Shown: piece after piece, positions 1 through 62,009 of the stretch
How the letters are laid out: each line of letters opens with the position of its first letter
Numbering within the stretch: the first letter of the stretch is position 1
Source of the DNA: Zoogloea sp. 1C4
GTDB lineage: Bacteria > Pseudomonadota > Gammaproteobacteria > Burkholderiales > Rhodocyclaceae
Length of the DNA: 62,009 nt
Assembly (NCBI RefSeq): GCF_009469605.1
Contig: NZ_SSXU01000023.1
Location: 1-62,009 of the forward strand
Reading direction: 5' to 3'
Position numbers and translations under genes: made by a program
Notes under the pieces: model-generated
The model's database searches: none
Seen by the model: only the letters and a program-made list of their open reading frames with translations
Told to the model about the DNA's origin: nothing

Positions 1-62
1 CTGATCATCTGGACGACTTGCAGCTTGAAGCTCGCATCGAACGCCCGGCGTTTCTGTTTCAT
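1..62 (-). CDS. IS3-family transposase OrfA, N-terminal fragment (window edge)
   Basis: Twenty codons are visible, starting at an ATG (62-60) that follows a good GAGGAGAA ribosome site on the minus strand. The peptide begins MKQKRRAFDASFKLQVVQMI. This is the usual opening of the small helix-turn-helix OrfA of IS3-family elements, which binds the inverted repeats and makes the OrfAB transposase by frameshifting. The rest lies outside the window, so whether it is intact cannot be judged. Confidence 0.75.
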   Translation of the reverse strand, partial: MKQKRRAFDASFKLQVVQMI

Positions 63-126
63 TAAGTTCTCCTCTACGGGTGGATGATCCACCTATCGAG
101 GTGTCCGAGGAAATTAGACCACTACA
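1..126 (-). mobile_element. End of an IS3-family insertion sequence
   Basis: This holds the start of OrfA plus about 64 bases of upstream DNA. Read on the minus strand from base 126, the sequence starts TGTAGTGGTCTAATTTCC. A TG start and such a sequence upstream of OrfA fit an IS3-family terminus. The partner repeat and target duplication are outside the window, so the boundary at 126 is an estimate. Confidence 0.5.
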
Positions 127-179
127 AACTGCACTTATCAGCCTACCGTTGGCTCGAGACAGCTTGACCTGCCAAAACA

Positions 180-214
180 AAATCCCCAGGAGCGTTGCCG
201 CGACCTGGGGATTT
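180..214 (-). terminator. Rho-independent terminator of the cys operon
   Basis: A perfect 11-bp stem (AAATCCCCAGG at 180-190 with CCTGGGGATTT at 204-214) encloses a 13-base loop. On the minus strand it is followed by a T-rich tract (TTTTGTTTTGG). It sits about 50 bases beyond the cysN stop, where the minus-strand cys operon should end. Confidence 0.85.
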
Positions 215-261
215 GCATTTTTGCGAAGGCTGCACCGTAGGGTGCTGTGCCGCGTGCTACA

Positions 262-1545
262 TCAACCGATGATCATCCCGGCGCCGACGGTGTTGTTCGT
301 CGATTCGTCGATGAGGATGAAGGCGCCGGTGGCGCGGGAGTCGGTGTAGTTGTCGGCGAAGATCGGCTGGGCCAGTTTGAGGCTCAGTTGGGCGATGTCG
401 TTCATCGCGAGGGTGCTTGCGGCATCCTTCGAGAGCGTATTGATATCCACGCGGTGGGCGATGGCGGCGACCTTGGCCTTGACCTCGCGGGTCGTGTGGC
501 GCAGCCAGTAGGTGCGTGCCGGGGACAGCGGGGTCTCGGAGAGCCAGCACACCACCGCGTCGATCTGCTTGGTCTGGGCCGGCAGTTCTTCGCTGTTGAC
601 GATCATGTCGCCGCGGGAGATGTCGATCTCATCTTCGAGCAGCAGCGTCACGGATTGCTCGTGGATCGCCTTGGGCAGGGATTCGCCGTAGAGCTGGATG
701 TCCTTGACCTTGGTGGTGAGGCCGTTGGGCAGCACGGTGACGCTGTCGCCAACCTTGATCTCGCCGGATTCGACGCGCCCCATGAAGCCGCGGTAGTCGT
801 GGAGCTCGGGGTTGTCGGAGGCCTGCGGGCGGCACACGTACTGCACCGGGAAGCGGAAGCTCTCGGCTTTTTCGGTGTGGGCGGCAGGGGCGGCTTCGAG
901 GATCTCGATCAGCGTCGGGCCGTCGTACCAGTTCAGGCTTTCACCGCGATCCACGATCATGTCGCCGACGAGGGCTGACAGGGGGATGAAGCGCACGTCG
1001 GTGAGGCCGATCTGTTCGGCGAAGGCTTTGTATTCGGCGACGATCCTGTCGTAGGTGGCCTGGTCGTAATCCACCAGGTCCATCTTGTTCACCGCGACGA
1101 CGACGTGGGGGATGCCCACCAGCTTGGCGAGGTAGCTGTGGCGGCGGGTCTGGGTGAGTACGCCCTTGCGCGCGTCGATCAGGATGATGGCGACGTTGGC
1201 GGTGGAGGCGGCGGTCACCATGTTGCGGGTGTACTGCTCGTGGCCCGGGGCGTCGGCGATGATGTACTTGCGGGTGCCGGTGGAGAAGTAGCGGTAGGCG
1301 ACGTCGATGGTGATGCCCTGCTCGCGCTCGGCCTGCAGGCCGTCGGTGAGGAGCGACAGATCGACGGCGGTGAGGCCGCGCTTGTTGGAGGTCTTCTCGA
1401 TGGCGGTGAGGGTGTCGGCGAGGATGGCCTTGGTGTCGAACAGCAGGCGGCCGATCAGGGTGCTCTTGCCGTCATCGACGGAGCCGCAGGTGAGGAAGCG
1501 CAGCAGGCCGTTGTCGACGTCGGGCAGTTTTTCGGGTGCGGACAT
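262..1545 (-). CDS. cysN: Sulfate adenylyltransferase subunit 1 (GTPase subunit)
   Basis: CysN is the regulatory GTPase of ATP sulfurylase. It couples GTP hydrolysis to formation of adenosine 5'-phosphosulfate (APS) from sulfate and ATP by CysD in the cytoplasm. The 427-residue product shows the translation-factor-like G domain: P-loop GSVDDGKST (21-29), DAPGH (98-102) and NKMD (153-156), followed by EF-Tu-like beta-barrel regions. It ends without a CysC (APS kinase) domain, unlike the longer bifunctional CysNC. It is the last gene of the minus-strand operon, 32 bases after cysD and just before a strong terminator. Confidence 0.96.
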   Translation of the reverse strand: MSAPEKLPDVDNGLLRFLTCGSVDDGKSTLIGRLLFDTKAILADTLTAIEKTSNKRGLTAVDLSLLTDGLQAEREQGITIDVAYRYFSTGTRKYIIADAPGHEQYTRNMVTAASTANVAIILIDARKGVLTQTRRHSYLAKLVGIPHVVVAVNKMDLVDYDQATYDRIVAEYKAFAEQIGLTDVRFIPLSALVGDMIVDRGESLNWYDGPTLIEILEAAPAAHTEKAESFRFPVQYVCRPQASDNPELHDYRGFMGRVESGEIKVGDSVTVLPNGLTTKVKDIQLYGESLPKAIHEQSVTLLLEDEIDISRGDMIVNSEELPAQTKQIDAVVCWLSETPLSPARTYWLRHTTREVKAKVAAIAHRVDINTLSKDAASTLAMNDIAQLSLKLAQPIFADNYTDSRATGAFILIDESTNNTVGAGMIIG

Positions 1546-1577
1546 GGTTCTGTATTCCTTGGATTCCGGGGCGGCGA

Positions 1578-2513
1578 TTAGAAGTAGCCTTCCTTCTTGC
1601 GCTGCTCCATGGAGGCGTCGGAAGTCTGGTCGTCGAGGCGGGTGGCGCCGCGCTCGGTAATCGTGGTGGTAGCGGTTTCGATGACGATCTTCTCGACCGT
1701 ATCGGCGTCGGATTCGACCGGCGCAGTGCAGGAGATGTCACCCACGGTGCGGAAGCGTACCTGCAGGTCGATGATCTGTTCGCCGGCCTTGGGCAGGTTG
1801 GTGAGCTCGCCGGTCATCAGCGGCACGTTGACCGGGACGATGCTGCCCTGGCGCATCACCACCGGGCGGGTGTGGGCGAAGTAGATCGACGGCAGCTCGA
1901 GCTGCTCGCGCTCGATGTACTGCCACACGTCCATCTCGGTCCAGTTGGAGATCGGGAAGGCGCGGATGTTCTCGCCCTTGTGGCTGCGGGCGTTGTAGAG
2001 GTTCCACAGCTCGGGGCGCTGGTTCTTCGGGTCCCATTGGCCGAACTCGTCGCGGAAGCTCATGATCCGCTCCTTGGCGCGGGCCTTCTCTTCGTCACGA
2101 CGGGCGCCGCCGATGCAGGCGTCGAAGCCGAATTCCTCGATGGCCTCCAGTAGGGTGACCGACTGGTGCTTGTTGCGGGATTCGTTCTCGTGCTTGAGGA
2201 CGACCGTGCCGCGCTTCATGGAGTCTTCGACGGAGCGCACGATGAGGCGCTCGCCGAGTTCGGCCGCGCGCTTGTCGCGAAACTCGACCACTTCGCGGTA
2301 GTTGTGGCCGGTGTCGATGTGCATCAGCGGGAAGGGGAACTTGCCCGGGCGGAAGGCCTTTTCGGCGATCCGCAGCATGCAGATGGAGTCCTTGCCGCCG
2401 GAGAACAGCAGCACGGGGTTGCTGCACTGGCCGGCCACCTCACGCATGATGTGGATGGCTTCGGATTCGAGCCAGTCCAGGTGGCTCAGGGTTTGTTTGG
2501 TGAGCGTCGACAT
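1578..2513 (-). CDS. cysD: Sulfate adenylyltransferase subunit 2
   Basis: Catalytic subunit of ATP sulfurylase, forming APS and pyrophosphate from ATP and sulfate together with CysN. The 311-residue protein carries the PP-loop SGGKDS (38-43) of the PAPS reductase/ATP sulfurylase fold and an arginine/lysine-rich GGARRDEEKARAKER stretch. It ends in the DQTSDASMEQRKKEGYF tail typical of CysD. It lies between cysH and cysN on the same strand with gaps of about 30 bases, so the three are very likely co-transcribed. Confidence 0.96.
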   Translation of the reverse strand: MSTLTKQTLSHLDWLESEAIHIMREVAGQCSNPVLLFSGGKDSICMLRIAEKAFRPGKFPFPLMHIDTGHNYREVVEFRDKRAAELGERLIVRSVEDSMKRGTVVLKHENESRNKHQSVTLLEAIEEFGFDACIGGARRDEEKARAKERIMSFRDEFGQWDPKNQRPELWNLYNARSHKGENIRAFPISNWTEMDVWQYIEREQLELPSIYFAHTRPVVMRQGSIVPVNVPLMTGELTNLPKAGEQIIDLQVRFRTVGDISCTAPVESDADTVEKIVIETATTTITERGATRLDDQTSDASMEQRKKEGYF

Positions 2514-2546
2514 TGCTTTACTCGTTTGAGGGTTCTTCGGTGCGCG

Positions 2547-3272
2547 TCACTTCTTGACGTGCAGGCCGCATTCCTTGGTTTCCGGATTCTCCCACCACCA
2601 GCGCCCGGCGCGCACGTCTTCGCCAATCGAGACCGGGCGGGTACAAGGCGCACAGCCGATGCTCGGGTAGAACTTGTCGTGCAGGGCGTTGTACGGAACC
2701 TTGTTCAGGCGGATGTAGGCCCAGACTTCCTTTTCGGTCCATTCGGACAGCGGGTTGAACTTGATGAGGCCGTTGCCTGCATCGAACTCGCGCTTGGGCA
2801 GATCGGTGCGGGTGGTGGATTGCTGGGCGCGCAGGCCGGTGATCCACGCCTGCTTGCCGGCCAGGGCGCGGCCGAGGGGCTCGACCTTGCGGGCGTGGCA
2901 GCAGGCCTTGCGCAGCTCGACGCTGTCGTAGAAGGCGTTGATGCCGTGCTCGCGGGTGTAGGCCTCGATGGCGTCGTGGTTGGGGTAGAAAAATTTGAGC
3001 TTGAGGCCGTAGTGGTGCTGCACCTTGGCCATCAGGTCGTAGGTTTCCAGCGGCAGGCGGCCGGTATCCAGCGAGAAGATCTCGATGGGCAGCTTGCCGG
3101 TGGCGATCACGTCGGTGAGGACCATGTCCTCGGCGCCGAGGCTGTTGGCCATGGTGATGGCCGGCAGTTCGGCAGCCCAGGCGGCCAGATCGGCCTTGAG
3201 TTGGGCGACCTTGGCCTCGAGGCTGGCGAGCAGCGCCGGATCGTCGAGCTTGGGATTCTGGTTCGGATGCAT
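2547..3272 (-). CDS. cysH: Phosphoadenylyl/adenylyl-sulfate reductase, APS-reductase type
   Basis: Reduces activated sulfate to sulfite with thioredoxin. The 241-residue protein has a CC pair at 124-125 (KACCHARKVEPL) and a C-x2-C at 207/210 (GCAPCTRP). These four cysteines bind the [4Fe-4S] cluster of assimilatory APS reductases and are absent from E. coli-type PAPS reductases. The catalytic cysteine sits in ECGLH (C235). The reading as APS reductase agrees with the absence of an APS kinase gene or domain in this operon. It lies between the DUF934 gene and cysD. Confidence 0.93.
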   Translation of the reverse strand: MHPNQNPKLDDPALLASLEAKVAQLKADLAAWAAELPAITMANSLGAEDMVLTDVIATGKLPIEIFSLDTGRLPLETYDLMAKVQHHYGLKLKFFYPNHDAIEAYTREHGINAFYDSVELRKACCHARKVEPLGRALAGKQAWITGLRAQQSTTRTDLPKREFDAGNGLIKFNPLSEWTEKEVWAYIRLNKVPYNALHDKFYPSIGCAPCTRPVSIGEDVRAGRWWWENPETKECGLHVKK

Positions 3273-3285
3273 GGCGTCTCCGGGC

Positions 3286-3810
3286 TCAGGCGGCGCGCTG
3301 GGTGCGGCGGAACAGCGGTTCCGGCTGGTCGATGGCGGCCTGGTAGGGGGTCGAGAAATCCTTCAGGCTGGCCAGGGCTTCTTCGAGTTGGGCATCGGAG
3401 TACTTGCCGGCCTTGGGCTGGATGGCGTCGAAGCCGCAGCGCTGCATGAAGAAGAACTGGTCGCGCAGCACGTCGCCGATGGCGCGGATCTCGCCCTTGA
3501 AGCCGTAGCGGCTGCGCAGCAGTGCAGCGGCGGAGTAGGCGCGGCCGTCGGTGAACTTGGGGAAGTTGAGGGCGATGGCGGTGATGCCTTCCAGGTCGTC
3601 GGCGATCTCGTCCACGTTCTCGTGGCTGTCGAGCCACACGCCGACGCTGGCGCGGCCGGAGATCTGGCCCTTGTGGGCCTGCCACACGGCCAGCGGCACG
3701 AACAGCGGGCCTTCGGGCAGGGTCAGGGCTTCGGGCGCCTGGGTTTCGTCCAGGACGAGGATCTGGGCCGCGTCGTCGATGACCTGGCCGTTCTTGATGA
3801 GCTTAGGCAT
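3286..3810 (-). CDS. DUF934 family protein, sulfite-reduction associated
   Basis: A 174-residue DUF934 protein, found almost only next to assimilatory sulfite reductase genes and thought to assist sulfite reduction; the exact role is not established. The start MPKLIKNGQ at 3810 is preferred over one 11 codons upstream because it follows an AAGGAAAGGAAG ribosome site. It overlaps the 3' end of cysI by 8 bases, so the two are translationally coupled. It fills the place where a cysJ flavoprotein gene might be expected. Confidence 0.88.
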   Translation of the reverse strand: MPKLIKNGQVIDDAAQILVLDETQAPEALTLPEGPLFVPLAVWQAHKGQISGRASVGVWLDSHENVDEIADDLEGITAIALNFPKFTDGRAYSAAALLRSRYGFKGEIRAIGDVLRDQFFFMQRCGFDAIQPKAGKYSDAQLEEALASLKDFSTPYQAAIDQPEPLFRRTQRAA

Positions 3811-5485
3811 TGTGCTTCCTTTCCTTGACGGCGGCTTCGCCATACACGCCGAGCTTGAACGGGTCGAGGCCGGTGCGGCGGACGGTTTCGATGAAGCGCT
3901 CGCCTGCCTGACGCTGGGCCAGGTAGACGTCGATGATCTTGCTGATCACATCGGGCATTTCGGCGGCGGCAAACGAGCGGCCGATGACCTTGCCGATGCT
4001 GGTGTTGTTGCCCTGGCTGCCGCCGAGGCTGACCTGATACCACTCCTCGCCGTTCTTATCGACGCCGAGGATGCCGATGTGGCCCACGTGGTGGTGGCCG
4101 CAGGAGTTCATGCAGCCCGAGATGTTGAGCTCGATGTCGCCGATGTCGTAGAGGTGATCCAGGTCATCGAAGCGGGCCTGGATGGCGTTGGCGATGGGGA
4201 TCGACTTGGCGTTGGCCAGGGCGCAGAAATCGCCGCCCGGGCAGCAGATGATGTCGGTCAGGAGGCCGAACGTGGGCGTGGCGAGGCCGGTGGCGCGGGC
4301 CTTTTCCCACACCGCGAAAAGATCGGACTGCCTGACGTCGGCGAGCACGAGGTTCTGCTCGTGGGTGGCGCGGATCTCGCCGAAGCTGTAGGCGTCGGCC
4401 CAGTCGGCCACCAGATCGAGCTGCTCGGCGGTGATGTCGCCAGGGGCGCGCTTCGGGTCTTTCAGCGACAGCACCACGATGGCGTAGCCGGGCACCTTGT
4501 GGGCCAGCACGTTGCGGCGGGCCCAGGCGGCGAAGGCCGGGTTGGCGCTGCGCTGGGCGGCGTAGCCGGCGTCTTCGGCGGGCAGGGTTTCGTAGGCCGG
4601 GGTGGTGAAGTGGCCGGCAACGCGGGCGACTTCGGCTTCGGTGAGGGTGTTCGGGCCGTTCTTGCCGAACTCCCATTCCGCTTCCACCTGCCGCTTGAAC
4701 TCGGCGATGCCCAGGGCCTTCACCAGAATCTTGATGCGCGCCTTGTAGAGGTTGTCGCGGCGGCCATAGCGGTTATAGACGCGCAGGATGGCTTCGCAGT
4801 AGGTGATGATGTGCTGCCACGGCACGAAATCGGTGATCTCTTCGCCGATGATCGGGGTGCGGCCCATGCCGCCGCCGACCAGCACGCGGAAGCCGATCTC
4901 GCCGGCCGCATCGCGCTTGAGCTCGAGGCCGATGTCGTGGCACTGGATGACCGCGCGGTCCTGCCCGGCGCCATTCACGGCAATCTTGAACTTGCGCGGC
5001 AGGAACGCGAATTCGGGGTGGAAGGTGCTCCACTGGCGCAGCACCTCGCACCACGGGCGCGGGTCGATGTATTCGTCGCCGGCGACGCCCGCGAAGGGGT
5101 CGGAGGTGATGTTGCGGATGCACGCGCCGGAGGTCTGGATGGCGTGCATCTCGACGGTGGCGAGCTCGGCCAGGATCTCCGGCACGACCTTCAGCTCAGG
5201 CCAGTTGAACTGGAAGTTCTGGCGCGTGGTGACGTGGGCGTAGCCCTTGTCGTGGGTGCGCGCGATGTGCGCGAGCTTGCGCACCTGCGTGGACGACAGC
5301 AGGCCGTAGGGCACGGCCACGCGCAGCATCGGCGCGTGGCGCTGGATGTACAGGCCGTTCTGCAGGCGCAGGGGGCGGAACTCGTCGTCGGTGAGCTCGC
5401 CGGCCAGGTAGCGGCGGGTCTGGTCGCGGAACTGGGCGACGCGTTCGTCGACGATCTTCTGGTCGTAGGGGTCGTAACGGTACAT
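3803..5485 (-). CDS. cysI: Sulfite reductase hemoprotein (siroheme/[4Fe-4S])
   Basis: Catalyses the six-electron reduction of sulfite to sulfide. The 560-residue protein has the two-fold nitrite/sulfite reductase architecture, with siroheme-site residues around 80-125 (HVTTRQNFQ, TSGACIRN) and the cluster cysteines C415-x5-C421 (CPGGDFC) and C458-x3-C462 (CMNSC). It is the second gene of the operon, 42 bases after the tauE-like gene. No cysJ lies nearby, so the electron donor (ferredoxin or an unlinked flavoprotein) is unknown. Confidence 0.95.
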   Translation of the reverse strand: MYRYDPYDQKIVDERVAQFRDQTRRYLAGELTDDEFRPLRLQNGLYIQRHAPMLRVAVPYGLLSSTQVRKLAHIARTHDKGYAHVTTRQNFQFNWPELKVVPEILAELATVEMHAIQTSGACIRNITSDPFAGVAGDEYIDPRPWCEVLRQWSTFHPEFAFLPRKFKIAVNGAGQDRAVIQCHDIGLELKRDAAGEIGFRVLVGGGMGRTPIIGEEITDFVPWQHIITYCEAILRVYNRYGRRDNLYKARIKILVKALGIAEFKRQVEAEWEFGKNGPNTLTEAEVARVAGHFTTPAYETLPAEDAGYAAQRSANPAFAAWARRNVLAHKVPGYAIVVLSLKDPKRAPGDITAEQLDLVADWADAYSFGEIRATHEQNLVLADVRQSDLFAVWEKARATGLATPTFGLLTDIICCPGGDFCALANAKSIPIANAIQARFDDLDHLYDIGDIELNISGCMNSCGHHHVGHIGILGVDKNGEEWYQVSLGGSQGNNTSIGKVIGRSFAAAEMPDVISKIIDVYLAQRQAGERFIETVRRTGLDPFKLGVYGEAAVKERKHNA

Positions 5486-5527
5486 GATTTTGTGATGTGT
5501 CCTGGTTGTCAGGGGCGCGCTGCCTGG

Positions 5528-6307
5528 TCAGGCCGCGATCAACTTGCTGCCCACCAAGACCAGCATGGTTGCCAGAATCGGACGCAGCACCCGGTCGGGC
5601 ACCCGGGTGGAAATGTGGCTCCCCAGCCAGATGCCGGGCAGGGAGCCGATCAGCAGGCTGCCGAGCAGGGCCCAGTCCACGCTGCCGAGAAACCAGTGGC
5701 CGATGCCGGCCACCAGCGTCAGCGGCACCGCGTGGGCGATGTCGCTGCCGACAATGCGCAGCGTGGGGAGGCGAGGATACAGGAAGAACAGCGCGCTCAC
5801 CCCCAGAGCGCCGGCGCCCACCGACGAGATCGACACCAGCACGCCCAGCACGGCGCCGGTGGCGACGGTGAGGATGGCGGTGCGGCGCGGGTTCTCGCGG
5901 CCTTCGGAATGCTTCAGGGCGAAATCCTGGATCTTCTTGCGGAAGATGATGGCCACCGCGGTGAGCAGCAGGGCGATGCCCAGGGCGACCTTGATCAGGC
6001 CGATCGCGCCGCCGATGCCACCGGGAAAGAAGTTGCCGACCACCAGCAGGGTGATCGCCGAGGCCGGGATGCTGCCGGTGGCGAGGCGCCGGGTGACGCT
6101 CCAGTCCACCGTGCCCTTGAGGCCGTGGGCGAGGGTGCCTCCGGCCTTGGTGATGGCGGCGTAAAGCAGGTCGGTGCCCACCGCGACCGAGGCCGGCACG
6201 CCGAACAGCAACACCAGCAGCGGCGTCATCAGCGAACCACCGCCCACGCCCGTAAGGCCGACGATGGCGCCGACGGAGAAACCTGCAATGGTGTAAGCGA
6301 TGTCCAT
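5528..6307 (-). CDS. TauE/SafE-type sulfite/anion exporter
   Basis: A 259-residue inner-membrane protein of the TauE/SafE family with about eight hydrophobic segments and the two-fold glycine-rich pattern of the family (GAIVGLTGVGGGSLMTPLL near the N-terminus; VSISSVGAGALGVSALF in the second half). The ATG at 6307 follows a GGGG run and is preferred to a TTG four codons upstream. As first gene of the cys operon it probably moves sulfite or a related sulfur anion; substrate and direction are inferred from context. Confidence 0.85.
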   Translation of the reverse strand: MDIAYTIAGFSVGAIVGLTGVGGGSLMTPLLVLLFGVPASVAVGTDLLYAAITKAGGTLAHGLKGTVDWSVTRRLATGSIPASAITLLVVGNFFPGGIGGAIGLIKVALGIALLLTAVAIIFRKKIQDFALKHSEGRENPRRTAILTVATGAVLGVLVSISSVGAGALGVSALFFLYPRLPTLRIVGSDIAHAVPLTLVAGIGHWFLGSVDWALLGSLLIGSLPGIWLGSHISTRVPDRVLRPILATMLVLVGSKLIAA

Positions 6308-6429
6308 GATGAGCCCCAATGTCTTGTGCGGTGCATCGTAAACGGAGCGGTTAGAGGGTAGAAGTCGGTTTGAGTTAAACTATAAGAACAAAAAGTTATA
6401 TAGGCCGCGCAGCGGCGGCGGGAGCAGGT
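6308..6429. promoter_or_regulatory. Divergent tauE-cysI operon / cysB promoter region
   Basis: This 122-base gap between the minus-strand cys operon and plus-strand cysB contains an AT-rich core (about 6370-6405, with TTAAACTATAAG and AGTTATATAGG) in otherwise GC-rich DNA. LysR-type regulators such as CysB normally act from such shared intergenic regions. No exact CysB box or -35/-10 pair can be assigned by eye. Confidence 0.6.
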
Positions 6430-7371
6430 ATGAACATCCAGCAATTGCGCTACGTTTTCGAGGTGGTCCGCCATCGCCTCAACGTGTCGGAGGCGGCCGA
6501 GGCGCTATTTACGTCCCAGCCGGGGGTGTCGAAGCAGATCCGTCAGCTTGAGGACGAGTTGGGCATCGAGATTTTCGTGCGCCACGGCAAGCGCCTGGTG
6601 GCGGTTACCGAACCGGGGCAGCAGGTGCTGGCCATCGCCGAGCGGATGCTGCTCGATGTCGACAACCTGCGTCAGGTGGGGGCCGAGTTCAGCAACGAGG
6701 CGAGCGGCAGCCTGTCGATCGCCACCACCCACACCCAGGCCCGCTACGCGCTGCCGCCGGTGATCCGGGCCTTCATGACGCGCTACCCCAACGTGCGCCT
6801 GTCGCTGCATCAGGGCAATCCGCGCCAGGTGTGCGAATACGTGCTGTCGGGCGAGGCAGACATCGCCATCGCCACCGAGGCCATCGCCGAGGAGCACGAG
6901 CTGGTGATGCTGCCCTGCTACCAGTGGAACCGCTGCGTGATCGCGCCGGTGCGCCATCCCATCCTGAGCACCCAGCCGCTCACGCTCGAGGGTATCGCCC
7001 GCTATCCGATCATCACCTACGACTTTGCCTTCACCGGTCGCAACCAGATCAACAAGGCCTTCATCGGCCGGGGGCTGAAGCCCAATGTGGTGCTCACTGC
7101 CATCGACTCGGACATCATCAAGACTTACGTGGGCATGGGGCTGGGGATCGGCATCCTGGCCAGGATGGCCTACGACGCTGCGGTGGACAAGGATCTGGGC
7201 ATGCTCGACGCCGCTCATCTCTTCGAGTCGAGCACGACCCGCATCGGCGTGCGCCGCAACGCGTGGCTGCGCGGTTACGTGTACGCCTTCATCGAACTGT
7301 TCGCCCCCCACCTGTCGCGCCACGTGGTGGACGCGGCGCTGGCGGGGGGCGGCGAAGACCCGGGGCTGTGA
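6430..7371 (+). CDS. cysB: LysR-type regulator of sulfur assimilation CysB
   Basis: A 313-residue LysR-family regulator. The N-terminal winged helix-turn-helix reads MNIQQLRYVFEVVRHRLNVS then AEALFTSQPGVSKQIRQLE, close to CysB/Cbl. The periplasmic-binding-like effector domain (about 90-300) includes the conserved TTHTQARYALPP segment. CysB activates sulfate assimilation genes in response to N-acetylserine and is inhibited by sulfide or thiosulfate. Its divergent position next to the cys operon supports this role. It lacks its own terminator and runs towards the PEP-CTERM gene. Confidence 0.93.
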   Translation: MNIQQLRYVFEVVRHRLNVSEAAEALFTSQPGVSKQIRQLEDELGIEIFVRHGKRLVAVTEPGQQVLAIAERMLLDVDNLRQVGAEFSNEASGSLSIATTHTQARYALPPVIRAFMTRYPNVRLSLHQGNPRQVCEYVLSGEADIAIATEAIAEEHELVMLPCYQWNRCVIAPVRHPILSTQPLTLEGIARYPIITYDFAFTGRNQINKAFIGRGLKPNVVLTAIDSDIIKTYVGMGLGIGILARMAYDAAVDKDLGMLDAAHLFESSTTRIGVRRNAWLRGYVYAFIELFAPHLSRHVVDAALAGGGEDPGL

Positions 7372-7389
7372 GCCCGGCCGTCGAGAGCC

Positions 7390-8556
7390 TCAACGGCGCC
7401 GGCGGCGGAGGACGACGGCGCCGATCAGGCCGAGGGCGGCGAGGGTGAGGGTGGCAGGTTCGGGCGTTTCGTACATCGCGCTGCCGGCGAGGATGAAGAC
7501 GTCGCCGAAACCGCCGCTGTCGCAGTTGGTGGTCTCGCCACCGTCGCTCAGGTAGCCGGCGCCATTGCCTTTCGTCGTGCCGCCGAAGCAGCCGAACAGC
7601 AGGCGCACCGAGATGGTGTCGTAACCGGCGCCGATGTAGCTCTCCAGGCTCGCGTTGAGCTCGGGCAGGAAGGCCAGGAATTCGGCGTTCTCGGTGCCCT
7701 GGGAGTTGTCGATGCTCTCGATCAGGGCGCCGGTCGAGCCGGTGGCGGACGGGCAGCTGCCGCCCGGGTTGCGCAGGGTGGTGTGCTCGTAGATGCAGAT
7801 CGTGCCGTAGACCGTCGCGAAGTCGGTCGAGGCCGGTGCATCGTAAAACTGCTTGGTCGTGCTGAAGGCCCCGTACGACAGGCCGGTGTCGCGCCCGACT
7901 TCGTAGTGGATGTCGGCCAGGGCGCCGTCGGTGTCGCGGACGGTGATCAGCCCCCAGTAATCCACCGAGGTGGTGGCGCTCTGGGGCTGGTTGTAGTCGA
8001 AGCCCAGCATCAGTTCGTGGCGCACGCCGCCGATGGTGAGCGCATCACGCAACCACATGGCGTTCACGTCCCAGGTGCCGATGTTGTCGGCGCCGGCGGC
8101 GAGCTGGTTGTTGGCGGGGTCACTCATGTTGCCGGCTTCCATCGTGGTGCCGGTGGCCCGTCCGGTGGCGAGGAAGTTGTCGCCACCACGGTTGGTCTTG
8201 AAGCCGTTCTCCACCCGGCTGCCGTCGGCGGTGGGCGGATTGGTCGGGTTGGTGTCGCTGTTGTCGAGGGGCGCCGCGCCGCCGGCCTGGACGACCACGG
8301 TCTCCTTGAGTAGCCCTTGGGGCGTGGCGAGCAGGTAGCCGCCGCTGTCGGTGCCGGTGCTCTGGGCGAGGCCGGCGATGTAGTTGAGCATCGGGGCTGA
8401 GCAGCTGAGCATGTCGCCAAAAGTGGCGCAGGCCGGTGAGCTCTTGTCGATGGCGGGGCCGGCGTAAACGGCGAGGGGCGTGGCGCTGGCAAGGGGTGAC
8501 AGAAATGCTGAAACGATCGCGGCTGCTGTCAGGGCCTTGTTTTTGCTGATTTTCAT
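7390..8556 (-). CDS. PEP-CTERM sorting domain protein
   Basis: A 388-residue secreted protein of unknown function. The start MKISKNKAL at 8556 follows a strong AGGAGGAAAAA ribosome site and opens a cleavable signal peptide (LTAAAIVSAFLSPLASA). The C-terminus is a textbook PEP-CTERM signal: TPEPATLTLAALGLIG, then a short hydrophobic span and RRRRR. Exosortase recognises this tag and the protein is sent to the exopolysaccharide-rich cell surface. The body is rich in Gly, Thr, Asn and Asp and has several cysteines. No exosortase gene lies in the window. A sigma-54-like promoter lies just upstream. Confidence 0.9.
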   Translation of the reverse strand: MKISKNKALTAAAIVSAFLSPLASATPLAVYAGPAIDKSSPACATFGDMLSCSAPMLNYIAGLAQSTGTDSGGYLLATPQGLLKETVVVQAGGAAPLDNSDTNPTNPPTADGSRVENGFKTNRGGDNFLATGRATGTTMEAGNMSDPANNQLAAGADNIGTWDVNAMWLRDALTIGGVRHELMLGFDYNQPQSATTSVDYWGLITVRDTDGALADIHYEVGRDTGLSYGAFSTTKQFYDAPASTDFATVYGTICIYEHTTLRNPGGSCPSATGSTGALIESIDNSQGTENAEFLAFLPELNASLESYIGAGYDTISVRLLFGCFGGTTKGNGAGYLSDGGETTNCDSGGFGDVFILAGSAMYETPEPATLTLAALGLIGAVVLRRRRR

Positions 8557-8617
8557 TTTTTCCTCCTGGATGCTCCGTGGGAATTCGGGAAAAACCAAAC
8601 AAGACACCAAAATTTAC

Positions 8618-8632
8618 GCATAAACCGTGCCG
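8618..8632 (-). promoter_or_regulatory. Sigma-54-type (-24/-12) promoter of the PEP-CTERM gene
   Basis: On the minus strand the sequence is CGGCACGGTTTATGC, 13 of 15 positions from the TGGCACG-N4-TTGC consensus, with the essential GG and GC dinucleotides 10 bases apart. It lies about 60 bases before the ATG, leaving a leader of about 50 bases. Sigma-54 promoters controlled by the PrsK/PrsR pair are known to accompany PEP-CTERM genes. Confidence 0.65.
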
Positions 8633-8875
8633 AATTTAGAGTTTTTCGGTAGGTCGTCGTTTTTGTTTCGTTTTTGACGTTTGTCGATTCGCTCGGCGTA
8701 GGCGGCCAGATGGGCGGTGTAAAACCGGGCGACACGGCCCCGGGCGGGGCGGGCCGGATTTGCGTGACGGAGTTGGCAGCCGGTGGCCCGATTGTTTCCG
8801 GATCCTTCCATTTCGAATTGCCGCGGCGCTTTGTGAGAGACTTGAACGCTCCACGCCGCCCTCCGTTTTTCCATC

Positions 8876-10672
8876 ATGCAATCCCTGACGACCTTCGCCG
8901 CCCTGTTGCTGGCTTCCGTGCTTTTCGTGCCTTTGTTCAAGCGCGCCGGGCTGGGCACGGTGCTGGGCTACCTGGCGGTGGGCATGCTGATCGGCCCCTA
9001 CGGCGTGAAGCTCGTGCGCGATCCGGACAACCTGCTCCACACCGCCGAACTGGGCGTGGTGCTGCTGCTCTTCGTGATCGGGCTGGAACTCAAGCCGTCG
9101 CGGCTGTGGGCGCTGCGCAAGTCGGTGTTCGGGCTGGGGGCGATGCAGCTCTTCGGGGTGGCGGCGGCGTTGGCGGCGGCGGGCTGGTACACGGGTCTGT
9201 CGCTGTCGGCGGCGGCGCTGGTGGGGATCATCCTGGCCCTGTCGTCCACGGCTTTCGTGCTGCCCACCCTCGCCGAGCGGCGCGAGCTATCCACCCGCTA
9301 CGGGCGGGAGGCCTTTGCGATCCTGCTGTTCCAGGATCTGTCGGTGATTCCGCTGCTGGCGCTGATCCCGCTCTTCGGCACCGGCAAGCCCACCGCGCTC
9401 ACCCATCCGGCGGTGGGCCTGGGGCTGCTGGTGGCGGTGGTGGTGGTGGGGCGGCCGCTCCTCGATCTGCTGTTCCGCCATGTGGCGCGGGTCAATAGCC
9501 GGGAGATGTTCACCGCCGCGGCGCTGGTGACCGTGCTGGGGCTGGCGCTGCTGATGCAGGCGGGCGGGCTGTCCATGTCGCTGGGCGCGTTCATCGCCGG
9601 CGTGCTGCTGGCCGATTCGGAGTTCCGCCACGAGCTGGAGGCGTCCATCGCGCCCTTCCAGGGCTTGCTGCTGGGGCTGTTCTTCATGGCGGTGGGGATG
9701 TCCACCAACCTCACCCTGCTGGTGAAGTTTCCGTGGCAGATCATCGGCCTCACCGCCGGGCTGGTGATGATCAAGATTCTGGTGCTGTACGGCCTGCGCC
9801 GGCTGGTGGGTGGGCCCAAGCTGGGTTCGCGGATGCTGGCGCTGGCGCTGGCCCAGGGCGGCGAGTTTGCCTTCGTGCTGTTTGATGCGGCCCAGTCGTT
9901 CAAGGTGCTGGGCGAGGTGCAGGCCGACAAGCTGACTTTGGTGGTGGCCCTGTCGATGGCGGTGTCGCCGCTGCTGCTGATGTTTGGCGACTGGCTGGCC
10001 CGGCGCGAGGCGGGCCGGCGGCCGCCCAAGGCTTACGACCAGATGCCTTCCGAGGCGAGCGACGTGGTGATCGCCGGTTTCGGCCGGGTCGGCCAGGTGG
10101 TGGGCCGGCTGCTGCTGGCGCGAGGTATCGGCTTCACCGCGCTGGATGCCGACGCCGGGCAGGTGGAGACCGTGCGCAAGTTCGGCTTCAAGGTGTTCTA
10201 CGGCGACGCGGCCCATCTCGATCTGCTCCATGCCGCCCAGGTGGGTGAGGCCAAGGTCTTCGTGCTGGCCATCGACGACGTGGAGGCGTCCCTGCGCACC
10301 GCCGAGCTGGTGAAGAAGCATTTCCCCCATGTGCAGATCGTGGCCCGGGCCCGCAACCGCTTCCACGCCAGCCGGCTGATGGACATGGGGATCGAGCGGC
10401 AGATCCGCGAGGCCCTGCCGTCCAGCCTCGAGATGGCCCGGTGGACGCTGGAGCTCCTCCACGAGCCGCCGGCGCTGGTGGATCAGATGGTGACCCGCTT
10501 TGCCCGCCACGACGCCGAGGTGCTGGCCCGTCAGCAGGCCATCGACCACGACGAGGGCAAGCTCATCCAGTCGTCCAAGGAGGCCCGCGACGAGCTCGTG
10601 CAGATCCTCGAGGAAGCCCGCGAGGCCTTTGCGAAGAAGGAGCGTCCGGCCAAGACGGCCGGCAGGGCCTGA
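8876..10672 (+). CDS. KefB/KefC-type monovalent cation:proton antiporter (CPA2)
   Basis: A 598-residue CPA2-family protein. Residues 1-375 form about twelve hydrophobic segments of the Na+/H+ exchanger fold (GYLAVGMLIGPYGV; LGVVLLLFVIGLELKP). From about 395 a TrkA-N/RCK domain begins with a Rossmann fingerprint (VVIAGFGRVGQVVGRLL) that in relatives senses NAD(H) or glutathione adducts. The last 90 residues are charged and helical. Such proteins export K+ during electrophile stress or serve K+/pH homeostasis. The kefB/kefC assignment is not certain, and no ancillary kefF/kefG gene is adjacent. It ends one base from the convergent asparaginase gene. Confidence 0.88.
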   Translation: MQSLTTFAALLLASVLFVPLFKRAGLGTVLGYLAVGMLIGPYGVKLVRDPDNLLHTAELGVVLLLFVIGLELKPSRLWALRKSVFGLGAMQLFGVAAALAAAGWYTGLSLSAAALVGIILALSSTAFVLPTLAERRELSTRYGREAFAILLFQDLSVIPLLALIPLFGTGKPTALTHPAVGLGLLVAVVVVGRPLLDLLFRHVARVNSREMFTAAALVTVLGLALLMQAGGLSMSLGAFIAGVLLADSEFRHELEASIAPFQGLLLGLFFMAVGMSTNLTLLVKFPWQIIGLTAGLVMIKILVLYGLRRLVGGPKLGSRMLALALAQGGEFAFVLFDAAQSFKVLGEVQADKLTLVVALSMAVSPLLLMFGDWLARREAGRRPPKAYDQMPSEASDVVIAGFGRVGQVVGRLLLARGIGFTALDADAGQVETVRKFGFKVFYGDAAHLDLLHAAQVGEAKVFVLAIDDVEASLRTAELVKKHFPHVQIVARARNRFHASRLMDMGIERQIREALPSSLEMARWTLELLHEPPALVDQMVTRFARHDAEVLARQQAIDHDEGKLIQSSKEARDELVQILEEAREAFAKKERPAKTAGRA

Positions 10673-10673
10673 G

Positions 10674-11579
10674 TCAGTCCGCCTCGAAGGGGCGTTTGCT
10701 GGCGAGGGCCAGCATCAGCGCGATGCGGGCCTTGGGCGGCGGCAGGCTGCTGGCGGTGAGCCAGCCTTCGGCGTCGTCGTCGGCGTTGGCGTTGCGGATC
10801 ACCGGGCCGGCGCAGCGGCTGGCCCGGACGATCACCACCCCTTTCTCCCTGGCCCGGCGTAGCGCCGGCAACCATGCCGACGGCACGCTGCCGTGGCCGG
10901 TGAGGGCCAGCACCAGCCCCCTTGCGCCCTCGGCCACGCAGGCGTCGATCAGCCCGGCCGGCGCGCCGGCGTAGCCGGGCAGGATGTCCACCCGCGGCAG
11001 GGCGTCGGCAGCGAGATCGGCAAAGCGGCCGTCCGGGCGGGCGGTGGTCCAGTCGGCGGACGATTCGAAGGCATCCAGCCCGCTGGTGCGGGCTTTCTGC
11101 AGGTGGCGGGCGGTGTGGATGATGGCGTTCATCACCACCAGCACGCCCTTGTCCCGCGCATCCGGGCGGGCGGCGAGGCGCACCGCGGCGAGCAGGTTGG
11201 CCGGGCCGTCGGCCTGGGGGTGGTCTGCCGGGCGCATGGCGCCGGTGAGCACTACCGGCTTGCCGCCGGGCACGGTGAGCTGCAGGAAATACGCGGTTTC
11301 TTCGAGCGTATCGGTGCCGTGGAGGATCACCACCCCATCCGTTGCCGGATCACCCAGCGCGCGGCGCACCGCGGCGAGGATCGTCAGCCAGCCCTCGGGC
11401 GTCATGTCCTTGCTGTCGAGGGCGAGCACCTGCTCGGCGGAGAGATCGAAGGCGTCGAGGCCCGGCACCGCGGCCAGCAGCGCGCCCACGGGGCGCACGC
11501 CGGCCCGGTAGCGGGCGCCGCCGGATTCCGGATCAGCTTCGCCGGCGATGGTGCCGCCGGTGGCGATGAGATGGATCAT
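10674..11579 (-). CDS. L-asparaginase (cytoplasmic type)
   Basis: A 301-residue asparaginase/glutaminase-family protein hydrolysing asparagine to aspartate and ammonia. The nucleophile motif IATGGTIAG (T10) and second motif HGTDTLEET (87-95, T89/D90) are intact, and GAMRP follows. The start MIHLIATGG at 11579 is chosen because family homology begins there; upstream codons translate the repeat array and look non-coding. No signal peptide is seen, so a cytoplasmic enzyme is likely. No clear ribosome site precedes the start. It lies downstream of gltL on the same strand, beyond the array. Confidence 0.88.
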   Translation of the reverse strand: MIHLIATGGTIAGEADPESGGARYRAGVRPVGALLAAVPGLDAFDLSAEQVLALDSKDMTPEGWLTILAAVRRALGDPATDGVVILHGTDTLEETAYFLQLTVPGGKPVVLTGAMRPADHPQADGPANLLAAVRLAARPDARDKGVLVVMNAIIHTARHLQKARTSGLDAFESSADWTTARPDGRFADLAADALPRVDILPGYAGAPAGLIDACVAEGARGLVLALTGHGSVPSAWLPALRRAREKGVVIVRASRCAGPVIRNANADDDAEGWLTASSLPPPKARIALMLALASKRPFEAD

Positions 11580-11666
11580 GGTCGTGGGGCAGGGGTGCGG
11601 GGGATGGCGCCGAGCATGCCACTGGATGCGGCGGGTTTGAAGCCCGGACCTGCGTGTCTGGACCTC

Positions 11667-11948
11667 AGGGGGACGAGTGGACCTTTGAGGTCGGCGTTTG
11701 CAGGTCTGAGGTCCGATGCTGCACCTAAAAGGTGCAAGCGTGGACCTTGGAGGTCCGACCTTGCGGGTCTGAGCTGCATGTGTGCAGGTCTGAGGTCCGG
11801 CATCGGACCTCCAGGGTGCAGGCGTGCCCAAAAAAGATGCGCGCCTGCACCTCAGCGGTCCGACCTCGGATGTCCGAGGTCCGTGGGTGCAGCCTGGAGG
11901 TTCGACGGTGCACCGCTGAGGGGCATGGCCGGACCTTCGAGGGGTACG
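11667..11948. repeat. Array of degenerate 21-bp palindrome-bearing repeats
   Basis: An AGGT-like core recurs every 21 bases in strict register: 11667, 11688, 11709, 11730, 11751, 11772, 11793, 11814, 11835, 11856, 11877, 11898, 11919 and 11940, about 13 units. Many units are small palindromes with an ACCT-N3-AGGT centre, for example GGACCTTGGAGGTCC (11742-11756) and GCACCTAAAAGGTGC (11721-11735). The 17-mer TGCAGGTCTGAGGTCCG occurs exactly twice (11699, 11783). One plus-strand frame reads as heptapeptides mostly ending in Arg, simply because 21 is a multiple of three. It lies between gltL and the asparaginase gene. Function unknown. Confidence 0.85.
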
Positions 11949-11961
11949 CGCGCCCCTTGGG

Positions 11962-12690
11962 TCAGTGTTGCAGGATCTTCGCCAGGAACTGCTGGGCGCG
12001 CTCGGAGCGCGGGTTGGCGAAGAAGGCTTCCTTGGTGTCGTCCTCGACGATGCGGCCGCGGTCCATGAAGATCACCCGGTTGGCCACCTTGCGCGCAAAG
12101 CCCATCTCGTGGGTCACGCACATCATGGTCATGCCTTCCTGGGCGAGCTCGACCATCACGTCGAGCACCTCGTTGATCATCTCCGGGTCGAGGGCCGAAG
12201 TGGGCTCGTCGAAGAGCATGCAGATCGGGTCCATCGACAGGGCGCGGGCGATTGCCACGCGCTGCTGCTGGCCACCCGAGAGCTGGCCGGGGAACTTGTC
12301 GGCGTGGGCCTTGAGGCCGACCCGGTCGAGCAGCCCCACGCCCTTGGCGCGGGCTTCTTCCTTGCTGCGGCCGAGCACCTTCTCCTGGGCGATGGTGAGG
12401 TTCTCGGTGATGCTCATGTGGGGGAACAGCTCGAAGTGCTGGAAGACCATGCCCACCCGGCTGCGCAGCTTGGGCAGGTTGGTTTTCGGGTCGCCCACCG
12501 AGATGCCGTCCACGTGGATGGTGCCGGACTGGAAGGGTTCGAGGCCATTGACGCACTTGATGAGGGTGGATTTGCCCGAGCCGGACGGCCCGCAGACCAC
12601 CACCACCTCGCCCTTGGCGACCCGGGTGCTGCAGTCGGTGAGCACCTGGAAGCTGCCGTAGTGCTTGGAAACCTTGTCGATCGTGATCAT
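11962..12690 (-). CDS. gltL: Glutamate/aspartate ABC transporter ATP-binding protein
   Basis: A 242-residue polar-amino-acid ABC ATPase. Walker [10 protein letters not shown] (about 34-42), Q-loop region [12 protein letters not shown], signature LSGGQQQR, Walker [15 protein letters not shown] and the switch histidine (CVTHEMGFA) are all intact. It powers uptake through the GltJ/GltK channel. It follows gltK by 12 bases and closes the gltI-J-K-L operon; its stop lies only about 15 bases from the 21-bp repeat array. Confidence 0.94.
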
Positions 12691-12702
12691 CTGGATTGAG
12701 TC

Positions 12703-13386
12703 CTAAACCGTCGCCATCCGCTTCTGCAGCCGCCGCACCACCTGCGACAGGGAGAAGCACAACACGAAATACACCGCGCCCGCAAAGAGCAGCAGCTCCA
12801 CCAGCCGGCCGTCCCGGTCGCCCACCTTGTAGGCCGCGCCGAAGAAATCGGCCAGCGCCGACACATACACCAGCGAGGTGTCCTGGAACAGCACGATGGC
12901 CTGGGTGAGCAGCAGCGGCACCATGTTGCGGAAGGCCTGGGGCAGCACCACCAGGCGCATCGCCTGGGCGTAGGTCATGCCCAGCGCCGAGGCCGCCGAC
13001 ACCTGGCCCTTGGGCACGCTCTGGATGCCGGCGCGGATGATCTCGGAGTAATAGGCCGACTCGAACAGCGCAAAACCCACCATCGCCGAGGTGAGCCGCA
13101 CGTCGGTGTTGGGGTCGAGGTTCAGGAAACCCTTGAGCAGCTGCGGCACGATCAGGAAGAACCACAGCAGCACCATCACCAGCGGGATCGCCCGGAACAG
13201 GTTGACGTAGCCGGCGGCGAACCACGCCAGCGGCTTGATGGTGCCGAGCCGCATCAGCGCCAGCAGGGTGCCCCACACGATGCCGACGATCACCGCGGTG
13301 ACGGTGATCTCCAGCGACACCTTCATGCCCTCCCACAGGAAGGGCAGGGCGCCGGGGATGGAGGACCAGTCGAATTCGTAGTTCAT
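12703..13386 (-). CDS. gltK: Glutamate/aspartate ABC transporter permease GltK
   Basis: A 227-residue inner-membrane permease of the HisM/GltK family, with about five hydrophobic segments and the EAA-type loop near [27 protein letters not shown] that docks on the ATPase. The ATG at 13386 ([12 protein letters not shown]) follows GAGGAGG at good spacing and is preferred to a start eight codons upstream that would overlap gltJ. It forms a heterodimeric channel with GltJ. Confidence 0.93.
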
Positions 13387-13399
13387 CGCATGTGCCTCC

Positions 13400-14140
13400 T
13401 CATTTTCCACCGATATAGCCGGGCACGCGGGTCCGCGCCTCGACCACTCGCATCAGGCTCATCACCACCACGTTGATGAGGAGGTAGAGCACCGTGACAG
13501 CGATGAAGGATTCGTAGGGCTGGGCGGTGTAATCCACCAGCTGGCGGCCCTGGGCGGCGAGCTCGAGCAGGCCGATGGTGGAGCACACCGCGGAGTTCTT
13601 GAAGATGTTGAGGAACTCGGAGGTGAGCGGCGGCACGATCAGCCGGAAGGCCATCGGCAGCAGCACGTGGCGGTAGGTCTGGCCGAGGGTGAAGCCCAGC
13701 GCGAGCCCGGCGTTCTTCTGGCCGCGGGGCAGGGCGTCGATGCCCGAGCGCACCTGCTCGCACACCCGCGCGCTGGTGAAGAAGGCCAGGCACACCATCG
13801 CCGCGACGAACTGCTGGGTGACGGGATTGAGCTTCTGCTTGAAGGCATCGCCCAGCCCGAAGGGCAGCAGCTCGGGCAGCACGAAATACCAGATGAAGAG
13901 CTGCACCAGCAGCGGGATGTTGCGGAAGACCTCCACGTAAGCGCCGGCGAACCGGGACAGACCCTTGTGGGGCACGGTGCGCAGCACCCCCATCAGGCTG
14001 CCCAGCAACAGGGCGATCACCCACGCCGAGAGGGACAGGGCCACGGTGGTCTGCAGCCCGGCGAGCATCCACCCGAGATAGGTGGTCTCACCGGTCGGCA
14101 CCGGGCTCGAGAAGATGCTCCAGTTCCAGTTGTAGCTCAT
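13400..14140 (-). CDS. gltJ: Glutamate/aspartate ABC transporter permease GltJ
   Basis: A 246-residue membrane permease whose opening [13 protein letters not shown] matches the GltJ family. It has about five hydrophobic spans and the EAA loop ([28 protein letters not shown]). It pairs with GltK and lies between gltI and gltK. No Shine-Dalgarno sequence precedes the ATG: the 14 bases before it come from a C-rich intergenic tract that may pair with an upstream G-rich tract, so translation may be limited or structure-dependent. Confidence 0.93.
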
Positions 14141-14146
14141 GGCTTG

Positions 14147-14253
14147 GTGGGAAGTGGGAGGTGGAAAGTGGGTAATGGGGAGTGGGCGGTGGGAGGTCGG
14201 GAAGGGGGCTCTGCCCTACTCCCTACTTCCCATCACCCTCTACCCATTTCCCT
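14147..14253 (-). repeat. Purine/pyrimidine asymmetric hairpin element between gltI and gltJ
   Basis: On the plus strand about 60 bases are almost only G and A, with many GGG runs (14147-14208). About 40 C/T-rich bases follow (14211-14253). On the minus-strand transcript the G-rich part comes first and its complement follows, so a long imperfect hairpin spanning the gltI stop and the gltJ start region can form; the GGG runs could alternatively make G-quadruplexes. Such a structure after a binding-protein gene often stabilises the upstream message. Confidence 0.6.
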
Positions 14254-15147
14254 TTACTCGAACGGCTTGTCGTTGGGCGTCTTGTAGAGCTTGAGCATGG
14301 CGTCGGAGAGCGGGAAGTTGAGGTTCAGGCCCTTGGGCGGGATGGGCTGGGTGAACCACTTCTTGTAGATGGCTTCGGCTTCGCCGGAGGTCATGGCCTT
14401 GGCCAGCGCGGTGTCGACCACTTTCTTGAAGCCCGGATCATCCTTGCGCATCATGCAGCCGTAGGCTTCGAAGCTCTGGGGCGTACCGACCACGGCCCAG
14501 TCGCCGGGCTTCTTGGCCTTGGCAAGCTCGCCGTAGAGCAGGGCGTCGTCCATCATGAAGGCGACGGCGCGGCCGGTCTCCAGCGTGAGGAAGGCTTCGC
14601 CGTGATCCTTGGCGGAGATGATGTTCATGCCGAGCTTCTTGTCCTCGTTCATCTTGCGGATGAGGCGCTCGGAAGTGGTGCCGGCGGTGGTCACCACGTT
14701 CTTGCCGGCGAGATCCGGGAAGTCCTTCACGCCGGAATCCTTCTTGGTCATCAGGCGCGTGCCGATGATGAAGATGGTGTTGGAGAAGGCCACCTGGCGG
14801 GCGCGTTCGGTGTTGTTGGTGGTCGAGCCGCACTCGATGTCGATGGTGCCGTTCTGGACGAGGGGGATGCGGTTCTGGGAGGTGACCGGCGTGAGCTTGG
14901 TCTGGATGCTGGCGAGCTTGAGTTCGGTCTTCACGGCGTCGACCACCTTCAGCATCAGCTCCTGGCTGTAGCCCACCACCTGCTGCTTGTCGTCGTAGTA
15001 CGAGAAGGGGATCGAGGATTCCCGGTGGCCGAGGGCGATGGTGCCGGTTTCCTTGATCTTCTTGAGGGTCGGCGACTCCTGAGCCAGCACCGGTTGGGCC
15101 AGCAGGACTGCGGTGGTGACAAGGGCGAGTTTGGAAAGACGGGACAT
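14254..15147 (-). CDS. gltI: Glutamate/aspartate periplasmic-binding protein
   Basis: A 297-residue solute-binding protein (SBP family 3). Signal peptide MSRLSKLALVTTAVLLAQPVLAQ (cleavage about 22/23). The mature protein has the family motifs GTIALGHRESSIPFSYYD and GTIDIECGSTTNNTERA, typical of GltI, which binds glutamate and aspartate in the periplasm and delivers them to GltJK. It is the first gene of the operon and is separated from gltJ by the structured 107-base element, which could give a higher dose of binding protein than of permease. Confidence 0.94.
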   Translation of the reverse strand: MSRLSKLALVTTAVLLAQPVLAQESPTLKKIKETGTIALGHRESSIPFSYYDDKQQVVGYSQELMLKVVDAVKTELKLASIQTKLTPVTSQNRIPLVQNGTIDIECGSTTNNTERARQVAFSNTIFIIGTRLMTKKDSGVKDFPDLAGKNVVTTAGTTSERLIRKMNEDKKLGMNIISAKDHGEAFLTLETGRAVAFMMDDALLYGELAKAKKPGDWAVVGTPQSFEAYGCMMRKDDPGFKKVVDTALAKAMTSGEAEAIYKKWFTQPIPPKGLNLNFPLSDAMLKLYKTPNDKPFE

Positions 15148-15253
15148 GGGCAGTTCCTCCGGTTCGGGATCGAGGGTTCGACAGGCTCGTTCGCACCGAT
15201 TGTGCCCCAGCCGGCGCCCGCTGTGGGCGTCAATTGCAGGCGGGGCGCGGCAT

Positions 15254-15952
15254 TCAGTGGGCGACGAAGCGGGCCACGGGCACGCCGTTTGCGAGCAGGT
15301 CGAGCTGATCGGCGGCCTGGACGCGGTGGGTCGCCCGGGAAAGCGCCTGGAGGAAGGCCGATTCGACCGCCATCTCCGGGCAGGCCATGCGGGTGGTGGC
15401 CAGCGGCAGGATGCTGAGGCCGGTGCCGCCCCAGCTACGGTATTCGCCGCTCATCCGGTTGCAGCCGGTGGTGCCGGTGACCCGGCGCCGCTCGGCGTCG
15501 AACTGGATCGATGGGGTGCGCGGGCCGTCTGGCAGCGTGACGCTGCTGCCGGGCAGGCTTTCAAGGGTCCAGCGCGTGGTGGGCAGGTCGGCCGTGCTGG
15601 GGCAGCCCTGGCCGGGCAGGGCGCGGTCGAAGCGATCGACGACCAGCATCTCGACGCGGCCGCCGTCAGGGCCCGGGCGGGTTTCCAGGTGGCCGGCGAG
15701 ACTCACCGCCAGCGGGGCGGCGGGCTGGTTGCGATGGACGGCGTAGGCCCGCTCCAGCGCCAGATTGGCGCCTTCCTGGGCGACCGGCAGCCGGCGGCCG
15801 TCACTGCAGCGGGTGAATAGGCCGGCATCGGCGAAGTACACGAAGATGCCGGTCTGCACGCCGGCCGGCTTCGCGTGGCTGTCGGGGGCCGCCAGCGCGG
15901 GGGCGCTGGCGGCGAGGCTGGCAAGCAGGGCGATGAAGACAGTGGGGCGCAT
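15254..15952 (-). CDS. Exported META-domain (HslJ-like) protein
   Basis: A 232-residue protein with a signal peptide (MRPTVFIALLASLAASAPALA). The N-terminal half carries a motif of envelope proteins (GIFVYFADAGLFTRCSDGRRLPVA). The C-terminal half is a META/DUF306 domain like HslJ (TGCNRMSGEYRSWGG, LPLATTRMACPEMAVE, FLQAL). The ATG at 15952 follows GGAG. A longer open frame runs upstream, but it is antisense-like read-through of ftsH. Role unknown; HslJ is linked to novobiocin resistance and heat response in E. coli. It lies 29 bases downstream of ftsH on the same strand. Confidence 0.82.
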   Translation of the reverse strand: MRPTVFIALLASLAASAPALAAPDSHAKPAGVQTGIFVYFADAGLFTRCSDGRRLPVAQEGANLALERAYAVHRNQPAAPLAVSLAGHLETRPGPDGGRVEMLVVDRFDRALPGQGCPSTADLPTTRWTLESLPGSSVTLPDGPRTPSIQFDAERRRVTGTTGCNRMSGEYRSWGGTGLSILPLATTRMACPEMAVESAFLQALSRATHRVQAADQLDLLANGVPVARFVAH

Positions 15953-15981
15953 GGCGGGCTCCGGAAGCGGCAAAGCCCCGA

Positions 15982-17802
15982 TTATGCCGCCGTCACCCGC
16001 GCGTGGATCGTCTTGAGGTCGGCTTCGTCGAGGGTTTCGCGGGCCAGCAGGTCGCGGGCGGTTTCTTCGAGGATGGCCTTGCGTTCGGTGAGGATCGCCA
16101 CGCTGCGCTCGAAGGCGTGGGCGACGATCTCGCGCACCGCGCAGTCGATCTCCCGGGCGGTCTCCTCGGAGTAGCTGCGCTCCTGGGGCGGGTTGGCGTT
16201 CTGGCCGAGGAAGTTGCTCTTCTCGGTGTCGTAGGCCACGTTGCCGAGCCCGGCGTGCATGCCGAAGCGCATCACGATGGAGCGGGCGATGCTGGTGACC
16301 TTCTGCAGGTCGTCGGAGGCGCCGGTGGAGACTTCGCCGAAGACGATCTGCTCGGCGGCGCGGCCGCCCAGCAGCACGGCCATCTTGTTCTCCAGCTCGG
16401 CGCGGGTCATCAGGAAGCGGTCCTCGGTGGGGCGCTGGATGGTGTAGCCGAGGGCGCCCACGCCCCGCGGGATGATGCTGATCTTGTGCACCGGGTCGGT
16501 GCCGGGCAGGCCCATCGCCACCAGCGCATGGCCCATCTCGTGGTAGGCGACGACGGTGCGCTCGTGCTCGTTGAGCACGCGGTTCTTCTTCTCGAGGCCG
16601 GCGACGATGCGCTCGACCGCCACGGTGAAGTCTTCCACCGTCACGCCCGTGCCGTTGCGGCGGGTGGCCACCAGCGCGGCTTCGTTGCACAGGTTGGCGA
16701 GGTCGGCGCCGGAGAAACCCGGGGTGAGGGCGGCGACCTTCTCGGCGTCCACGTCCGGGGCGAGGGTGATCTTCTTCATGTGCACCGCGAGGATGGCGAT
16801 GCGGCCTTTCTTGTCGGGGCGATCCACCAGCACCTGGCGGTCGAAGCGGCCGGCGCGCAGCAGCGCCGGGTCGAGCACTTCGGGGCGGTTGGTGGCGGCC
16901 AGCAGCACGAGGCCGGAGGACGAGTCGAAACCGTCAAGCTCGACCAGCAACTGGTTGAGGGTCTGCTCCTTCTCGTCGTGGCCGCCCATCGCGAAGGCGC
17001 CGCGGGCGCGGCCCATGGCGTCGAGTTCGTCGATGAAGATGATCGCCGGGGCCTTGGCGCGGGCCTGCTCGAAGAGGTCGCGCACGCGGGCGGCGCCCAC
17101 GCCGACGAACATCTCGACGAACTCGGAGCCGGAGATCGAGAAGAAGGGCACGCCGGCCTCGCCGGCCACGGCCTTGGCGAGCAGCGTCTTGCCGGTGCCC
17201 GGCGGGCCGACCAGCAGCACGCCCTTGGGCACGCGGCCGCCCAGCCGGCCGTAGGATTTCGGGTCCTTCAGGAAGCCGACGACTTCCTTCAGTTCGTCCT
17301 TGGCCTCATCCACGCCGGCCACGTCGTCGAAGGTGACGCCGGTGTTGGCTTCCACGTACACCTTGGCCTTGCTCTTGCCGAGGTTCATGAAGCCGCCACC
17401 GCCCATGCCCTGCTTGTCGGCGAACTTGCGCATGGCGAACATCCAGATGCCCACGAAGATCACCGCCGGCAGCACCCAGCCGATCACGTCCTTCAGCAGG
17501 GTGTTTTCCACCACGCCGGTGAACTTCACGTCGTACTGGGCGAGATCCTTGGCCAGCGCCGGGTCGACCCGGGTGGTCACGAACTTCTGGCGGCCGTCCT
17601 GCAGCGGGGTCTTGAGGCTGCCCTGGATGGTGTTGTCGGCGATGCTGATCTCGGTGACTTCGCCGGCCTTCACCAGCCGCTGGAACTCGCTGTAGGGCAG
17701 GGGCTCGACGGTGCGCACCTGCACCCACAGGTCGTGCAGGGTGAACACGGCAAACAGGGCGAACACGAAGTACCAGAGGCTGAACTGGGTTTTCTTTTCC
17801 AT
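15982..17802 (-). CDS. ftsH: ATP-dependent zinc metalloprotease FtsH
   Basis: Membrane-anchored AAA+ protease degrading membrane and regulatory proteins. The 606-residue protein has TM1 (about 8-24), a periplasmic domain, TM2 (about 106-123), Walker A GPPGTGKT (199-206), Walker [10 protein letters not shown] (254-262), the second region of homology around 304-322 and the zinc site HEMGH (421-425). The usual FtsH sequence is HEAGH; the Met is unusual but leaves H-E-x-x-H intact. It is not followed by folP/glmM or preceded by rlmE as the main ftsH often is, so it may be a second paralogue. Confidence 0.93.
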
Positions 17803-17891
17803 GGCAGGGCCGGATGAGACAGGTTTCGATTAGATGAGGCCGGTTCGGCCGGGTTCAAGGCGCGTTGCCGGCCGATGGGGCGTCAAAAAGG

Positions 17892-17918
17892 AAAAAGGCA
17901 CCGCGAGGGTGCCTTTTT
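17892..17918 (-). terminator. Rho-independent terminator after the rhlE-like gene
   Basis: A stem AAAAAGGCACC / GGTGCCTTTTT closes on a short loop (GCGA), giving a run of five T on either strand, so it can act in both directions. It lies about 20 bases beyond the helicase stop and about 90 bases before ftsH, separating the two minus-strand genes. Confidence 0.88.
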
Positions 17919-17938
17919 CTGGGTGCCGAGGGCGGCGA

Positions 17939-19741
17939 TCAGCGGTTGTTGCCGCCGTTGCCACCGCCGCGGGGGCTGGTGAACAGCGCGGGCGGCTTCA
18001 CCTCGCCGGGCTTGCGGCCGGTGAGGGTGACCGGCGAGCGACGGGCTTCGTCCAGCGCGGCGGGGGTGCCGCGGTTGGGGTTGCCGCCGTTGCCCTTGCC
18101 GCCAAAGCCGTTGCCGTGGCGGTGACCGCCCATGTTGGCTTCGGGGTCGCGGTAGTTGTTGCGGGCGCGGGGCTGGTAGTCGACGCGGTTGCCGAAATCG
18201 TCATCCACCTGCGAGCCGTCGGCCTTGCGGGCGGGACGCGGAGCCTGCTGGTTGCCGCGGCCTTCACCCTGAGCCTGGGCCGGGCGGGCGCGCGGGCTCT
18301 GGCCCTGGGGCTTGGCGCCCTGGCGGGGCTGGCCGTCGCCCTGCTTCGGGCCACGGGCCTGGCCCTGGCCTTGAGCCTGGGCCTGCCCCTGAGCCTTGGG
18401 CTTGGCCTGTCCTTGCCCTTGTCCCTGGCGCGGGCCTTCGCCCTGCTTGGCGCCCTGGCCTTGCGGCTGGCCCTGGCGGTCGCGGTTGCTGCCGCGCTTG
18501 CCCTGGCCCTGACGGGGGCCCTGGGGTTCGCGGGGCGGACGCTCGTCGGATTCGGCCGGTGCGGCGGAGGGCACGAAGTCGGGCACCTCGACCTTGTCGA
18601 TCAGGCGCTTCATGAGGCGCTCGATGTCCTTCAGGAGCGGCAGCTCGTCGCGGTCGACCAGCGACACCGCGGCGCCGCTGGAGCCGGCGCGGCCGGTGCG
18701 GCCGATGCGGTGGACGTAGTCTTCGGGCACGTTGGGCAGCTCGAAGTTGACCACCTGGGGCAGCTGGTCGATGTCGAGGCCACGGGCGGCGATGTCGGTG
18801 GCGACGAGCACCTGTAGCTTGGCGTCCTTGAAGTCGGCCAGCGCGCGGGTGCGGGCCGACTGGCTCTTGTTGCCGTGGATGGCGGCGGACGGAATGTCGT
18901 GCTTGGCCAGGTATTCGGCCAGCTTGTTGGCGCCGTGCTTGGTGCGGGTGAACACCAGCACCTGGAACCACTGGTGCTTCTTGATCAGGAAGGCCAGCAG
19001 CTCGCGCTTCTGCTTCTGCGGGCACAGGTGCACCGACTGCTGGACGAGCTCGGAGGCGGTGTTGCGGCGGGCAACCTCGACGAAGCCGGGGTTGTGCAGC
19101 AGGCCGTCGGCCAGGGCCTTGATCTCGTCGGAGAAGGTGGCCGAGAACAGCAGGTTCTGGCGCTTCTTGGGCAGCAGGGCGAGGATCTTCTTGATGTCGC
19201 GGATGAAGCCCATGTCGAGCATGCGGTCGGCTTCGTCCAGCACCAGGATCTCGACGCCGGAGAGGTCGATGGTGCCCTGGGTGTTGTGGTCGAGCAGGCG
19301 GCCCGGCGTGGCGACGAGGATGTCGATACGCTTCTTGAGGCGGGTGATCTGCGGGTTGATGGCCACGCCGCCGAACATCACCATCGAGGTGAGGGGCAGG
19401 TGCTTGCCGTAGGTCTGGACCGATTCCTCGACCTGGGCGGCGAGTTCGCGCGTCGGGGTGAGGATCAGGCAGCGGGGGCGGCCGGGCTTCTGGTTGTGGG
19501 CGTGGGCTTCGGAGAGCAGGTGCAGGATCGGCAGCGTGAAGCCGGCGGTCTTGCCGGTGCCGGTCTGGGCTGCGGCCATCAGGTCACCGCCGGCGAGCAC
19601 TTGCGGAATCGCCTGGGCCTGGATCGGGGTGGGGGTGGTGTAGCCGGTTTCGGCGATGGCTTGCTGAATGGGGGCGCTGAGGGCCAGATCGGCAAAGCCG
19701 ATCGTCCCTGCCACTTGCGTGGCGGGCTGGGGTTGGGTCAT
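17939..19741 (-). CDS. rhlE: DEAD-box ATP-dependent RNA helicase, RhlE-like
   Basis: A 600-residue DEAD-box helicase. Q motif near 16-46, Walker A AQTGTGKT (58-65), PTREL (96-100), DEAD (169-172), SAT in [10 protein letters not shown], and [10 protein letters not shown] are intact, so it should remodel RNA. From about 395 the tail is a low-complexity run of Gln, Gly, Arg and Pro (repeated QGQ/GQA units) of about 200 residues, a flexible RNA-binding tail. The start MTQPQPATQ at 19741 fits homologues and follows AGGAG; the open frame runs further upstream without support. The rhlE symbol rests on overall likeness. Confidence 0.9.
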
Positions 19742-19999
19742 TGGATTGTGTGCTCCTGCGACGGCCTGACCGCTTGAGATGAGCGGCACCAATCGGGGCG
19801 GGCGCAACGAGTGTTCGTGATCGCGTTTGGATCGGACGAAACGAATGATGGGAGGCCGGTACGCTGATTGGTTGGCGTACGGACGGCGGATTGTACGGCT
19901 TTGGCGGTGCTCGTGTTGACTTTTTTTGCGGATTGTTATGGCGCGGCGTGGAGTTCGTCCTCCCCGTCGCGCCATCCGCGTGGCTACGTGGCCGGCCGG
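19742..19999. other. Intergenic region upstream of the helicase (258 bases)
   Basis: This lies between the minus-strand glnE stop and the minus-strand helicase start and presumably holds the helicase promoter and leader. It includes a T-run (about 19920) and a small inverted repeat GCCGGCCGGTCAGACCGGC at the glnE stop. No clear -35/-10 pair, small ORF or RNA gene was recognised. Long leaders are common for cold-responsive helicase genes. Confidence 0.4.
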
Positions 20000-22705
20000 T
20001 CAGACCGGCAGGGTGTCGTCGAAGACCTGGTTCCAGAGGGCGCGCACACCGGCGGCCATGTCGGCGACGAGGTCGGGATCGACCCGCGAGGCCTGGTTGT
20101 TGAGGCGCAGGCCGTGCTGCAGGCGGCGGTACTCGCGGTAGCTGTCGGCGGCGACGGCGGCTTGATCTGCGGGGATCAGGCCCAGCTCGCCGGCCATCCC
20201 GAGCAGCGCGATGTTGCCCAGATTGCCGGTGAGGCTGGGGTGGGCGTGGGAATAGCCGAGCACCAGATACTGGACGATGAACTCCACATCCACCAGCCCG
20301 CCGCGGTCGTGCTTGAGGTCGAAGAGGCTGGTCTTGTTGGGGTGGCCATCGAACATCTTCAGACGCATGGCCATGACGTCTTCGCGCAGCTTGGCGAGAT
20401 CCCGCTGCTGGCGGAGCACCTCGATGCGGATCGCCTCGAACTTGCGGCCGATGGTCGGGTCGCCGGCGCAGAAGCGGGCGCGGGTGAGGGCCTGGTGTTC
20501 CCACACCCAGGCGTTTTCGAGCTGGTACTGGCGGAAGGCGTCGAGTGACACCACCATCAGGCCCGAATCGCCGTTGGGGCGCAGGCGCAGGTCGGTCTCG
20601 AAGAGCTGGCCGGCGGGGGTCTGGGTGGACAGCCAGGTGTTGGTGCGCTGGCCGAGGCGGGTGTAGATCTCGGCGGCCTCGGGGGCGTCGTCGTCATGGA
20701 CGAAGACCATGTCGAGGTCGGATGCGTAGCCGAGCTCCTTGCCGCCCAGCTTGCCGTAGGCGAGCACCGCAAACTGCGGCGCGTCCCGGTGGCGGTTCTT
20801 GATCTTGCGCCAGGAGCAGGTGACGGCCAGATCCACCATGATGTCGGCCAGCGCCGAGAGGAAGTCGGCGTGGCGCTCGACGGTGAGCTTGCCGGCGATG
20901 TCCTTGGTGAGCAGGCGGAAGACCTGGGCGTGGTGCTGCTCGCGCATCAGGTCCATCTGGCGTTCCATGTCGGGCTCGAGCTCGTCGAGCTGGCGGGCCA
21001 GATCGGCGCGGAAGGCGGGCAGGTCGAGCTCTTCCTCGAGCATCCGCGGGTCGATGGCTTCGTCGAGCAGGATCGGGTGCTGGTTGAGGAACTGGGCGGC
21101 CCAGGCGGAGGCGCTCACCAGCTCGGCGATCTTGTGCACGGTTTGCGGATACTGCTGGAGCAGCGCCAGGTAGGCACCCCGGCGGCTGATGGCGTCGAGG
21201 AGGTCGAGCAGGCGCTCGAAGGTGGCGTTGGGGAGGGCGGTTTCGGCGGCGGCCTCGATGACCCGCGGGATCAACGGGTCGAAGCGCTGCTTGATGGATG
21301 GCGGCATCTGCTGGTAGCGGTTGCCGCTGCGCAGGGTGGACAGGCGGCGGGCGGCGGCGGCCGGGTCGGGGTAGCCGAGGCGCTGGAATTCCTCGGTGCC
21401 GCGGGCTTCGTCACAGGCGGAGGCCCACAGGGTGTCGAGGTTGTGGCCGGCCTCGGTGGGGTTGCCGAAGACGCTGTTGAAGTGGCGGCCGACGGCTTCC
21501 CGGTGGTCGTCGAGTTCGGTGAGCAGGGCCTCGTAGGAGGCAAAGCCCATCGAGCGGGCGAGGATCGCCTGGTCGGCCGGGTTGGTGGGCAGATTGTGGG
21601 TCTGGGCGTCGTCCATGTACTGAAGGCGATGCTCGACCCGGCGCAGGAAGTCGTAGGCGGCGGCCAGCTCGCGCTCGGCTTCGCGGGTGACGATGCCGCG
21701 TTCGGCCAGCCGCGCCAGCACCTTGACGGTGGGCTTGATCTGGAGCGCGGTGTCGCGGCCGCCGCGGATGAGCTGGAACACCTGGGCCAGGAACTCGATC
21801 TCGCGGATGCCGCCGGGGCCCAGCTTGACGTTGTTGGCCATGTCCTTGCGGGCCACTTCGCGGCGGATCTGGGCGTGCAGGTCGCGCATGGCGTTGATGG
21901 CGCCGAAATCCAGGTACTTGCGGAAGATGAAGGGGCGGGCGATGGCGTTGAGCTCGGCGCCGCGGATGCCGGTCATCACCCGGGCCTTGATCCAGGCGTA
22001 GCGTTCCCACTCGCGGCCCTGGGTGATGAAGTAGTTTTCGAGCATGTCGAAGCTCGCCACCAGCGGGCCGGAATCGCCGTTGGGGCGCAGGCGCATGTCG
22101 ACTCGGAACACCTGGCCGTCGCCGGTGAGGTCGTTGAGGGCCTGGATGATGCCGCGGCCGAGCTTGGTGAAGAACTCGAAGTTGTCGATGATCTTGGGGC
22201 CGGCGGTGCTGCCGTCCTCGGGGTAGACGTAGATCAGGTCGATGTCCGACGAGACGTTGAGCTCGCGGCCGCCGAGCTTGCCCATCCCGATGATGATGAA
22301 CTCCTGCTCCCGGCCGTCGGCCGACAGGGGTACGCCGTGGCGGGCGACGAGCTGTTCGCGCAGGATGTCGTGGGCGGCCTCGACGGCGATGTCGGCCAGC
22401 AGCGTCATCGTCTCGGTGACCTCGGTGAGATCGGCCAGGCGGGCGATGTCGCGCACCAGCACATGGCAGATCACCCAGGCCCGCAGCCGGCGCAGCACGG
22501 GCTTGAGGGTGTTGTCGTCCACCTTTTCGTCGCGCAGGAAATCCCGCAGGGCTGCGGCGTCGAGGGGCTGGCCGATGCTGGCCGCCAGGCGCGGGCCGAG
22601 CCAGCTGCGGCTATCAAGCTGGCGGCGCAGGAAACGCGAGCAGGCGAGGGCGTCTTCGATGGGCTTGGGCAGGCTGGCTGCCGGATCTTTGGGCTGTTCG
22701 GACAT
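20000..22705 (-). CDS. glnE: Bifunctional glutamine synthetase adenylyltransferase/deadenylase
   Basis: A 901-residue GlnE, which adenylylates glutamine synthetase (inactivating it) and removes the AMP under control of PII. It shows the two nucleotidyltransferase cores: GMGKLGGRELNVSSDIDLIYV in the N-terminal deadenylase half and YGKLGGKELGYASDLDMVFVH in the C-terminal adenylylase half, both with G-S/Y-D-x-D metal sites. Length is slightly below the E. coli enzyme (946). It is divergent from yhdP, as in many betaproteobacteria. Confidence 0.95.
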   Translation of the reverse strand: MSEQPKDPAASLPKPIEDALACSRFLRRQLDSRSWLGPRLAASIGQPLDAAALRDFLRDEKVDDNTLKPVLRRLRAWVICHVLVRDIARLADLTEVTETMTLLADIAVEAAHDILREQLVARHGVPLSADGREQEFIIIGMGKLGGRELNVSSDIDLIYVYPEDGSTAGPKIIDNFEFFTKLGRGIIQALNDLTGDGQVFRVDMRLRPNGDSGPLVASFDMLENYFITQGREWERYAWIKARVMTGIRGAELNAIARPFIFRKYLDFGAINAMRDLHAQIRREVARKDMANNVKLGPGGIREIEFLAQVFQLIRGGRDTALQIKPTVKVLARLAERGIVTREAERELAAAYDFLRRVEHRLQYMDDAQTHNLPTNPADQAILARSMGFASYEALLTELDDHREAVGRHFNSVFGNPTEAGHNLDTLWASACDEARGTEEFQRLGYPDPAAAARRLSTLRSGNRYQQMPPSIKQRFDPLIPRVIEAAAETALPNATFERLLDLLDAISRRGAYLALLQQYPQTVHKIAELVSASAWAAQFLNQHPILLDEAIDPRMLEEELDLPAFRADLARQLDELEPDMERQMDLMREQHHAQVFRLLTKDIAGKLTVERHADFLSALADIMVDLAVTCSWRKIKNRHRDAPQFAVLAYGKLGGKELGYASDLDMVFVHDDDAPEAAEIYTRLGQRTNTWLSTQTPAGQLFETDLRLRPNGDSGLMVVSLDAFRQYQLENAWVWEHQALTRARFCAGDPTIGRKFEAIRIEVLRQQRDLAKLREDVMAMRLKMFDGHPNKTSLFDLKHDRGGLVDVEFIVQYLVLGYSHAHPSLTGNLGNIALLGMAGELGLIPADQAAVAADSYREYRRLQHGLRLNNQASRVDPDLVADMAAGVRALWNQVFDDTLPV

Positions 22706-22727
22706 GGCGTGGGCCGATTGGTAGAAT
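22699..22727 (+). promoter_or_regulatory. Putative sigma-70 promoter for yhdP-nit-tldD
   Basis: CGGACA (22699-22704, four matches to TTGACA) and TAGAAT (22722-22727, five matches to TATAAT) are separated by 17 bases. Transcription would start near 22734, about 120 bases before yhdP. The -35 overlaps the glnE start region. Confidence 0.45.
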
Positions 22728-22853
22728 GGGCGATTGTCTATGTTCGCCCCGAGTTATGTCTGCCGGACTGATTTTCGTCAAGCCTGATGCCGGATGCGTC
22801 GGTGCGCGGCGGTGCGCTGTTGATCCCACCTGCGGCCCGCGCCTGCCTTCCGA

Positions 22854-25800
22854 GTGACCGAACGGCGATTCTCCCTGTCGTCCCTGCTGCACCTGCCGCG
22901 CTTCTGCCTGCATCGCCTGGCGGTGCTGGCGCTGGTGGCGTATTTCGTCGGCGGTGTGGCTTTCCTCGGTGTGCGCCACGGGGTGCTGCCCAACGTGCCG
23001 GCCTACCGGGGCGAAGTGGCCGACCTGCTGTCCCGCTCCCTCGGCCGACCGGTGGAGATCGCCAGCCTCACCGCCGACTGGGTCGGCCTGCATCCCACCT
23101 TCCGCATCGGCGGGCTCACCATCAAGGATGCCGCCGGCCAGCCGGCCCTGACCCTCGACCACGTGGAGGCCGAGCCGGCCTGGGTGTCGCTGCTGCTGAT
23201 GCGGCTGCGCCTCAACCGGCTGGAGATCGATTCCCCCGATCTGGCCATCCGCCGCGACGCCGACGGGCAGATCTTCGTCGCCGGGCTGGCCGTGAAGACC
23301 GATGGCGAGAAGGGCGACTTCGCCCAATGGCTGTTCGACCAGCGCCGCATCCAGATCCGCAACGCTCGCCTCAGCTGGCGCGACGCCCTGCGCGGGGCTG
23401 ACGAGCTGGTGCTCGACAAGCTGGAGTTCCGCCTCGACAACAGCGGCAGCCACCACCGGTTCGGCCTCACCGCCCAGCCGCCCAGCCGCCTGGCGGCCAC
23501 CCTCGACCTGCGCGGCGACCTGCGCGGGCGCGATCCGGCCAAGCCCGCCGAATGGCGTGGCGAGCTCTACGCCGGGCTCGATTACGCCGATCTGGGCGCG
23601 TGGCGCCAGTGGGTGGATTACCCGCTGGCGGTCGAAGGCGCCGGCGGGCTGCGGGTGTGGTTCGAGTTCGCCGACGGCCGCGCCACCGGCGTCACCGCCG
23701 ACTTCGCCCTCAGCAACGCCCGCGCCCGGCTGGCGAAGGAGCTGGAGCCCATCCCGCTGGTGCGGGCGTCCGGCCGGCTGCGCTATCACGACGAGGGTGG
23801 CGTCACCGAAGCCAGCGGCCGCCAGCTCAGCCTCGAGAGCAAGGATGGCCTGAGCCTCGCGCCCACCGATTTCTTCCTCTCCCTGCGCGACAAATCCGGC
23901 GCCACGCCGGCCCGCGGCGAGTTCGTCGCCAACCGGCTCGACCTGGGCGTGCTGTCGCGGCTGGCGGAGCGCCTGCCCCTCGACCCGGCCGTCCGCGCCC
24001 GGCTGGCCAGTCTGGCGCCTCAGGGTAGCGTCGCGCCGGTCAATCTCAAATGGAGCAGCGACGCGGGGCGGCTGCTCAGCTATTCGGTGGATGCGCGCTT
24101 CGCCGGGCTGGGCATCGAGCCAGTGGGTGCGTGGCCGGGGTTCTCCGGGCTGTCGGGGCGGGTGGATGGCAACGAGCGAGGTGGGCGCTTCAACCTCACC
24201 GGCCGCGACGCCACGCTTGAGCTGCCGCAGATCTTTCCCCAGCCACAGCTGGCCCTGGCCGAGATCTCGGCCGAAGGCAGCTGGAGCCATCCGGGCGGCC
24301 AGCTGGAGGTGAGCCTCGCCAGCGCCAACTTTGCCAACCGCGACACCCGCGGTTCTGCCGCCGGGCGTTACCGCGCCCACGCCGATACGCCGGGCGAGAT
24401 CGACCTGCAGGCGCGCCTCTCCGAGGCCGACGCCCGCGCCGTGTGGCGCTACATGCCGGCGGTGGTCGGCGCCGGCGCCCGCGACTGGCTGCAGCACAGC
24501 CTCGTCGGCGGCAAGGCGCAGGACGCGCGGCTGGTGTTGAAGGGTGATCTGGCGAAGTTCCCCTTCCGCAACCCCAAGGACGGCACCTTCCGTGTCACCG
24601 CCCGGGTGACCGACGGCCAGCTCGACTACGCCCAGGGCTGGCCGAAGATCGACGGCATCTCCGGCGAACTCCTCTTCGAAGGCGCAGGGATGAACATCAA
24701 GGCCCACCGCGGCCGCATCTTCGGTGCCGAGCTGAAGGACGTGAGCGTGGCGCTGCCGGATTTCGAGCACGACGCGGTGCTCACCATCAACGGCGCGGCG
24801 AGCGGCCCGAGCCAGGATTTCCTGCGCTTCATCGCCCAGAGCCCGGTGGGCGACAGCATCAACCACTTCACCGATCCCTTCCGGGTCGAGGGCGCCGGCA
24901 ACCTGAGCCTGCAGCTGGTGCTGCCGCTGCACCACATGCACGAATCGAAGGTGCGCGGCGAATACGTCTTTGCCCGCAACCGGCTGCAGGTCGATCCGGC
25001 CCTGCCGGTTTTTGCCGATGCGGGCGGGCGGATCGGCTTCACCGAGAGCCAGCTGACGGTGAAGAACGGCGTCGCGAAGGTGCTGGGCGACGCGGTGAGC
25101 GTGGCCGGCGGCACCCGCCCGGACGGCAGCGTGGTGCTCAACGCCCAGGGCAGCCTGAGCGTCGCCGCGCTGCGCCAGGAGCTCGATCTGCCGCTCCTCG
25201 ACCACCTTTCCGGCAGCGCCGCCTGGAAGGGCGCGGTGACGGTGCCCAAGAAGGGCGGCGTCGAGTTCGTGCTCGACAGCAACCTGCAGGGCGTGGTGTC
25301 GAGCCTGCCCGACCCGCTCAACAAGTCGGCCGCCGGCAGCCTGCCCTTCCGCTTCGAGATCAGCGTGCCGCCGGGTAGCGGCGGGGTGACGGGCGACGTG
25401 CTCAAGCTGGCCGCCGGGTCGGTCTTCCAGGCCCAGTTCCAGCGGCGCTTCGAGCACGGCAAGGCGATCATCACCCGCGGCGGGATCGCCCTCAACGAGC
25501 CGGTGCGGCTGGCCGACAAGGGCGTGCTGGTGGCCGCCACCGCCGACCGGCTGGATGCCGACGCCTGGCGCAAGGCGCTGGAGGGCAACCCCGAGCGGCA
25601 GCAGCGCCCGGCCGACCCGACGGGCACCGGCGACGCGGGCTTTCCGCTTTCCGGGCTGGCGCTCCGGGCCGGCGAACTTCGCATCCTCGGTCAGCGTCTC
25701 AGCGATGTGAATCTCCGGGCGGTGATGGAGGAAGGCGGCTGGCAGGCGCGGATGTCGAGCAAGGAGGCCACCGGCGACATCATGTGGCGCGACCAGGGCC

Positions 25801-26774
25801 GTGGCCGGCTCCAGGCCCGTTTCCGCCAGCTGGCGCTGGGAAGCGGCGCCAAGGATGGCGCGGCCGACACTTCCCGGCCCGACGAGGAACGCCTGTCCGA
25901 GCTGCCTGGGCTCGACGTGACCGCCGACAGCTTCGTGCTGCGTGGCCACCAGCTCGGCCGGCTCGAACTCAAGGCCGCCAACCGGGGCGACCTGTGGCGG
26001 CTCGACCAGCTCACCATCACCAACCCGGACGGCAGCCTGTCGGGCAAGGGTGTGTGGCGGCCGGGCGCCCGGGAGGAAACCCGGCTCGGCTTCAAGCTCG
26101 ACGTGAGCAATGTGGAAAGGATGCTCGCCCGGCTTGGCTACCCCGAGGCCGTGCGGCGCGGCAAGGGCGAACTCGAAGGCGAAGTGGTGTGGCGCGGCCC
26201 GCCGACCGCGCTGCACATCGCCAGTCTCGGAGGCAAGATGCGCGTGCAGGCAGAGAACGGACAGTTCGCCCAGCTCGAGCCGGGCGTCGGACGTCTGCTC
26301 GGGGTGCTCAGCCTGCAGGCGCTGCCGCGGCGCATCACCCTGGACTTCCGGGACGTGTTTTCCGAAGGATTCGCCTTCGACCGCATTTCCGGTAGCATCC
26401 AGATGAACCAGGGCGTGCTCCGGACTGACGACCTCGAGATCCTCGGCCCCGCGGCGCGGGTGTTCATGAGCGGCGAGGCCGACGCCAGCCGCGAAACCCA
26501 GAACTTGCGGGTGCGCGTCCAGCCGACGCTGTCCGAGTCCGTCGCCTTCGGTTCTGCCATTGCGACCACCGGGGTGATCAATCCGGCGGTCGGTCTTGCG
26601 GCCTACCTTGTCCAGAAGGTGCTGCGCGACCCGGTGGAAAAACTGTTCAGCTTCGAATACGCCGTGACCGGGGGATGGTCCGATCCCAAGGTTGAAAAGA
26701 TCTCCGCCGCGCCCGCCCCGGTGCTGCGCCGGGCCCCGGACCGCGCCGATCCATCCCGTGAGGATAAACAATGA
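22854..26774 (+). CDS. yhdP: YhdP family AsmA-like envelope lipid-transport protein
   Basis: A 1306-residue protein anchored by one N-terminal membrane segment (about 18-40, VLALVAYFVGGVAFLGV). A very long periplasmic region follows, with the DUF3971/AsmA-like features of YhdP (TIGR02099): beta-strand repeats predicted to form a groove carrying phospholipid from inner to outer membrane, as known for E. coli YhdP. The start is a GTG that overlaps the stop of a 33-codon leader frame. The last four bases overlap the next gene (ATGA), indicating coupling with the nitrilase-like gene and tldD. Confidence 0.9.
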   Translation: MTERRFSLSSLLHLPRFCLHRLAVLALVAYFVGGVAFLGVRHGVLPNVPAYRGEVADLLSRSLGRPVEIASLTADWVGLHPTFRIGGLTIKDAAGQPALTLDHVEAEPAWVSLLLMRLRLNRLEIDSPDLAIRRDADGQIFVAGLAVKTDGEKGDFAQWLFDQRRIQIRNARLSWRDALRGADELVLDKLEFRLDNSGSHHRFGLTAQPPSRLAATLDLRGDLRGRDPAKPAEWRGELYAGLDYADLGAWRQWVDYPLAVEGAGGLRVWFEFADGRATGVTADFALSNARARLAKELEPIPLVRASGRLRYHDEGGVTEASGRQLSLESKDGLSLAPTDFFLSLRDKSGATPARGEFVANRLDLGVLSRLAERLPLDPAVRARLASLAPQGSVAPVNLKWSSDAGRLLSYSVDARFAGLGIEPVGAWPGFSGLSGRVDGNERGGRFNLTGRDATLELPQIFPQPQLALAEISAEGSWSHPGGQLEVSLASANFANRDTRGSAAGRYRAHADTPGEIDLQARLSEADARAVWRYMPAVVGAGARDWLQHSLVGGKAQDARLVLKGDLAKFPFRNPKDGTFRVTARVTDGQLDYAQGWPKIDGISGELLFEGAGMNIKAHRGRIFGAELKDVSVALPDFEHDAVLTINGAASGPSQDFLRFIAQSPVGDSINHFTDPFRVEGAGNLSLQLVLPLHHMHESKVRGEYVFARNRLQVDPALPVFADAGGRIGFTESQLTVKNGVAKVLGDAVSVAGGTRPDGSVVLNAQGSLSVAALRQELDLPLLDHLSGSAAWKGAVTVPKKGGVEFVLDSNLQGVVSSLPDPLNKSAAGSLPFRFEISVPPGSGGVTGDVLKLAAGSVFQAQFQRRFEHGKAIITRGGIALNEPVRLADKGVLVAATADRLDADAWRKALEGNPERQQRPADPTGTGDAGFPLSGLALRAGELRILGQRLSDVNLRAVMEEGGWQARMSSKEATGDIMWRDQGRGRLQARFRQLALGSGAKDGAADTSRPDEERLSELPGLDVTADSFVLRGHQLGRLELKAANRGDLWRLDQLTITNPDGSLSGKGVWRPGAREETRLGFKLDVSNVERMLARLGYPEAVRRGKGELEGEVVWRGPPTALHIASLGGKMRVQAENGQFAQLEPGVGRLLGVLSLQALPRRITLDFRDVFSEGFAFDRISGSIQMNQGVLRTDDLEILGPAARVFMSGEADASRETQNLRVRVQPTLSESVAFGSAIATTGVINPAVGLAAYLVQKVLRDPVEKLFSFEYAVTGGWSDPKVEKISAAPAPVLRRAPDRADPSREDKQ

Positions 26775-27586
26775 GCGACCGCCCTTCCTGCCGTATCGCC
26801 GCCGTCCAGATGGTGTCGGGCCCCGATGTGGACGCCAACCTCGCCGAGGCCGACCGGCTGATCGGCGAGGCTGCCGCCGCCGGCGCGTGCCTCGTCGTGC
26901 TGCCCGAGTATTTTCCGCTCATCACCCCTGACGAATCCGCCAAGGTGCGCATTCGCGAACGGGACAGCGACGGCCCGATCCAGGCCTTCATGAAAGACGC
27001 CGCGCGCCGCCACAAGGTGTGGCTGGTGGGCGGCTCGTGCCCGCTCGAGGCCGATGTGCCGGACAAGGTGCGCAATACCACCATGGTCTTCGACGACACC
27101 GGCCGGCGCGTGGCCCGCTACGACAAGGTGCATCTCTTTGGCTTCGTGCGGGGCAGCGAGCGCTACGACGAATCCGCCACCATCGAGCCGGGCAGCGACG
27201 TGGTCACCTTCGACGGCCCGTGCGGCACCGTCGGCCTGTCGATCTGCTACGACCTGCGCTTTCCCGAGCTCTTCCGGGCGATGGGCGAGGTCGATCTGAT
27301 CGTCCTGCCCGCCGCCTTCACCTACACCACCGGACGGGCCCACTGGGAAGTCCTGCTGCGCGCCCGGGCCATCGAGAACCAGTGCTACGTGCTCGCCAGC
27401 GCCCAGGGCGGCGTCCACCCGGGCGGCCGGCGCACCTGGGGCGACAGCCTCATCATCGATCCATGGGGCGAAGTCGTCGCCCGCCTGCCGGAAGGCCCCG
27501 GCGTGGTCGTCGCCGACCTCGACCCGGCCCGCATCGCCGAAGTCCGCGCCAGCCTGCCGGCCCTCAAACACCGCAAGATCAGCTGA
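26771..27586 (+). CDS. Carbon-nitrogen hydrolase, Nit1/deaminated-glutathione-amidase type
   Basis: A 271-residue nitrilase-superfamily amidase with the full catalytic set: Glu46 (VVLPEYF), Lys119 (RYDKVHLF) and Cys159 (LSICYDLRFPE). Its relatives hydrolyse the amide of deaminated glutathione (metabolite repair) or omega-amides; the conserved context yhdP-nit-tldD is typical of betaproteobacteria. It overlaps yhdP by four bases and is followed by tldD after 15 bases, so it is probably part of the operon. Confidence 0.9.
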   Translation: MSDRPSCRIAAVQMVSGPDVDANLAEADRLIGEAAAAGACLVVLPEYFPLITPDESAKVRIRERDSDGPIQAFMKDAARRHKVWLVGGSCPLEADVPDKVRNTTMVFDDTGRRVARYDKVHLFGFVRGSERYDESATIEPGSDVVTFDGPCGTVGLSICYDLRFPELFRAMGEVDLIVLPAAFTYTTGRAHWEVLLRARAIENQCYVLASAQGGVHPGGRRTWGDSLIIDPWGEVVARLPEGPGVVVADLDPARIAEVRASLPALKHRKIS

Positions 27587-27601
27587 AAGCCGCACCCGAA
27601 C

Positions 27602-29059
27602 ATGAGCAAGAATCCCCCGCAGAACCCCCTGAAGATCGCCAGCAAGCTGCTGCTCAAGCCCTACGACCTCGACTTCGAGGATCTCGACAAGGTCTTTGGC
27701 AAGCTCTTCCGGCACAAGCTCGACTACGCCGACCTGTACTTCCAGTACCACCGCTCCGAGGCCTGGAGCCTGGAGGAGGGCATCGTCAAGTCGGGCAGCT
27801 TCAACATCGAGCAGGGCGTCGGCGTGCGCGCCATCACCGGCGAGAAGACCGCCTTCGCCTACTCCGACGACATCAGCCTGAAGGCCCTGAAGGATGCCGC
27901 CGCGGCCACCCGCGCGATCGCCGACAGTGGCCGCCGCAAGGCTCACAAGATCGAGGCCGTCAAGAAAGGCCCGCCGGCCCTGTACCGGGCCGACAACCCC
28001 CACGGCTCGCTGGACGACGTGGCCAAGGTCAAGCTGCTGGAGCGCCTCGAAGCCATGGCCCGGGCCGAAGACCCGCGCGTCAAGGAAGTCATGGCGAGCC
28101 TGGTCGGTTCGTGGGAAGTCGTGCTGGTGGCGCGCAGCGACGGCCATCTGGCCGCCGACGTGCGCCCGCTGGTGCGGGTGTCGGTCAGCGTCATCATGGA
28201 AGAGAACGGCCGCCGCGAGCAGGGCTCCGGCGGTGGCGGCGGGCGCTACGACTACGGTTATTTCAGCGACGAGGTGCTGTCGGGCTTTGCCAAGGCTGCG
28301 GTGCATCAGGCGCGGGTCAACCTGGGCGCCGGCCCGGCGCCGGCCGGCCTGATGACCGTGGTGCTCGGCAACGGCTGGCCCGGCATCCTGCTCCACGAGG
28401 CCATCGGCCACGGGCTGGAGGGCGACTTCAACCGCAAGGAGAGCTCGGCTTTCTGCGGCCGCATCGGCCAGCAGGTGGCGGCCAAGGGCGTGACGGTGGT
28501 GGATGACGGCACCCTGCCGGACCGCCGCGGCTCGCTCACCATCGACGACGAGGGCAACCCCACCCAGCGCACCGTGCTGATCGAGGACGGCATCCTCACC
28601 GGCTACATGCAGGACATGCTCAACGCCCGCCTGATGGGCGTCGCGCCCACCGGCAACGGCCGCCGCGAATCCTTCGCCCACCTGCCCCTGCCGCGGATGA
28701 CCAACACCATCATGCTGGCCGGCCAGCACGAGCCGGCGGAGATCATCGCGTCGGTGAAGAACGGCCTCTACGCCGCCAACTTCGGTGGCGGTCAGGTGGA
28801 CATCACCTCCGGCAAGTTCGTGTTCTCCACCTCCGAGTGCTATCTCATCGAGGACGGCAAGGTCACCCGCCCGGTGAAGGGCGCCACGCTCATCGGCAAC
28901 GGCCCCGACTGCCTGACCCGCGTCTCGATGATCGGCAACGACCTGGCGCTCGACCCGGGGGTCGGCACCTGCGGCAAGGATGGCCAGAGCGTGCCGGTGG
29001 GCGTTGGTCAGCCGACCCTGCGCATCGACGGCCTGACCGTTGGCGGAACTGGAGGTTGA
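27602..29059 (+). CDS. tldD: Metalloprotease TldD
   Basis: A 485-residue TldD, which with PmbA/TldE forms a heterodimeric metalloprotease that degrades unfolded peptides and matures some modified peptides (microcin B17, CcdA turnover). The zinc motif H-E-A-I-G-H ([14 protein letters not shown]) is intact and the C-terminal half has the usual DxxGNPTQRT and YMQDMLNAR segments. The partner pmbA is not in the window. Confidence 0.95.
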
Positions 29060-29060
29060 A

Positions 29061-29855
29061 ATGAAGCGTCGTGAGTTTCTTGCTGCTGCCACCCTCGTGC
29101 CGCTGGCGTCGGCACTTCAGGCCGCTCCGACGCCCCCCGCGCCTGCGGGCCTGTCGCTGCCAGGTGCGATCAACCGCGCCGGCCGCCAGCGGATGCTGTC
29201 CCAGCGCAGCGCCAAGGCGTGGCTGATGCTGGTCGAAGGCGTGCTGCCCGATCGGGCAAAGAGCATCCTCGACCACTCGGTGCGGCTCTTCGATCAGCAG
29301 CTTGTCGAGCTGCGTGGCCTGCAGCCCAACGACGAAGTCCGCTCCGCGTATTTGCTCCTCGAATCCGAGTGGGGCCGTTATCGGCCGCTGCTGGCGGACA
29401 TCCGCTCCGACGCCAAGCTGGTGTGGGGCGGCAGCGACGCGGTGCTCGGCGCGGCGCAGAAACTCACCGTCGCCTACGAAAGAGTGGCTGGCACGCCGGC
29501 CGGCCGGCTGGTCAACCTCTCGGGCCGGCAGCGCATGCTGTCCCAGCGGATGGCGAAGGCCTATTTCTTCCGACAGGTGGGCGTCAATCCCGAGCCCGCC
29601 CGGGAGATGCTTGACGGAGCGATGAAGGAGTTCGCCAAGGCCCTGGACGAGCTCAAGACCGCGCCCCAGAACACCGCTCAGATCAAGTCCGAGCTGGGGC
29701 TGGTGGAGCAGCAGTGGTTCTTCTTCCAGAATGCCCTGAGCCTGCGCGCATCCGGCGATCTGAAGAAAGCCGCGGCCGATGTGGCGACGACCAGCGAGCG
29801 CATCCTGGAGCAGATGGACGCGGTCGTGTCGCTCTATGAAAAGATCGCCAGCTGA
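29061..29855 (+). CDS. Exported PilJ-like (type IV pili MCP N-terminal domain) protein
   Basis: A 264-residue protein starting at MKRREFLAAATLVPLASA, a Tat-like signal (R-R-E-F-L), after a GGAGG site that lies in the tldD stop region. The mature part holds two copies of the PilJ sensor-like motif INRAGRQRMLSQRSAKAW and VNLSGRQRMLSQRMAKAY, each followed by a helical hairpin, as in the ligand-binding region of PilJ and related nitrate sensors. There is no membrane or output domain, so it may be a free periplasmic binding protein. Ligand unknown. Confidence 0.75.
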   Translation: MKRREFLAAATLVPLASALQAAPTPPAPAGLSLPGAINRAGRQRMLSQRSAKAWLMLVEGVLPDRAKSILDHSVRLFDQQLVELRGLQPNDEVRSAYLLLESEWGRYRPLLADIRSDAKLVWGGSDAVLGAAQKLTVAYERVAGTPAGRLVNLSGRQRMLSQRMAKAYFFRQVGVNPEPAREMLDGAMKEFAKALDELKTAPQNTAQIKSELGLVEQQWFFFQNALSLRASGDLKKAAADVATTSERILEQMDAVVSLYEKIAS

Positions 29856-29859
29856 GCCC

Positions 29860-30405
29860 ATGAAGCGTCTTGGATGGCTTGCGGCGGCTGCGGCATCGGT
29901 GGCGGTGCTGGCCGGGTGTGCTGCGCCGCGGGTGGCGCCTTCCGCCGATCGATTGAGCCCGGGCGAGCTGGAGACCATCGCCGCAGCAAGACGCGCCGGG
30001 CCGCTGACGGTCGAGCAGATCATCCAGCGCTCCAGGGCGGGCGAATCGCCCGCCGCGCTGATCGAGGACATCCGCCGCACCGGCACTCATCTTGCGGTGA
30101 CGCCCGAAGAGCGTGCCCGCTTTGCCGGCCAGGGCGTGGCCCCGGCGGTGCTGGACGAGCTTGCCGCCGCCCAGGCGCGCTGGGCGCAAGACCAGGCCAC
30201 CGCCGACAAGGTGCGTGCCGACACCGCCCGGATCGAGGCGGCAGACCGCGCCCGGGCCGAAGAGGAGCGCCGCCGTCGCGCCTACTATGGCCCGGCCTAC
30301 TCTCCTTACTACTCGCCCTACGCCGACCCCATGTGGCCCTACGGCTACCCTGGGCGCCGTGGCTACGGCGGCGGCTTCGGGTGGGGCGTGCAGATCCGCC
30401 GCTAA
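29860..30405 (+). CDS. Putative lipoprotein with Tyr/Gly/Pro-rich tail
   Basis: A 181-residue protein of unknown function. Lipobox VLAGC gives a lipidated Cys20. A region enriched in Ala, Arg and Glu follows (about 90-135, probable helix), then a tail rich in Tyr, Pro and Gly (YYGPAYSPYYSPYADP). The ATG at 29860 lies four bases after the PilJ-like gene, so the two are probably co-transcribed. No enzymatic motif was seen. Confidence 0.75.
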   Translation: MKRLGWLAAAAASVAVLAGCAAPRVAPSADRLSPGELETIAAARRAGPLTVEQIIQRSRAGESPAALIEDIRRTGTHLAVTPEERARFAGQGVAPAVLDELAAAQARWAQDQATADKVRADTARIEAADRARAEEERRRRAYYGPAYSPYYSPYADPMWPYGYPGRRGYGGGFGWGVQIRR

Positions 30406-30436
30406 AGGTTGTTGCTCCGGCTGTTTGACGCGCTGA

Positions 30437-31513
30437 TCAGAACAGCGCGAGTTGACCGTCGTCTCGCCCCGGCGGCCGGAAGGCCGTAGTGACCAGCTGA
30501 CGGCGGTTGCGATTGAGCCCGAGCCGCTCGCAGCAGCGCCGCAGGCGCTGGCTGTACAGATCGGCAAACACGCCCTCGCCGCGCATCCGGTGGCCGAAGC
30601 GGCTGTCGTTGAGTTCCCCACCCCGAAGCTGGCGCAGCAGGCTCAGCACATGGCCCGCCCGGTCCGGGTAATGGGTGACGAGCCAGTCCTCGAACAATTC
30701 CCGCAGCTCCCGTGGCAGGCGCAGCAGCACGTAGCCGGCCGTCTCGGCGCCGGCTGCCTGTGCCGCTTCGAGCACCTTTTCCATCTCATGATCGTTGATC
30801 GCCGGGATCAGCGGCGCGAAGAGCACGCCCACCGGCACGCCGGCGCCGTGCAGCCGGGCCATGGCGGCCAGACGCCGGGCCGGGCTGGCGGCGCGGGGTT
30901 CGAGCTGGCGGGCGAGGCGCGGATCGAGGGTGGTGACCGAAAACATCACCTGCACCAGCCCGTCCCGGGCGAGATCGGCGAGGAGGTCGATGTCCCGCTC
31001 GATCAGCGCCGACTTGGTGACGATGGACACCGGGTGGCGGGTTTCGGCGAGGATCGCCAGCAGCTGGCGGGTCAGGCCCAGGCGCCGCTCGACAGGCTGC
31101 CAGCCGTCGGTGTTGATGCCCAGCGCGACGGGCTGGCAGCGGTAGCCGGGGGCGGCGAGCTCCCGCCGCAGCACCGCCGGCGCGTCGGGTTTCCAGGCGA
31201 TCTTCGTCTCGAAATCCAGCCCCGGCGAGAGGCCCAGATAGGCATGGCCCGGGCGCGCGAAACAGTAGGCGCAGCCGTGCTCGCAACCCTTGTAGGGGTT
31301 GATCGACTGGGCGAAGGGCACGTCGGGCGAGGCGTTGCGGACGATCACTGAGCGGGCCTTGTCGAGAAGCAGGGTGGTGGCCGGGCCGTGATCGGGCTCA
31401 TCCGCTACGTCGTCGGCCCAGCCGTCGTCGAAGGCGGCGCGCTGCCAGTCGGCAAAGCGGTCGCCCGGATTGAGGCGGCTGCCGCGGCCGCGGGGCAGGC
31501 TTGGGGGCTTCAT
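30437..31513 (-). CDS. PA0069/SplB-like radical SAM protein
   Basis: A 358-residue radical SAM protein with the cluster motif C-x3-C-x2-C in YKGCEHGCAYCFARPGH (about 76-85). The sequence resembles the PA0069 family and the DNA-repair lyase SplB, but function is not established. The extreme C-terminus DDGQLALF fits the Q-L-x-L-F sliding-clamp binding pattern, which would suit a DNA-linked role; this is inference. It is divergent from aroG. Confidence 0.85.
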   Translation of the reverse strand: MKPPSLPRGRGSRLNPGDRFADWQRAAFDDGWADDVADEPDHGPATTLLLDKARSVIVRNASPDVPFAQSINPYKGCEHGCAYCFARPGHAYLGLSPGLDFETKIAWKPDAPAVLRRELAAPGYRCQPVALGINTDGWQPVERRLGLTRQLLAILAETRHPVSIVTKSALIERDIDLLADLARDGLVQVMFSVTTLDPRLARQLEPRAASPARRLAAMARLHGAGVPVGVLFAPLIPAINDHEMEKVLEAAQAAGAETAGYVLLRLPRELRELFEDWLVTHYPDRAGHVLSLLRQLRGGELNDSRFGHRMRGEGVFADLYSQRLRRCCERLGLNRNRRQLVTTAFRPPGRDDGQLALF

Positions 31514-31668
31514 CTTGCCAAGATTAGACTATATAAAAATACAGTTCAAGGCTGCGCGTCGGTGCCAGATGCGCTGCAAGTCATGCCGACGGGAAGGGCG
31601 TCGTGTTACGGGCCGGGCGCATCGGCTAGAATTGCCGATTCCCTCAAGCAAAGCCGACAGGATTCACC

Positions 31669-32751
31669 ATGCACGCCTCCTCGAAAATCCACATCGACGA
31701 CGTCCGTATCAAGGCCATCAAGGAGCTCGCCCCGCCCGCCCATGTGCTGCGCGAGTTTCCGGCATCGCCCAAGGCCGCGGCGACCACTTTCGAGGCGCGC
31801 ACGGCGATCCACCGCATCCTGTTTGGCGCCGACGACCGCCTGCTGGTGGTGATTGGCCCGTGCTCGATCCACGACTACGCCGCGGCGATGGAATACGCCC
31901 GCCGCCTGAAGGTCGAGGCCGAGCGCCTGAAGGACGACCTGCTGATCGTGATGCGGGTGTACTTCGAGAAGCCGCGCACCACCGTTGGCTGGAAGGGGCT
32001 GATCAACGATCCGCACCTGGACGGCAGCTTCGCGATCAACGAAGGCCTGCGTCTGGCGCGCCAGCTGCTGGCCGAGATCAACGAGCTGGGCCTGTCGGCG
32101 GCCACCGAATTCCTCGACATGATCACGCCGCAGTACATCGCCGACCTGATCGCCTGGGGCGCCATCGGTGCCCGCACCACCGAGAGCCAGGTGCACCGCG
32201 AGCTGGCCTCCGGCCTGTCGTGCCCGGTGGGCTTCAAGAACGGCACCGATGGCAACGTGCGCATCGCCGTGGATGCGATCAAGGCCGCCCAGGCGCCGCA
32301 TCACTTCCTGTCGGTGACCAAGGCTGGTCACTCGGCCATCGTGTCCACCGCCGGCAACGAAGACTGTCACCTGATCCTGCGCGGCGGCGCCGGCCCCAAC
32401 TTTGATGCGGCCAGCGTCGATGCGGCCTGCAAGGAGCTTTCCGCCGCGGGCGTGCAGGGCAAGCTGATGATCGATTTCTCCCACGCCAACAGCCGCAAGC
32501 AGCACAAGCTGCAGGTGGAGGTGGCGCGGGACGTGGCGGGCCAGATGGCGGCCGGCAACGACCGCATCATGGGCGTGATGGTCGAATCCCACCTGAAGGA
32601 AGGTCGCCAGGATCTGAAGCCGGGCGTGGAGCTGGAGTACGGCAAGAGCATCACCGACGCGTGCATCGGCTGGGAAGACAGCCTGATGGTGCTCGACGTG
32701 CTGGCCGAGGCCGTGCGTCAGCGCCGGGTGCGGCGCGCCGAGCCGGCCTGA
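31669..32751 (+). CDS. aroG: 3-deoxy-7-phosphoheptulonate (DAHP) synthase
   Basis: First enzyme of the shikimate pathway, joining phosphoenolpyruvate and erythrose 4-phosphate. The 360-residue class I (AroG/AroF/AroH) enzyme has GPCSIHD (about 63-69), RVYFEKPRTTVGWKGLINDP, GARTTESQVHRELASGL and the KPGVELEYGKSITDACIGWE tail. Feedback specificity (Phe, Tyr or Trp) cannot be read safely by eye. It ends one base before the convergent GGDEF gene. Confidence 0.95.
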   Translation: MHASSKIHIDDVRIKAIKELAPPAHVLREFPASPKAAATTFEARTAIHRILFGADDRLLVVIGPCSIHDYAAAMEYARRLKVEAERLKDDLLIVMRVYFEKPRTTVGWKGLINDPHLDGSFAINEGLRLARQLLAEINELGLSAATEFLDMITPQYIADLIAWGAIGARTTESQVHRELASGLSCPVGFKNGTDGNVRIAVDAIKAAQAPHHFLSVTKAGHSAIVSTAGNEDCHLILRGGAGPNFDAASVDAACKELSAAGVQGKLMIDFSHANSRKQHKLQVEVARDVAGQMAAGNDRIMGVMVESHLKEGRQDLKPGVELEYGKSITDACIGWEDSLMVLDVLAEAVRQRRVRRAEPA

Positions 32752-32752
32752 T

Positions 32753-34678
32753 TCAGACGGGCAGCGTGGCGAGGCTGGGGGCGACGCCGGGATGGGCGCC
32801 GTCCCGCCCTTCGATGCGCTGCCCGCCGCGCCGCTTGGCGCGGTACATCCGGGTGTCGGCGATCTTGATGAGATCTTCGGCGCTCGTCGCGTCTTCCGGG
32901 AACGTGGCCACGCCGATGCTGGTGCTGACCGGATGGCAGGCGGTGTGGGCGGCGAGGGGCTCGTGCAGGGTGCTGAGGATCTTCGCCGCAACCCGGTTGG
33001 CGTCGCCGGCTTCGTCGAGCTCGGCCAGCAGGATCACGAATTCATCGCTGCCCAGGCGCGCCACCGTGTCGCAGGCGCGCACGCAGGTGCGCAGGCGGTC
33101 GGCGATCTCCAGCAGGGCCTGATCGCCGGCGGCGTGGCCACCCAGGTCGTTGATGCGCCGGAAATCATCCAGATCGACAAACAGCAGCCCGACCCGCTCG
33201 GAATAGCGCTGGGCGCGGGCGATTGCGAGGGTCAGCCGGTCGGTCAGCAGGCGCCGGTTGGGCAGGCCGGTGAGCGCATCGTGGTAGGCCAGATGGCGGA
33301 TCCGTTCGGTGCTGCGCACCTGCTCGGTCACGTCGACGGCGGTACCGTGGTGGCCCAGGAAGGCGCCGTGCTCGTTGAAGCGCGGTGTGCCGCACAGGCT
33401 CAGCCACAGGGGCGGGTTGTTGCCGTTGGGCAGTTCAACCAGCAGGTCGCGAAAGCCATTGCAGCCTTCGAAGGCCGCGCGCACGTCGGATTGACCGGGG
33501 CGCGCGTTGCCGCCCTGGCGGTGGAGCTGCCACCACTTGCGGCCCAGGTTGGCCTTGAGGGTGTCGTTGGTGCGCTCCGCTTCGTGGGTGACGTGCATCA
33601 GGCGGTGCTGGGGGTCGGTCTTCCAGTACCAGTCGGTGCTCCGGGCGATCAGCGTGCGCAGCTGCGAGGCGAGCAGCTCCTCGCGGGCGCTGTCCATCAT
33701 CCTCTCGGTCACGTCGAAGGCCACCCAGACCACCTGGGGCGGGTGGCTCTCCGGGTCGATCGCCTGGCCGGTGATCTCGGCCCAGAACACGCTGCCGTCG
33801 CGGCGCCGGAGGCGCGTCGAGGCGTGATAGGTGCTGCCACGCCGGATCGCCGTATCGGCGGCCCGGGCGTGATGGTGCCAGTCGGCCCGGCTCTCGAAGC
33901 CATCCAGCAGGCGGGAGCCGGCGATGCCGCTCTCGTCGACGCGCATCATCTCGGCAAAGCGCCGGTTGCACAATTCGACCCGGTTGCCGCGGGACAGCAC
34001 GATGGCGGCGCGGGCGTTGTCGACCATGGCCTGGTGGGGCATCAAGGTGGTTTCGAACGCTGCCAGGCTATCCTGCGGAGGGCCTTCACGGCCGGTGTGC
34101 AGGCTGCGTACGATCAGTGCGAAGGCGGCGAACGCCAGCAGCCAGAAGGCCGCGCCCGGCACCCGCGCCGGTGGGCTCGCCACCAGCAGGATGAACAGCG
34201 GCAGCAGTACCGTGGCGGCGAAGGCCGAGTAGCTGCTCACGCTGCGGCTGAACCCGGTACCGGCCAGCGTGACGCTGCACAGGACCACGCACAGGATCGC
34301 CTGGGACTGGGGGCTCGCGTCGTAGGGGCCGACCAGGGCGAGGGCGCCCCAGGCTGCGCCGCCGATGATCGGGCCGGCGGAAGAGAAGTAGCTGCGCAGG
34401 GGAACGTCGTCGTGCCGGGGCTGCGGGCTGGCCTGGGCGTCGGGCAGGGACATGCCGAGCATCAGCAGCTGGCTGAGTGTGAGCCCGAGCCACCAGGCGA
34501 GCAGTGGGTCCTGGTTGCCCATGTGGGGCCACAGGGCCAGCACGGTTACGATGGCGGCAAACTGGATGCCCAGATGGAGCAGCGGGAGACTCGCCCGATG
34601 GGGGGAGGATGTGCCTGTGCCGGTAGCTGGGCTGCGTGGCGATTCCTGGCGGAGAAGGGCAAGCGTGCCAAGTTTCAT
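32753..34678 (-). CDS. Membrane PAS-PAS-GGDEF signalling protein
   Basis: A 641-residue putative diguanylate cyclase. Five to six hydrophobic segments cover about residues 28-190, two PAS-like domains span about 205-470, and a GGDEF domain follows. The active-site loop reads ARLGSDEFVILLAE, so GGDEF is replaced by GSDEF, while the upstream D-D-F-R-R-I-N-D and G-G-H-A-A-G-D metal and guanine-binding elements are kept. Activity is therefore possible but not assured. The ATG start at 34678 (MKLGTLALL) is used; a TTG start 19 codons upstream is possible and neither has a clear ribosome site. Confidence 0.85.
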   Translation of the reverse strand: MKLGTLALLRQESPRSPATGTGTSSPHRASLPLLHLGIQFAAIVTVLALWPHMGNQDPLLAWWLGLTLSQLLMLGMSLPDAQASPQPRHDDVPLRSYFSSAGPIIGGAAWGALALVGPYDASPQSQAILCVVLCSVTLAGTGFSRSVSSYSAFAATVLLPLFILLVASPPARVPGAAFWLLAFAAFALIVRSLHTGREGPPQDSLAAFETTLMPHQAMVDNARAAIVLSRGNRVELCNRRFAEMMRVDESGIAGSRLLDGFESRADWHHHARAADTAIRRGSTYHASTRLRRRDGSVFWAEITGQAIDPESHPPQVVWVAFDVTERMMDSAREELLASQLRTLIARSTDWYWKTDPQHRLMHVTHEAERTNDTLKANLGRKWWQLHRQGGNARPGQSDVRAAFEGCNGFRDLLVELPNGNNPPLWLSLCGTPRFNEHGAFLGHHGTAVDVTEQVRSTERIRHLAYHDALTGLPNRRLLTDRLTLAIARAQRYSERVGLLFVDLDDFRRINDLGGHAAGDQALLEIADRLRTCVRACDTVARLGSDEFVILLAELDEAGDANRVAAKILSTLHEPLAAHTACHPVSTSIGVATFPEDATSAEDLIKIADTRMYRAKRRGGQRIEGRDGAHPGVAPSLATLPV

Positions 34679-34883
34679 GCGGCGGGCGTCGGTACGAGGC
34701 TTTGGGTTGGGCAGATGCTGCGGGATGTGGGGCAAAACGGGCGTAGACCGAAACGCAGCGCCAGCGCGATTATCAAGGGCCCGCGGGTTTGGTGAAATAT
34801 GCCGAAAGTCATAGGTTTCCTGCGCTATTTCAGTAACTTGATGATTTAAAAGGCAATGTCAAAATTTGTTAAGGCATGTTTTT

Positions 34884-35813
34884 GTGAACAGTCATGAACT
34901 GGCGGCCGGCGCGGGCCTGCCGGTAGGACGATTTGCGCCCTCGCCCACCGGGCCGCTGCACTTCGGATCCATCGTTGCGGCGGTGGGGAGCTGCCTGGCT
35001 GCCCGGGCTGCGGGGGGGCGGTGGCTGCTGCGCATCGAGGACGTGGATGCGCCCCGCAGCGTGCCCGGCGCGGCCGACGGCATTCTGCGCACGCTGGCGC
35101 GCTTCGGTTTTGAATGGGACGGGCCGGTGGTCTGGCAGAGCGCACGGACGTCGGCCTATGAGGCGGCCTTCGAGCGCCTGCGTGCTGCCGGGCGGGTGTT
35201 CGGCTGCGCCTGCACCCGCAAGGAGATGGCCGACTCGGCCCTCGCCCGGGACGGCACCCGGCGCTATCCCGGCACCTGCCGCGATGGCCTGCCGGCAGGG
35301 CGCGAGGCGCGGGCCTGGCGGCTGCGGGTTGCGCCCGGCGTGGTGAGTTTCGACGACGCGGTGCAGGGGCCCGTGGAGGAGGACGTGGCGGCCGATGTGG
35401 GGGATTTCGTGCTGCTGCGGGCCGATGGCCTGTTCGCCTACCAGCTGGCGGTGGTGGTGGATGACGCCGAGGCCGGCGTCACGGACGTGGTGCGCGGCGC
35501 CGACCTGCTCGATTCCACGCCCCGCCAGATCCTGCTCCAGCGCGCGCTGGGCTATCCCACGCCGCGCTACGCCCACCTGCCGGTGGCGGGCAATGCCGCG
35601 GGCGAGAAGCTCTCCAAGCAGACCCTGGCCCGGGCGGTGGAGGACGCCCGGCCCCAGCAGGTGCTGGCGGATGCGCTGGATTTTCTCGGGCAGGCGCCCC
35701 CGGACGGGCTGGTCGACGCGAGTCTCGACGCCCTGTGGGCCTGGGCACGGGCCAACTGGTCGATGGAACGGGTGCCCCGCCAGCGGCTCGTGCCGGCGCC
35801 GCGTTACGGCTGA
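34884..35813 (+). CDS. gluQ: Glutamyl-Q tRNA(Asp) synthetase
   Basis: Attaches glutamate to queuosine at position 34 of tRNA(Asp). The protein resembles the catalytic half of glutamyl-tRNA synthetase without the anticodon-binding domain. GRFAPSPTGPLHFGSIVAA carries the HIGH-like signature, GEKLSKQ the KMSKS-like one, and a zinc motif (GCACTRKEM with GTC downstream) is present. The GTG start at 34884 has an AAGG site nine bases upstream and gives 309 residues; a TTG six codons earlier is the alternative. Confidence 0.92.
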   Translation: MNSHELAAGAGLPVGRFAPSPTGPLHFGSIVAAVGSCLAARAAGGRWLLRIEDVDAPRSVPGAADGILRTLARFGFEWDGPVVWQSARTSAYEAAFERLRAAGRVFGCACTRKEMADSALARDGTRRYPGTCRDGLPAGREARAWRLRVAPGVVSFDDAVQGPVEEDVAADVGDFVLLRADGLFAYQLAVVVDDAEAGVTDVVRGADLLDSTPRQILLQRALGYPTPRYAHLPVAGNAAGEKLSKQTLARAVEDARPQQVLADALDFLGQAPPDGLVDASLDALWAWARANWSMERVPRQRLVPAPRYG

Positions 35814-35921
35814 GGCAGGCGCGACACAACTCGACTGGCAGGCGTCGGCGGATGCACTACGCTGAAAGAAGGGCGGCCCGGCACCGGCTGGGTGCCGGTG
35901 TTTCGCGCGGGCGGGGGAGCC

Positions 35922-36722
35922 ATGGGCTGGTTGGGACACCTCAATACGCCGATCACCAACTGGCGCGGCCAGCGGGTGTGGATCGTCGGTGCCTCGAGCG
36001 GCATCGGTGCGGCGCTGGCTGCCGAGCTCAACGCCCGGGGCGCGCGGCTCGCCCTGTCGGCCCGTAGCGGGGGCCGCCTGCGGGAGCTGGCGCAGGGCTT
36101 TGACGAGGCGCTGGTGCTACCCCTCGACGTGACCGACTCCGGCGCCTTCACCCTGGCGATGATGCAGATCCTCGATGCGTGGGGCGGGGTGGATGTGGTG
36201 ATCCTGAGCGCCGGCACCTACATGCCGATGCGGGCCTGGGATCTCACCGTCGACACCGCCCGGCAGACGGTGCACACCAACCTCCTCGGGGTGGTCGATG
36301 GCGTGGCGGCGGTGGTGCCCCAGCTCCTGCGCCAGCGGGGTGGGGCGATCGCCATTGTCGGCGGTGTGGCGGGCTATCGGGGGCTGCCGGAGGCGCTGGC
36401 TTACGGGCCGAGCAAGGCGGCGCTGATCAATTTTGCCGAGACGCTGTACCTGGAGCTGGCGCCCCACGGCGTGTCGGTGTTCCTCATCAACCCGGGCTTC
36501 GTTGCCACGCCACGGCTGATGGCCTGCGTGGATTTCGAGATGCCGGCGCTGGTCGGCGCGCCCGACGCGGCCCGCCAGATCATCGAAGGGATGGCTCGGG
36601 GGCGCTTCGAGATCCACTTTCCCCGGCGCTTCACGCTGATGCTCAAGCTGTTGCGCTGCCTGCCCTACCGGATCTACTTCCGGGTGGCGGCCCGGAGCGG
36701 GGTGCGCCGAAGCGATGGTTGA
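35922..36722 (+). CDS. Short-chain dehydrogenase/reductase with altered active site
   Basis: A 266-residue classical SDR. Cofactor motif GASSGIG (23-29), catalytic Asn120 (HTNLLG) and Y161-x3-K165 (YGPSK) are kept. The serine expected about 13 residues before the tyrosine is missing: IAIVGGVAGYRG has Gly-Gly where IVSSVAG is usual. Oxidoreductase activity may be lost or altered. The C-terminus has a basic, hydrophobic extension (FTLMLKLLRCLPYRIYFRV) that could touch membrane. The ATG at 35922 follows GGGGGAG. Confidence 0.88.
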   Translation: MGWLGHLNTPITNWRGQRVWIVGASSGIGAALAAELNARGARLALSARSGGRLRELAQGFDEALVLPLDVTDSGAFTLAMMQILDAWGGVDVVILSAGTYMPMRAWDLTVDTARQTVHTNLLGVVDGVAAVVPQLLRQRGGAIAIVGGVAGYRGLPEALAYGPSKAALINFAETLYLELAPHGVSVFLINPGFVATPRLMACVDFEMPALVGAPDAARQIIEGMARGRFEIHFPRRFTLMLKLLRCLPYRIYFRVAARSGVRRSDG

Positions 36723-36914
36723 ATCATCCATCAACCCATATTGGGCTTTTTCGGAGTTGTCCAGACCCGGAATGGGTATGGTTGGGTTGGTTTGTGTCAA
36801 TGTGATTCGTGGGCGTCTTTTTTGATGTTGTTTAACTTTCCGGTCGCGCCGTCTCTCTAAAATCACGTTCCGTGACCGCGCCGCTTCGAGGGCGCTTCCT
36901 GGACGGAGAGTCTG
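36723..36914. other. Intergenic region with weak terminator-like hairpin
   Basis: Just after the SDR stop, CCCATATTGGG followed by CTTTTT (36735-36751) could be a weak terminator. Further on, TAAAAT (36858-36863) may be a -10 for the 79-residue gene, but no good -35 was found. Nothing else was recognised. Confidence 0.35.
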
Positions 36915-37154
36915 ATGGTGTTGATCAAGCGGGATGTGATCCTCAAGCCCTACGCGGTGCTGCGGCAGGGCCAGAACCGTTGGGACGGGTGGTACGACGT
37001 CCTGCACAAGACCGATCGCCGTCCGATCCAGACTTTCGTGCGGGTGCCTTCACCCGAGGGGTTTGCCAACGCCGAGCTGGCCTGCCAGGCGGCGGAGATC
37101 CTCGCCGAATGGGATTTCGAGCGGGGCTACGGGCTGAACCGCCCGAAGCGCTGA
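36915..37154 (+). CDS. Small conserved-looking cytoplasmic protein (79 aa)
   Basis: Not recognised. The 79-residue product begins MVLIKRDVILKPYAVLRQGQ and has an even mix of charged and aromatic residues, no membrane segment and no signal. The ATG follows a GGACGGAGAG ribosome site at good spacing and codon use matches the neighbours, so it looks like a real gene. It is followed after 53 bases by a second small gene on the same strand. Confidence 0.65.
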   Translation: MVLIKRDVILKPYAVLRQGQNRWDGWYDVLHKTDRRPIQTFVRVPSPEGFANAELACQAAEILAEWDFERGYGLNRPKR

Positions 37155-37207
37155 GTCTTTCCGCCGTTTCCTTCCTGTCCTTCGCCGTCCCTGTTTCGGG
37201 AGTCATC

Positions 37208-37441
37208 ATGAAGATGCTTGTGCTGGGCGTTCTGATGTTGCCGCTGGCTGCCCAGGCCGCGGTTTACAAGTGCGGCGAGGGTGCGAATGTCGTGTTCACC
37301 GACCGGCCGTGCACCTACGTGGCGCCGGCGGCCAAGGCGGGCGCCACGGTTGTGCCGGTGGTGGTCACGCCGGCCGAGCTGGGCGCGCGTCCGGTGGTCA
37401 GCAACCGCGAGCCGTCGGGCGTCCGTCTGCTGCCGCGCTGA
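37208..37441 (+). CDS. Small exported DUF4124-like protein
   Basis: A 77-residue protein with a signal peptide (MKMLVLGVLMLPLAAQA). Immediately after cleavage comes AVYKCGEGANVVFTDRPC, the DUF4124 pattern (Y-K-C-x-D/E-G-x-x-x-F-x-D-x-P-C). Such proteins are small periplasmic proteins of unknown function. The last 44 bases overlap the convergent DUF2917 gene. Confidence 0.75.
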   Translation: MKMLVLGVLMLPLAAQAAVYKCGEGANVVFTDRPCTYVAPAAKAGATVVPVVVTPAELGARPVVSNREPSGVRLLPR

Positions 37442-37775
37442 TCCGCAGCCATCCCCGCAGTCTTTCCCGCAGTTTCTCCAGTCGCGTCTTCAGCCAGCCG
37501 CCCGGGCTGGCGTGTGAGGGCGTGATGCACACCAGCGCGCACGGCCGCTCCGCGCTCACCCTGACCCACCCGGTAGCGCTCACCACCCAGTCGTCGCCGG
37601 CGGCGAGATGCTGGCGGGGCGTGTGCAAGGTGTCGCCCAGCCAGCAGGGCGGGCCTTCGAGCCGGGCGGCGCCGTCGATCACGACGAGCCGGGTGCCGGC
37701 CGTGAGGTGTTTCATCCACTGTTCTCCGCGCTGAAGTTCGAGGCGGCGAGCGTCGTCGGCGGGTTGCTGGTCCAT
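37398..37775 (-). CDS. DUF2917 family protein
   Basis: A 125-residue protein matching the DUF2917 pattern: LTAGTRLVVIDGAARLEGPP, then TPRQHLAAGDDWVVSATGWVRVSA. This is a cupin-like small domain often found beside MocR-type regulators in betaproteobacteria. The ATG at 37775 follows AAGGAG. It is divergent from the MocR gene, so the two probably share the operator region. Function unknown. Its 3' end overlaps the convergent DUF4124-like gene. Confidence 0.78.
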   Translation of the reverse strand: MDQQPADDARRLELQRGEQWMKHLTAGTRLVVIDGAARLEGPPCWLGDTLHTPRQHLAAGDDWVVSATGWVRVSAERPCALVCITPSHASPGGWLKTRLEKLRERLRGWLRISAAADGRPTARGC

Positions 37776-37825
37776 GGTCGTGCTCCTTGCTGGGGACGAC
37801 GTCAGCCTAAGCGTTGCGGGGGTGA

Positions 37826-37913
37826 TCGGTACAGGCACAGGAAAACGCTTCCTGTATCGGTACAGATTGAATATTGCGCATCTGTTATGGTGTGTTTTGC
37901 GCCGATCTGTACC
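37826..37913. promoter_or_regulatory. Likely MocR operator repeats in the divergent promoter
   Basis: TCGGTACAG occurs twice as a direct repeat (37826-37834 and 37857-37865). GGTACAGAT (37859-37867) is repeated inverted as ATCTGTACC (37905-37913), 37 bases apart. Direct plus inverted half-sites between a MocR gene and its divergent target are the typical layout for MocR regulators. The binding role is inferred. Confidence 0.6.
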
Positions 37914-37948
37914 TTGGGGTCGATGGCCGGCCCGGGGATCATGGCGCG

Positions 37949-39406
37949 ATGGATGCCGCCACCTTGGATACCCCCCTTTATCTCCAGCTTGCCGCCCATT
38001 ACCGCCAGGCCATCGCCAGCGGCGTGCTCGCGCCGGGCGCGCGGATGCCGTCGGTGCGGGCGTTGATGCGCACCCACCGGGTGAGTCTTTCCACCGCGCT
38101 GCAGGCCTGCCGCAGCCTTGAAGACGAAGGCCTGCTCGAAGCTCGGCCACGCTCCGGCTACTTTGTGCTGGCGCCCCGGCGGGCGGTGCTCCAGCCGGTG
38201 CAGGAGCCGGAGCCCGGCGCCACGGTGCTGGCGCTGGAGCCGTCGCCGTATTCGGGCATCCACGACCGCATCTCGGATTTCGTGGTGAAGTGCGAGCGTC
38301 ACCCGGTGGTCACCAACCTGGCGCTGGCCTTCGGCTCGCCCGAGTGCTACCCCCAGGAGGCGCTGAAGAACGCCGCCCTGCGCGCCCTGCGGCGCCGGCC
38401 CGAGGTGCTGGTGAGTCCGGTGCCGCCCCAGGGCGATCCGGGTTTCCGGGCGGTGCTGGCGCGGCGGGCGATGGCGGCGGGGATGAGCCCGACGCCGGAC
38501 GAGATCGTCGTCACCCACGGCTGCACCGAGGCACTCAACCTGGCGCTGCGGGCGGTCACCCAGCCCGGCGACACCGTGGCGGTGGAATCACCCACGTATT
38601 TTGGCCTGCTGCAGGTGGTCGAGAGCCTGGGCCTTCGCGCGCTGGAAATCCCCACCAGCCCCAGCCGGGGGATGTCCATCGAGGCGCTGGAGCTGGCCCT
38701 TTCCACCCACCCGCAGATCCGCGCGGTGGTGGTGGTGCCCAACTTTCAGAACCCGCTGGGCTGCGTGATGCCCGACGAGGAGAAGGCGCGCCTCGTGGCC
38801 CTGTGCGACGCGGCGAAGGTGGCGCTGATCGAGGACGACATCTACGGCGCCCTCAGCGACGACGACCTGCCGCTGCGCACCGCCAAATCCTGGGACAAGA
38901 CCGGCAACGTGATCCACTGCGGCTCGCTGCACAAGACCCTGGCGCCGGGCATGCGCATCGGCTGGATGCTCGGCGGGCGCTGGCTGGCGCGCATCCGGAT
39001 GCTCAAGCATGCCCAGAGCCGCGCCAACGACGCCCTGGCCCAGCTGGCGATTGCCGAGTTCATGGGCAGCCACGCCTATGACCGCCATCTGGTGCGTCTG
39101 CGCCGGTTGCTCAAGGCGCAGCGGGCGGCCACGGCGGAGGCCATCGCGGCGCATTTTCCGGCCGGCACGCGGCTCAGCATGCCGTCGGGCGGGATGATGC
39201 TGTGGGTGGAGATGCCGGGTGGGCGTTCGTCCGGCCAGGTGTTCGACGCGGCGCTGGCGGAAGGCATCCGCGTGGCGCCGGGGCTGATGTTTTCCAACAG
39301 CGGCCGCTTCGATCACTTTTTGCGGATCAGCTGCGGGACGCCCTTCAACCCCAACATCGAGGCGGCGTTGAAGCGCCTCGGGCAGATCGTCGCGGCGGGC
39401 GGCTGA
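37949..39406 (+). CDS. MocR-type regulator (GntR winged helix plus aminotransferase domain)
   Basis: A 485-residue MocR/PdxR-family regulator. The N-terminal GntR winged helix (about 10-75; LYLQLAAHYRQAIASGVLAP, SVRALMRTHRVSLSTALQA) is joined to a fold-type I PLP domain. The PLP lysine lies in HCGSLHKTLAPGMRIGW and the aspartate in IEDDIYG. Such proteins use PLP as effector and often regulate vitamin B6, GABA or transport genes. The target here is probably the divergent DUF2917 gene and itself; no pdx gene is adjacent. Confidence 0.88.
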   Translation: MDAATLDTPLYLQLAAHYRQAIASGVLAPGARMPSVRALMRTHRVSLSTALQACRSLEDEGLLEARPRSGYFVLAPRRAVLQPVQEPEPGATVLALEPSPYSGIHDRISDFVVKCERHPVVTNLALAFGSPECYPQEALKNAALRALRRRPEVLVSPVPPQGDPGFRAVLARRAMAAGMSPTPDEIVVTHGCTEALNLALRAVTQPGDTVAVESPTYFGLLQVVESLGLRALEIPTSPSRGMSIEALELALSTHPQIRAVVVVPNFQNPLGCVMPDEEKARLVALCDAAKVALIEDDIYGALSDDDLPLRTAKSWDKTGNVIHCGSLHKTLAPGMRIGWMLGGRWLARIRMLKHAQSRANDALAQLAIAEFMGSHAYDRHLVRLRRLLKAQRAATAEAIAAHFPAGTRLSMPSGGMMLWVEMPGGRSSGQVFDAALAEGIRVAPGLMFSNSGRFDHFLRISCGTPFNPNIEAALKRLGQIVAAGG

Positions 39407-39430
39407 GGGCCAGCCCGTCGCGGATTGCGG

Positions 39431-41305
39431 TCAGATCACCAGCTGGGTGCCCAGCTCGACGACCCGGTTGTTGGGGATCTTGAAGAAGTCGGTGGCGCTG
39501 GTGGCGTTCTTCGACATGAAGGCGAAGAGGCGCGCCCGCAGCGGGTGGATCTTGCGGCCCAGCACGCCGGGGATCACGGTCTCGCGCGAGACGTAGAAGG
39601 TGGTCTCCATGATCTCGAAGGGTTCGCCCAGGCGCCGGCAGTGCTCCAGCGCCTGGGGCACGTCCGGGTCTTCCATGAAGCCGTAGCGGATCACGATGCG
39701 CAGGAAGCCTTTTTCCATGCGGTGCAGGTAGAGGCGATGCAGGTCGTTCACGTAGGGCGTGTCGGTGGTCTCGACGGTCACCAGCGCGACGCGCTCGTGG
39801 AGCACCTGGTTGTGCTTGAGGTTGTGCAGCAGCGCGGCCGGCACACCTTCCTTGGAGCCGGTCATGAACACGGCCGTGCCGCTCACCCGGTGCACGTCGG
39901 AACCGAGCATCTTGAGGAAGGCCGGCATCGGCACGCCCTGCTTGGCCAGCTCGCGACGCACCAGCCGACGCCCGCGGCGCCAGGTGGTGAGCACCGTGAA
40001 GGACACGATCGCCATCACGATGGGGAACCAGCCGCCCTGGGGAATCTTGATCGCGTTGGCGGCGAAGAAGGCGATGTCGACGATCAGGAAACCGCCCGCC
40101 ACCAGCGCCACCACCAGCGGATGCCAGCGCCACAGCAGCACCATCACGAAGCCGACCAGGATGGTGTCGATGAGCATCGTGCCGGTGACCGCAATGCCGT
40201 AGGCGGCGGCCAGGTTGGACGAGTTGCCGAAGCCCACCACCAGCGCCACAACGGCGAAGTACAGCGTCCAGTTGGTGAAGGGCACGTAGATCTGGCCTTC
40301 CTCCTTGCCGGAGGTGTGGATGATCAGCATCCGCGGCAGAAAGCCCATCTGCACCGCCTGCCGGGCCACCGAGAAGGCGCCGGAGATCACCGCCTGGGAG
40401 GCGATGACGGTGGCCAGGGTGGCCAGCACCACCATCGGGATCAGCGCCCAGTTGGGGCCCAGGTGGAAGAACGGGCTCTCGATGGCGGCGGGCTCGTTGA
40501 GGAGCAGGGCGCCCTGGCCGAAGTAGTTGAGCACCAGCGCCGGCATCACGAAACCGAACCACGCGAGGCGGATCGGGTAGCGGCCGAAGTGGCCCATGTC
40601 GGTGTAGAGCGCCTCGCCGCCGGTGACGGCCAGCACCACCGAGCCCAGCGCCAGGAAGGCGAGCCCCGGATGGTTGAGGATGAAGCGCGCCGCGTAGAAC
40701 GGGTTGAGGGCCGCCAGCACATCGGGGTGGCGGGCGATCTCGAGGGCGCCGAGCACCCCCAGCACGCCGAACCAGCCCACCATCACCGGGCCGAAGAACA
40801 GCCCGACGGTGCCGGTGCCGCGGCTCTGGATGAAGAACAGCCCGGTGAGGATCACCAGGGTGATCGGCAGCACGTAGGTCTTGAAGTCCGGCGAGACGAT
40901 CTCGAGCCCCTCGACCGCCGACAGCACCGAGATCGCCGGGGTGATCATGCTGTCCCCGTAGAACAGCGCGGCGGCGAAGATGCCCAGCAGCGAGATCACC
41001 CAGGTCACCACCCGGTTGCGGGAGTTTTCGGTGATCAGCGAGAGCAGCGCCAGGGAGCCGCCTTCGCCGCGGTTGTCGGCGCGCATGATCACGGTGACGT
41101 ACTTGAGGGTGACCAGCGCCATGATCGACCAGAACACCATCGACAGGATGCCGAGGATGTTGTCCGGGGTGACGTCGATGGGGTGATGGCCGTTGAAGAT
41201 TTCCTTCAGGGCGTAGAGCGGGCTGGTGCCGATGTCGCCGAAGACGACACCGATCGCCGCAATCACCACCGGGGCCAGGCGCTTTTGTGAATGATCGTGG
41301 GACAC
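39431..41305 (-). CDS. kup: Potassium uptake protein Kup (Trk-type low-affinity)
   Basis: A Kup/HAK/KT potassium:proton symporter with about twelve membrane segments and a cytoplasmic C-terminal domain. The family opening [20 protein letters not shown] is intact, as are [18 protein letters not shown] and the C-terminal [11 protein letters not shown]. The GTG start at 41305 (MSHDHSQKR) gives 624 residues; an in-frame TTG at 41350 with a GAGGGAG site would add 15 residues and cannot be excluded. Convergent with the MocR gene. Confidence 0.92.
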
Positions 41306-41576
41306 GGTTGGGTTCTTTCTTTTCTTGTTTGCTTGAACGGAAGCAGGCAAAACACTCCCTCTTTGCCTGCAGCGCAGCGCAGATTGTCCGCCTTCCGCAG
41401 CGCGTCAAATTGACTTGGCTCAAGGCCTGCGCGCCCCCCAGAACACGCGCGCCGGTGCTGGCGGAGTGCAATCGGGCTAAGGGTTTGAGCTACGTGCTGC
41501 CCTTAGTGCGTCTTCGCACCTACAATGCGGGATTGTCGGGCCAGAACGGTCCGGATCTTGTCTTGAGGATGCGTGT

Positions 41577-42899
41577 ATGAAGTCGAACGTGGGGAGCCTG
41601 GCCCGGTGTCTGGCAGTGGGGGGGGCAGGGTTGCTGGCGTCTGGAGTGGCGATGGCGGCGGGCGTTGAAGGCCCGGCGGTGGCCGGGATTCCGGTGGATT
41701 TCATCCTCTTTGCGCTGACCCTGCTGGGTGTCGCGCTGTTCCACGACCACACGCTGAAGGTCGGCCTGGTGGGGCTGACGGTGATCTCCGTCTACAAGCT
41801 GCTGTTTACCGGCTTTCAAGCCGGCCCCGGGCTTGGCGGACTGGCCGCCCACTTCGCCCACGAGTGGGTGACGCTGTCCAACCTCTTCCTGCTGCTGATG
41901 GGTTTTGCGCTGCTGGCGCGGCACTTCGAGAAGACCCGCATCCCGGTGATCCTGCCGCGCTACCTGCCGGCCGACTGGAAAGGCGGCTTCGTGCTGCTGG
42001 TGATGGTCTTCGTGATTTCCAGCTTCCTCGACAACATCGCCGCGGCGCTGATCGGCGGCGCAATGGCGCATTCGCTGTTCCGCGCCAAGGTGCACGTGGG
42101 CTACCTGGCGGCCATCGTTGCGGCGTCCAACGCCGGCGGCTCGGGCAGCGTGGTGGGCGACACCACCACCACCATGATGTGGATCGCCGGCGTGAGCCCG
42201 CTGGCGGTGGTCGAAGCCTTTGCCGGTGCGGCGGTGGCGCTGGTGATCTTCGGCATCCCGGCCGCGCGGGTCCAGCACCGGCACTCGCCGATCATCCGCC
42301 ACGCCCACGAGCACACCCACGTGGATATCCCGCGGGTCGGCATCGTGGTGCTGATCCTCGCCGCTGCGGTCACGATGAACGTGGTGGTCAACCTTCACTT
42401 CACCGCGCTGGCCGACAGCTTCCCCTTCCTGGGCGTGGCGGTGTGGGCGGCGATCCTGCTCACCGTCGGCATCCGCCGGCCCGACTGGGAGGTGCTGCCC
42501 GAAACCTTCATGGGCACGATCTTCCTGCTGTCGCTGGTGAGCTGCGCCTCGATGATGCCGGTCGAGAAGCTCCCCGCCGCGTCGTGGCAGACGGCCTTCG
42601 GGCTGGGCTTCGTGTCGGCGGTGTTCGACAACATCCCGCTCACCGCGTTGGCCCTCAAGCAGGGCGGTTACGACTGGGGTTTTCTGGCCTACGCGGTGGG
42701 CTTCGGCGGTTCGATGCTGTGGTTCGGCTCGTCGGCCGGCGTGGCCCTGTCCAACATGTTCCCCGAGGCCAAGTCGGTGGGTAACTGGCTGCGCCACGGC
42801 TGGTTCGTGCCGGTGGCCTATGTGGCGGGTTTTGCGGTGATGGTGCTGCTGGTGGGCTGGCATCCGACGGGCGACCTGAAGGCCGCGCTCCCGCACTGA
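41577..42899 (+). CDS. NhaD/ArsB-superfamily ion transporter
   Basis: A 440-residue membrane protein of the ion-transporter superfamily (CitMHS/NhaD). About eleven hydrophobic segments are seen, with the conserved FLDNIAAALIGGAMA and AASNAGGSGSVVGDTTTTMMW of NhaD-like Na+/H+ antiporters, and the matching FDNIPLTALAL in the second half. A His-rich loop (HRHSPIIRHAHEHTHVD) lies mid-protein. The substrate is not certain. The N-terminus looks like a signal or first membrane segment. A G+C-rich hairpin follows the stop. Confidence 0.82.
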   Translation: MKSNVGSLARCLAVGGAGLLASGVAMAAGVEGPAVAGIPVDFILFALTLLGVALFHDHTLKVGLVGLTVISVYKLLFTGFQAGPGLGGLAAHFAHEWVTLSNLFLLLMGFALLARHFEKTRIPVILPRYLPADWKGGFVLLVMVFVISSFLDNIAAALIGGAMAHSLFRAKVHVGYLAAIVAASNAGGSGSVVGDTTTTMMWIAGVSPLAVVEAFAGAAVALVIFGIPAARVQHRHSPIIRHAHEHTHVDIPRVGIVVLILAAAVTMNVVVNLHFTALADSFPFLGVAVWAAILLTVGIRRPDWEVLPETFMGTIFLLSLVSCASMMPVEKLPAASWQTAFGLGFVSAVFDNIPLTALALKQGGYDWGFLAYAVGFGGSMLWFGSSAGVALSNMFPEAKSVGNWLRHGWFVPVAYVAGFAVMVLLVGWHPTGDLKAALPH

Positions 42900-42906
42900 G
42901 CCCAAA

Positions 42907-42928
42907 GGCCCCGCCGCCCGGCGGGGCC
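42907..42928 (+). terminator. GC-rich hairpin after the NhaD-like gene
   Basis: GGCCCCGCC (42907-42915) and GGCGGGGCC (42920-42928) form a perfect 9-bp stem around a four-base loop, six bases after the stop codon. There is no T-run, so it may act as a transcript-end stabiliser or weak terminator. Confidence 0.5.
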
Positions 42929-43024
42929 GCCCAGGAAATCAACGGCAATAACCCGAAACGGGTGCGAGCTGTGCAAGAATAAGACTCATTTGTGGCCCGC
43001 CGGGCCTTCGACCGGGAGGCTCCC

Positions 43025-43897
43025 ATGGGATTGCGTTTCAAGTTCAATCTGGTGCTGCTCGCCGTTTTTCTGGCCGGCTTTGCGGTTGCCGGCTACATCT
43101 CCCACGATCTGCTGCACCGCCAGGCCCGCGAGCGCGTGCTCGGCGAGGCGCGGCTGGTGATGGAAGCCGCGCTGGCGATCCGTGGTTACACCGTCGGGCA
43201 GGTCAAGCCGCACCTGATCGACCGCATGGAATCCACCTTCCTGCCCCAGACCATTCCCGCCTACGCGGCCACCGAAACCCTGGCCGAGCTCCACAAGAAG
43301 TACCCCGACTACGACTACAAGGAAGCCACACTCAACCCCACCAACCCCCGCGACCGGGCGGCGGACTGGGAGGCGGATCTGGTCAATGTCTTCCGCAACC
43401 GCGCCGATAACCGCGAGATCAGCGGCCAGCGCGACACGCCCACCGGCCCGGCGCTCTACATCGCCCACCCGATCCGCATCGAATCGGCCGCCTGCCTCAC
43501 CTGCCACAGCACACCGGACGCCGCGCCGGCCAGCATGCTCAAGGTGTATGGCTCGGCCAACGGCTTCGGCTGGAAGCTCGACGAGGTGGTTGGCGCCCAG
43601 GTGGTGTCGGTGCCCATGTCGGTGCCGCTGGCCAGCGCCGATCAGGCCTTCCGCACCTTCATGCTGTCGCTGGCGGCGGTGTTCGCCGCGGTGTTCGTGG
43701 CCCTCAACCTGATGCTCTCGTGGCTCATCGTGGGGCCGGTGTCGCGCATGTCCGCGGCCGCCGACAAGATCAGCACCGGCGATTTCGACCAGCCCGAGTT
43801 CCCCGAGCAGGGGCGTGACGAGGTGGCCGTGCTGGCCAGTTCCTTCAACCGCATGCGCCGCAGTCTCGAGAAGGCCATGCAGATGATCGACGGCTGA
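43025..43897 (+). CDS. DUF3365 (Tll0287-like) heme-site sensor with HAMP domain
   Basis: A 290-residue membrane sensor. TM1 is about 8-24, a periplasmic DUF3365 domain (about 35-205) holds one heme motif C-L-T-C-H (157-161), TM2 is about 211-237, and a HAMP domain (about 234-286) ends the protein. There is no kinase, cyclase or methyl-accepting output. Tll0287-like domains bind a c-type heme and are proposed redox sensors. The ATG at 43025 follows GGGAGG. The kinase gene starts nine bases later, so this is probably the input of that kinase (inference). Confidence 0.85.
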   Translation: MGLRFKFNLVLLAVFLAGFAVAGYISHDLLHRQARERVLGEARLVMEAALAIRGYTVGQVKPHLIDRMESTFLPQTIPAYAATETLAELHKKYPDYDYKEATLNPTNPRDRAADWEADLVNVFRNRADNREISGQRDTPTGPALYIAHPIRIESAACLTCHSTPDAAPASMLKVYGSANGFGWKLDEVVGAQVVSVPMSVPLASADQAFRTFMLSLAAVFAAVFVALNLMLSWLIVGPVSRMSAAADKISTGDFDQPEFPEQGRDEVAVLASSFNRMRRSLEKAMQMIDG

Positions 43898-43905
43898 GGG
43901 CTGCG

Positions 43906-45891
43906 ATGACCGAGCAGCCGGTTCTGCCCGAAGGGCACCTGCTCAACGAGTACCGCATCGAGCGGGTGCTCGGCGGCGGGGGGTTCGGCGTCACCTACCT
44001 GGCCCACGACACCAACCTGGATTGCCCGGTGGCGATCAAGGAATACCTGCCCAAGGACGCCGCCGTGCGCCGGCCCGACTTTGGCGTCGAGCCCCGCTCC
44101 GACGAAGCCCGGCGGGCCTTCGAGTGGGGCCTGCAGCGCTTCCTGCTCGAATCCCGGGCGCTGGCGAGCTTCCACCACTCGGGCATCGTGCGGGTGCTGC
44201 GCTACTTCCTGGCCAACGACACCGCCTACATGGTGATGGCCTACGAGACCGGCCAGCCCCTGCAGCGCTGGCTGGTGGGCCGGCTGCCGCTCGACCGGGC
44301 GAGCCTGCTGCGCATCGTGCGCCCGCTGCTGGACGGCCTCGAGGCGGTGCATGGCGCCGGCTTCCTGCACCGGGACATCAAGCCCGGCAACATCTACATC
44401 CGCGACGACGGCTCGCCGGTGCTGCTGGATTTCGGCTCCGCCCGGCGCGTGGAGGCCGACAACGTGGATCAGTCGCTCACCGCGGTGGTGAGCCCCGGCT
44501 TCGCGCCGGCCGAGCAGTATCACCGCCACGGCAAGCAGGGCCCGTGGACCGATCTCTACGCCCTGGCCGGGGTGATGTACTGGATGGTCACCGGCCACCT
44601 ACCGATGGAATCCCTCGCCCGCATGCGCGAGGACACCATGCCGGCGGCGGCGCGGATCGGCAACGTGGCGGTGTTCGGCATCGGCCTGCTCAACGCCATC
44701 GACTGGGCCCTGAAGCCCGACGAGAACGCCCGCCCGCGGGACGTGGCGGCTTTCCGCCGGGCCTGTCTTGCCCCGCCGGCCGGCGGCGAAGGGCCCGCCG
44801 AGCCGCAGCCGGAGGCGCCGTTTCCGCTGGGGTTGTCGGCGGCCGAGGCGCGCACCTTCATCGCCGCGGTGCTATTTGCCGATGTCACCGGGCCGTTTGG
44901 CGACGACGCCCTGCGCACCGAAGGCCGCACCCGGCTGGCCCGGATGCTCACCCAGGCGGTCGCGCCCCTGCCGCCCACCAGCCGGCTGGCCTTGAACACC
45001 AAGGAAGGCTGCGCCGTCTGCTACGTGGGCGATCCGGAAGACGCCCTGCGCGCCGCCACCCAGATCGGCGATGCGGCGGCGGGCGAAGGCCTGGGGGTGC
45101 AGATGGGGATCAACCTGGGCCCGGTGCGGGTGGCGTCGGACGCCGGCGGGCGCTCGCGCATCCTGGGTGACGGCATCGCCACCGCCTGTCGCGTGATGCG
45201 CCTCGCGGAGCCGGGCCGGGTGCTGGTTTCGCGGGCGTACTTCGAGGTGATCCACCACCTCAAGCGCAACGCGGCGGCGTGCTTCCAGAATCTAGGGGTG
45301 CGCCGGGATGCCGAGGCGCGCGAGCACGAAGTCTTTGCCTACGCGGGCGAGGGGGGCGCGGCGGGCGGTGTGCCCCTCGATCCGTCGATCCCGCGACCGA
45401 TGGCCGGCGCCGATCTCACTCCGGCGGTGATTGAGGCGGCGGAGCGCAGCCTGGCACTGCATATCGGCCCGATGGCGAAGGTGCTGGTCCGCCGCACCGT
45501 GCCACGGGCGGCCAACGGGGCGGAGCTGCACCGCCTGCTGGCCGAGATGATTCCCGACCCGGCGCCGCGGGCGGCATTTCTGGCGGGGGTGACGTCGGGC
45601 GAGGTGTTGTCCGGCTCACGGCCGGTGAGCGCCGTCCGGCCCGTGTCGATGCCGGCCGGGGGCGCATCGCAGGCGCAGCGCGCGCTTGAAGCGCCTGCCG
45701 CGGCGCTGGCCGACGAGGCGCTGGCGCGGGTCGAGACGCTCTTCGCCCGCTACATCGGGCCGATGGCGAAGGTGCTGGTGAAGCGTGAGGCGAAGGGCGT
45801 CGATTCGATCGAGGCCCTGTGCCGGGCGCTGGCCGGGCACATCGACAAGCCGGCCGACCGCCTGCGTTTTCTGGCCGACGCGGGTTTCTGA
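43906..45891 (+). CDS. Ser/Thr protein kinase fused to degenerate cyclase-like domain and tandem C-terminal repeats
   Basis: A 661-residue cytoplasmic protein. Residues 15-290 form a Hanks-type kinase with an intact set: glycine loop LGGGGFG (22-28), Lys45 (VAIKEYLP), HRDIKPGN (155-162) and DFG (175-177). Residues about 315-450 resemble a class III nucleotidyl cyclase: the first metal Asp is kept (LFADVTG), but the second metal site reads NTKEGCAVCYVGDPEDAL, lacking the usual G-D, so catalysis is unlikely. Two homologous repeats follow (about 510-560 and 607-658), each with IGPMAKVLV[RK]R. It is cotranscribed with the heme-site sensor and convergent with an HPt gene. Confidence 0.88.
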   Translation: MTEQPVLPEGHLLNEYRIERVLGGGGFGVTYLAHDTNLDCPVAIKEYLPKDAAVRRPDFGVEPRSDEARRAFEWGLQRFLLESRALASFHHSGIVRVLRYFLANDTAYMVMAYETGQPLQRWLVGRLPLDRASLLRIVRPLLDGLEAVHGAGFLHRDIKPGNIYIRDDGSPVLLDFGSARRVEADNVDQSLTAVVSPGFAPAEQYHRHGKQGPWTDLYALAGVMYWMVTGHLPMESLARMREDTMPAAARIGNVAVFGIGLLNAIDWALKPDENARPRDVAAFRRACLAPPAGGEGPAEPQPEAPFPLGLSAAEARTFIAAVLFADVTGPFGDDALRTEGRTRLARMLTQAVAPLPPTSRLALNTKEGCAVCYVGDPEDALRAATQIGDAAAGEGLGVQMGINLGPVRVASDAGGRSRILGDGIATACRVMRLAEPGRVLVSRAYFEVIHHLKRNAAACFQNLGVRRDAEAREHEVFAYAGEGGAAGGVPLDPSIPRPMAGADLTPAVIEAAERSLALHIGPMAKVLVRRTVPRAANGAELHRLLAEMIPDPAPRAAFLAGVTSGEVLSGSRPVSAVRPVSMPAGGASQAQRALEAPAAALADEALARVETLFARYIGPMAKVLVKREAKGVDSIEALCRALAGHIDKPADRLRFLADAGF

Positions 45892-45895
45892 GGGC

Positions 45896-46558
45896 TTACG
45901 CGGAGGGCGCGGGAAAGCCGTGCTTGTGGCAGGCGGCGATCAGGGCCGCCTCGGCGATCTCGAAATCAAAGCTGCGCAGGGCGTGCTCGATGGCGCGGAA
46001 GTCGGTGCCGAAGGCGCAGCCGAGGAGGCCCGCGTGGGTTTCGACCACCCGGATCGCCGCCATGTCGCAATCGATCAGGAGCGGCAGCAGTTCGGCGCAG
46101 ACGGCGGTGAGCTGGTCCCGGTCCACCGGGCCGTGCTGCGGCGTAGGGGCGGGCTCCGGTGGGAGCGTGGCGTCGAGCGCAGCCATCAGCGCCTGCAGTT
46201 CGGCGCGGAAGTGCCCCAGGAGGGTGTCCACCTCGGCCCGGGGGCGGGCGTCACGCAGGGCTTGTTCCAGATTCTGGGCAACGGGCTGGAGCCGGTAAGC
46301 GCCAAAGGTGCCCGAGAGCCCTTTCACGGTATGGGCGCAGCGCGTTGCCGCAGGGCAGTCGTCGGCGGCAAGGGCGTCGGCGATCACCGTGGCGGCGTTG
46401 CGCTCGGTGGCGACGAAATCCCGCAGCAGCGCGAGATACAGCTCGGGATCGCCCTCCATCCGCCGCAGGCCGCTGGAGATGTCGAGGCCGTCGATGGGGC
46501 CGGGGAAGCCCGGAATCGGGCTCGCGGACGGCTCGTCCGGCCTGGCGGGTGAAGACAT
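45896..46558 (-). CDS. HPt (histidine phosphotransfer) domain protein
   Basis: A 220-residue protein with an HPt four-helix domain. The phosphoryl histidine is in AHTVKGLSGTFGA (H76), with matching flanking helices (LRRMEGDPELYLALLRDFV, LEQALRD). A second helical region of about 100 residues follows, containing no second H-x-x-K-G. It could relay phosphate to the CheY-like receiver at 54947-55336 or to unlinked kinases. The ATG at 46558 is preferred to one eight codons upstream because only it has a GGAG site. It ends four bases from the convergent kinase gene. Confidence 0.83.
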   Translation of the reverse strand: MSSPARPDEPSASPIPGFPGPIDGLDISSGLRRMEGDPELYLALLRDFVATERNAATVIADALAADDCPAATRCAHTVKGLSGTFGAYRLQPVAQNLEQALRDARPRAEVDTLLGHFRAELQALMAALDATLPPEPAPTPQHGPVDRDQLTAVCAELLPLLIDCDMAAIRVVETHAGLLGCAFGTDFRAIEHALRSFDFEIAEAALIAACHKHGFPAPSA

Positions 46559-46655
46559 GTCGGGCTCCGTCGGGCGCTTCATGGGAGTGGGGCAGTCTCG
46601 GTCGGGATCATGGATTTCCCGGCCACCGTTGCGGCGGTGGGGATGCCGCGGCAGG

Positions 46656-47090
46656 TCAGACGATCATCGTCTTGCAGGCCTTGGCGCATTCTGCGCAGCT
46701 TTCCATGCACTCCTTGCAAGGCTTGTGCTTGGCCGCGTGCTTCTTGCATTCGGCCTCACAGGCCCTGCACACATCGACGCACAGGGCGGCAAGCTTGGGC
46801 GCGAACTTCGATTCGGCGCCGGCCAGGGTGATCAGCGCGCGGCAGCTGGCGAGCATCTCGCGCACGCTGGCGGCACAGGCGGCCATGGCCTTGTCGCCTT
46901 CGCCCAGCAGCATGATGCAGTGGGTCAGGCAGATCTCGCCCTTCTCGATGCAGATGCCGGCGGTGTCGAGCACGGCCTGCCACGGGTGGGCGCCTTCGTG
47001 GTGATGGTGGCTGTGGTCGTCGGCGGCGACGGCAGCGCCGGCGCTGGCAAGCAGGGCGCCGGTGGCGAAGAGGGCTTCACGACGGTTCAT
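46656..47090 (-). CDS. Exported Cys-rich four-helix-bundle copper-storage protein (Csp1-like)
   Basis: A 144-residue protein with a Tat signal (MNRREALFATGALLASAGAAVA), a His-rich linker (DDHSHHHHEGAH), and 14 cysteines spaced along amphipathic helices (C-x3-C, C-x2-C, for example CVDVCRACEAEC and CKECMESCAECAKAC). This fits the DUF326/Csp family, whose bundles store many Cu(I) ions inside. Export as a folded protein by Tat is as in methanotroph Csp1. The ATG at 47090 follows GGGAGA. No copper regulator or exporter is adjacent. Confidence 0.87.
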   Translation of the reverse strand: MNRREALFATGALLASAGAAVAADDHSHHHHEGAHPWQAVLDTAGICIEKGEICLTHCIMLLGEGDKAMAACAASVREMLASCRALITLAGAESKFAPKLAALCVDVCRACEAECKKHAAKHKPCKECMESCAECAKACKTMIV

Positions 47091-47107
47091 GGTGGTTCTC
47101 CCTGAGA

Positions 47108-48813
<1,706 letters not shown>

Positions 48814-48824
<11 letters not shown>

Positions 48825-49182
48825 CGAAGGCCCCGCGAATCCACTCGATGCGGGCTGCGTCGAGGCCGTCGAGGAGGATCGCGTCGAAGCGGCAGGCCCG
48901 GTTGGCGTGGCGCCGGCCGTCACCGGCCAGCCAGTGCTGCGCGGCGAGGATCACCCGCTGCTGCTTGCTGGCGGTGATGCTGGCCGCCGCGCCACCAAAG
49001 CGGCCGTTCTTGCGCAGGCGTACCTCGGCAAACACCAGGCTGCGGCCGTCGTCGGCGATCAGGTCCACCTCGCCGCCGCGGCAGCGCACGTTGCGGGCGA
49101 TGATGGTGAAGCCGTGGCGTTCCAGGTGCCGGGCCGCCAGCGCCTCGGCGGCCGCGCCGTCCCGCAGGTGGGCGGCTTGCAT
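48814..49182 (-). CDS. yraN: YraN family (UPF0102) nuclease-fold protein
   Basis: A 122-residue UPF0102 protein with the restriction-endonuclease-like core: E-x(n)-GGEVDLIADDG...VFAEVR, which holds the D-x(n)-E-x-R/K catalytic pattern. Function is not settled. The start MQAAHLRDGAAAEALAARHL at 49182 matches family length (about 120); a GTG/ATG further upstream would overlap rsmI. It is divergent from rsmI as in many Proteobacteria. Confidence 0.87.
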
Positions 49183-49247
49183 CGGCGCGCCGTCGCGCCC
49201 ACAATCGCCCTCCGCCGATATTTCCCGCGACGCCCGTCGCGCCCGCC

Positions 49248-50129
49248 ATGCATCCCACACTGCCGGAATCTCCGCTTGCCAAGACGCCGTCATTGTATGT
49301 GGTGGCCACCCCGCTGGGAAACATGAATGACATGGGCTTGCGTGCGCTGGCCGTGCTCAAGGCCGTCGACGCCATCGCCGCCGAGGACACCCGGCACAGC
49401 CAGCGCCTCCTCGACGCCTTCGGCATCACGACCCGCCTCGTCGCGCTCCACGAGCACAACGAGCAGGCCGCCGCCAGTCTGGTCATCCGGATGCTCGAAG
49501 AGGGCAAGCACGTCGCGCTGATCACCGATGCCGGCACGCCGGCGGTGTCCGATCCCGGCGCGCGGGCCGTGGCGCGGGTGCAGGAGGCCGGCCATCCGGT
49601 GGTGCCGGTGCCCGGCGCCTGCGCGGCGATCGCGGCGCTTTCGGCCTCGGGCCTGGCGGATGGGCAGTTCCATTTTCATGGATTCCTGCCCACCAAGTCG
49701 GCGGGCCGCAAGGCCGCGCTGGACGCCCTGCGCAGCGTGCCCGGCACGCTGGTGTTCTACGAAGCGCCCCATCGAATCGCCGAGACCCTCGCCGACATCG
49801 CCGCAACCCTCGAGCCGACCCGCCAGATCGTCGTTGCCCGGGAAATCACCAAGCTCTTCGAGCAGATCGTGCGGATGCCGCTGGCCGATGCGCCCGCCTG
49901 GCTGGCGGCTGATCCGAACCGCTCCCGCGGCGAGTTCGTGCTGCTGGTCTCCGCTGCGCCGCCGACGGAAGGGCTGTCGCCCGAAGCCGAGCGGGTGCTG
50001 GGCCTGCTGATGGCCGAGCTGCCCCTCAAGACGGCGGCGCGCCTGGCCGCCGAAATCACCGGCGCCCCCAAGAACGACCTCTACGCCCACGGTCTGCGCG
50101 TCAAATCGAGCGCTGACGATGGGGAATGA
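49248..50129 (+). CDS. rsmI: 16S rRNA (cytidine1402-2'-O)-methyltransferase
   Basis: A 293-residue tetrapyrrole-methylase-fold enzyme that 2'-O-methylates C1402 of 16S rRNA with SAM. Family motifs: LYVVATPLGNMNDMGLRAL, AEDTRHSQRLLDAFGI, LITDAGTPAVSDPGARAV, VPGACAAIAALSASGL and FYEAPHRI. Divergent from yraN. A fairly long N-terminus (MHPTLPESPLAKTPS) precedes the fold. Confidence 0.95.
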   Translation: MHPTLPESPLAKTPSLYVVATPLGNMNDMGLRALAVLKAVDAIAAEDTRHSQRLLDAFGITTRLVALHEHNEQAAASLVIRMLEEGKHVALITDAGTPAVSDPGARAVARVQEAGHPVVPVPGACAAIAALSASGLADGQFHFHGFLPTKSAGRKAALDALRSVPGTLVFYEAPHRIAETLADIAATLEPTRQIVVAREITKLFEQIVRMPLADAPAWLAADPNRSRGEFVLLVSAAPPTEGLSPEAERVLGLLMAELPLKTAARLAAEITGAPKNDLYAHGLRVKSSADDGE

Positions 50130-50188
50130 TGTCGTCGGGCTGCTAAAATCTTTCAACCGTTAAATATTGATTCTCTGGACGGAAGCTC

Positions 50189-51223
50189 ATGTCGACCCTG
50201 ACCCTCACCCGCCCCGACGACTGGCATCTGCACGTGCGTGACGGCGAAGCTCTCGCCGCCGTCGTGCCGGATACCGCCCGCCGCTTCGGCCGGGCGCTGA
50301 TCATGCCCAACCTGCGTCCGCCGGTGACCACCGTCGACCAGGCCGCCGCCTACCGTGATCGCATCCTCGCGGCGGTGCCCGCAGGGCTCAAGTTCGACCC
50401 GCTGATGACGTTGTACCTCACCGACACCCTCAAGCCCGAGGAGATCGACAAGGCCGCCGACAGCGGCTTCGTGGTCGCCGCCAAGCTCTACCCGGCCGGC
50501 GCCACCACCAACTCGGACGCCGGTGTCACCGACATCGCCCGCATCTACCCCGTGCTAGAGCGGATGGCGGAGCGGGGCATCGTTCTCTGTGTTCATGGCG
50601 AGGTAACCCATGCTGACGTTGATATCTTTGATCGCGAGCGCGTCTTTATCGATCGCGTACTGGCGCCGGTTGCAGCGCGCTACCCGTCCCTGCGCATTGT
50701 CTTCGAGCACATCACCACGTCCGAAGCGGCGCAGTTCGTGACCGAAGCGGGGCCGAACGTGGGTGCCACCATCACCGCCCACCACCTGCTCTACAACCGC
50801 AACGCCATCTTCACCGGTGGCGTGCGTCCGCATTACTACTGCCTGCCCGTGCTCAAGCGCGAAACCCACCGGGAGGCGCTGGTCCGCGTGGCCACCTCCG
50901 GCAGCCCCAAATTCTTCCTCGGCACCGATTCGGCGCCCCACGCCAAGAGCACCAAGGAAGCCGCCTGCGGCTGCGCGGGCTGTTACACCGCCCACGCCGG
51001 CATCGAGCTCTACGCCGAAGCCTTCGAGCAGGCCGGTGCCCTCGACAAGCTCGAGGCCTTCGCCAGCTTCAACGGCCCCGATTTCTACCGCCTGCCCCGC
51101 AACACCGACCGCATCACCCTGGTCAAGGAAAGCTGGGGCGTGCCGGCCGCGGTCGATTACCTGCCCGGCGATCCGTTGGTGCCCCTGCGTGGTGGCGAGA
51201 CCATTGGCTGGAAACTGAGCTGA
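50189..51223 (+). CDS. pyrC: Dihydroorotase
   Basis: A 344-residue class II dihydroorotase of pyrimidine biosynthesis. Zinc ligands in [10 protein letters not shown] (H-x-H), the carbamylated lysine in [19 protein letters not shown] and FEHITT, and the catalytic Asp in [14 protein letters not shown] are intact. A TAAAAT (50144-50149) 40 bases upstream may be a -10, but no good -35 was seen. Confidence 0.96.
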
Positions 51224-51241
51224 TCCGATATCCGTGACCCG

Positions 51242-51691
51242 ATGATGCGCCCGACCCTGAAGCGACTGTTGATTCTTGCCCTCCTGCCGTTGCTCACGGC
51301 CTGCGAATACGAGGGCGCCGCCTTTCTCATTGACGGTCGTGACCAGTCGATCTCCCTTGTCCGCGAGCAGCAGTTCTTCTGGAACGACGAGGTCAGCCAG
51401 GCCGTCGTCGTCTCCCGGATGCCCACCTGCCTGCGCCGCTACAGCATCAAGCCCGGCGTGGCAGGCAGCGTGAAGATGGAAGTCTTCGAGGCGGGCGACA
51501 TGCTGTGGGCGCTCAAGCAGGGCAAGAACTGGTATCTCGCCGGCACCGAGCGCTGCGAGCTGCAGGTCTGGAAGGATGCGCCCGCCGATCCGCCGGGCCG
51601 GCTCGTCGGCACCTTCACCCGCAAGGCCGACCGCCTGCAGTTCGTCGCCGCCGACAAGCCCGCCACGCCGATCAAGCCTGCCGGCGAATGA
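51242..51691 (+). CDS. Putative lipoprotein of unknown function
   Basis: A 149-residue protein with lipoprotein signal MMRPTLKRLLILALLPLLTAC (Cys21). The mature part has two more cysteines (RMPTCLRRY, TERCELQVW) and no recognised domain. It overlaps the next gene by four bases (ATGA), so the two are translationally coupled, and it follows pyrC by 18 bases, perhaps as part of one operon. Confidence 0.75.
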   Translation: MMRPTLKRLLILALLPLLTACEYEGAAFLIDGRDQSISLVREQQFFWNDEVSQAVVVSRMPTCLRRYSIKPGVAGSVKMEVFEAGDMLWALKQGKNWYLAGTERCELQVWKDAPADPPGRLVGTFTRKADRLQFVAADKPATPIKPAGE

Positions 51692-52506
51692 GCCCGGCGG
51701 CGCTGGCCGGCCTCCCGCTGTTCGAATCCATCACCGGGCTGCTTGCCCGGTTTTCGTATCCGCAGTTGCCCGACGCTGCGGCGCTCTCCGCGCTGCTGGC
51801 CGAAGTCGCCCCCAACGCCCGCGCTGGTTCCGGCCTGCCGATCCGCTTCACGCTCCCGCCGGCCGGCGACATCGCCTACGAGCAGCACATCCACGCCACC
51901 GGCCAAGTGCCCACCCGCGCCGACGACTGGCACGACTTCTTCAACGCCCTTGCCTGGTGCGTCTGGCCGACGAGCAAGGCGGCCTGCAATGGGCTGCACC
52001 TGCGCGAGCAGCAGGCGCGACTCGACGCCGGCCTGCCCGGGCGCGGCCCGCTGCGTGATGCGCTCACCCAGTTCGACGAATGCGGCATCGTCGTCGTGTC
52101 CTCCGACCCGGCCATCCCCGCGCTCCTCGCCGGGCACGAATGGGAGGCCGCCTTCTGGCATCACCGCCAGCGCCTCGCCGACACCACCCGCTTCCTGATC
52201 TTCGGCCACGGCAGCTGGGATCAGCTCCGCGCGCCCTTCGTCGGCCTGTGCGCCAAGGCGCTGTACCGCGTCGTCGAGCCCGGCTGGCTGGATCTGCCCG
52301 ATGCCGATCGCCAGCGCGAAACCGACGTCTGGCTGGCGGATCGCCTCACCTGCCAACCCTTCGGCAAGGCCGATCTCTTTCCGCTGCCGCTGCTTGGCGT
52401 GCCCGGCGTGACGCCCGACAGCGAATCGCCCGATTACTACCGCGACACCCGCCAGTTCCGCCCGCGCCGTGCTGCGCATCGCACCGACATGCACACAAGG
52501 CTGTAA
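51688..52506 (+). CDS. DUF3025 family protein
   Basis: A 272-residue cytoplasmic protein of the DUF3025 family, whose hallmark is DWHDFFNALAWCVWPTSKAACNGLH and FGHGSWDQLRAPFVGLCAKA. Function unknown. The ATG at 51688 overlaps the preceding stop (ATGA); a longer frame upstream runs through the lipoprotein gene and is not coding. Confidence 0.83.
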   Translation: MSPAALAGLPLFESITGLLARFSYPQLPDAAALSALLAEVAPNARAGSGLPIRFTLPPAGDIAYEQHIHATGQVPTRADDWHDFFNALAWCVWPTSKAACNGLHLREQQARLDAGLPGRGPLRDALTQFDECGIVVVSSDPAIPALLAGHEWEAAFWHHRQRLADTTRFLIFGHGSWDQLRAPFVGLCAKALYRVVEPGWLDLPDADRQRETDVWLADRLTCQPFGKADLFPLPLLGVPGVTPDSESPDYYRDTRQFRPRRAAHRTDMHTRL

Positions 52507-52599
52507 GCGCCCCGCGATTTGCGGGAAAATAACGGGCTAGCCGGATGCCGTCCGGGTGTGTCCGCGCACCGGCCCCGAATTCAATCTCCAGGAACCGCC

Positions 52600-54249
<1,650 letters not shown>

Positions 54250-54256
54250 GGCTGCC

Positions 54257-54877
54257 GTGCTAAACAAAAGAATCATGAAGCTTATTAACTCGTGCTCCCG
54301 AAGAGCCCTCAAGTGGCGATTCAGCCGTAAGTTACGTAATAGCGATCGTTGTTATATCTCACAGAACTGCTTGGGGGGAAGGTTCTACGAGCTTGAAGGG
54401 CGGCGCTATACGTCACCCACAGTCGGCTTGTGGTTCAGGTCATCGGATTTTATAGAGTTTTGTCGTAATCTCGACGAGAATTTACGGGCAAAGATCAGTT
54501 TTGATTCGGCGGAGACGGAACGGCTCGGTTATCCTGTTGGCCGTTTGAAAGAAATAAGAATTTATTTTCAGCATTACTCCTCGTTCGATGCTGCAGTGGC
54601 CGCATGGCGCAAAAGGGCTGCGCGCGTTTCACTAAAAAATGTGCTTATAGTAATGACGGATCGGGATGGGTTTTCTGCCGAAATAGCAAGTGAGTTCGAT
54701 AAACTTAATTTTCCTAGAAAGATACTTTTTTCCCATGATCCCGCGGCGATGGGGCCAAACACCATCTACATCCCCGGATATGAAGGGGATGGCTGCGTTG
54801 GGGATCTCTATGGGGCATATCACAAGCTAAATGCCGCATCGGTGTGGCCTCAGTTATTTGAGATTTTAGCCAGTTAA
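54257..54877 (+). CDS. DUF1919 family protein, possibly horizontally acquired
   Basis: A 206-residue DUF1919 protein (CYISQNCLGGRFYELEGRRY, SPTVGLWFRSSDFIEF, YPVGRLKEIRIYFQHYSS, VLIVMTDRDGFSAEI). The family is found in polysaccharide and exopolysaccharide loci and some members are thought to be transferases. Base composition is clearly lower in G+C than its neighbours and codon use includes many A/T-ending codons, which suggests transfer. The GTG start at 54257 has GAGG six bases upstream; ATG at 54275 is the alternative. No sugar-transferase gene is adjacent. Confidence 0.85.
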   Translation: MLNKRIMKLINSCSRRALKWRFSRKLRNSDRCYISQNCLGGRFYELEGRRYTSPTVGLWFRSSDFIEFCRNLDENLRAKISFDSAETERLGYPVGRLKEIRIYFQHYSSFDAAVAAWRKRAARVSLKNVLIVMTDRDGFSAEIASEFDKLNFPRKILFSHDPAAMGPNTIYIPGYEGDGCVGDLYGAYHKLNAASVWPQLFEILAS

Positions 54878-54946
54878 GTCGTTGGTCCTGAAATATTCCG
54901 TAAGCGCCCGGACAATCAGGCGTGCCGGTGTGCCTGGCTGTCACGC

Positions 54947-55336
54947 CTACGCGGCGTTCTTCGAGCCCGGCGGAAACAGCTTGTCCAGCACCGCCATCAG
55001 CGCCGCCGGCTTGAAGGGTTTGATGAGATAGCCATTCACCCCCAGGTCGCGCAGCTCCATCACCCGCCCGGGGTCGTTCTCGGCGGTCACCATGATGATG
55101 GGCAGTTTCTTGTCAGTGGCGCGGATGCGCTGGACAAGCTCGCTGCCGTTCATCTCTGGCATGTTCCAGTCACTCAGCACCAGATCGAACTGCTTCTTCG
55201 AGAGCAGATCGAGCGCCGCCTGCCCGTTGCCTGCACCGAAGGCCTCGTAACCCGCGCTCTTCAGCAGCGCCATCACGACACTCCGTATGGATGTCATGTC
55301 ATCGACCACCAGAACGCGTCGTCCTGCCTTGTTCAT
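54947..55336 (-). CDS. Single-domain CheY-like response regulator
   Basis: A 129-residue receiver domain with all key residues: D12/D13, phospho-acceptor D56 (LSDWNMPEMNG), T84 (IMVTAEND) and K106 (YLIKPFKP). There is no output domain, as in CheY-type regulators acting by protein contact. It could pair with the HPt protein at 45896-46558 or with an unlinked chemotaxis kinase; this is not shown. It lies 18 bases downstream of the truncated membrane-protein copy. Confidence 0.92.
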   Translation of the reverse strand: MNKAGRRVLVVDDMTSIRSVVMALLKSAGYEAFGAGNGQAALDLLSKKQFDLVLSDWNMPEMNGSELVQRIRATDKKLPIIMVTAENDPGRVMELRDLGVNGYLIKPFKPAALMAVLDKLFPPGSKNAA

Positions 55337-55354
55337 GCAACTGGCTCCCGTCGG

Positions 55355-55630
55355 CTAAGCCTCATCTCCCCGCTGCGCCCAGCGCCAGCCCTTGATCCCG
55401 ATCCACAACACGAAGACCAGCACCCACAGGCCGAACACCGCATCCGCCAATGGTTTGCCGAGCAGGGCCGAAAGGCCCACCTTCAACGGCACTCCGACGC
55501 CAATAGCGGCTGCAGCCACAACGATCTTGAACAGCAGGCCGCCCGTGGATAGCGGCGCCTTTTTTCGGACGCGCGTCCTCTGTGCCCCGTGCTGTGTCTC
55601 CAACCGCCCACACCAGCCCTCGACGGGCAT
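55355..55630 (-). pseudogene. Internally deleted duplicate of the 57455-57955 membrane-protein gene
   Basis: The last 70 codons (STGGLLFKIVVAAAAIG, ALLGKPLADAVFGLWVLVF) are nearly identical, at both DNA and protein level over about 200 bases, to the 3' end of the gene at 57455-57955. Before that the frame is MPVEGWCGRLETQHGAQRTR, matching only the six residues MLVEGL of the other copy, so the middle of the gene has been lost. An ATG still allows a 91-residue product with two membrane spans. I call it a deletion derivative; it could be a functional short paralogue. Confidence 0.7.
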
Positions 55631-55950
55631 CTGCCAAACGCTATTTCTGCAATCTCAAACTGAGCAAGAAGTGCATGGCTACACCACAGGCAACCGCAAG
55701 GAAGGCGCAGATGAATGCTGGAATCAAGAACAGTATGGAGAAGATGGTGACGGCTGCCTTGTTTACAAAGATCTCGGTGCTTTCGCCAAAAATGAACAGG
55801 AAAATTCTTGAGGTGGCAGATATGGTGCCGACCAGAATCAGAAAGCAGACAAATCTAGCGATGAAAACGGCCGACACAGAGGCGGCATTCGACTTGATCT
55901 TGAGAGATGTAATCTTCCGAGAAAAAAATGAGATGGCAACAACCAGAAGG

Positions 55951-57229
55951 GGGCGCCTCGAATAACCCGATGTTTTCAGTAAATTCCGTCGCGCAACGAT
56001 GATCGCGACCGAGTCCGGTTCAATCTCTTCAGCAAATCACCGCTTTCTTCGCCGGTGTCACCCCGTTTTTGCCTCGAATCCCCTCCGCCAGCGGCGATTC
56101 GGCCCATTTCGGGCGTCAGAAAGCCTTGACTCCCGCCTTCTGGAAATAAACCAGCCGCTTCAGGTTGTAGCAGGCTGCCATCATCGTCATCGCAAAGTTC
56201 GCCCGTGCTCGGCCGATGGTGCGAAGCAGCTTGCCGCCCATCTGGTCGATGGCCCCGAACACGTGCTCGACCCGCGCGCGCGTCCTGGCGATGCGCGTGT
56301 TGCGCCGCTGCTGACAGTCGGACAAGGGCTTGTTGCGTTGGCCCTTGCGCTGAATTTGATTGCGGAAGCCGTTTTCCTTCAGCCAGGCTTCCCGCTCCGC
56401 CGACGGATAGCCTCGGTCGGCATAGACGTCCCGGCTTGTGTTCACCGTGTCGAACACGTTGTCGAAGTGCTGGCTGTCGTGGGTGCTCGCCGTGTCGGTC
56501 TCGATCTTGCGGATGATCTTGTACTTCGAGTCGACGTTGATGGAGAGCTTGTAGCCGAAGTGGCTCTTGCCGTGTTTCTTCGTCCAGGTGGCGTCGAGGT
56601 CCTTCTGGCGCCGCTTGGCGGGCTTCCAGCCGGCCGGCATCGCGCCTTGCTCGACGAGTGCTTTCTCGCCCCGGCTGTTGTGCTGCCTGGGCGCCGGCAC
56701 CAGGGTCGCGTCGATGATCTGCCCGCCCCGGGCGATGAAGCCTTTCTGGAGCAGCTGCGCCGAGACGCCGTCGAACAGCGCCTTCGCGCCCGCTTCGCCG
56801 ATGCGGTTCTCGAAGGTCCACACCGTGGTGCGGTCGGGGATGTTCGTCGCACTCTCCAGCCCGCAGAAGCGCTTGTAGCTCATGCGATCAAGCAGTTGAT
56901 ACTCCATCTGCTCGTCCGACAGAGTGTACAGGCGCTTCAGAACCAGGATGCGCACCATCGTTTCGGTCGGATACGCCGGGCGGCCACCTTGCACACTCAC
57001 CGGGCGCGGCGCAATCCGATCCACCTCGGCCGCCAAAGCCACGAAGTCGATGTACGACTCGATTTCGGCCAGCGGATCGCCAAGGGTGTCGATCTTCTTG
57101 CGGTGGAGTTCGTTGGCGAACAGGTCGGTCTTGATAGCGCTGCGCGGTTTCATCAGAGTCGGCTCGGGGCGGATTCAGAACGGCGTAATTTTATCAAGGG
57201 TGGGCGAGTGGGGGTTTTTCGAGGTGCCC
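55951..57229 (-). mobile_element. Complete IS5-family insertion sequence (1279 bp)
   Basis: Terminal inverted repeats GGGCGCCTCGAATAACCC (55951-55968) and, inverted, GGGCACCTCGAAAAACCC (57229-57212) match at 16 of 18 positions. The 4-bp target AAGG is duplicated on both sides (55947-55950, 57230-57233). One transposase gene lies inside. Exact repeats and a clean target duplication indicate recent, simple insertion. Confidence 0.92.
56116..57153 (-). CDS. IS5-family DDE transposase
   Basis: A 345-residue transposase with the DDE pattern: first Asp in QIIDATLVPAP, second Asp in DVYADRGYPS, Glu in RTRARVEHVFGAIDQMGG. The N-terminal DUF772-like DNA-binding region (LGDPLAEIESYIDFVALAAEVDRI; ETMVRILVLKRLYTLSDEQ) is complete. 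It appears intact and therefore potentially active. It is carried by the element at 55951-57229. Confidence 0.94.
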   Translation of the reverse strand: MKPRSAIKTDLFANELHRKKIDTLGDPLAEIESYIDFVALAAEVDRIAPRPVSVQGGRPAYPTETMVRILVLKRLYTLSDEQMEYQLLDRMSYKRFCGLESATNIPDRTTVWTFENRIGEAGAKALFDGVSAQLLQKGFIARGGQIIDATLVPAPRQHNSRGEKALVEQGAMPAGWKPAKRRQKDLDATWTKKHGKSHFGYKLSINVDSKYKIIRKIETDTASTHDSQHFDNVFDTVNTSRDVYADRGYPSAEREAWLKENGFRNQIQRKGQRNKPLSDCQQRRNTRIARTRARVEHVFGAIDQMGGKLLRTIGRARANFAMTMMAACYNLKRLVYFQKAGVKAF

Positions 57230-57454
57230 AAGGATGGAAAGCGCAAACGAGAAGAGCAGGAAGGCGTCTGGCCAATAAACCACTTCAAGCAGCGGGGATC
57301 GTGAGGCAAGTGGTTTGATGTTTGTTCCAAACACCAACTGTTTTATGTCTTCCAGACTCACGCCAGTTTCCTTCGCTGCAAGTTTTCCCGATATCGATGT
57401 TGCCCGATGGCTTGTCTGCCGCGCTGCCGTTGCGCTAACCCGACATCCGCGAGC

Positions 57455-57955
57455 CTAAGCCGCATCTCCCCGCCGCGCCCAGCGCCAGCCGCTGATCCCG
57501 ACCCACAACACGAAGACCAGCACCCACAGGCCGAACACCGCATCCGCCAATGGTTTGCCGAGCAGGGCAGAAAGGCCCATCTTGAACGGCACCCCAGCGC
57601 CAATAGCGGCCGCAGCCACAACGATCTTGAACAGCAGGCCGCCCGTGGAGGGCTGCGCTGCCTTTCGGCCGCGCGCACTCCGCGCCCGCCGTTCTGCCCG
57701 GACCGCATCCAGATCCGCCTCCACCCGCACCGGCCCATCGCGAAAGGTGGCCCACGCCAGATACCCGAAGAGCACGCACACCACCACAAAAAACACCGTC
57801 ATCAGGCTGAACTGGATCGGCGACGTGCTGAAGAAGATCCGCGCCGACTTCGCGCCGTGGTATTGCCCGCTCGCCAGCCCCTCGACGAGCATCTTGGCCG
57901 AGCCCAGGGAGAAGAGGGCGGAGCAGAGGAGGACGGCGAGGTATCGGAGGTGCAT
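57455..57955 (-). CDS. Multi-pass membrane protein of unknown function
   Basis: A 166-residue protein with about four hydrophobic spans (HLRYLAVLLCSALFSLGSA; SLMTVFFVVVCVLFGYLAW; LFKIVVAAAAIGAG; ADAVFGLWVLVFVLWVGI) separated by an Arg/Ala-rich cytoplasmic-looking loop. No domain recognised. The ATG at 57955 is chosen; a TTG 22 codons upstream is possible. Its 3' third is duplicated at 55355-55560, and the next gene downstream is the IS-split one, so this was a three-gene membrane cluster. Confidence 0.72.
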   Translation of the reverse strand: MHLRYLAVLLCSALFSLGSAKMLVEGLASGQYHGAKSARIFFSTSPIQFSLMTVFFVVVCVLFGYLAWATFRDGPVRVEADLDAVRAERRARSARGRKAAQPSTGGLLFKIVVAAAAIGAGVPFKMGLSALLGKPLADAVFGLWVLVFVLWVGISGWRWARRGDAA

Positions 57956-58065
57956 GGTGTGGTGGAAGGGCTGCTTTCGACCCTTGGCTGGTGTTGAGCT
58001 GTGAGGAAAACAGTCGTTCAAACGCCGAGGTTAACTTGTGCCGGCGCACGAAACGCGTAGGACAT

Positions 58066-58106
58066 CAACATGGGCCGTCTAAATCGCGAAGCGATGGCCC
58101 ATGTTG
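58066..58106. repeat. Perfect 11-bp inverted repeat
   Basis: CAACATGGGCC (58066-58076) and GGCCCATGTTG (58096-58106) can pair around a 19-base loop. It lies in the 224-base gap between two minus-strand genes, with no T-run, so it is not a simple terminator. It may be an operator or a REP-like relic. Confidence 0.55.
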
Positions 58107-58179
58107 GCGTCCACTCCGAACCGCCCGTCAGGCGCCAGAGCCGTTCCGGGCGTACGGTGTTGGCAAGCGCTTGTCTATT

Positions 58180-58608
58180 TCACGAAATTGGCTTTGGAGG
58201 GGTTGGCGCCCACTCAGGGTATTCCGGCAGGCCACGGGTGATGGGCCACCAGCTTGCCTTTGAACCCGTAAATGCATGGAATGCGAGTTGTGCCTTCACG
58301 GGCTCTTGAAGCAGACCGGCCCGGATTCGAACTACGCCTGGCAGCGAATCACGCTTGCTGAAGACAGGCGACCCGCAAACTTTGCAGAACGCGCGGATCT
58401 TGCCAGGTGAGGACTCGTAATGTTGCAGCAGTTCCTCACCGCGCTCGTACGCGAGTGCGCTGACGTCAACGGGTATGTTGGTTGCGACCGGGCCACCCTG
58501 GGCCTGGCGACACTGAGCGCAGTGGCACACCTGAATAGGCTCAAGTGTCCCTGTGATCGTAAAACGGATTCCCCCGCAGAGGCATGACCCGTGATGTTTG
58601 ATGCTCAT
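58180..58608 (-). CDS. GFA-family (glutathione-dependent formaldehyde-activating-like) protein
   Basis: A 142-residue CENP-V/GFA-fold protein. Zinc-binding cysteines are in GSCLCGGIRF, QVCHCAQCRQAQGG and AFCKVCGSPVFSKR, as in GFA/Mss4-like proteins. Most bacterial members have no proven activity. The start MSIKHHGSCLCGG at 58608 gives usual family length and follows AAGAAAAG; an ATG eight codons upstream is possible. Confidence 0.87.
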   Translation of the reverse strand: MSIKHHGSCLCGGIRFTITGTLEPIQVCHCAQCRQAQGGPVATNIPVDVSALAYERGEELLQHYESSPGKIRAFCKVCGSPVFSKRDSLPGVVRIRAGLLQEPVKAQLAFHAFTGSKASWWPITRGLPEYPEWAPTPPKPIS

Positions 58609-58710
58609 ACTTTTCTTGGCGTTGCCTGACATAGGTTGAGTGACCGTGCGCGGTCTTTCATGCAAGGTCCGTGGTGACCACGGGGTCACGGAGGTATTTC
58701 GCTGATTTAG

Positions 58711-58736
58711 GTCGGGTTCGCGTAGCGAAACCCGAC
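58711..58736. repeat. REP-like hairpin
   Basis: GTCGGGTTCGC and GCGAAACCCGAC pair with one extra A, around GTA. The GTCGGGTT/AACCCGAC arms are of the kind seen in common proteobacterial extragenic palindromes. It lies between the NYN gene and the GFA gene. A solo arm (CTAACCCGACATCC, near 57436) is present near the other end of the region. Confidence 0.6.
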
Positions 58737-58747
58737 ATCCCCTCAAA

Positions 58748-59542
58748 TCACCGATGCCCACCCCCATTCGTCACCGCTCCTGCCACATCTCCCTCGCTCA
58801 ACCCCACGGTGTAATGCCCGCCATCCTCCTTCTTCAGCGCCAGCAGGTCGTAGGTCTTCACCATGTCCAGCAGCCCTGAGTGTCCGTAGTTGGCGGGTGA
58901 AAAGCCGGGGTCGGTGCGTTTGAGGTATTGGCCGAGGGATGCAAGTGAGATGCGGCCTTCCGATGTGCCGGCGGCGAGGAGGGCGACGGCGTCGGCGACG
59001 AACTTGGGGCGGCGTTTGACGACAGCGGGCTTTAGCGGCTCGGTCTTCGCCGGGGCCGGTTTGTCGGCGGGGTGTTCGGTGGTGCTGGCAACCGGGGCGG
59101 GGGCCGGCGTCCATTCGAAGAACTGGTCGCTGGCGTTGCGCAGGGCGTCGGGGGTCTTGGCTTCGCCGACGATGCAGACGGTGGCGCCCCGTTCGCGGAG
59201 CTTGCGGCACAGGTAGGCGAAGTCGGAGTCGCTGGTGACGAGGCAGAACTTGTCGGCCCGGTGGTCGAACATCGCCTCAAGGGCGTCGAGGGCCAGGGCG
59301 ATGTCGGCGGTGTTCTTCCCCGCGGCGTACTGGTACTGCAGGCAGGGCGTGAAGGCCTGGCGGACGAGGGCTTCCTGCCAGGTTTTCGAGAGGGTGGTGT
59401 GGTTGCCGTAGCCGCGACGCAGCACCACGCGGCCGAATTGCGCCACCACGCGCAGGGCGTATTCGAGGATGTCGGGCGTGGTGTTGTCGCAATCGACGAG
59501 GACGGCAACTCGGGCTTCGGCGGGCAGGTGGGGGGCGCTCAT
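58748..59542 (-). CDS. NYN-domain (LabA-like) protein with OST-HTH/LOTUS-type C-terminus
   Basis: A 264-residue protein. The N-terminal NYN (PIN-like RNase) domain has VLVDCDNTTPD and the acidic TSDSDFAYLC site, in the LabA/DUF88 family. After a Pro/Ala/Lys-rich linker (about 145-175) the C-terminal 75 residues (AVALLAAGTSEGRISLASLGQYLKR, NYGHSGLLDMVKTYDLLAL) resemble an OST-HTH/LOTUS RNA-binding domain. A role in RNA turnover is likely by family; targets unknown. Confidence 0.87.
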   Translation of the reverse strand: MSAPHLPAEARVAVLVDCDNTTPDILEYALRVVAQFGRVVLRRGYGNHTTLSKTWQEALVRQAFTPCLQYQYAAGKNTADIALALDALEAMFDHRADKFCLVTSDSDFAYLCRKLRERGATVCIVGEAKTPDALRNASDQFFEWTPAPAPVASTTEHPADKPAPAKTEPLKPAVVKRRPKFVADAVALLAAGTSEGRISLASLGQYLKRTDPGFSPANYGHSGLLDMVKTYDLLALKKEDGGHYTVGLSEGDVAGAVTNGGGHR

Positions 59543-59713
59543 CGTGGGCGGGGGACGCTGTGGGAACGTCCTTATGTTAATGGCAAACCGCGTGGCGTGC
59601 CCCGGTGACCATCAGGCACCGGCAAGTTCGGACTTGCAGGGCTGCCGTTCCGTCAGCGCCCCGCGCGAGCCGTGTGATCCCGACGGGTGTGCAGGGATGG
59701 GCGCCGGTGCGCC

Positions 59714-60139
59714 TTATCCGGCCAGACTCAGTTCCGCCCCCAACCTATCCAGATTCTCCTCATTCGCCGGCTTCACGATGTGGGCGACGGCTTCGGCGAT
59801 GCGGGTGTCGGCGAAGGTCTGATCCCAGTGGAGCGTGGTGCCGTCGCCGGTGGGTTCGAGGGTGATGGCGAGCCGGAAGAAGGGTGCGCAGGTGTGCTGG
59901 ATCACCACACGGCGTTCGGGTTCGATGTGCTCGAAGCGGGATTCGTTGGGATGGACGGTGCCGTCGGGGCCGATCATGTCGAAGCGCCATTCGCCACCGG
60001 GCTGGAAGTCGAAGGCGTGGAAGCGATTGCTGAAGCCCAGCGGCCCCCACCATCGGACGAGGCGTTCGGGGTTGCGGATGGCCTCGAAGAGGGTGGCTGG
60101 CGAAGCGGCGAAATAGCGGGTGGTGCTGAAGGTGGTCAT
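59714..60139 (-). CDS. SRPBCC/AHSA1-family protein
   Basis: A 141-residue START-like (Bet v1) fold protein: STTRYFAASPATLFEAI, RLVRWWGPLGFSN, DFQPGGEWRFDMIGPDG, HWDQTFADT. Such proteins bind hydrophobic ligands; function is not known here. The ATG at 60139 is chosen by family start; the reading frame upstream is not supported. Confidence 0.85.
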   Translation of the reverse strand: MTTFSTTRYFAASPATLFEAIRNPERLVRWWGPLGFSNRFHAFDFQPGGEWRFDMIGPDGTVHPNESRFEHIEPERRVVIQHTCAPFFRLAITLEPTGDGTTLHWDQTFADTRIAEAVAHIVKPANEENLDRLGAELSLAG

Positions 60140-60325
60140 GGCTTTGCGTCGCCTCCGGGTGTGGGCTGTCGGGCGGGGTGTGTAATCCAACTATAGCGAT
60201 TGCCACCGTGGCGTGTCAGATGGTCGAGCGGCTGAAAGCGCATTGGCAGGAGCGGCGGCGCAGGCCGCCATCTGCAATTGCCTGCCCGGCAGTCGTGCTG
60301 TGCTCCCGGGCCATGCAACAGCCCA

Positions 60326-60694
60326 TCAGCCCTTGTCGGCAGTCTTGGCTGCGCGCTTGGGGCGGTTGCGGTCGGATTTCTTCTTCATGCCCAGCGCGAC
60401 GATCTGATCGGAGTCGGGCCCGAAGAGGACGATCGCTTCGTCCTTCGCGCCCAGGGCGATCTTGTGGACGGTGCTGCGTTCATTGAGGAGGGCGCTGCGG
60501 GCGGCGGCAACGGCATTTTCAGCGTGGATGAGGGCGGTTTCGAACTCGCTCATCCGCTGTAGCGCAGCCATGGCGGACTCGAGGCTGTAGGCGGCGTTGT
60601 GCGGGGTGTAGCCATCGATTCCGCTTAGAGCGCGCAGGGTTTCGATGTCGGCGTCGAGGATGGATTGGGGGATGCGTTTCGGGGTGGCGCTCAC
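60326..60694 (-). CDS. Hypothetical protein (122 aa), mostly helical with basic tail
   Basis: Not recognised. It starts at GTG (60694) after TAGGAG. Residues about 35-75 form an Ala-rich helix (SAMAALQRMSEFETALIHAE) and the end is basic (MKKKSDRNRPKRAAKT), as in nucleic-acid-binding or DNA-binding small proteins. An AT-rich promoter-like stretch (60715-60775) lies just upstream. Confidence 0.6.
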   Translation of the reverse strand: MSATPKRIPQSILDADIETLRALSGIDGYTPHNAAYSLESAMAALQRMSEFETALIHAENAVAAARSALLNERSTVHKIALGAKDEAIVLFGPDSDQIVALGMKKKSDRNRPKRAAKTADKG

Positions 60695-60902
60695 CGCTGT
60701 CTCCTATGGGCTGTGTGAATAAAGATACAGTTTGCGCGATATTATCATTGGGTATGTGGTATGGGAATATTGCACATGCATTGTGGGTGGGTTTTGCGGT
60801 GCGCCGATGTTCTGCCGACAGCACCCTTGTGGGCGGGTGCGTAGCTGGAAGCGGGCAGATTGCGTGCTTTGTGCGGGTGGGTGGATATGCTTTCACAGCG
60901 CC

Positions 60903-61112
60903 TGTAGATCGATGTGCACGGTGTGTTGATGATCTACACGAGGGTGTAGATCGATGTTCACAGGGTGTAGATCGATGTTCGCCGGGTGTAGATCGATGTT
61001 CACGAGGTGTATTCGATCTACACCAGCCTGTATTCGATTGTTCACGACGTGTAGATCATCAACACCCGCGTGATGAACGATTCACACCCGTGAATGAAGC
61101 ATTCGCAGCCCT
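60903..61112. repeat. Second array of 21-bp palindrome-bearing repeats
   Basis: Ten contiguous 21-base units, in register, with the form TGTAGATCGATGTTCACAGGG. Units at 60903, 60945, 60966 and 60987 are nearly identical; those at 60924, 61008, 61050 and 61071 carry parts of the unit inverted (GATCTACAC for GTGTAGATC), so neighbours form hairpins such as GATCTACACGAGGGTGTAGATC-like folds (60931-60952). A degenerate unit may precede at about 60882. No spacers, so it is not a CRISPR. One frame gives heptapeptides (VDRCSQG and the like) only because 21 is a multiple of three. Confidence 0.88.
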
Positions 61113-61164
61113 GAGTGATGTGTTGCAGGGTGGTGGGTTGATACCTCGGTGGATCGATCTGTAG

Positions 61165-61225
61165 GTCGGACTTCAGTCCGACAACGCCCCCGGTGTCCCC
61201 GGCCATCGTGTCGGACTGAAGTCCG
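61165..61225. repeat. Inverted pair of REP-like palindromes (REPIN-like)
   Basis: GTCGGACTTCAGTCCGAC (61165-61182) and its inverted copy GTCGGACTGAAGTCCG (61210-61225) are separated by 27 bases. Two REP palindromes facing each other is the layout of a REPIN/BIME, mobilised in trans by REP-associated (RAYT) transposases. No RAYT gene is in the window. Confidence 0.75.
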
Positions 61226-61511
61226 TATATGGACTCCTCCCGTTTTGCCAGCGCGAATGTTGGACAACAAGGGGATCGATTGCTCACGTATATCCGGCCT
61301 CCTGGTTGGGCGTAGTGGCCCGGGCCATGATGAGTTATCCGCGCGTCTGCTCCTGATCGACCTAGCGTGCTCGGTGGCACATCGGACTTTGAAGGGTTTT
61401 CAGACGCCGATTCGATCAGTTTGTCATCGGCGATTCTAGCTGGGCAATCGTGAGGAAGGGGCACCTCCTTAAACCGTCATCACAGGTAAATGGCTTGGGC
61501 GCCGGCCCGCT
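61226..61511. other. Intergenic stretch, no gene seen (286 bases)
   Basis: Between the REP pair and the IS110-type transposase gene. Short overlapping open frames occur in several frames but none has a ribosome site or recognisable protein. It presumably includes the left end of the IS110-family element, whose boundary cannot be set because this family lacks clear terminal repeats. Confidence 0.5.
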
Positions 61512-62009
61512 TCAGGCCGGCTCGGGCGGCGTCGCGTGGCCGTGCAGCGGGTCGTAGTCTTCCTCGCGCCTCAGCAGCACCCAGGCCAGGCGCATGGTCT
61601 TGTTGGCCAGCGCCACCGCCGCCACGTTCTTGTTGCGCCGGGCGCACAGGCCCTGCAGCCACAGGCTCAACGGGTCGGTCTTGTCGCGGGCCGCTCGCAG
61701 CGCCGCGCGCGCACCGTGGATCAGCAGGGTGCGCAGGTAGGTGTCGCCCCGTTTGCTGATGCCCAGCAAGGTCTGCTTGCCCCCGCTGCTGTGCTGACCC
61801 GGGACCAGCCCGGCCCAGGCCGAGGCCTGGCGGCCATGCGTGAATTGCCGCCCATCCCCCAGCGCCGCGATCAGCGCCGTGGCCACCAGCGGACCGACGC
61901 CGCGCAGTTGCTGCAGACGTCGGGCGCTGGGGTGGGTGCGCGCCAGCGCCTCGATGGCTTTGTCCTCGGTCTTGATCCGCTCGTCCAGATACACCAGATC
62001 GTCGCGCAG
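61512..62009 (-). CDS. IS110-family transposase, C-terminal part (window edge)
   Basis: At least 165 residues of the C-terminal Transposase_20 (IS116/IS110/IS902) domain. It shows the helix-hairpin-helix-like RLQQLRGVGPLVATALIAALGD and the conserved FTHGRQASAWAGLVPGQHSSGGK followed by LGISKRGDTYLRTLLIHGARA. IS110 elements use a DEDD catalytic site and a bridge RNA. The N-terminal DEDD domain lies beyond base 62009. The frame is open to the window edge. Confidence 0.9.
   Translation of the reverse strand: MRDDLVYLDERIKTEDKAIEALARTHPSARRLQQLRGVGPLVATALIAALGDGRQFTHGRQASAWAGLVPGQHSSGGKQTLLGISKRGDTYLRTLLIHGARAALRAARDKTDPLSLWLQGLCARRNKNVAAVALANKTMRLAWVLLRREEDYDPLHGHATPPEPA

Follow-up and report, generated by a model that had tools for sequence, protein, structure and literature searches.

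A family of 21-bp-phased arrays of inverted half-sites in Zoogloea, with a member between gltL and an asparaginase gene

The array between gltL and the asparaginase gene

The window (the whole 62,009-nt stretch of Zoogloea DNA analysed here) carries two arrays of degenerate 21-bp units, one of which, the focal array, lies between two minus-strand genes. The features concerned are:

10674..11579, minus strand: asparaginase, 301 aa (PF00710, PF17763), with its start 69 bases from the array
11580..11648, no strand: non-array leader between the array and the asparaginase start; the alignment with L085 (see below) ends inside it, at 11607
11649..11948, no strand: focal array of class II half-sites, about 14 units of 21 bp, the first weak
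11962..12690, minus strand: ABC transporter ATPase, 242 aa (PF00005), called gltL from its place in the transporter operon
12703..15147, minus strand: remainder of the transporter operon, with two permease genes (one tested, PF00528) and a gene for a family 3 solute-binding protein (PF00497)
60902..61110, no strand: second 21-bp array, of class III half-sites (z 13.5)

The gltL stop codon occupies 11962-11964 on the minus strand, which leaves 13 bases to the array end at 11948; the original prediction had put the array about 15 bases beyond this stop. Degenerate 28-bp and 14-bp repeats occur at 14147-14257, upstream of the solute-binding protein gene.

The strict 21-bp phasing that had been predicted is borne out. 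Mean identity at lags of 21, 42, 63 and 84 over 11649-11948 is 0.508 (quoted as 0.51), well above the 0.277 obtained from 2000 first-order Markov shuffles of the same stretch (sd 0.017, maximum 0.343; z 13.8), and a leave-one-out profile test places 13 of the 14 units at shift 0. The left edge of the array is soft, because the first unit (11655) prefers a shift of +2 and has just 3 of its 10 positions paired. When periods of 15-30 were scanned across the window, the two top places for period 21 were the two arrays (0.56 and 0.57); periods 18, 24 and 30 peak too (0.52), near 18.2 kb, and these peaks are taken as coding sequence. The units of the focal array are about 50% alike, yet strictly in phase, and the view that simple slippage does not account for them holds. 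A CRISPR test of the array found no constant repeat, the units not being near-identical with unique spacers.

Read from the outside towards the axis, the half-site is about yG[C/G]ACCTy, in alternating orientation. Among the 28 half-sites, position 3 is G in 24, position 5 is A in 22 and positions 6-8 are C, C and T in 20, 22 and 22, respectively. Position 4 is two-state (C in 15, G in 11), and positions 2-4 read TGC in 12, CGG in eight and TGG in two. The ACCT-N3-AGGT palindromes that were said to be many are exact in only three places (11681, 11723 and 11744); the dyad symmetry itself stands at the level of the consensus, and the palindrome is a property of that consensus.

The second array contains half-sites of the types GTGTAGATC, GTGAACA, GTGTTGAT and GTGTATTC, and one unit near its end appears by eye to be 20 bp long. 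It is adjoined by a pair of REP-like palindromes of the TCGGACTTCAGTCCGA type (61166-61181 and 61211-61226), a type that also occurs after gltL in L038 and L053. A partial IS110-type transposase (PF02371) lies at 61512-61994, close to the second array and to the window end.

The focal array was probably gained in this lineage, since the asparaginase gene comes directly after gltL in eleven congener loci, none of which has an array; 23 gltL loci were fetched, and the downstream DNA was inspected for 20, own locus included. Asparaginase lies within about 35 bases, with no repeat, in ten of the eleven and after REP-like palindromes in L038, and in these loci the gap is too short for an array. A second comparison is provided by L085, a named Zoogloea MAG record with an array beside asparaginase, possibly from the same genome as G017. 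It matches the window at 94.5% identity from 10001 to 11607, where the alignment ends at the array edge. Past this end, L085 (its positions 8603-9940) carries a nitroreductase gene and a class V array in the place taken by the glt transporter operon in other Zoogloea, and its genome gave no gltL relative at E 1e-50 (in a separate search, the same query matched 18 of 23 genomes at 1e-80). As judged from this alignment, the edge of the focal array is also a rearrangement boundary, since the match stops there and other genes lie beyond.

A family of arrays in Zoogloea

The focal array is one member of a mostly intergenic Zoogloea array family, the existence of which is well supported. Twenty arrays and a short 21st, in five half-site classes, come from seven Zoogloea genomes (own included) and the one named record: six from the own genome (G000), one each from G017, L085 and G003, two from G012 and three each from G005, G013 and G014, with one of the G014 arrays truncated where its contig stops. 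The short array, in G005 (L107 718-864), has about six units (identity at lags 21/42 of 0.567 against 0.260, z 7.3). Their shared unit consists of two inverted half-sites spaced by about 10.5 bp, not of one hairpin sequence. Sorted by eye, the half-site classes are:

Class I: RTGACAAAA
Class II: TGGACCT/TGCACCT/TGGCAGT
Class III: GTGTAGATC and relatives
Class IV: TGCACTT/GGAGCTC
Class V: TGAGATTG/TGCGAATC

Within the own genome, the two window arrays match further arrays at C31:89.1k, C107:247.5k and C47:38.3k, and a scan of fetched own-genome stretches gave a sixth at C107:234.7k. The six thus occupy six places on four contigs (C57, C31, C107 and C47) and include at least three half-site classes. 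With the focal array as query, a search of the genus hit G017 besides the own genome (2 of 23), and with a class I query array from G013 it hit seven of 23, five of which (G003, G005, G012, G013 and G014) are judged to carry arrays. The class I matches in L063, L064, L074 and L078 are not arrays, and the low score of L066 in this check reflects a contig that starts inside the array. Palindrome-only scans were too noisy, so a periodicity criterion was added; a lag-identity scan at 0.43 overlooked the G005 array beside asparaginase.

Across 17 arrays, 217 of 230 units sit at shift 0, in a register chosen to maximise symmetry, which leans the result towards 0. The array of G013 at the asparaginase locus, which has one 22-bp unit, is outside the 17. 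A scan of 1.7 Mb at periods 12-42 gave eight noncoding matches at period 21, all array-like, and none at periods 19, 20, 22, 23, 25 and 26; the gene filter, which called 70% coding, removed the focal array itself. The noncoding matches at periods 18, 24, 27, 30, 33, 36 and 39 (2, 6, 8, 4, 16, 12 and 9, respectively) are taken as coding sequence that the filter missed. Periods 14, 28 and 35 return the C31 array, period 42 includes arrays, periods 16 and 40 are a slippage array, and period 32 comprises one slippage array and one further match. An ordinary slippage array of about 15 identical, non-palindromic 16-bp tandem repeats is present at L107 6996-7337 (G005:C109), where it adjoins palindromes of the GGGCGAATGAATTCGCCC kind.

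Beyond the genus, 684 kb drawn from other genera of the family, a small sample scanned under strict limits, yielded no array. In 284 kb of it no period-21 match exceeded 0.97, a limit that would miss the second array of the window (0.95), and 22 weaker matches exceeded 0.86; in the other 400 kb none exceeded 0.93. In 400 kb of G006 only a C/G-rich low-complexity stretch was above 0.97. At L123 2374-2808 (G006:C7), a long G run accompanies a C/G-rich low-complexity stretch, perhaps as an assembly artefact. Class III DNA matched only its own genome in a set of 71 genomes of the family that included just one other Zoogloea. The exact class I palindrome gave no match in 399 genomes of the order, own genome included, a result uninformative on the other classes. 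The focal array gave no blastn match in plasmid and phage collections. A class I-like palindrome pattern occurs in three stretches of viral contigs, with no array around the palindrome, and two of these have loose-setting matches elsewhere in them (0.855 and 0.917); two further patterns gave no match in the viral contigs.

Turnover of the arrays and the nature of their units

A coding heptapeptide repeat, 21 bp being seven codons, can be almost dismissed as an explanation. At least one stop-free frame is found in 14 of the 18 arrays translated, but the frame and the strand vary from one array to the next, the asparaginase-locus array of G013 is interrupted by stops in every frame, unlike its orthologues in G005 and G014, and changes follow dyad symmetry. 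The protein-coding reading was rejected on the inconsistency of frame and strand, and the focal region shows no sign of a conserved protein-coding gene.

The arrays could instead act in RNA, being transcribed past a stop codon as a chain of short hairpins that would protect the 3' end or stop transcription, a role proposed for REP/BIME elements and hairpin clusters, although this seems unlikely. Ten of 17 arrays are no more than 67 bases from the 3' end of a gene, as placed by a crude gene finder with some wrong orientation labels (the window rows and C107:247k overlap spurious frames). A 3'-end role is not general, however, because a class I array lies upstream of one gene in several species (G003, G005 and G012). 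The product of this gene starts with MAKxYYMPKDD, and no Pfam family was found for the one member tested:

L171 8984-9664, L172 from 8311 and L173 from 5791: MAKxYYMPKDD-start protein family, class I array upstream

DNA homology places the G013:C22 and G014:C129 arrays at this gene too. The predicted folding energy of the focal stretch is far lower than that of dinucleotide shuffles (z -6.5 on the minus strand, -8.5 on the plus strand), and over 19 rows the folding energy is lower than that of unit-permuted (Stouffer -4.2) and half-permuted (-4.9) versions, with 40 permutations each and three of the rows being orthologues. Against an RNA role, the focal array itself scores 0.05 and -0.65 in these two permutations, no excess, so its folding stems from the shared palindromic consensus. 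There is also no terminator-like site (GC-rich stem and T run) in 11400-12200, and a search of nine loci covering array classes I, II and III against Rfam 15 gave nothing at gathering score, the sole match having 19.4 bits against 162 required. Nor would an RNA element give a reason for exactly 21 bp.

The two arms of the units bear on the same question. When right arms are re-dealt among units (19 rows for 18 arrays, one being in two parts), arm matching within units of the focal array is 5.07 of 10 against 5.05 (p 0.52); as arms match no better within units than between them, the focal unit is a pair of half-sites rather than one hairpin sequence. Fourteen of the 19 rows lack significance at 0.01. 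The remaining five show an excess (p 0.0002 to 0.0044), namely C47, C107:234k and the asparaginase-locus arrays of G005, G014 and G013, three orthologous rows, with the G013 excess in the second part of the array (first part, p 0.31). Combined over rows, z is 4.7 for the axis within the unit (axis A) and 1.5 for that between units (axis B). Arrays whose arms do match could have a role as RNA.

A further alternative is a REP array, decayed or active, spread by a RAYT (Y1) transposase. The original prediction had allowed for a decayed transposable or REP-like element, which is not supported, and REP origin in either form is now very improbable. REP-like palindromes do adjoin the second array, and the genus gave 16 Y1 matches, two of them at about 1.7 and 3.5 kb from an array (G003:C83 and G012:C3). 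However, by eye these Y1 genes adjoin repeats of another kind, and their proximity is judged to be chance. G005, G013 and G014 have class I arrays but no Y1 match at E 0.001, and the two Y1 matches of the own genome are on contigs C118 and C64, with none on the array contigs C57, C31, C107 and C47. The focal array lacks GTAG (0 and 0 on the two strands; CGTC 0 and 2; GTGG 3 and 0); in class III arrays GTAG is present but, by eye, inside the palindrome arms. Whole-array queries return arrays, single units being too short for dispersed-copy searches. Orthologous arrays elsewhere in the genus, moreover, look maintained rather than decaying.

At orthologous loci of other species, phase and grammar are preserved while the letters turn over. 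The asparaginase/antiporter locus has orthologous arrays in G005, G013 and G014 and none in G012, and a loss of about two units sets G014 apart from the other two species. With a three-way majority as reference and 20 unresolved positions excluded, substitutions broke 33 axis-A pairs against 44.3 at random (p 0.026, 0.112 and 0.274 per species) and made 25 against 12.3 expected (p 0.151, <0.001 and 0.079). Gains of axis-B pairs are above random in one species only (13 against 6.2, p 0.004; 5 against 5.4 and 5 against 4.1 in the other two). Periodicity is preserved with p values of 0.167, 0.001 and 0.025. Compensatory double changes number 5, 4 and 3 on axis A, against 1.3, 1.9 and 1.4 (p 0.003, 0.12 and 0.18), and 0, 4 and 0 on axis B, against 1.8, 2.1 and 1.5.

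A second view of turnover is given by the orthologous arrays G013:C13 and G014:C120, which differ at 29% of 336 positions without a gap. At the 94 changed half-site positions, the letters fit a profile made from 180 half-sites of G003, G005 and G012 (z 5.5 and 2.4), and the differences are spread over half-sites near-binomially, not in blocks (variance 2.25 against 2.07). Of 17 flanking windows of 150 bp, 11 have identities of 0.94-0.99 and six of 0.71-0.93; fast change is not confined to the array, because a short non-array stretch before it is also strongly diverged. At a second locus of the same pair, identity is 92.6% across 217 bp of array sequence and 95.7% across the larger block.

Some of these features would be expected of a functionless satellite-like array, in which units would arise by 21-bp tandem duplication, and template switching between inverted half-sites would keep the alphabet small and the length constant. 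Half-sites cluster into sub-types beyond column shuffling in all 12 arrays tested, and copying of half-sites within an array could in this way mimic selection. The axis-A compensatory changes, the loss of about two units at the asparaginase/antiporter locus and the variable presence of arrays at a given locus between species point the same way. What such a process leaves unexplained is the 21 bp common to all classes, unless there was one ancestral array, and the gapless, near-binomial differences between G013:C13 and G014:C120 tell against it. A satellite origin is a reasonable second candidate, although doubtful on balance.

The arrays may best be explained as phased sites for a putative cooperatively binding protein, a reading given a probability of about 0.4 and favoured over a satellite and then over an RNA hairpin array. 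Its basis is the combination of phase, symmetry and grammar at the DNA level, with sites in helical register that share a half-site profile. Inverted half-sites every 10.5 bp or so would bring a two-fold site to the same face of the helix every 21 bp. Each unit could then be the site of a dimeric DNA-binding protein of relaxed specificity, with dimers bound side by side along the array, which might be a platform with an architectural or insulating role. With three or more half-site classes in the own genome, either several proteins would be needed or recognition would have to be very loose, and a pure half-site model does not predict the matched arms (five of 19 rows; z 4.7 over all). The slight signal around axis B (z 1.5, with gains above random in one of three species) and the variation between species in whether a locus has an array also count against this reading. 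Rather more tentatively, the arrays could be a new kind of bacterial chromosomal element, in which inverted half-sites form ladders of constant 10.5/21 bp spacing, with letters variable within a grammar. If so, the inherited trait would be the architecture, not the sequence, and the ladder would offer a platform, phased to the helix, for a DNA-binding protein that forms filaments or arrays, protein and sites co-evolving species by species.

Comparison with known systems

The arrays of plasmid iterons and centromeres are tandem protein sites spaced about one or two helical turns apart. The Zoogloea arrays differ in being palindromic and in lying at six loci spread over four contigs of a single assembly; the focal array is flanked by transporter and asparaginase genes, and blastn matched it to nothing in the plasmid and phage collections. 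In satellite-type tandem repeats, units are more alike within an array than expected by chance. In contrast, the units here are about 50% alike in strict phase, and turnover in one species pair is gapless.

Within the literature covered, from which subscription journals are largely absent, no description was recognised as that of such arrays, and REP families come nearest. This agrees, as far as that coverage and Rfam extend, with the original statement that no named repeat class has this form. REP/BIME elements of the GTAG and CGTC super-families, as set out in the available part of PMC3733652, are short, mostly intergenic palindromes, clustered and with several families per genome, all of which is also true of the Zoogloea arrays. 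Unlike the elements of that account, the focal array lacks GTAG, its units are symmetric and they keep one fixed 21-bp phase, and the Zoogloea arrays mix half-site variants and come without an identified cognate Y1 transposase (PMC3733652). The Thauera GTAG-1 elements, found via a tandem repeat database, are clustered with 5-bp stems; they are set apart from the focal array by the tag, period being no part of the comparison (PMC3733652). Clusters of hairpins acting as intrinsic terminators share with the arrays contiguous short stems downstream of stop codons, but in the available text of PMC8355165 they are described without a fixed period or shared grammar, and the focal locus has no terminator-like site.

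Bacterial intergenic repeats are usually recognised by their sequence. Here, spacing and dyad symmetry persist with up to 29% of letters differing between related species, and sequence searches miss such elements for this reason. If a protein reads the arrays, they would constitute a species-specific chromosome-structuring system; if none does, they would be a clear example, in bacteria, of a satellite evolving at constant unit length.
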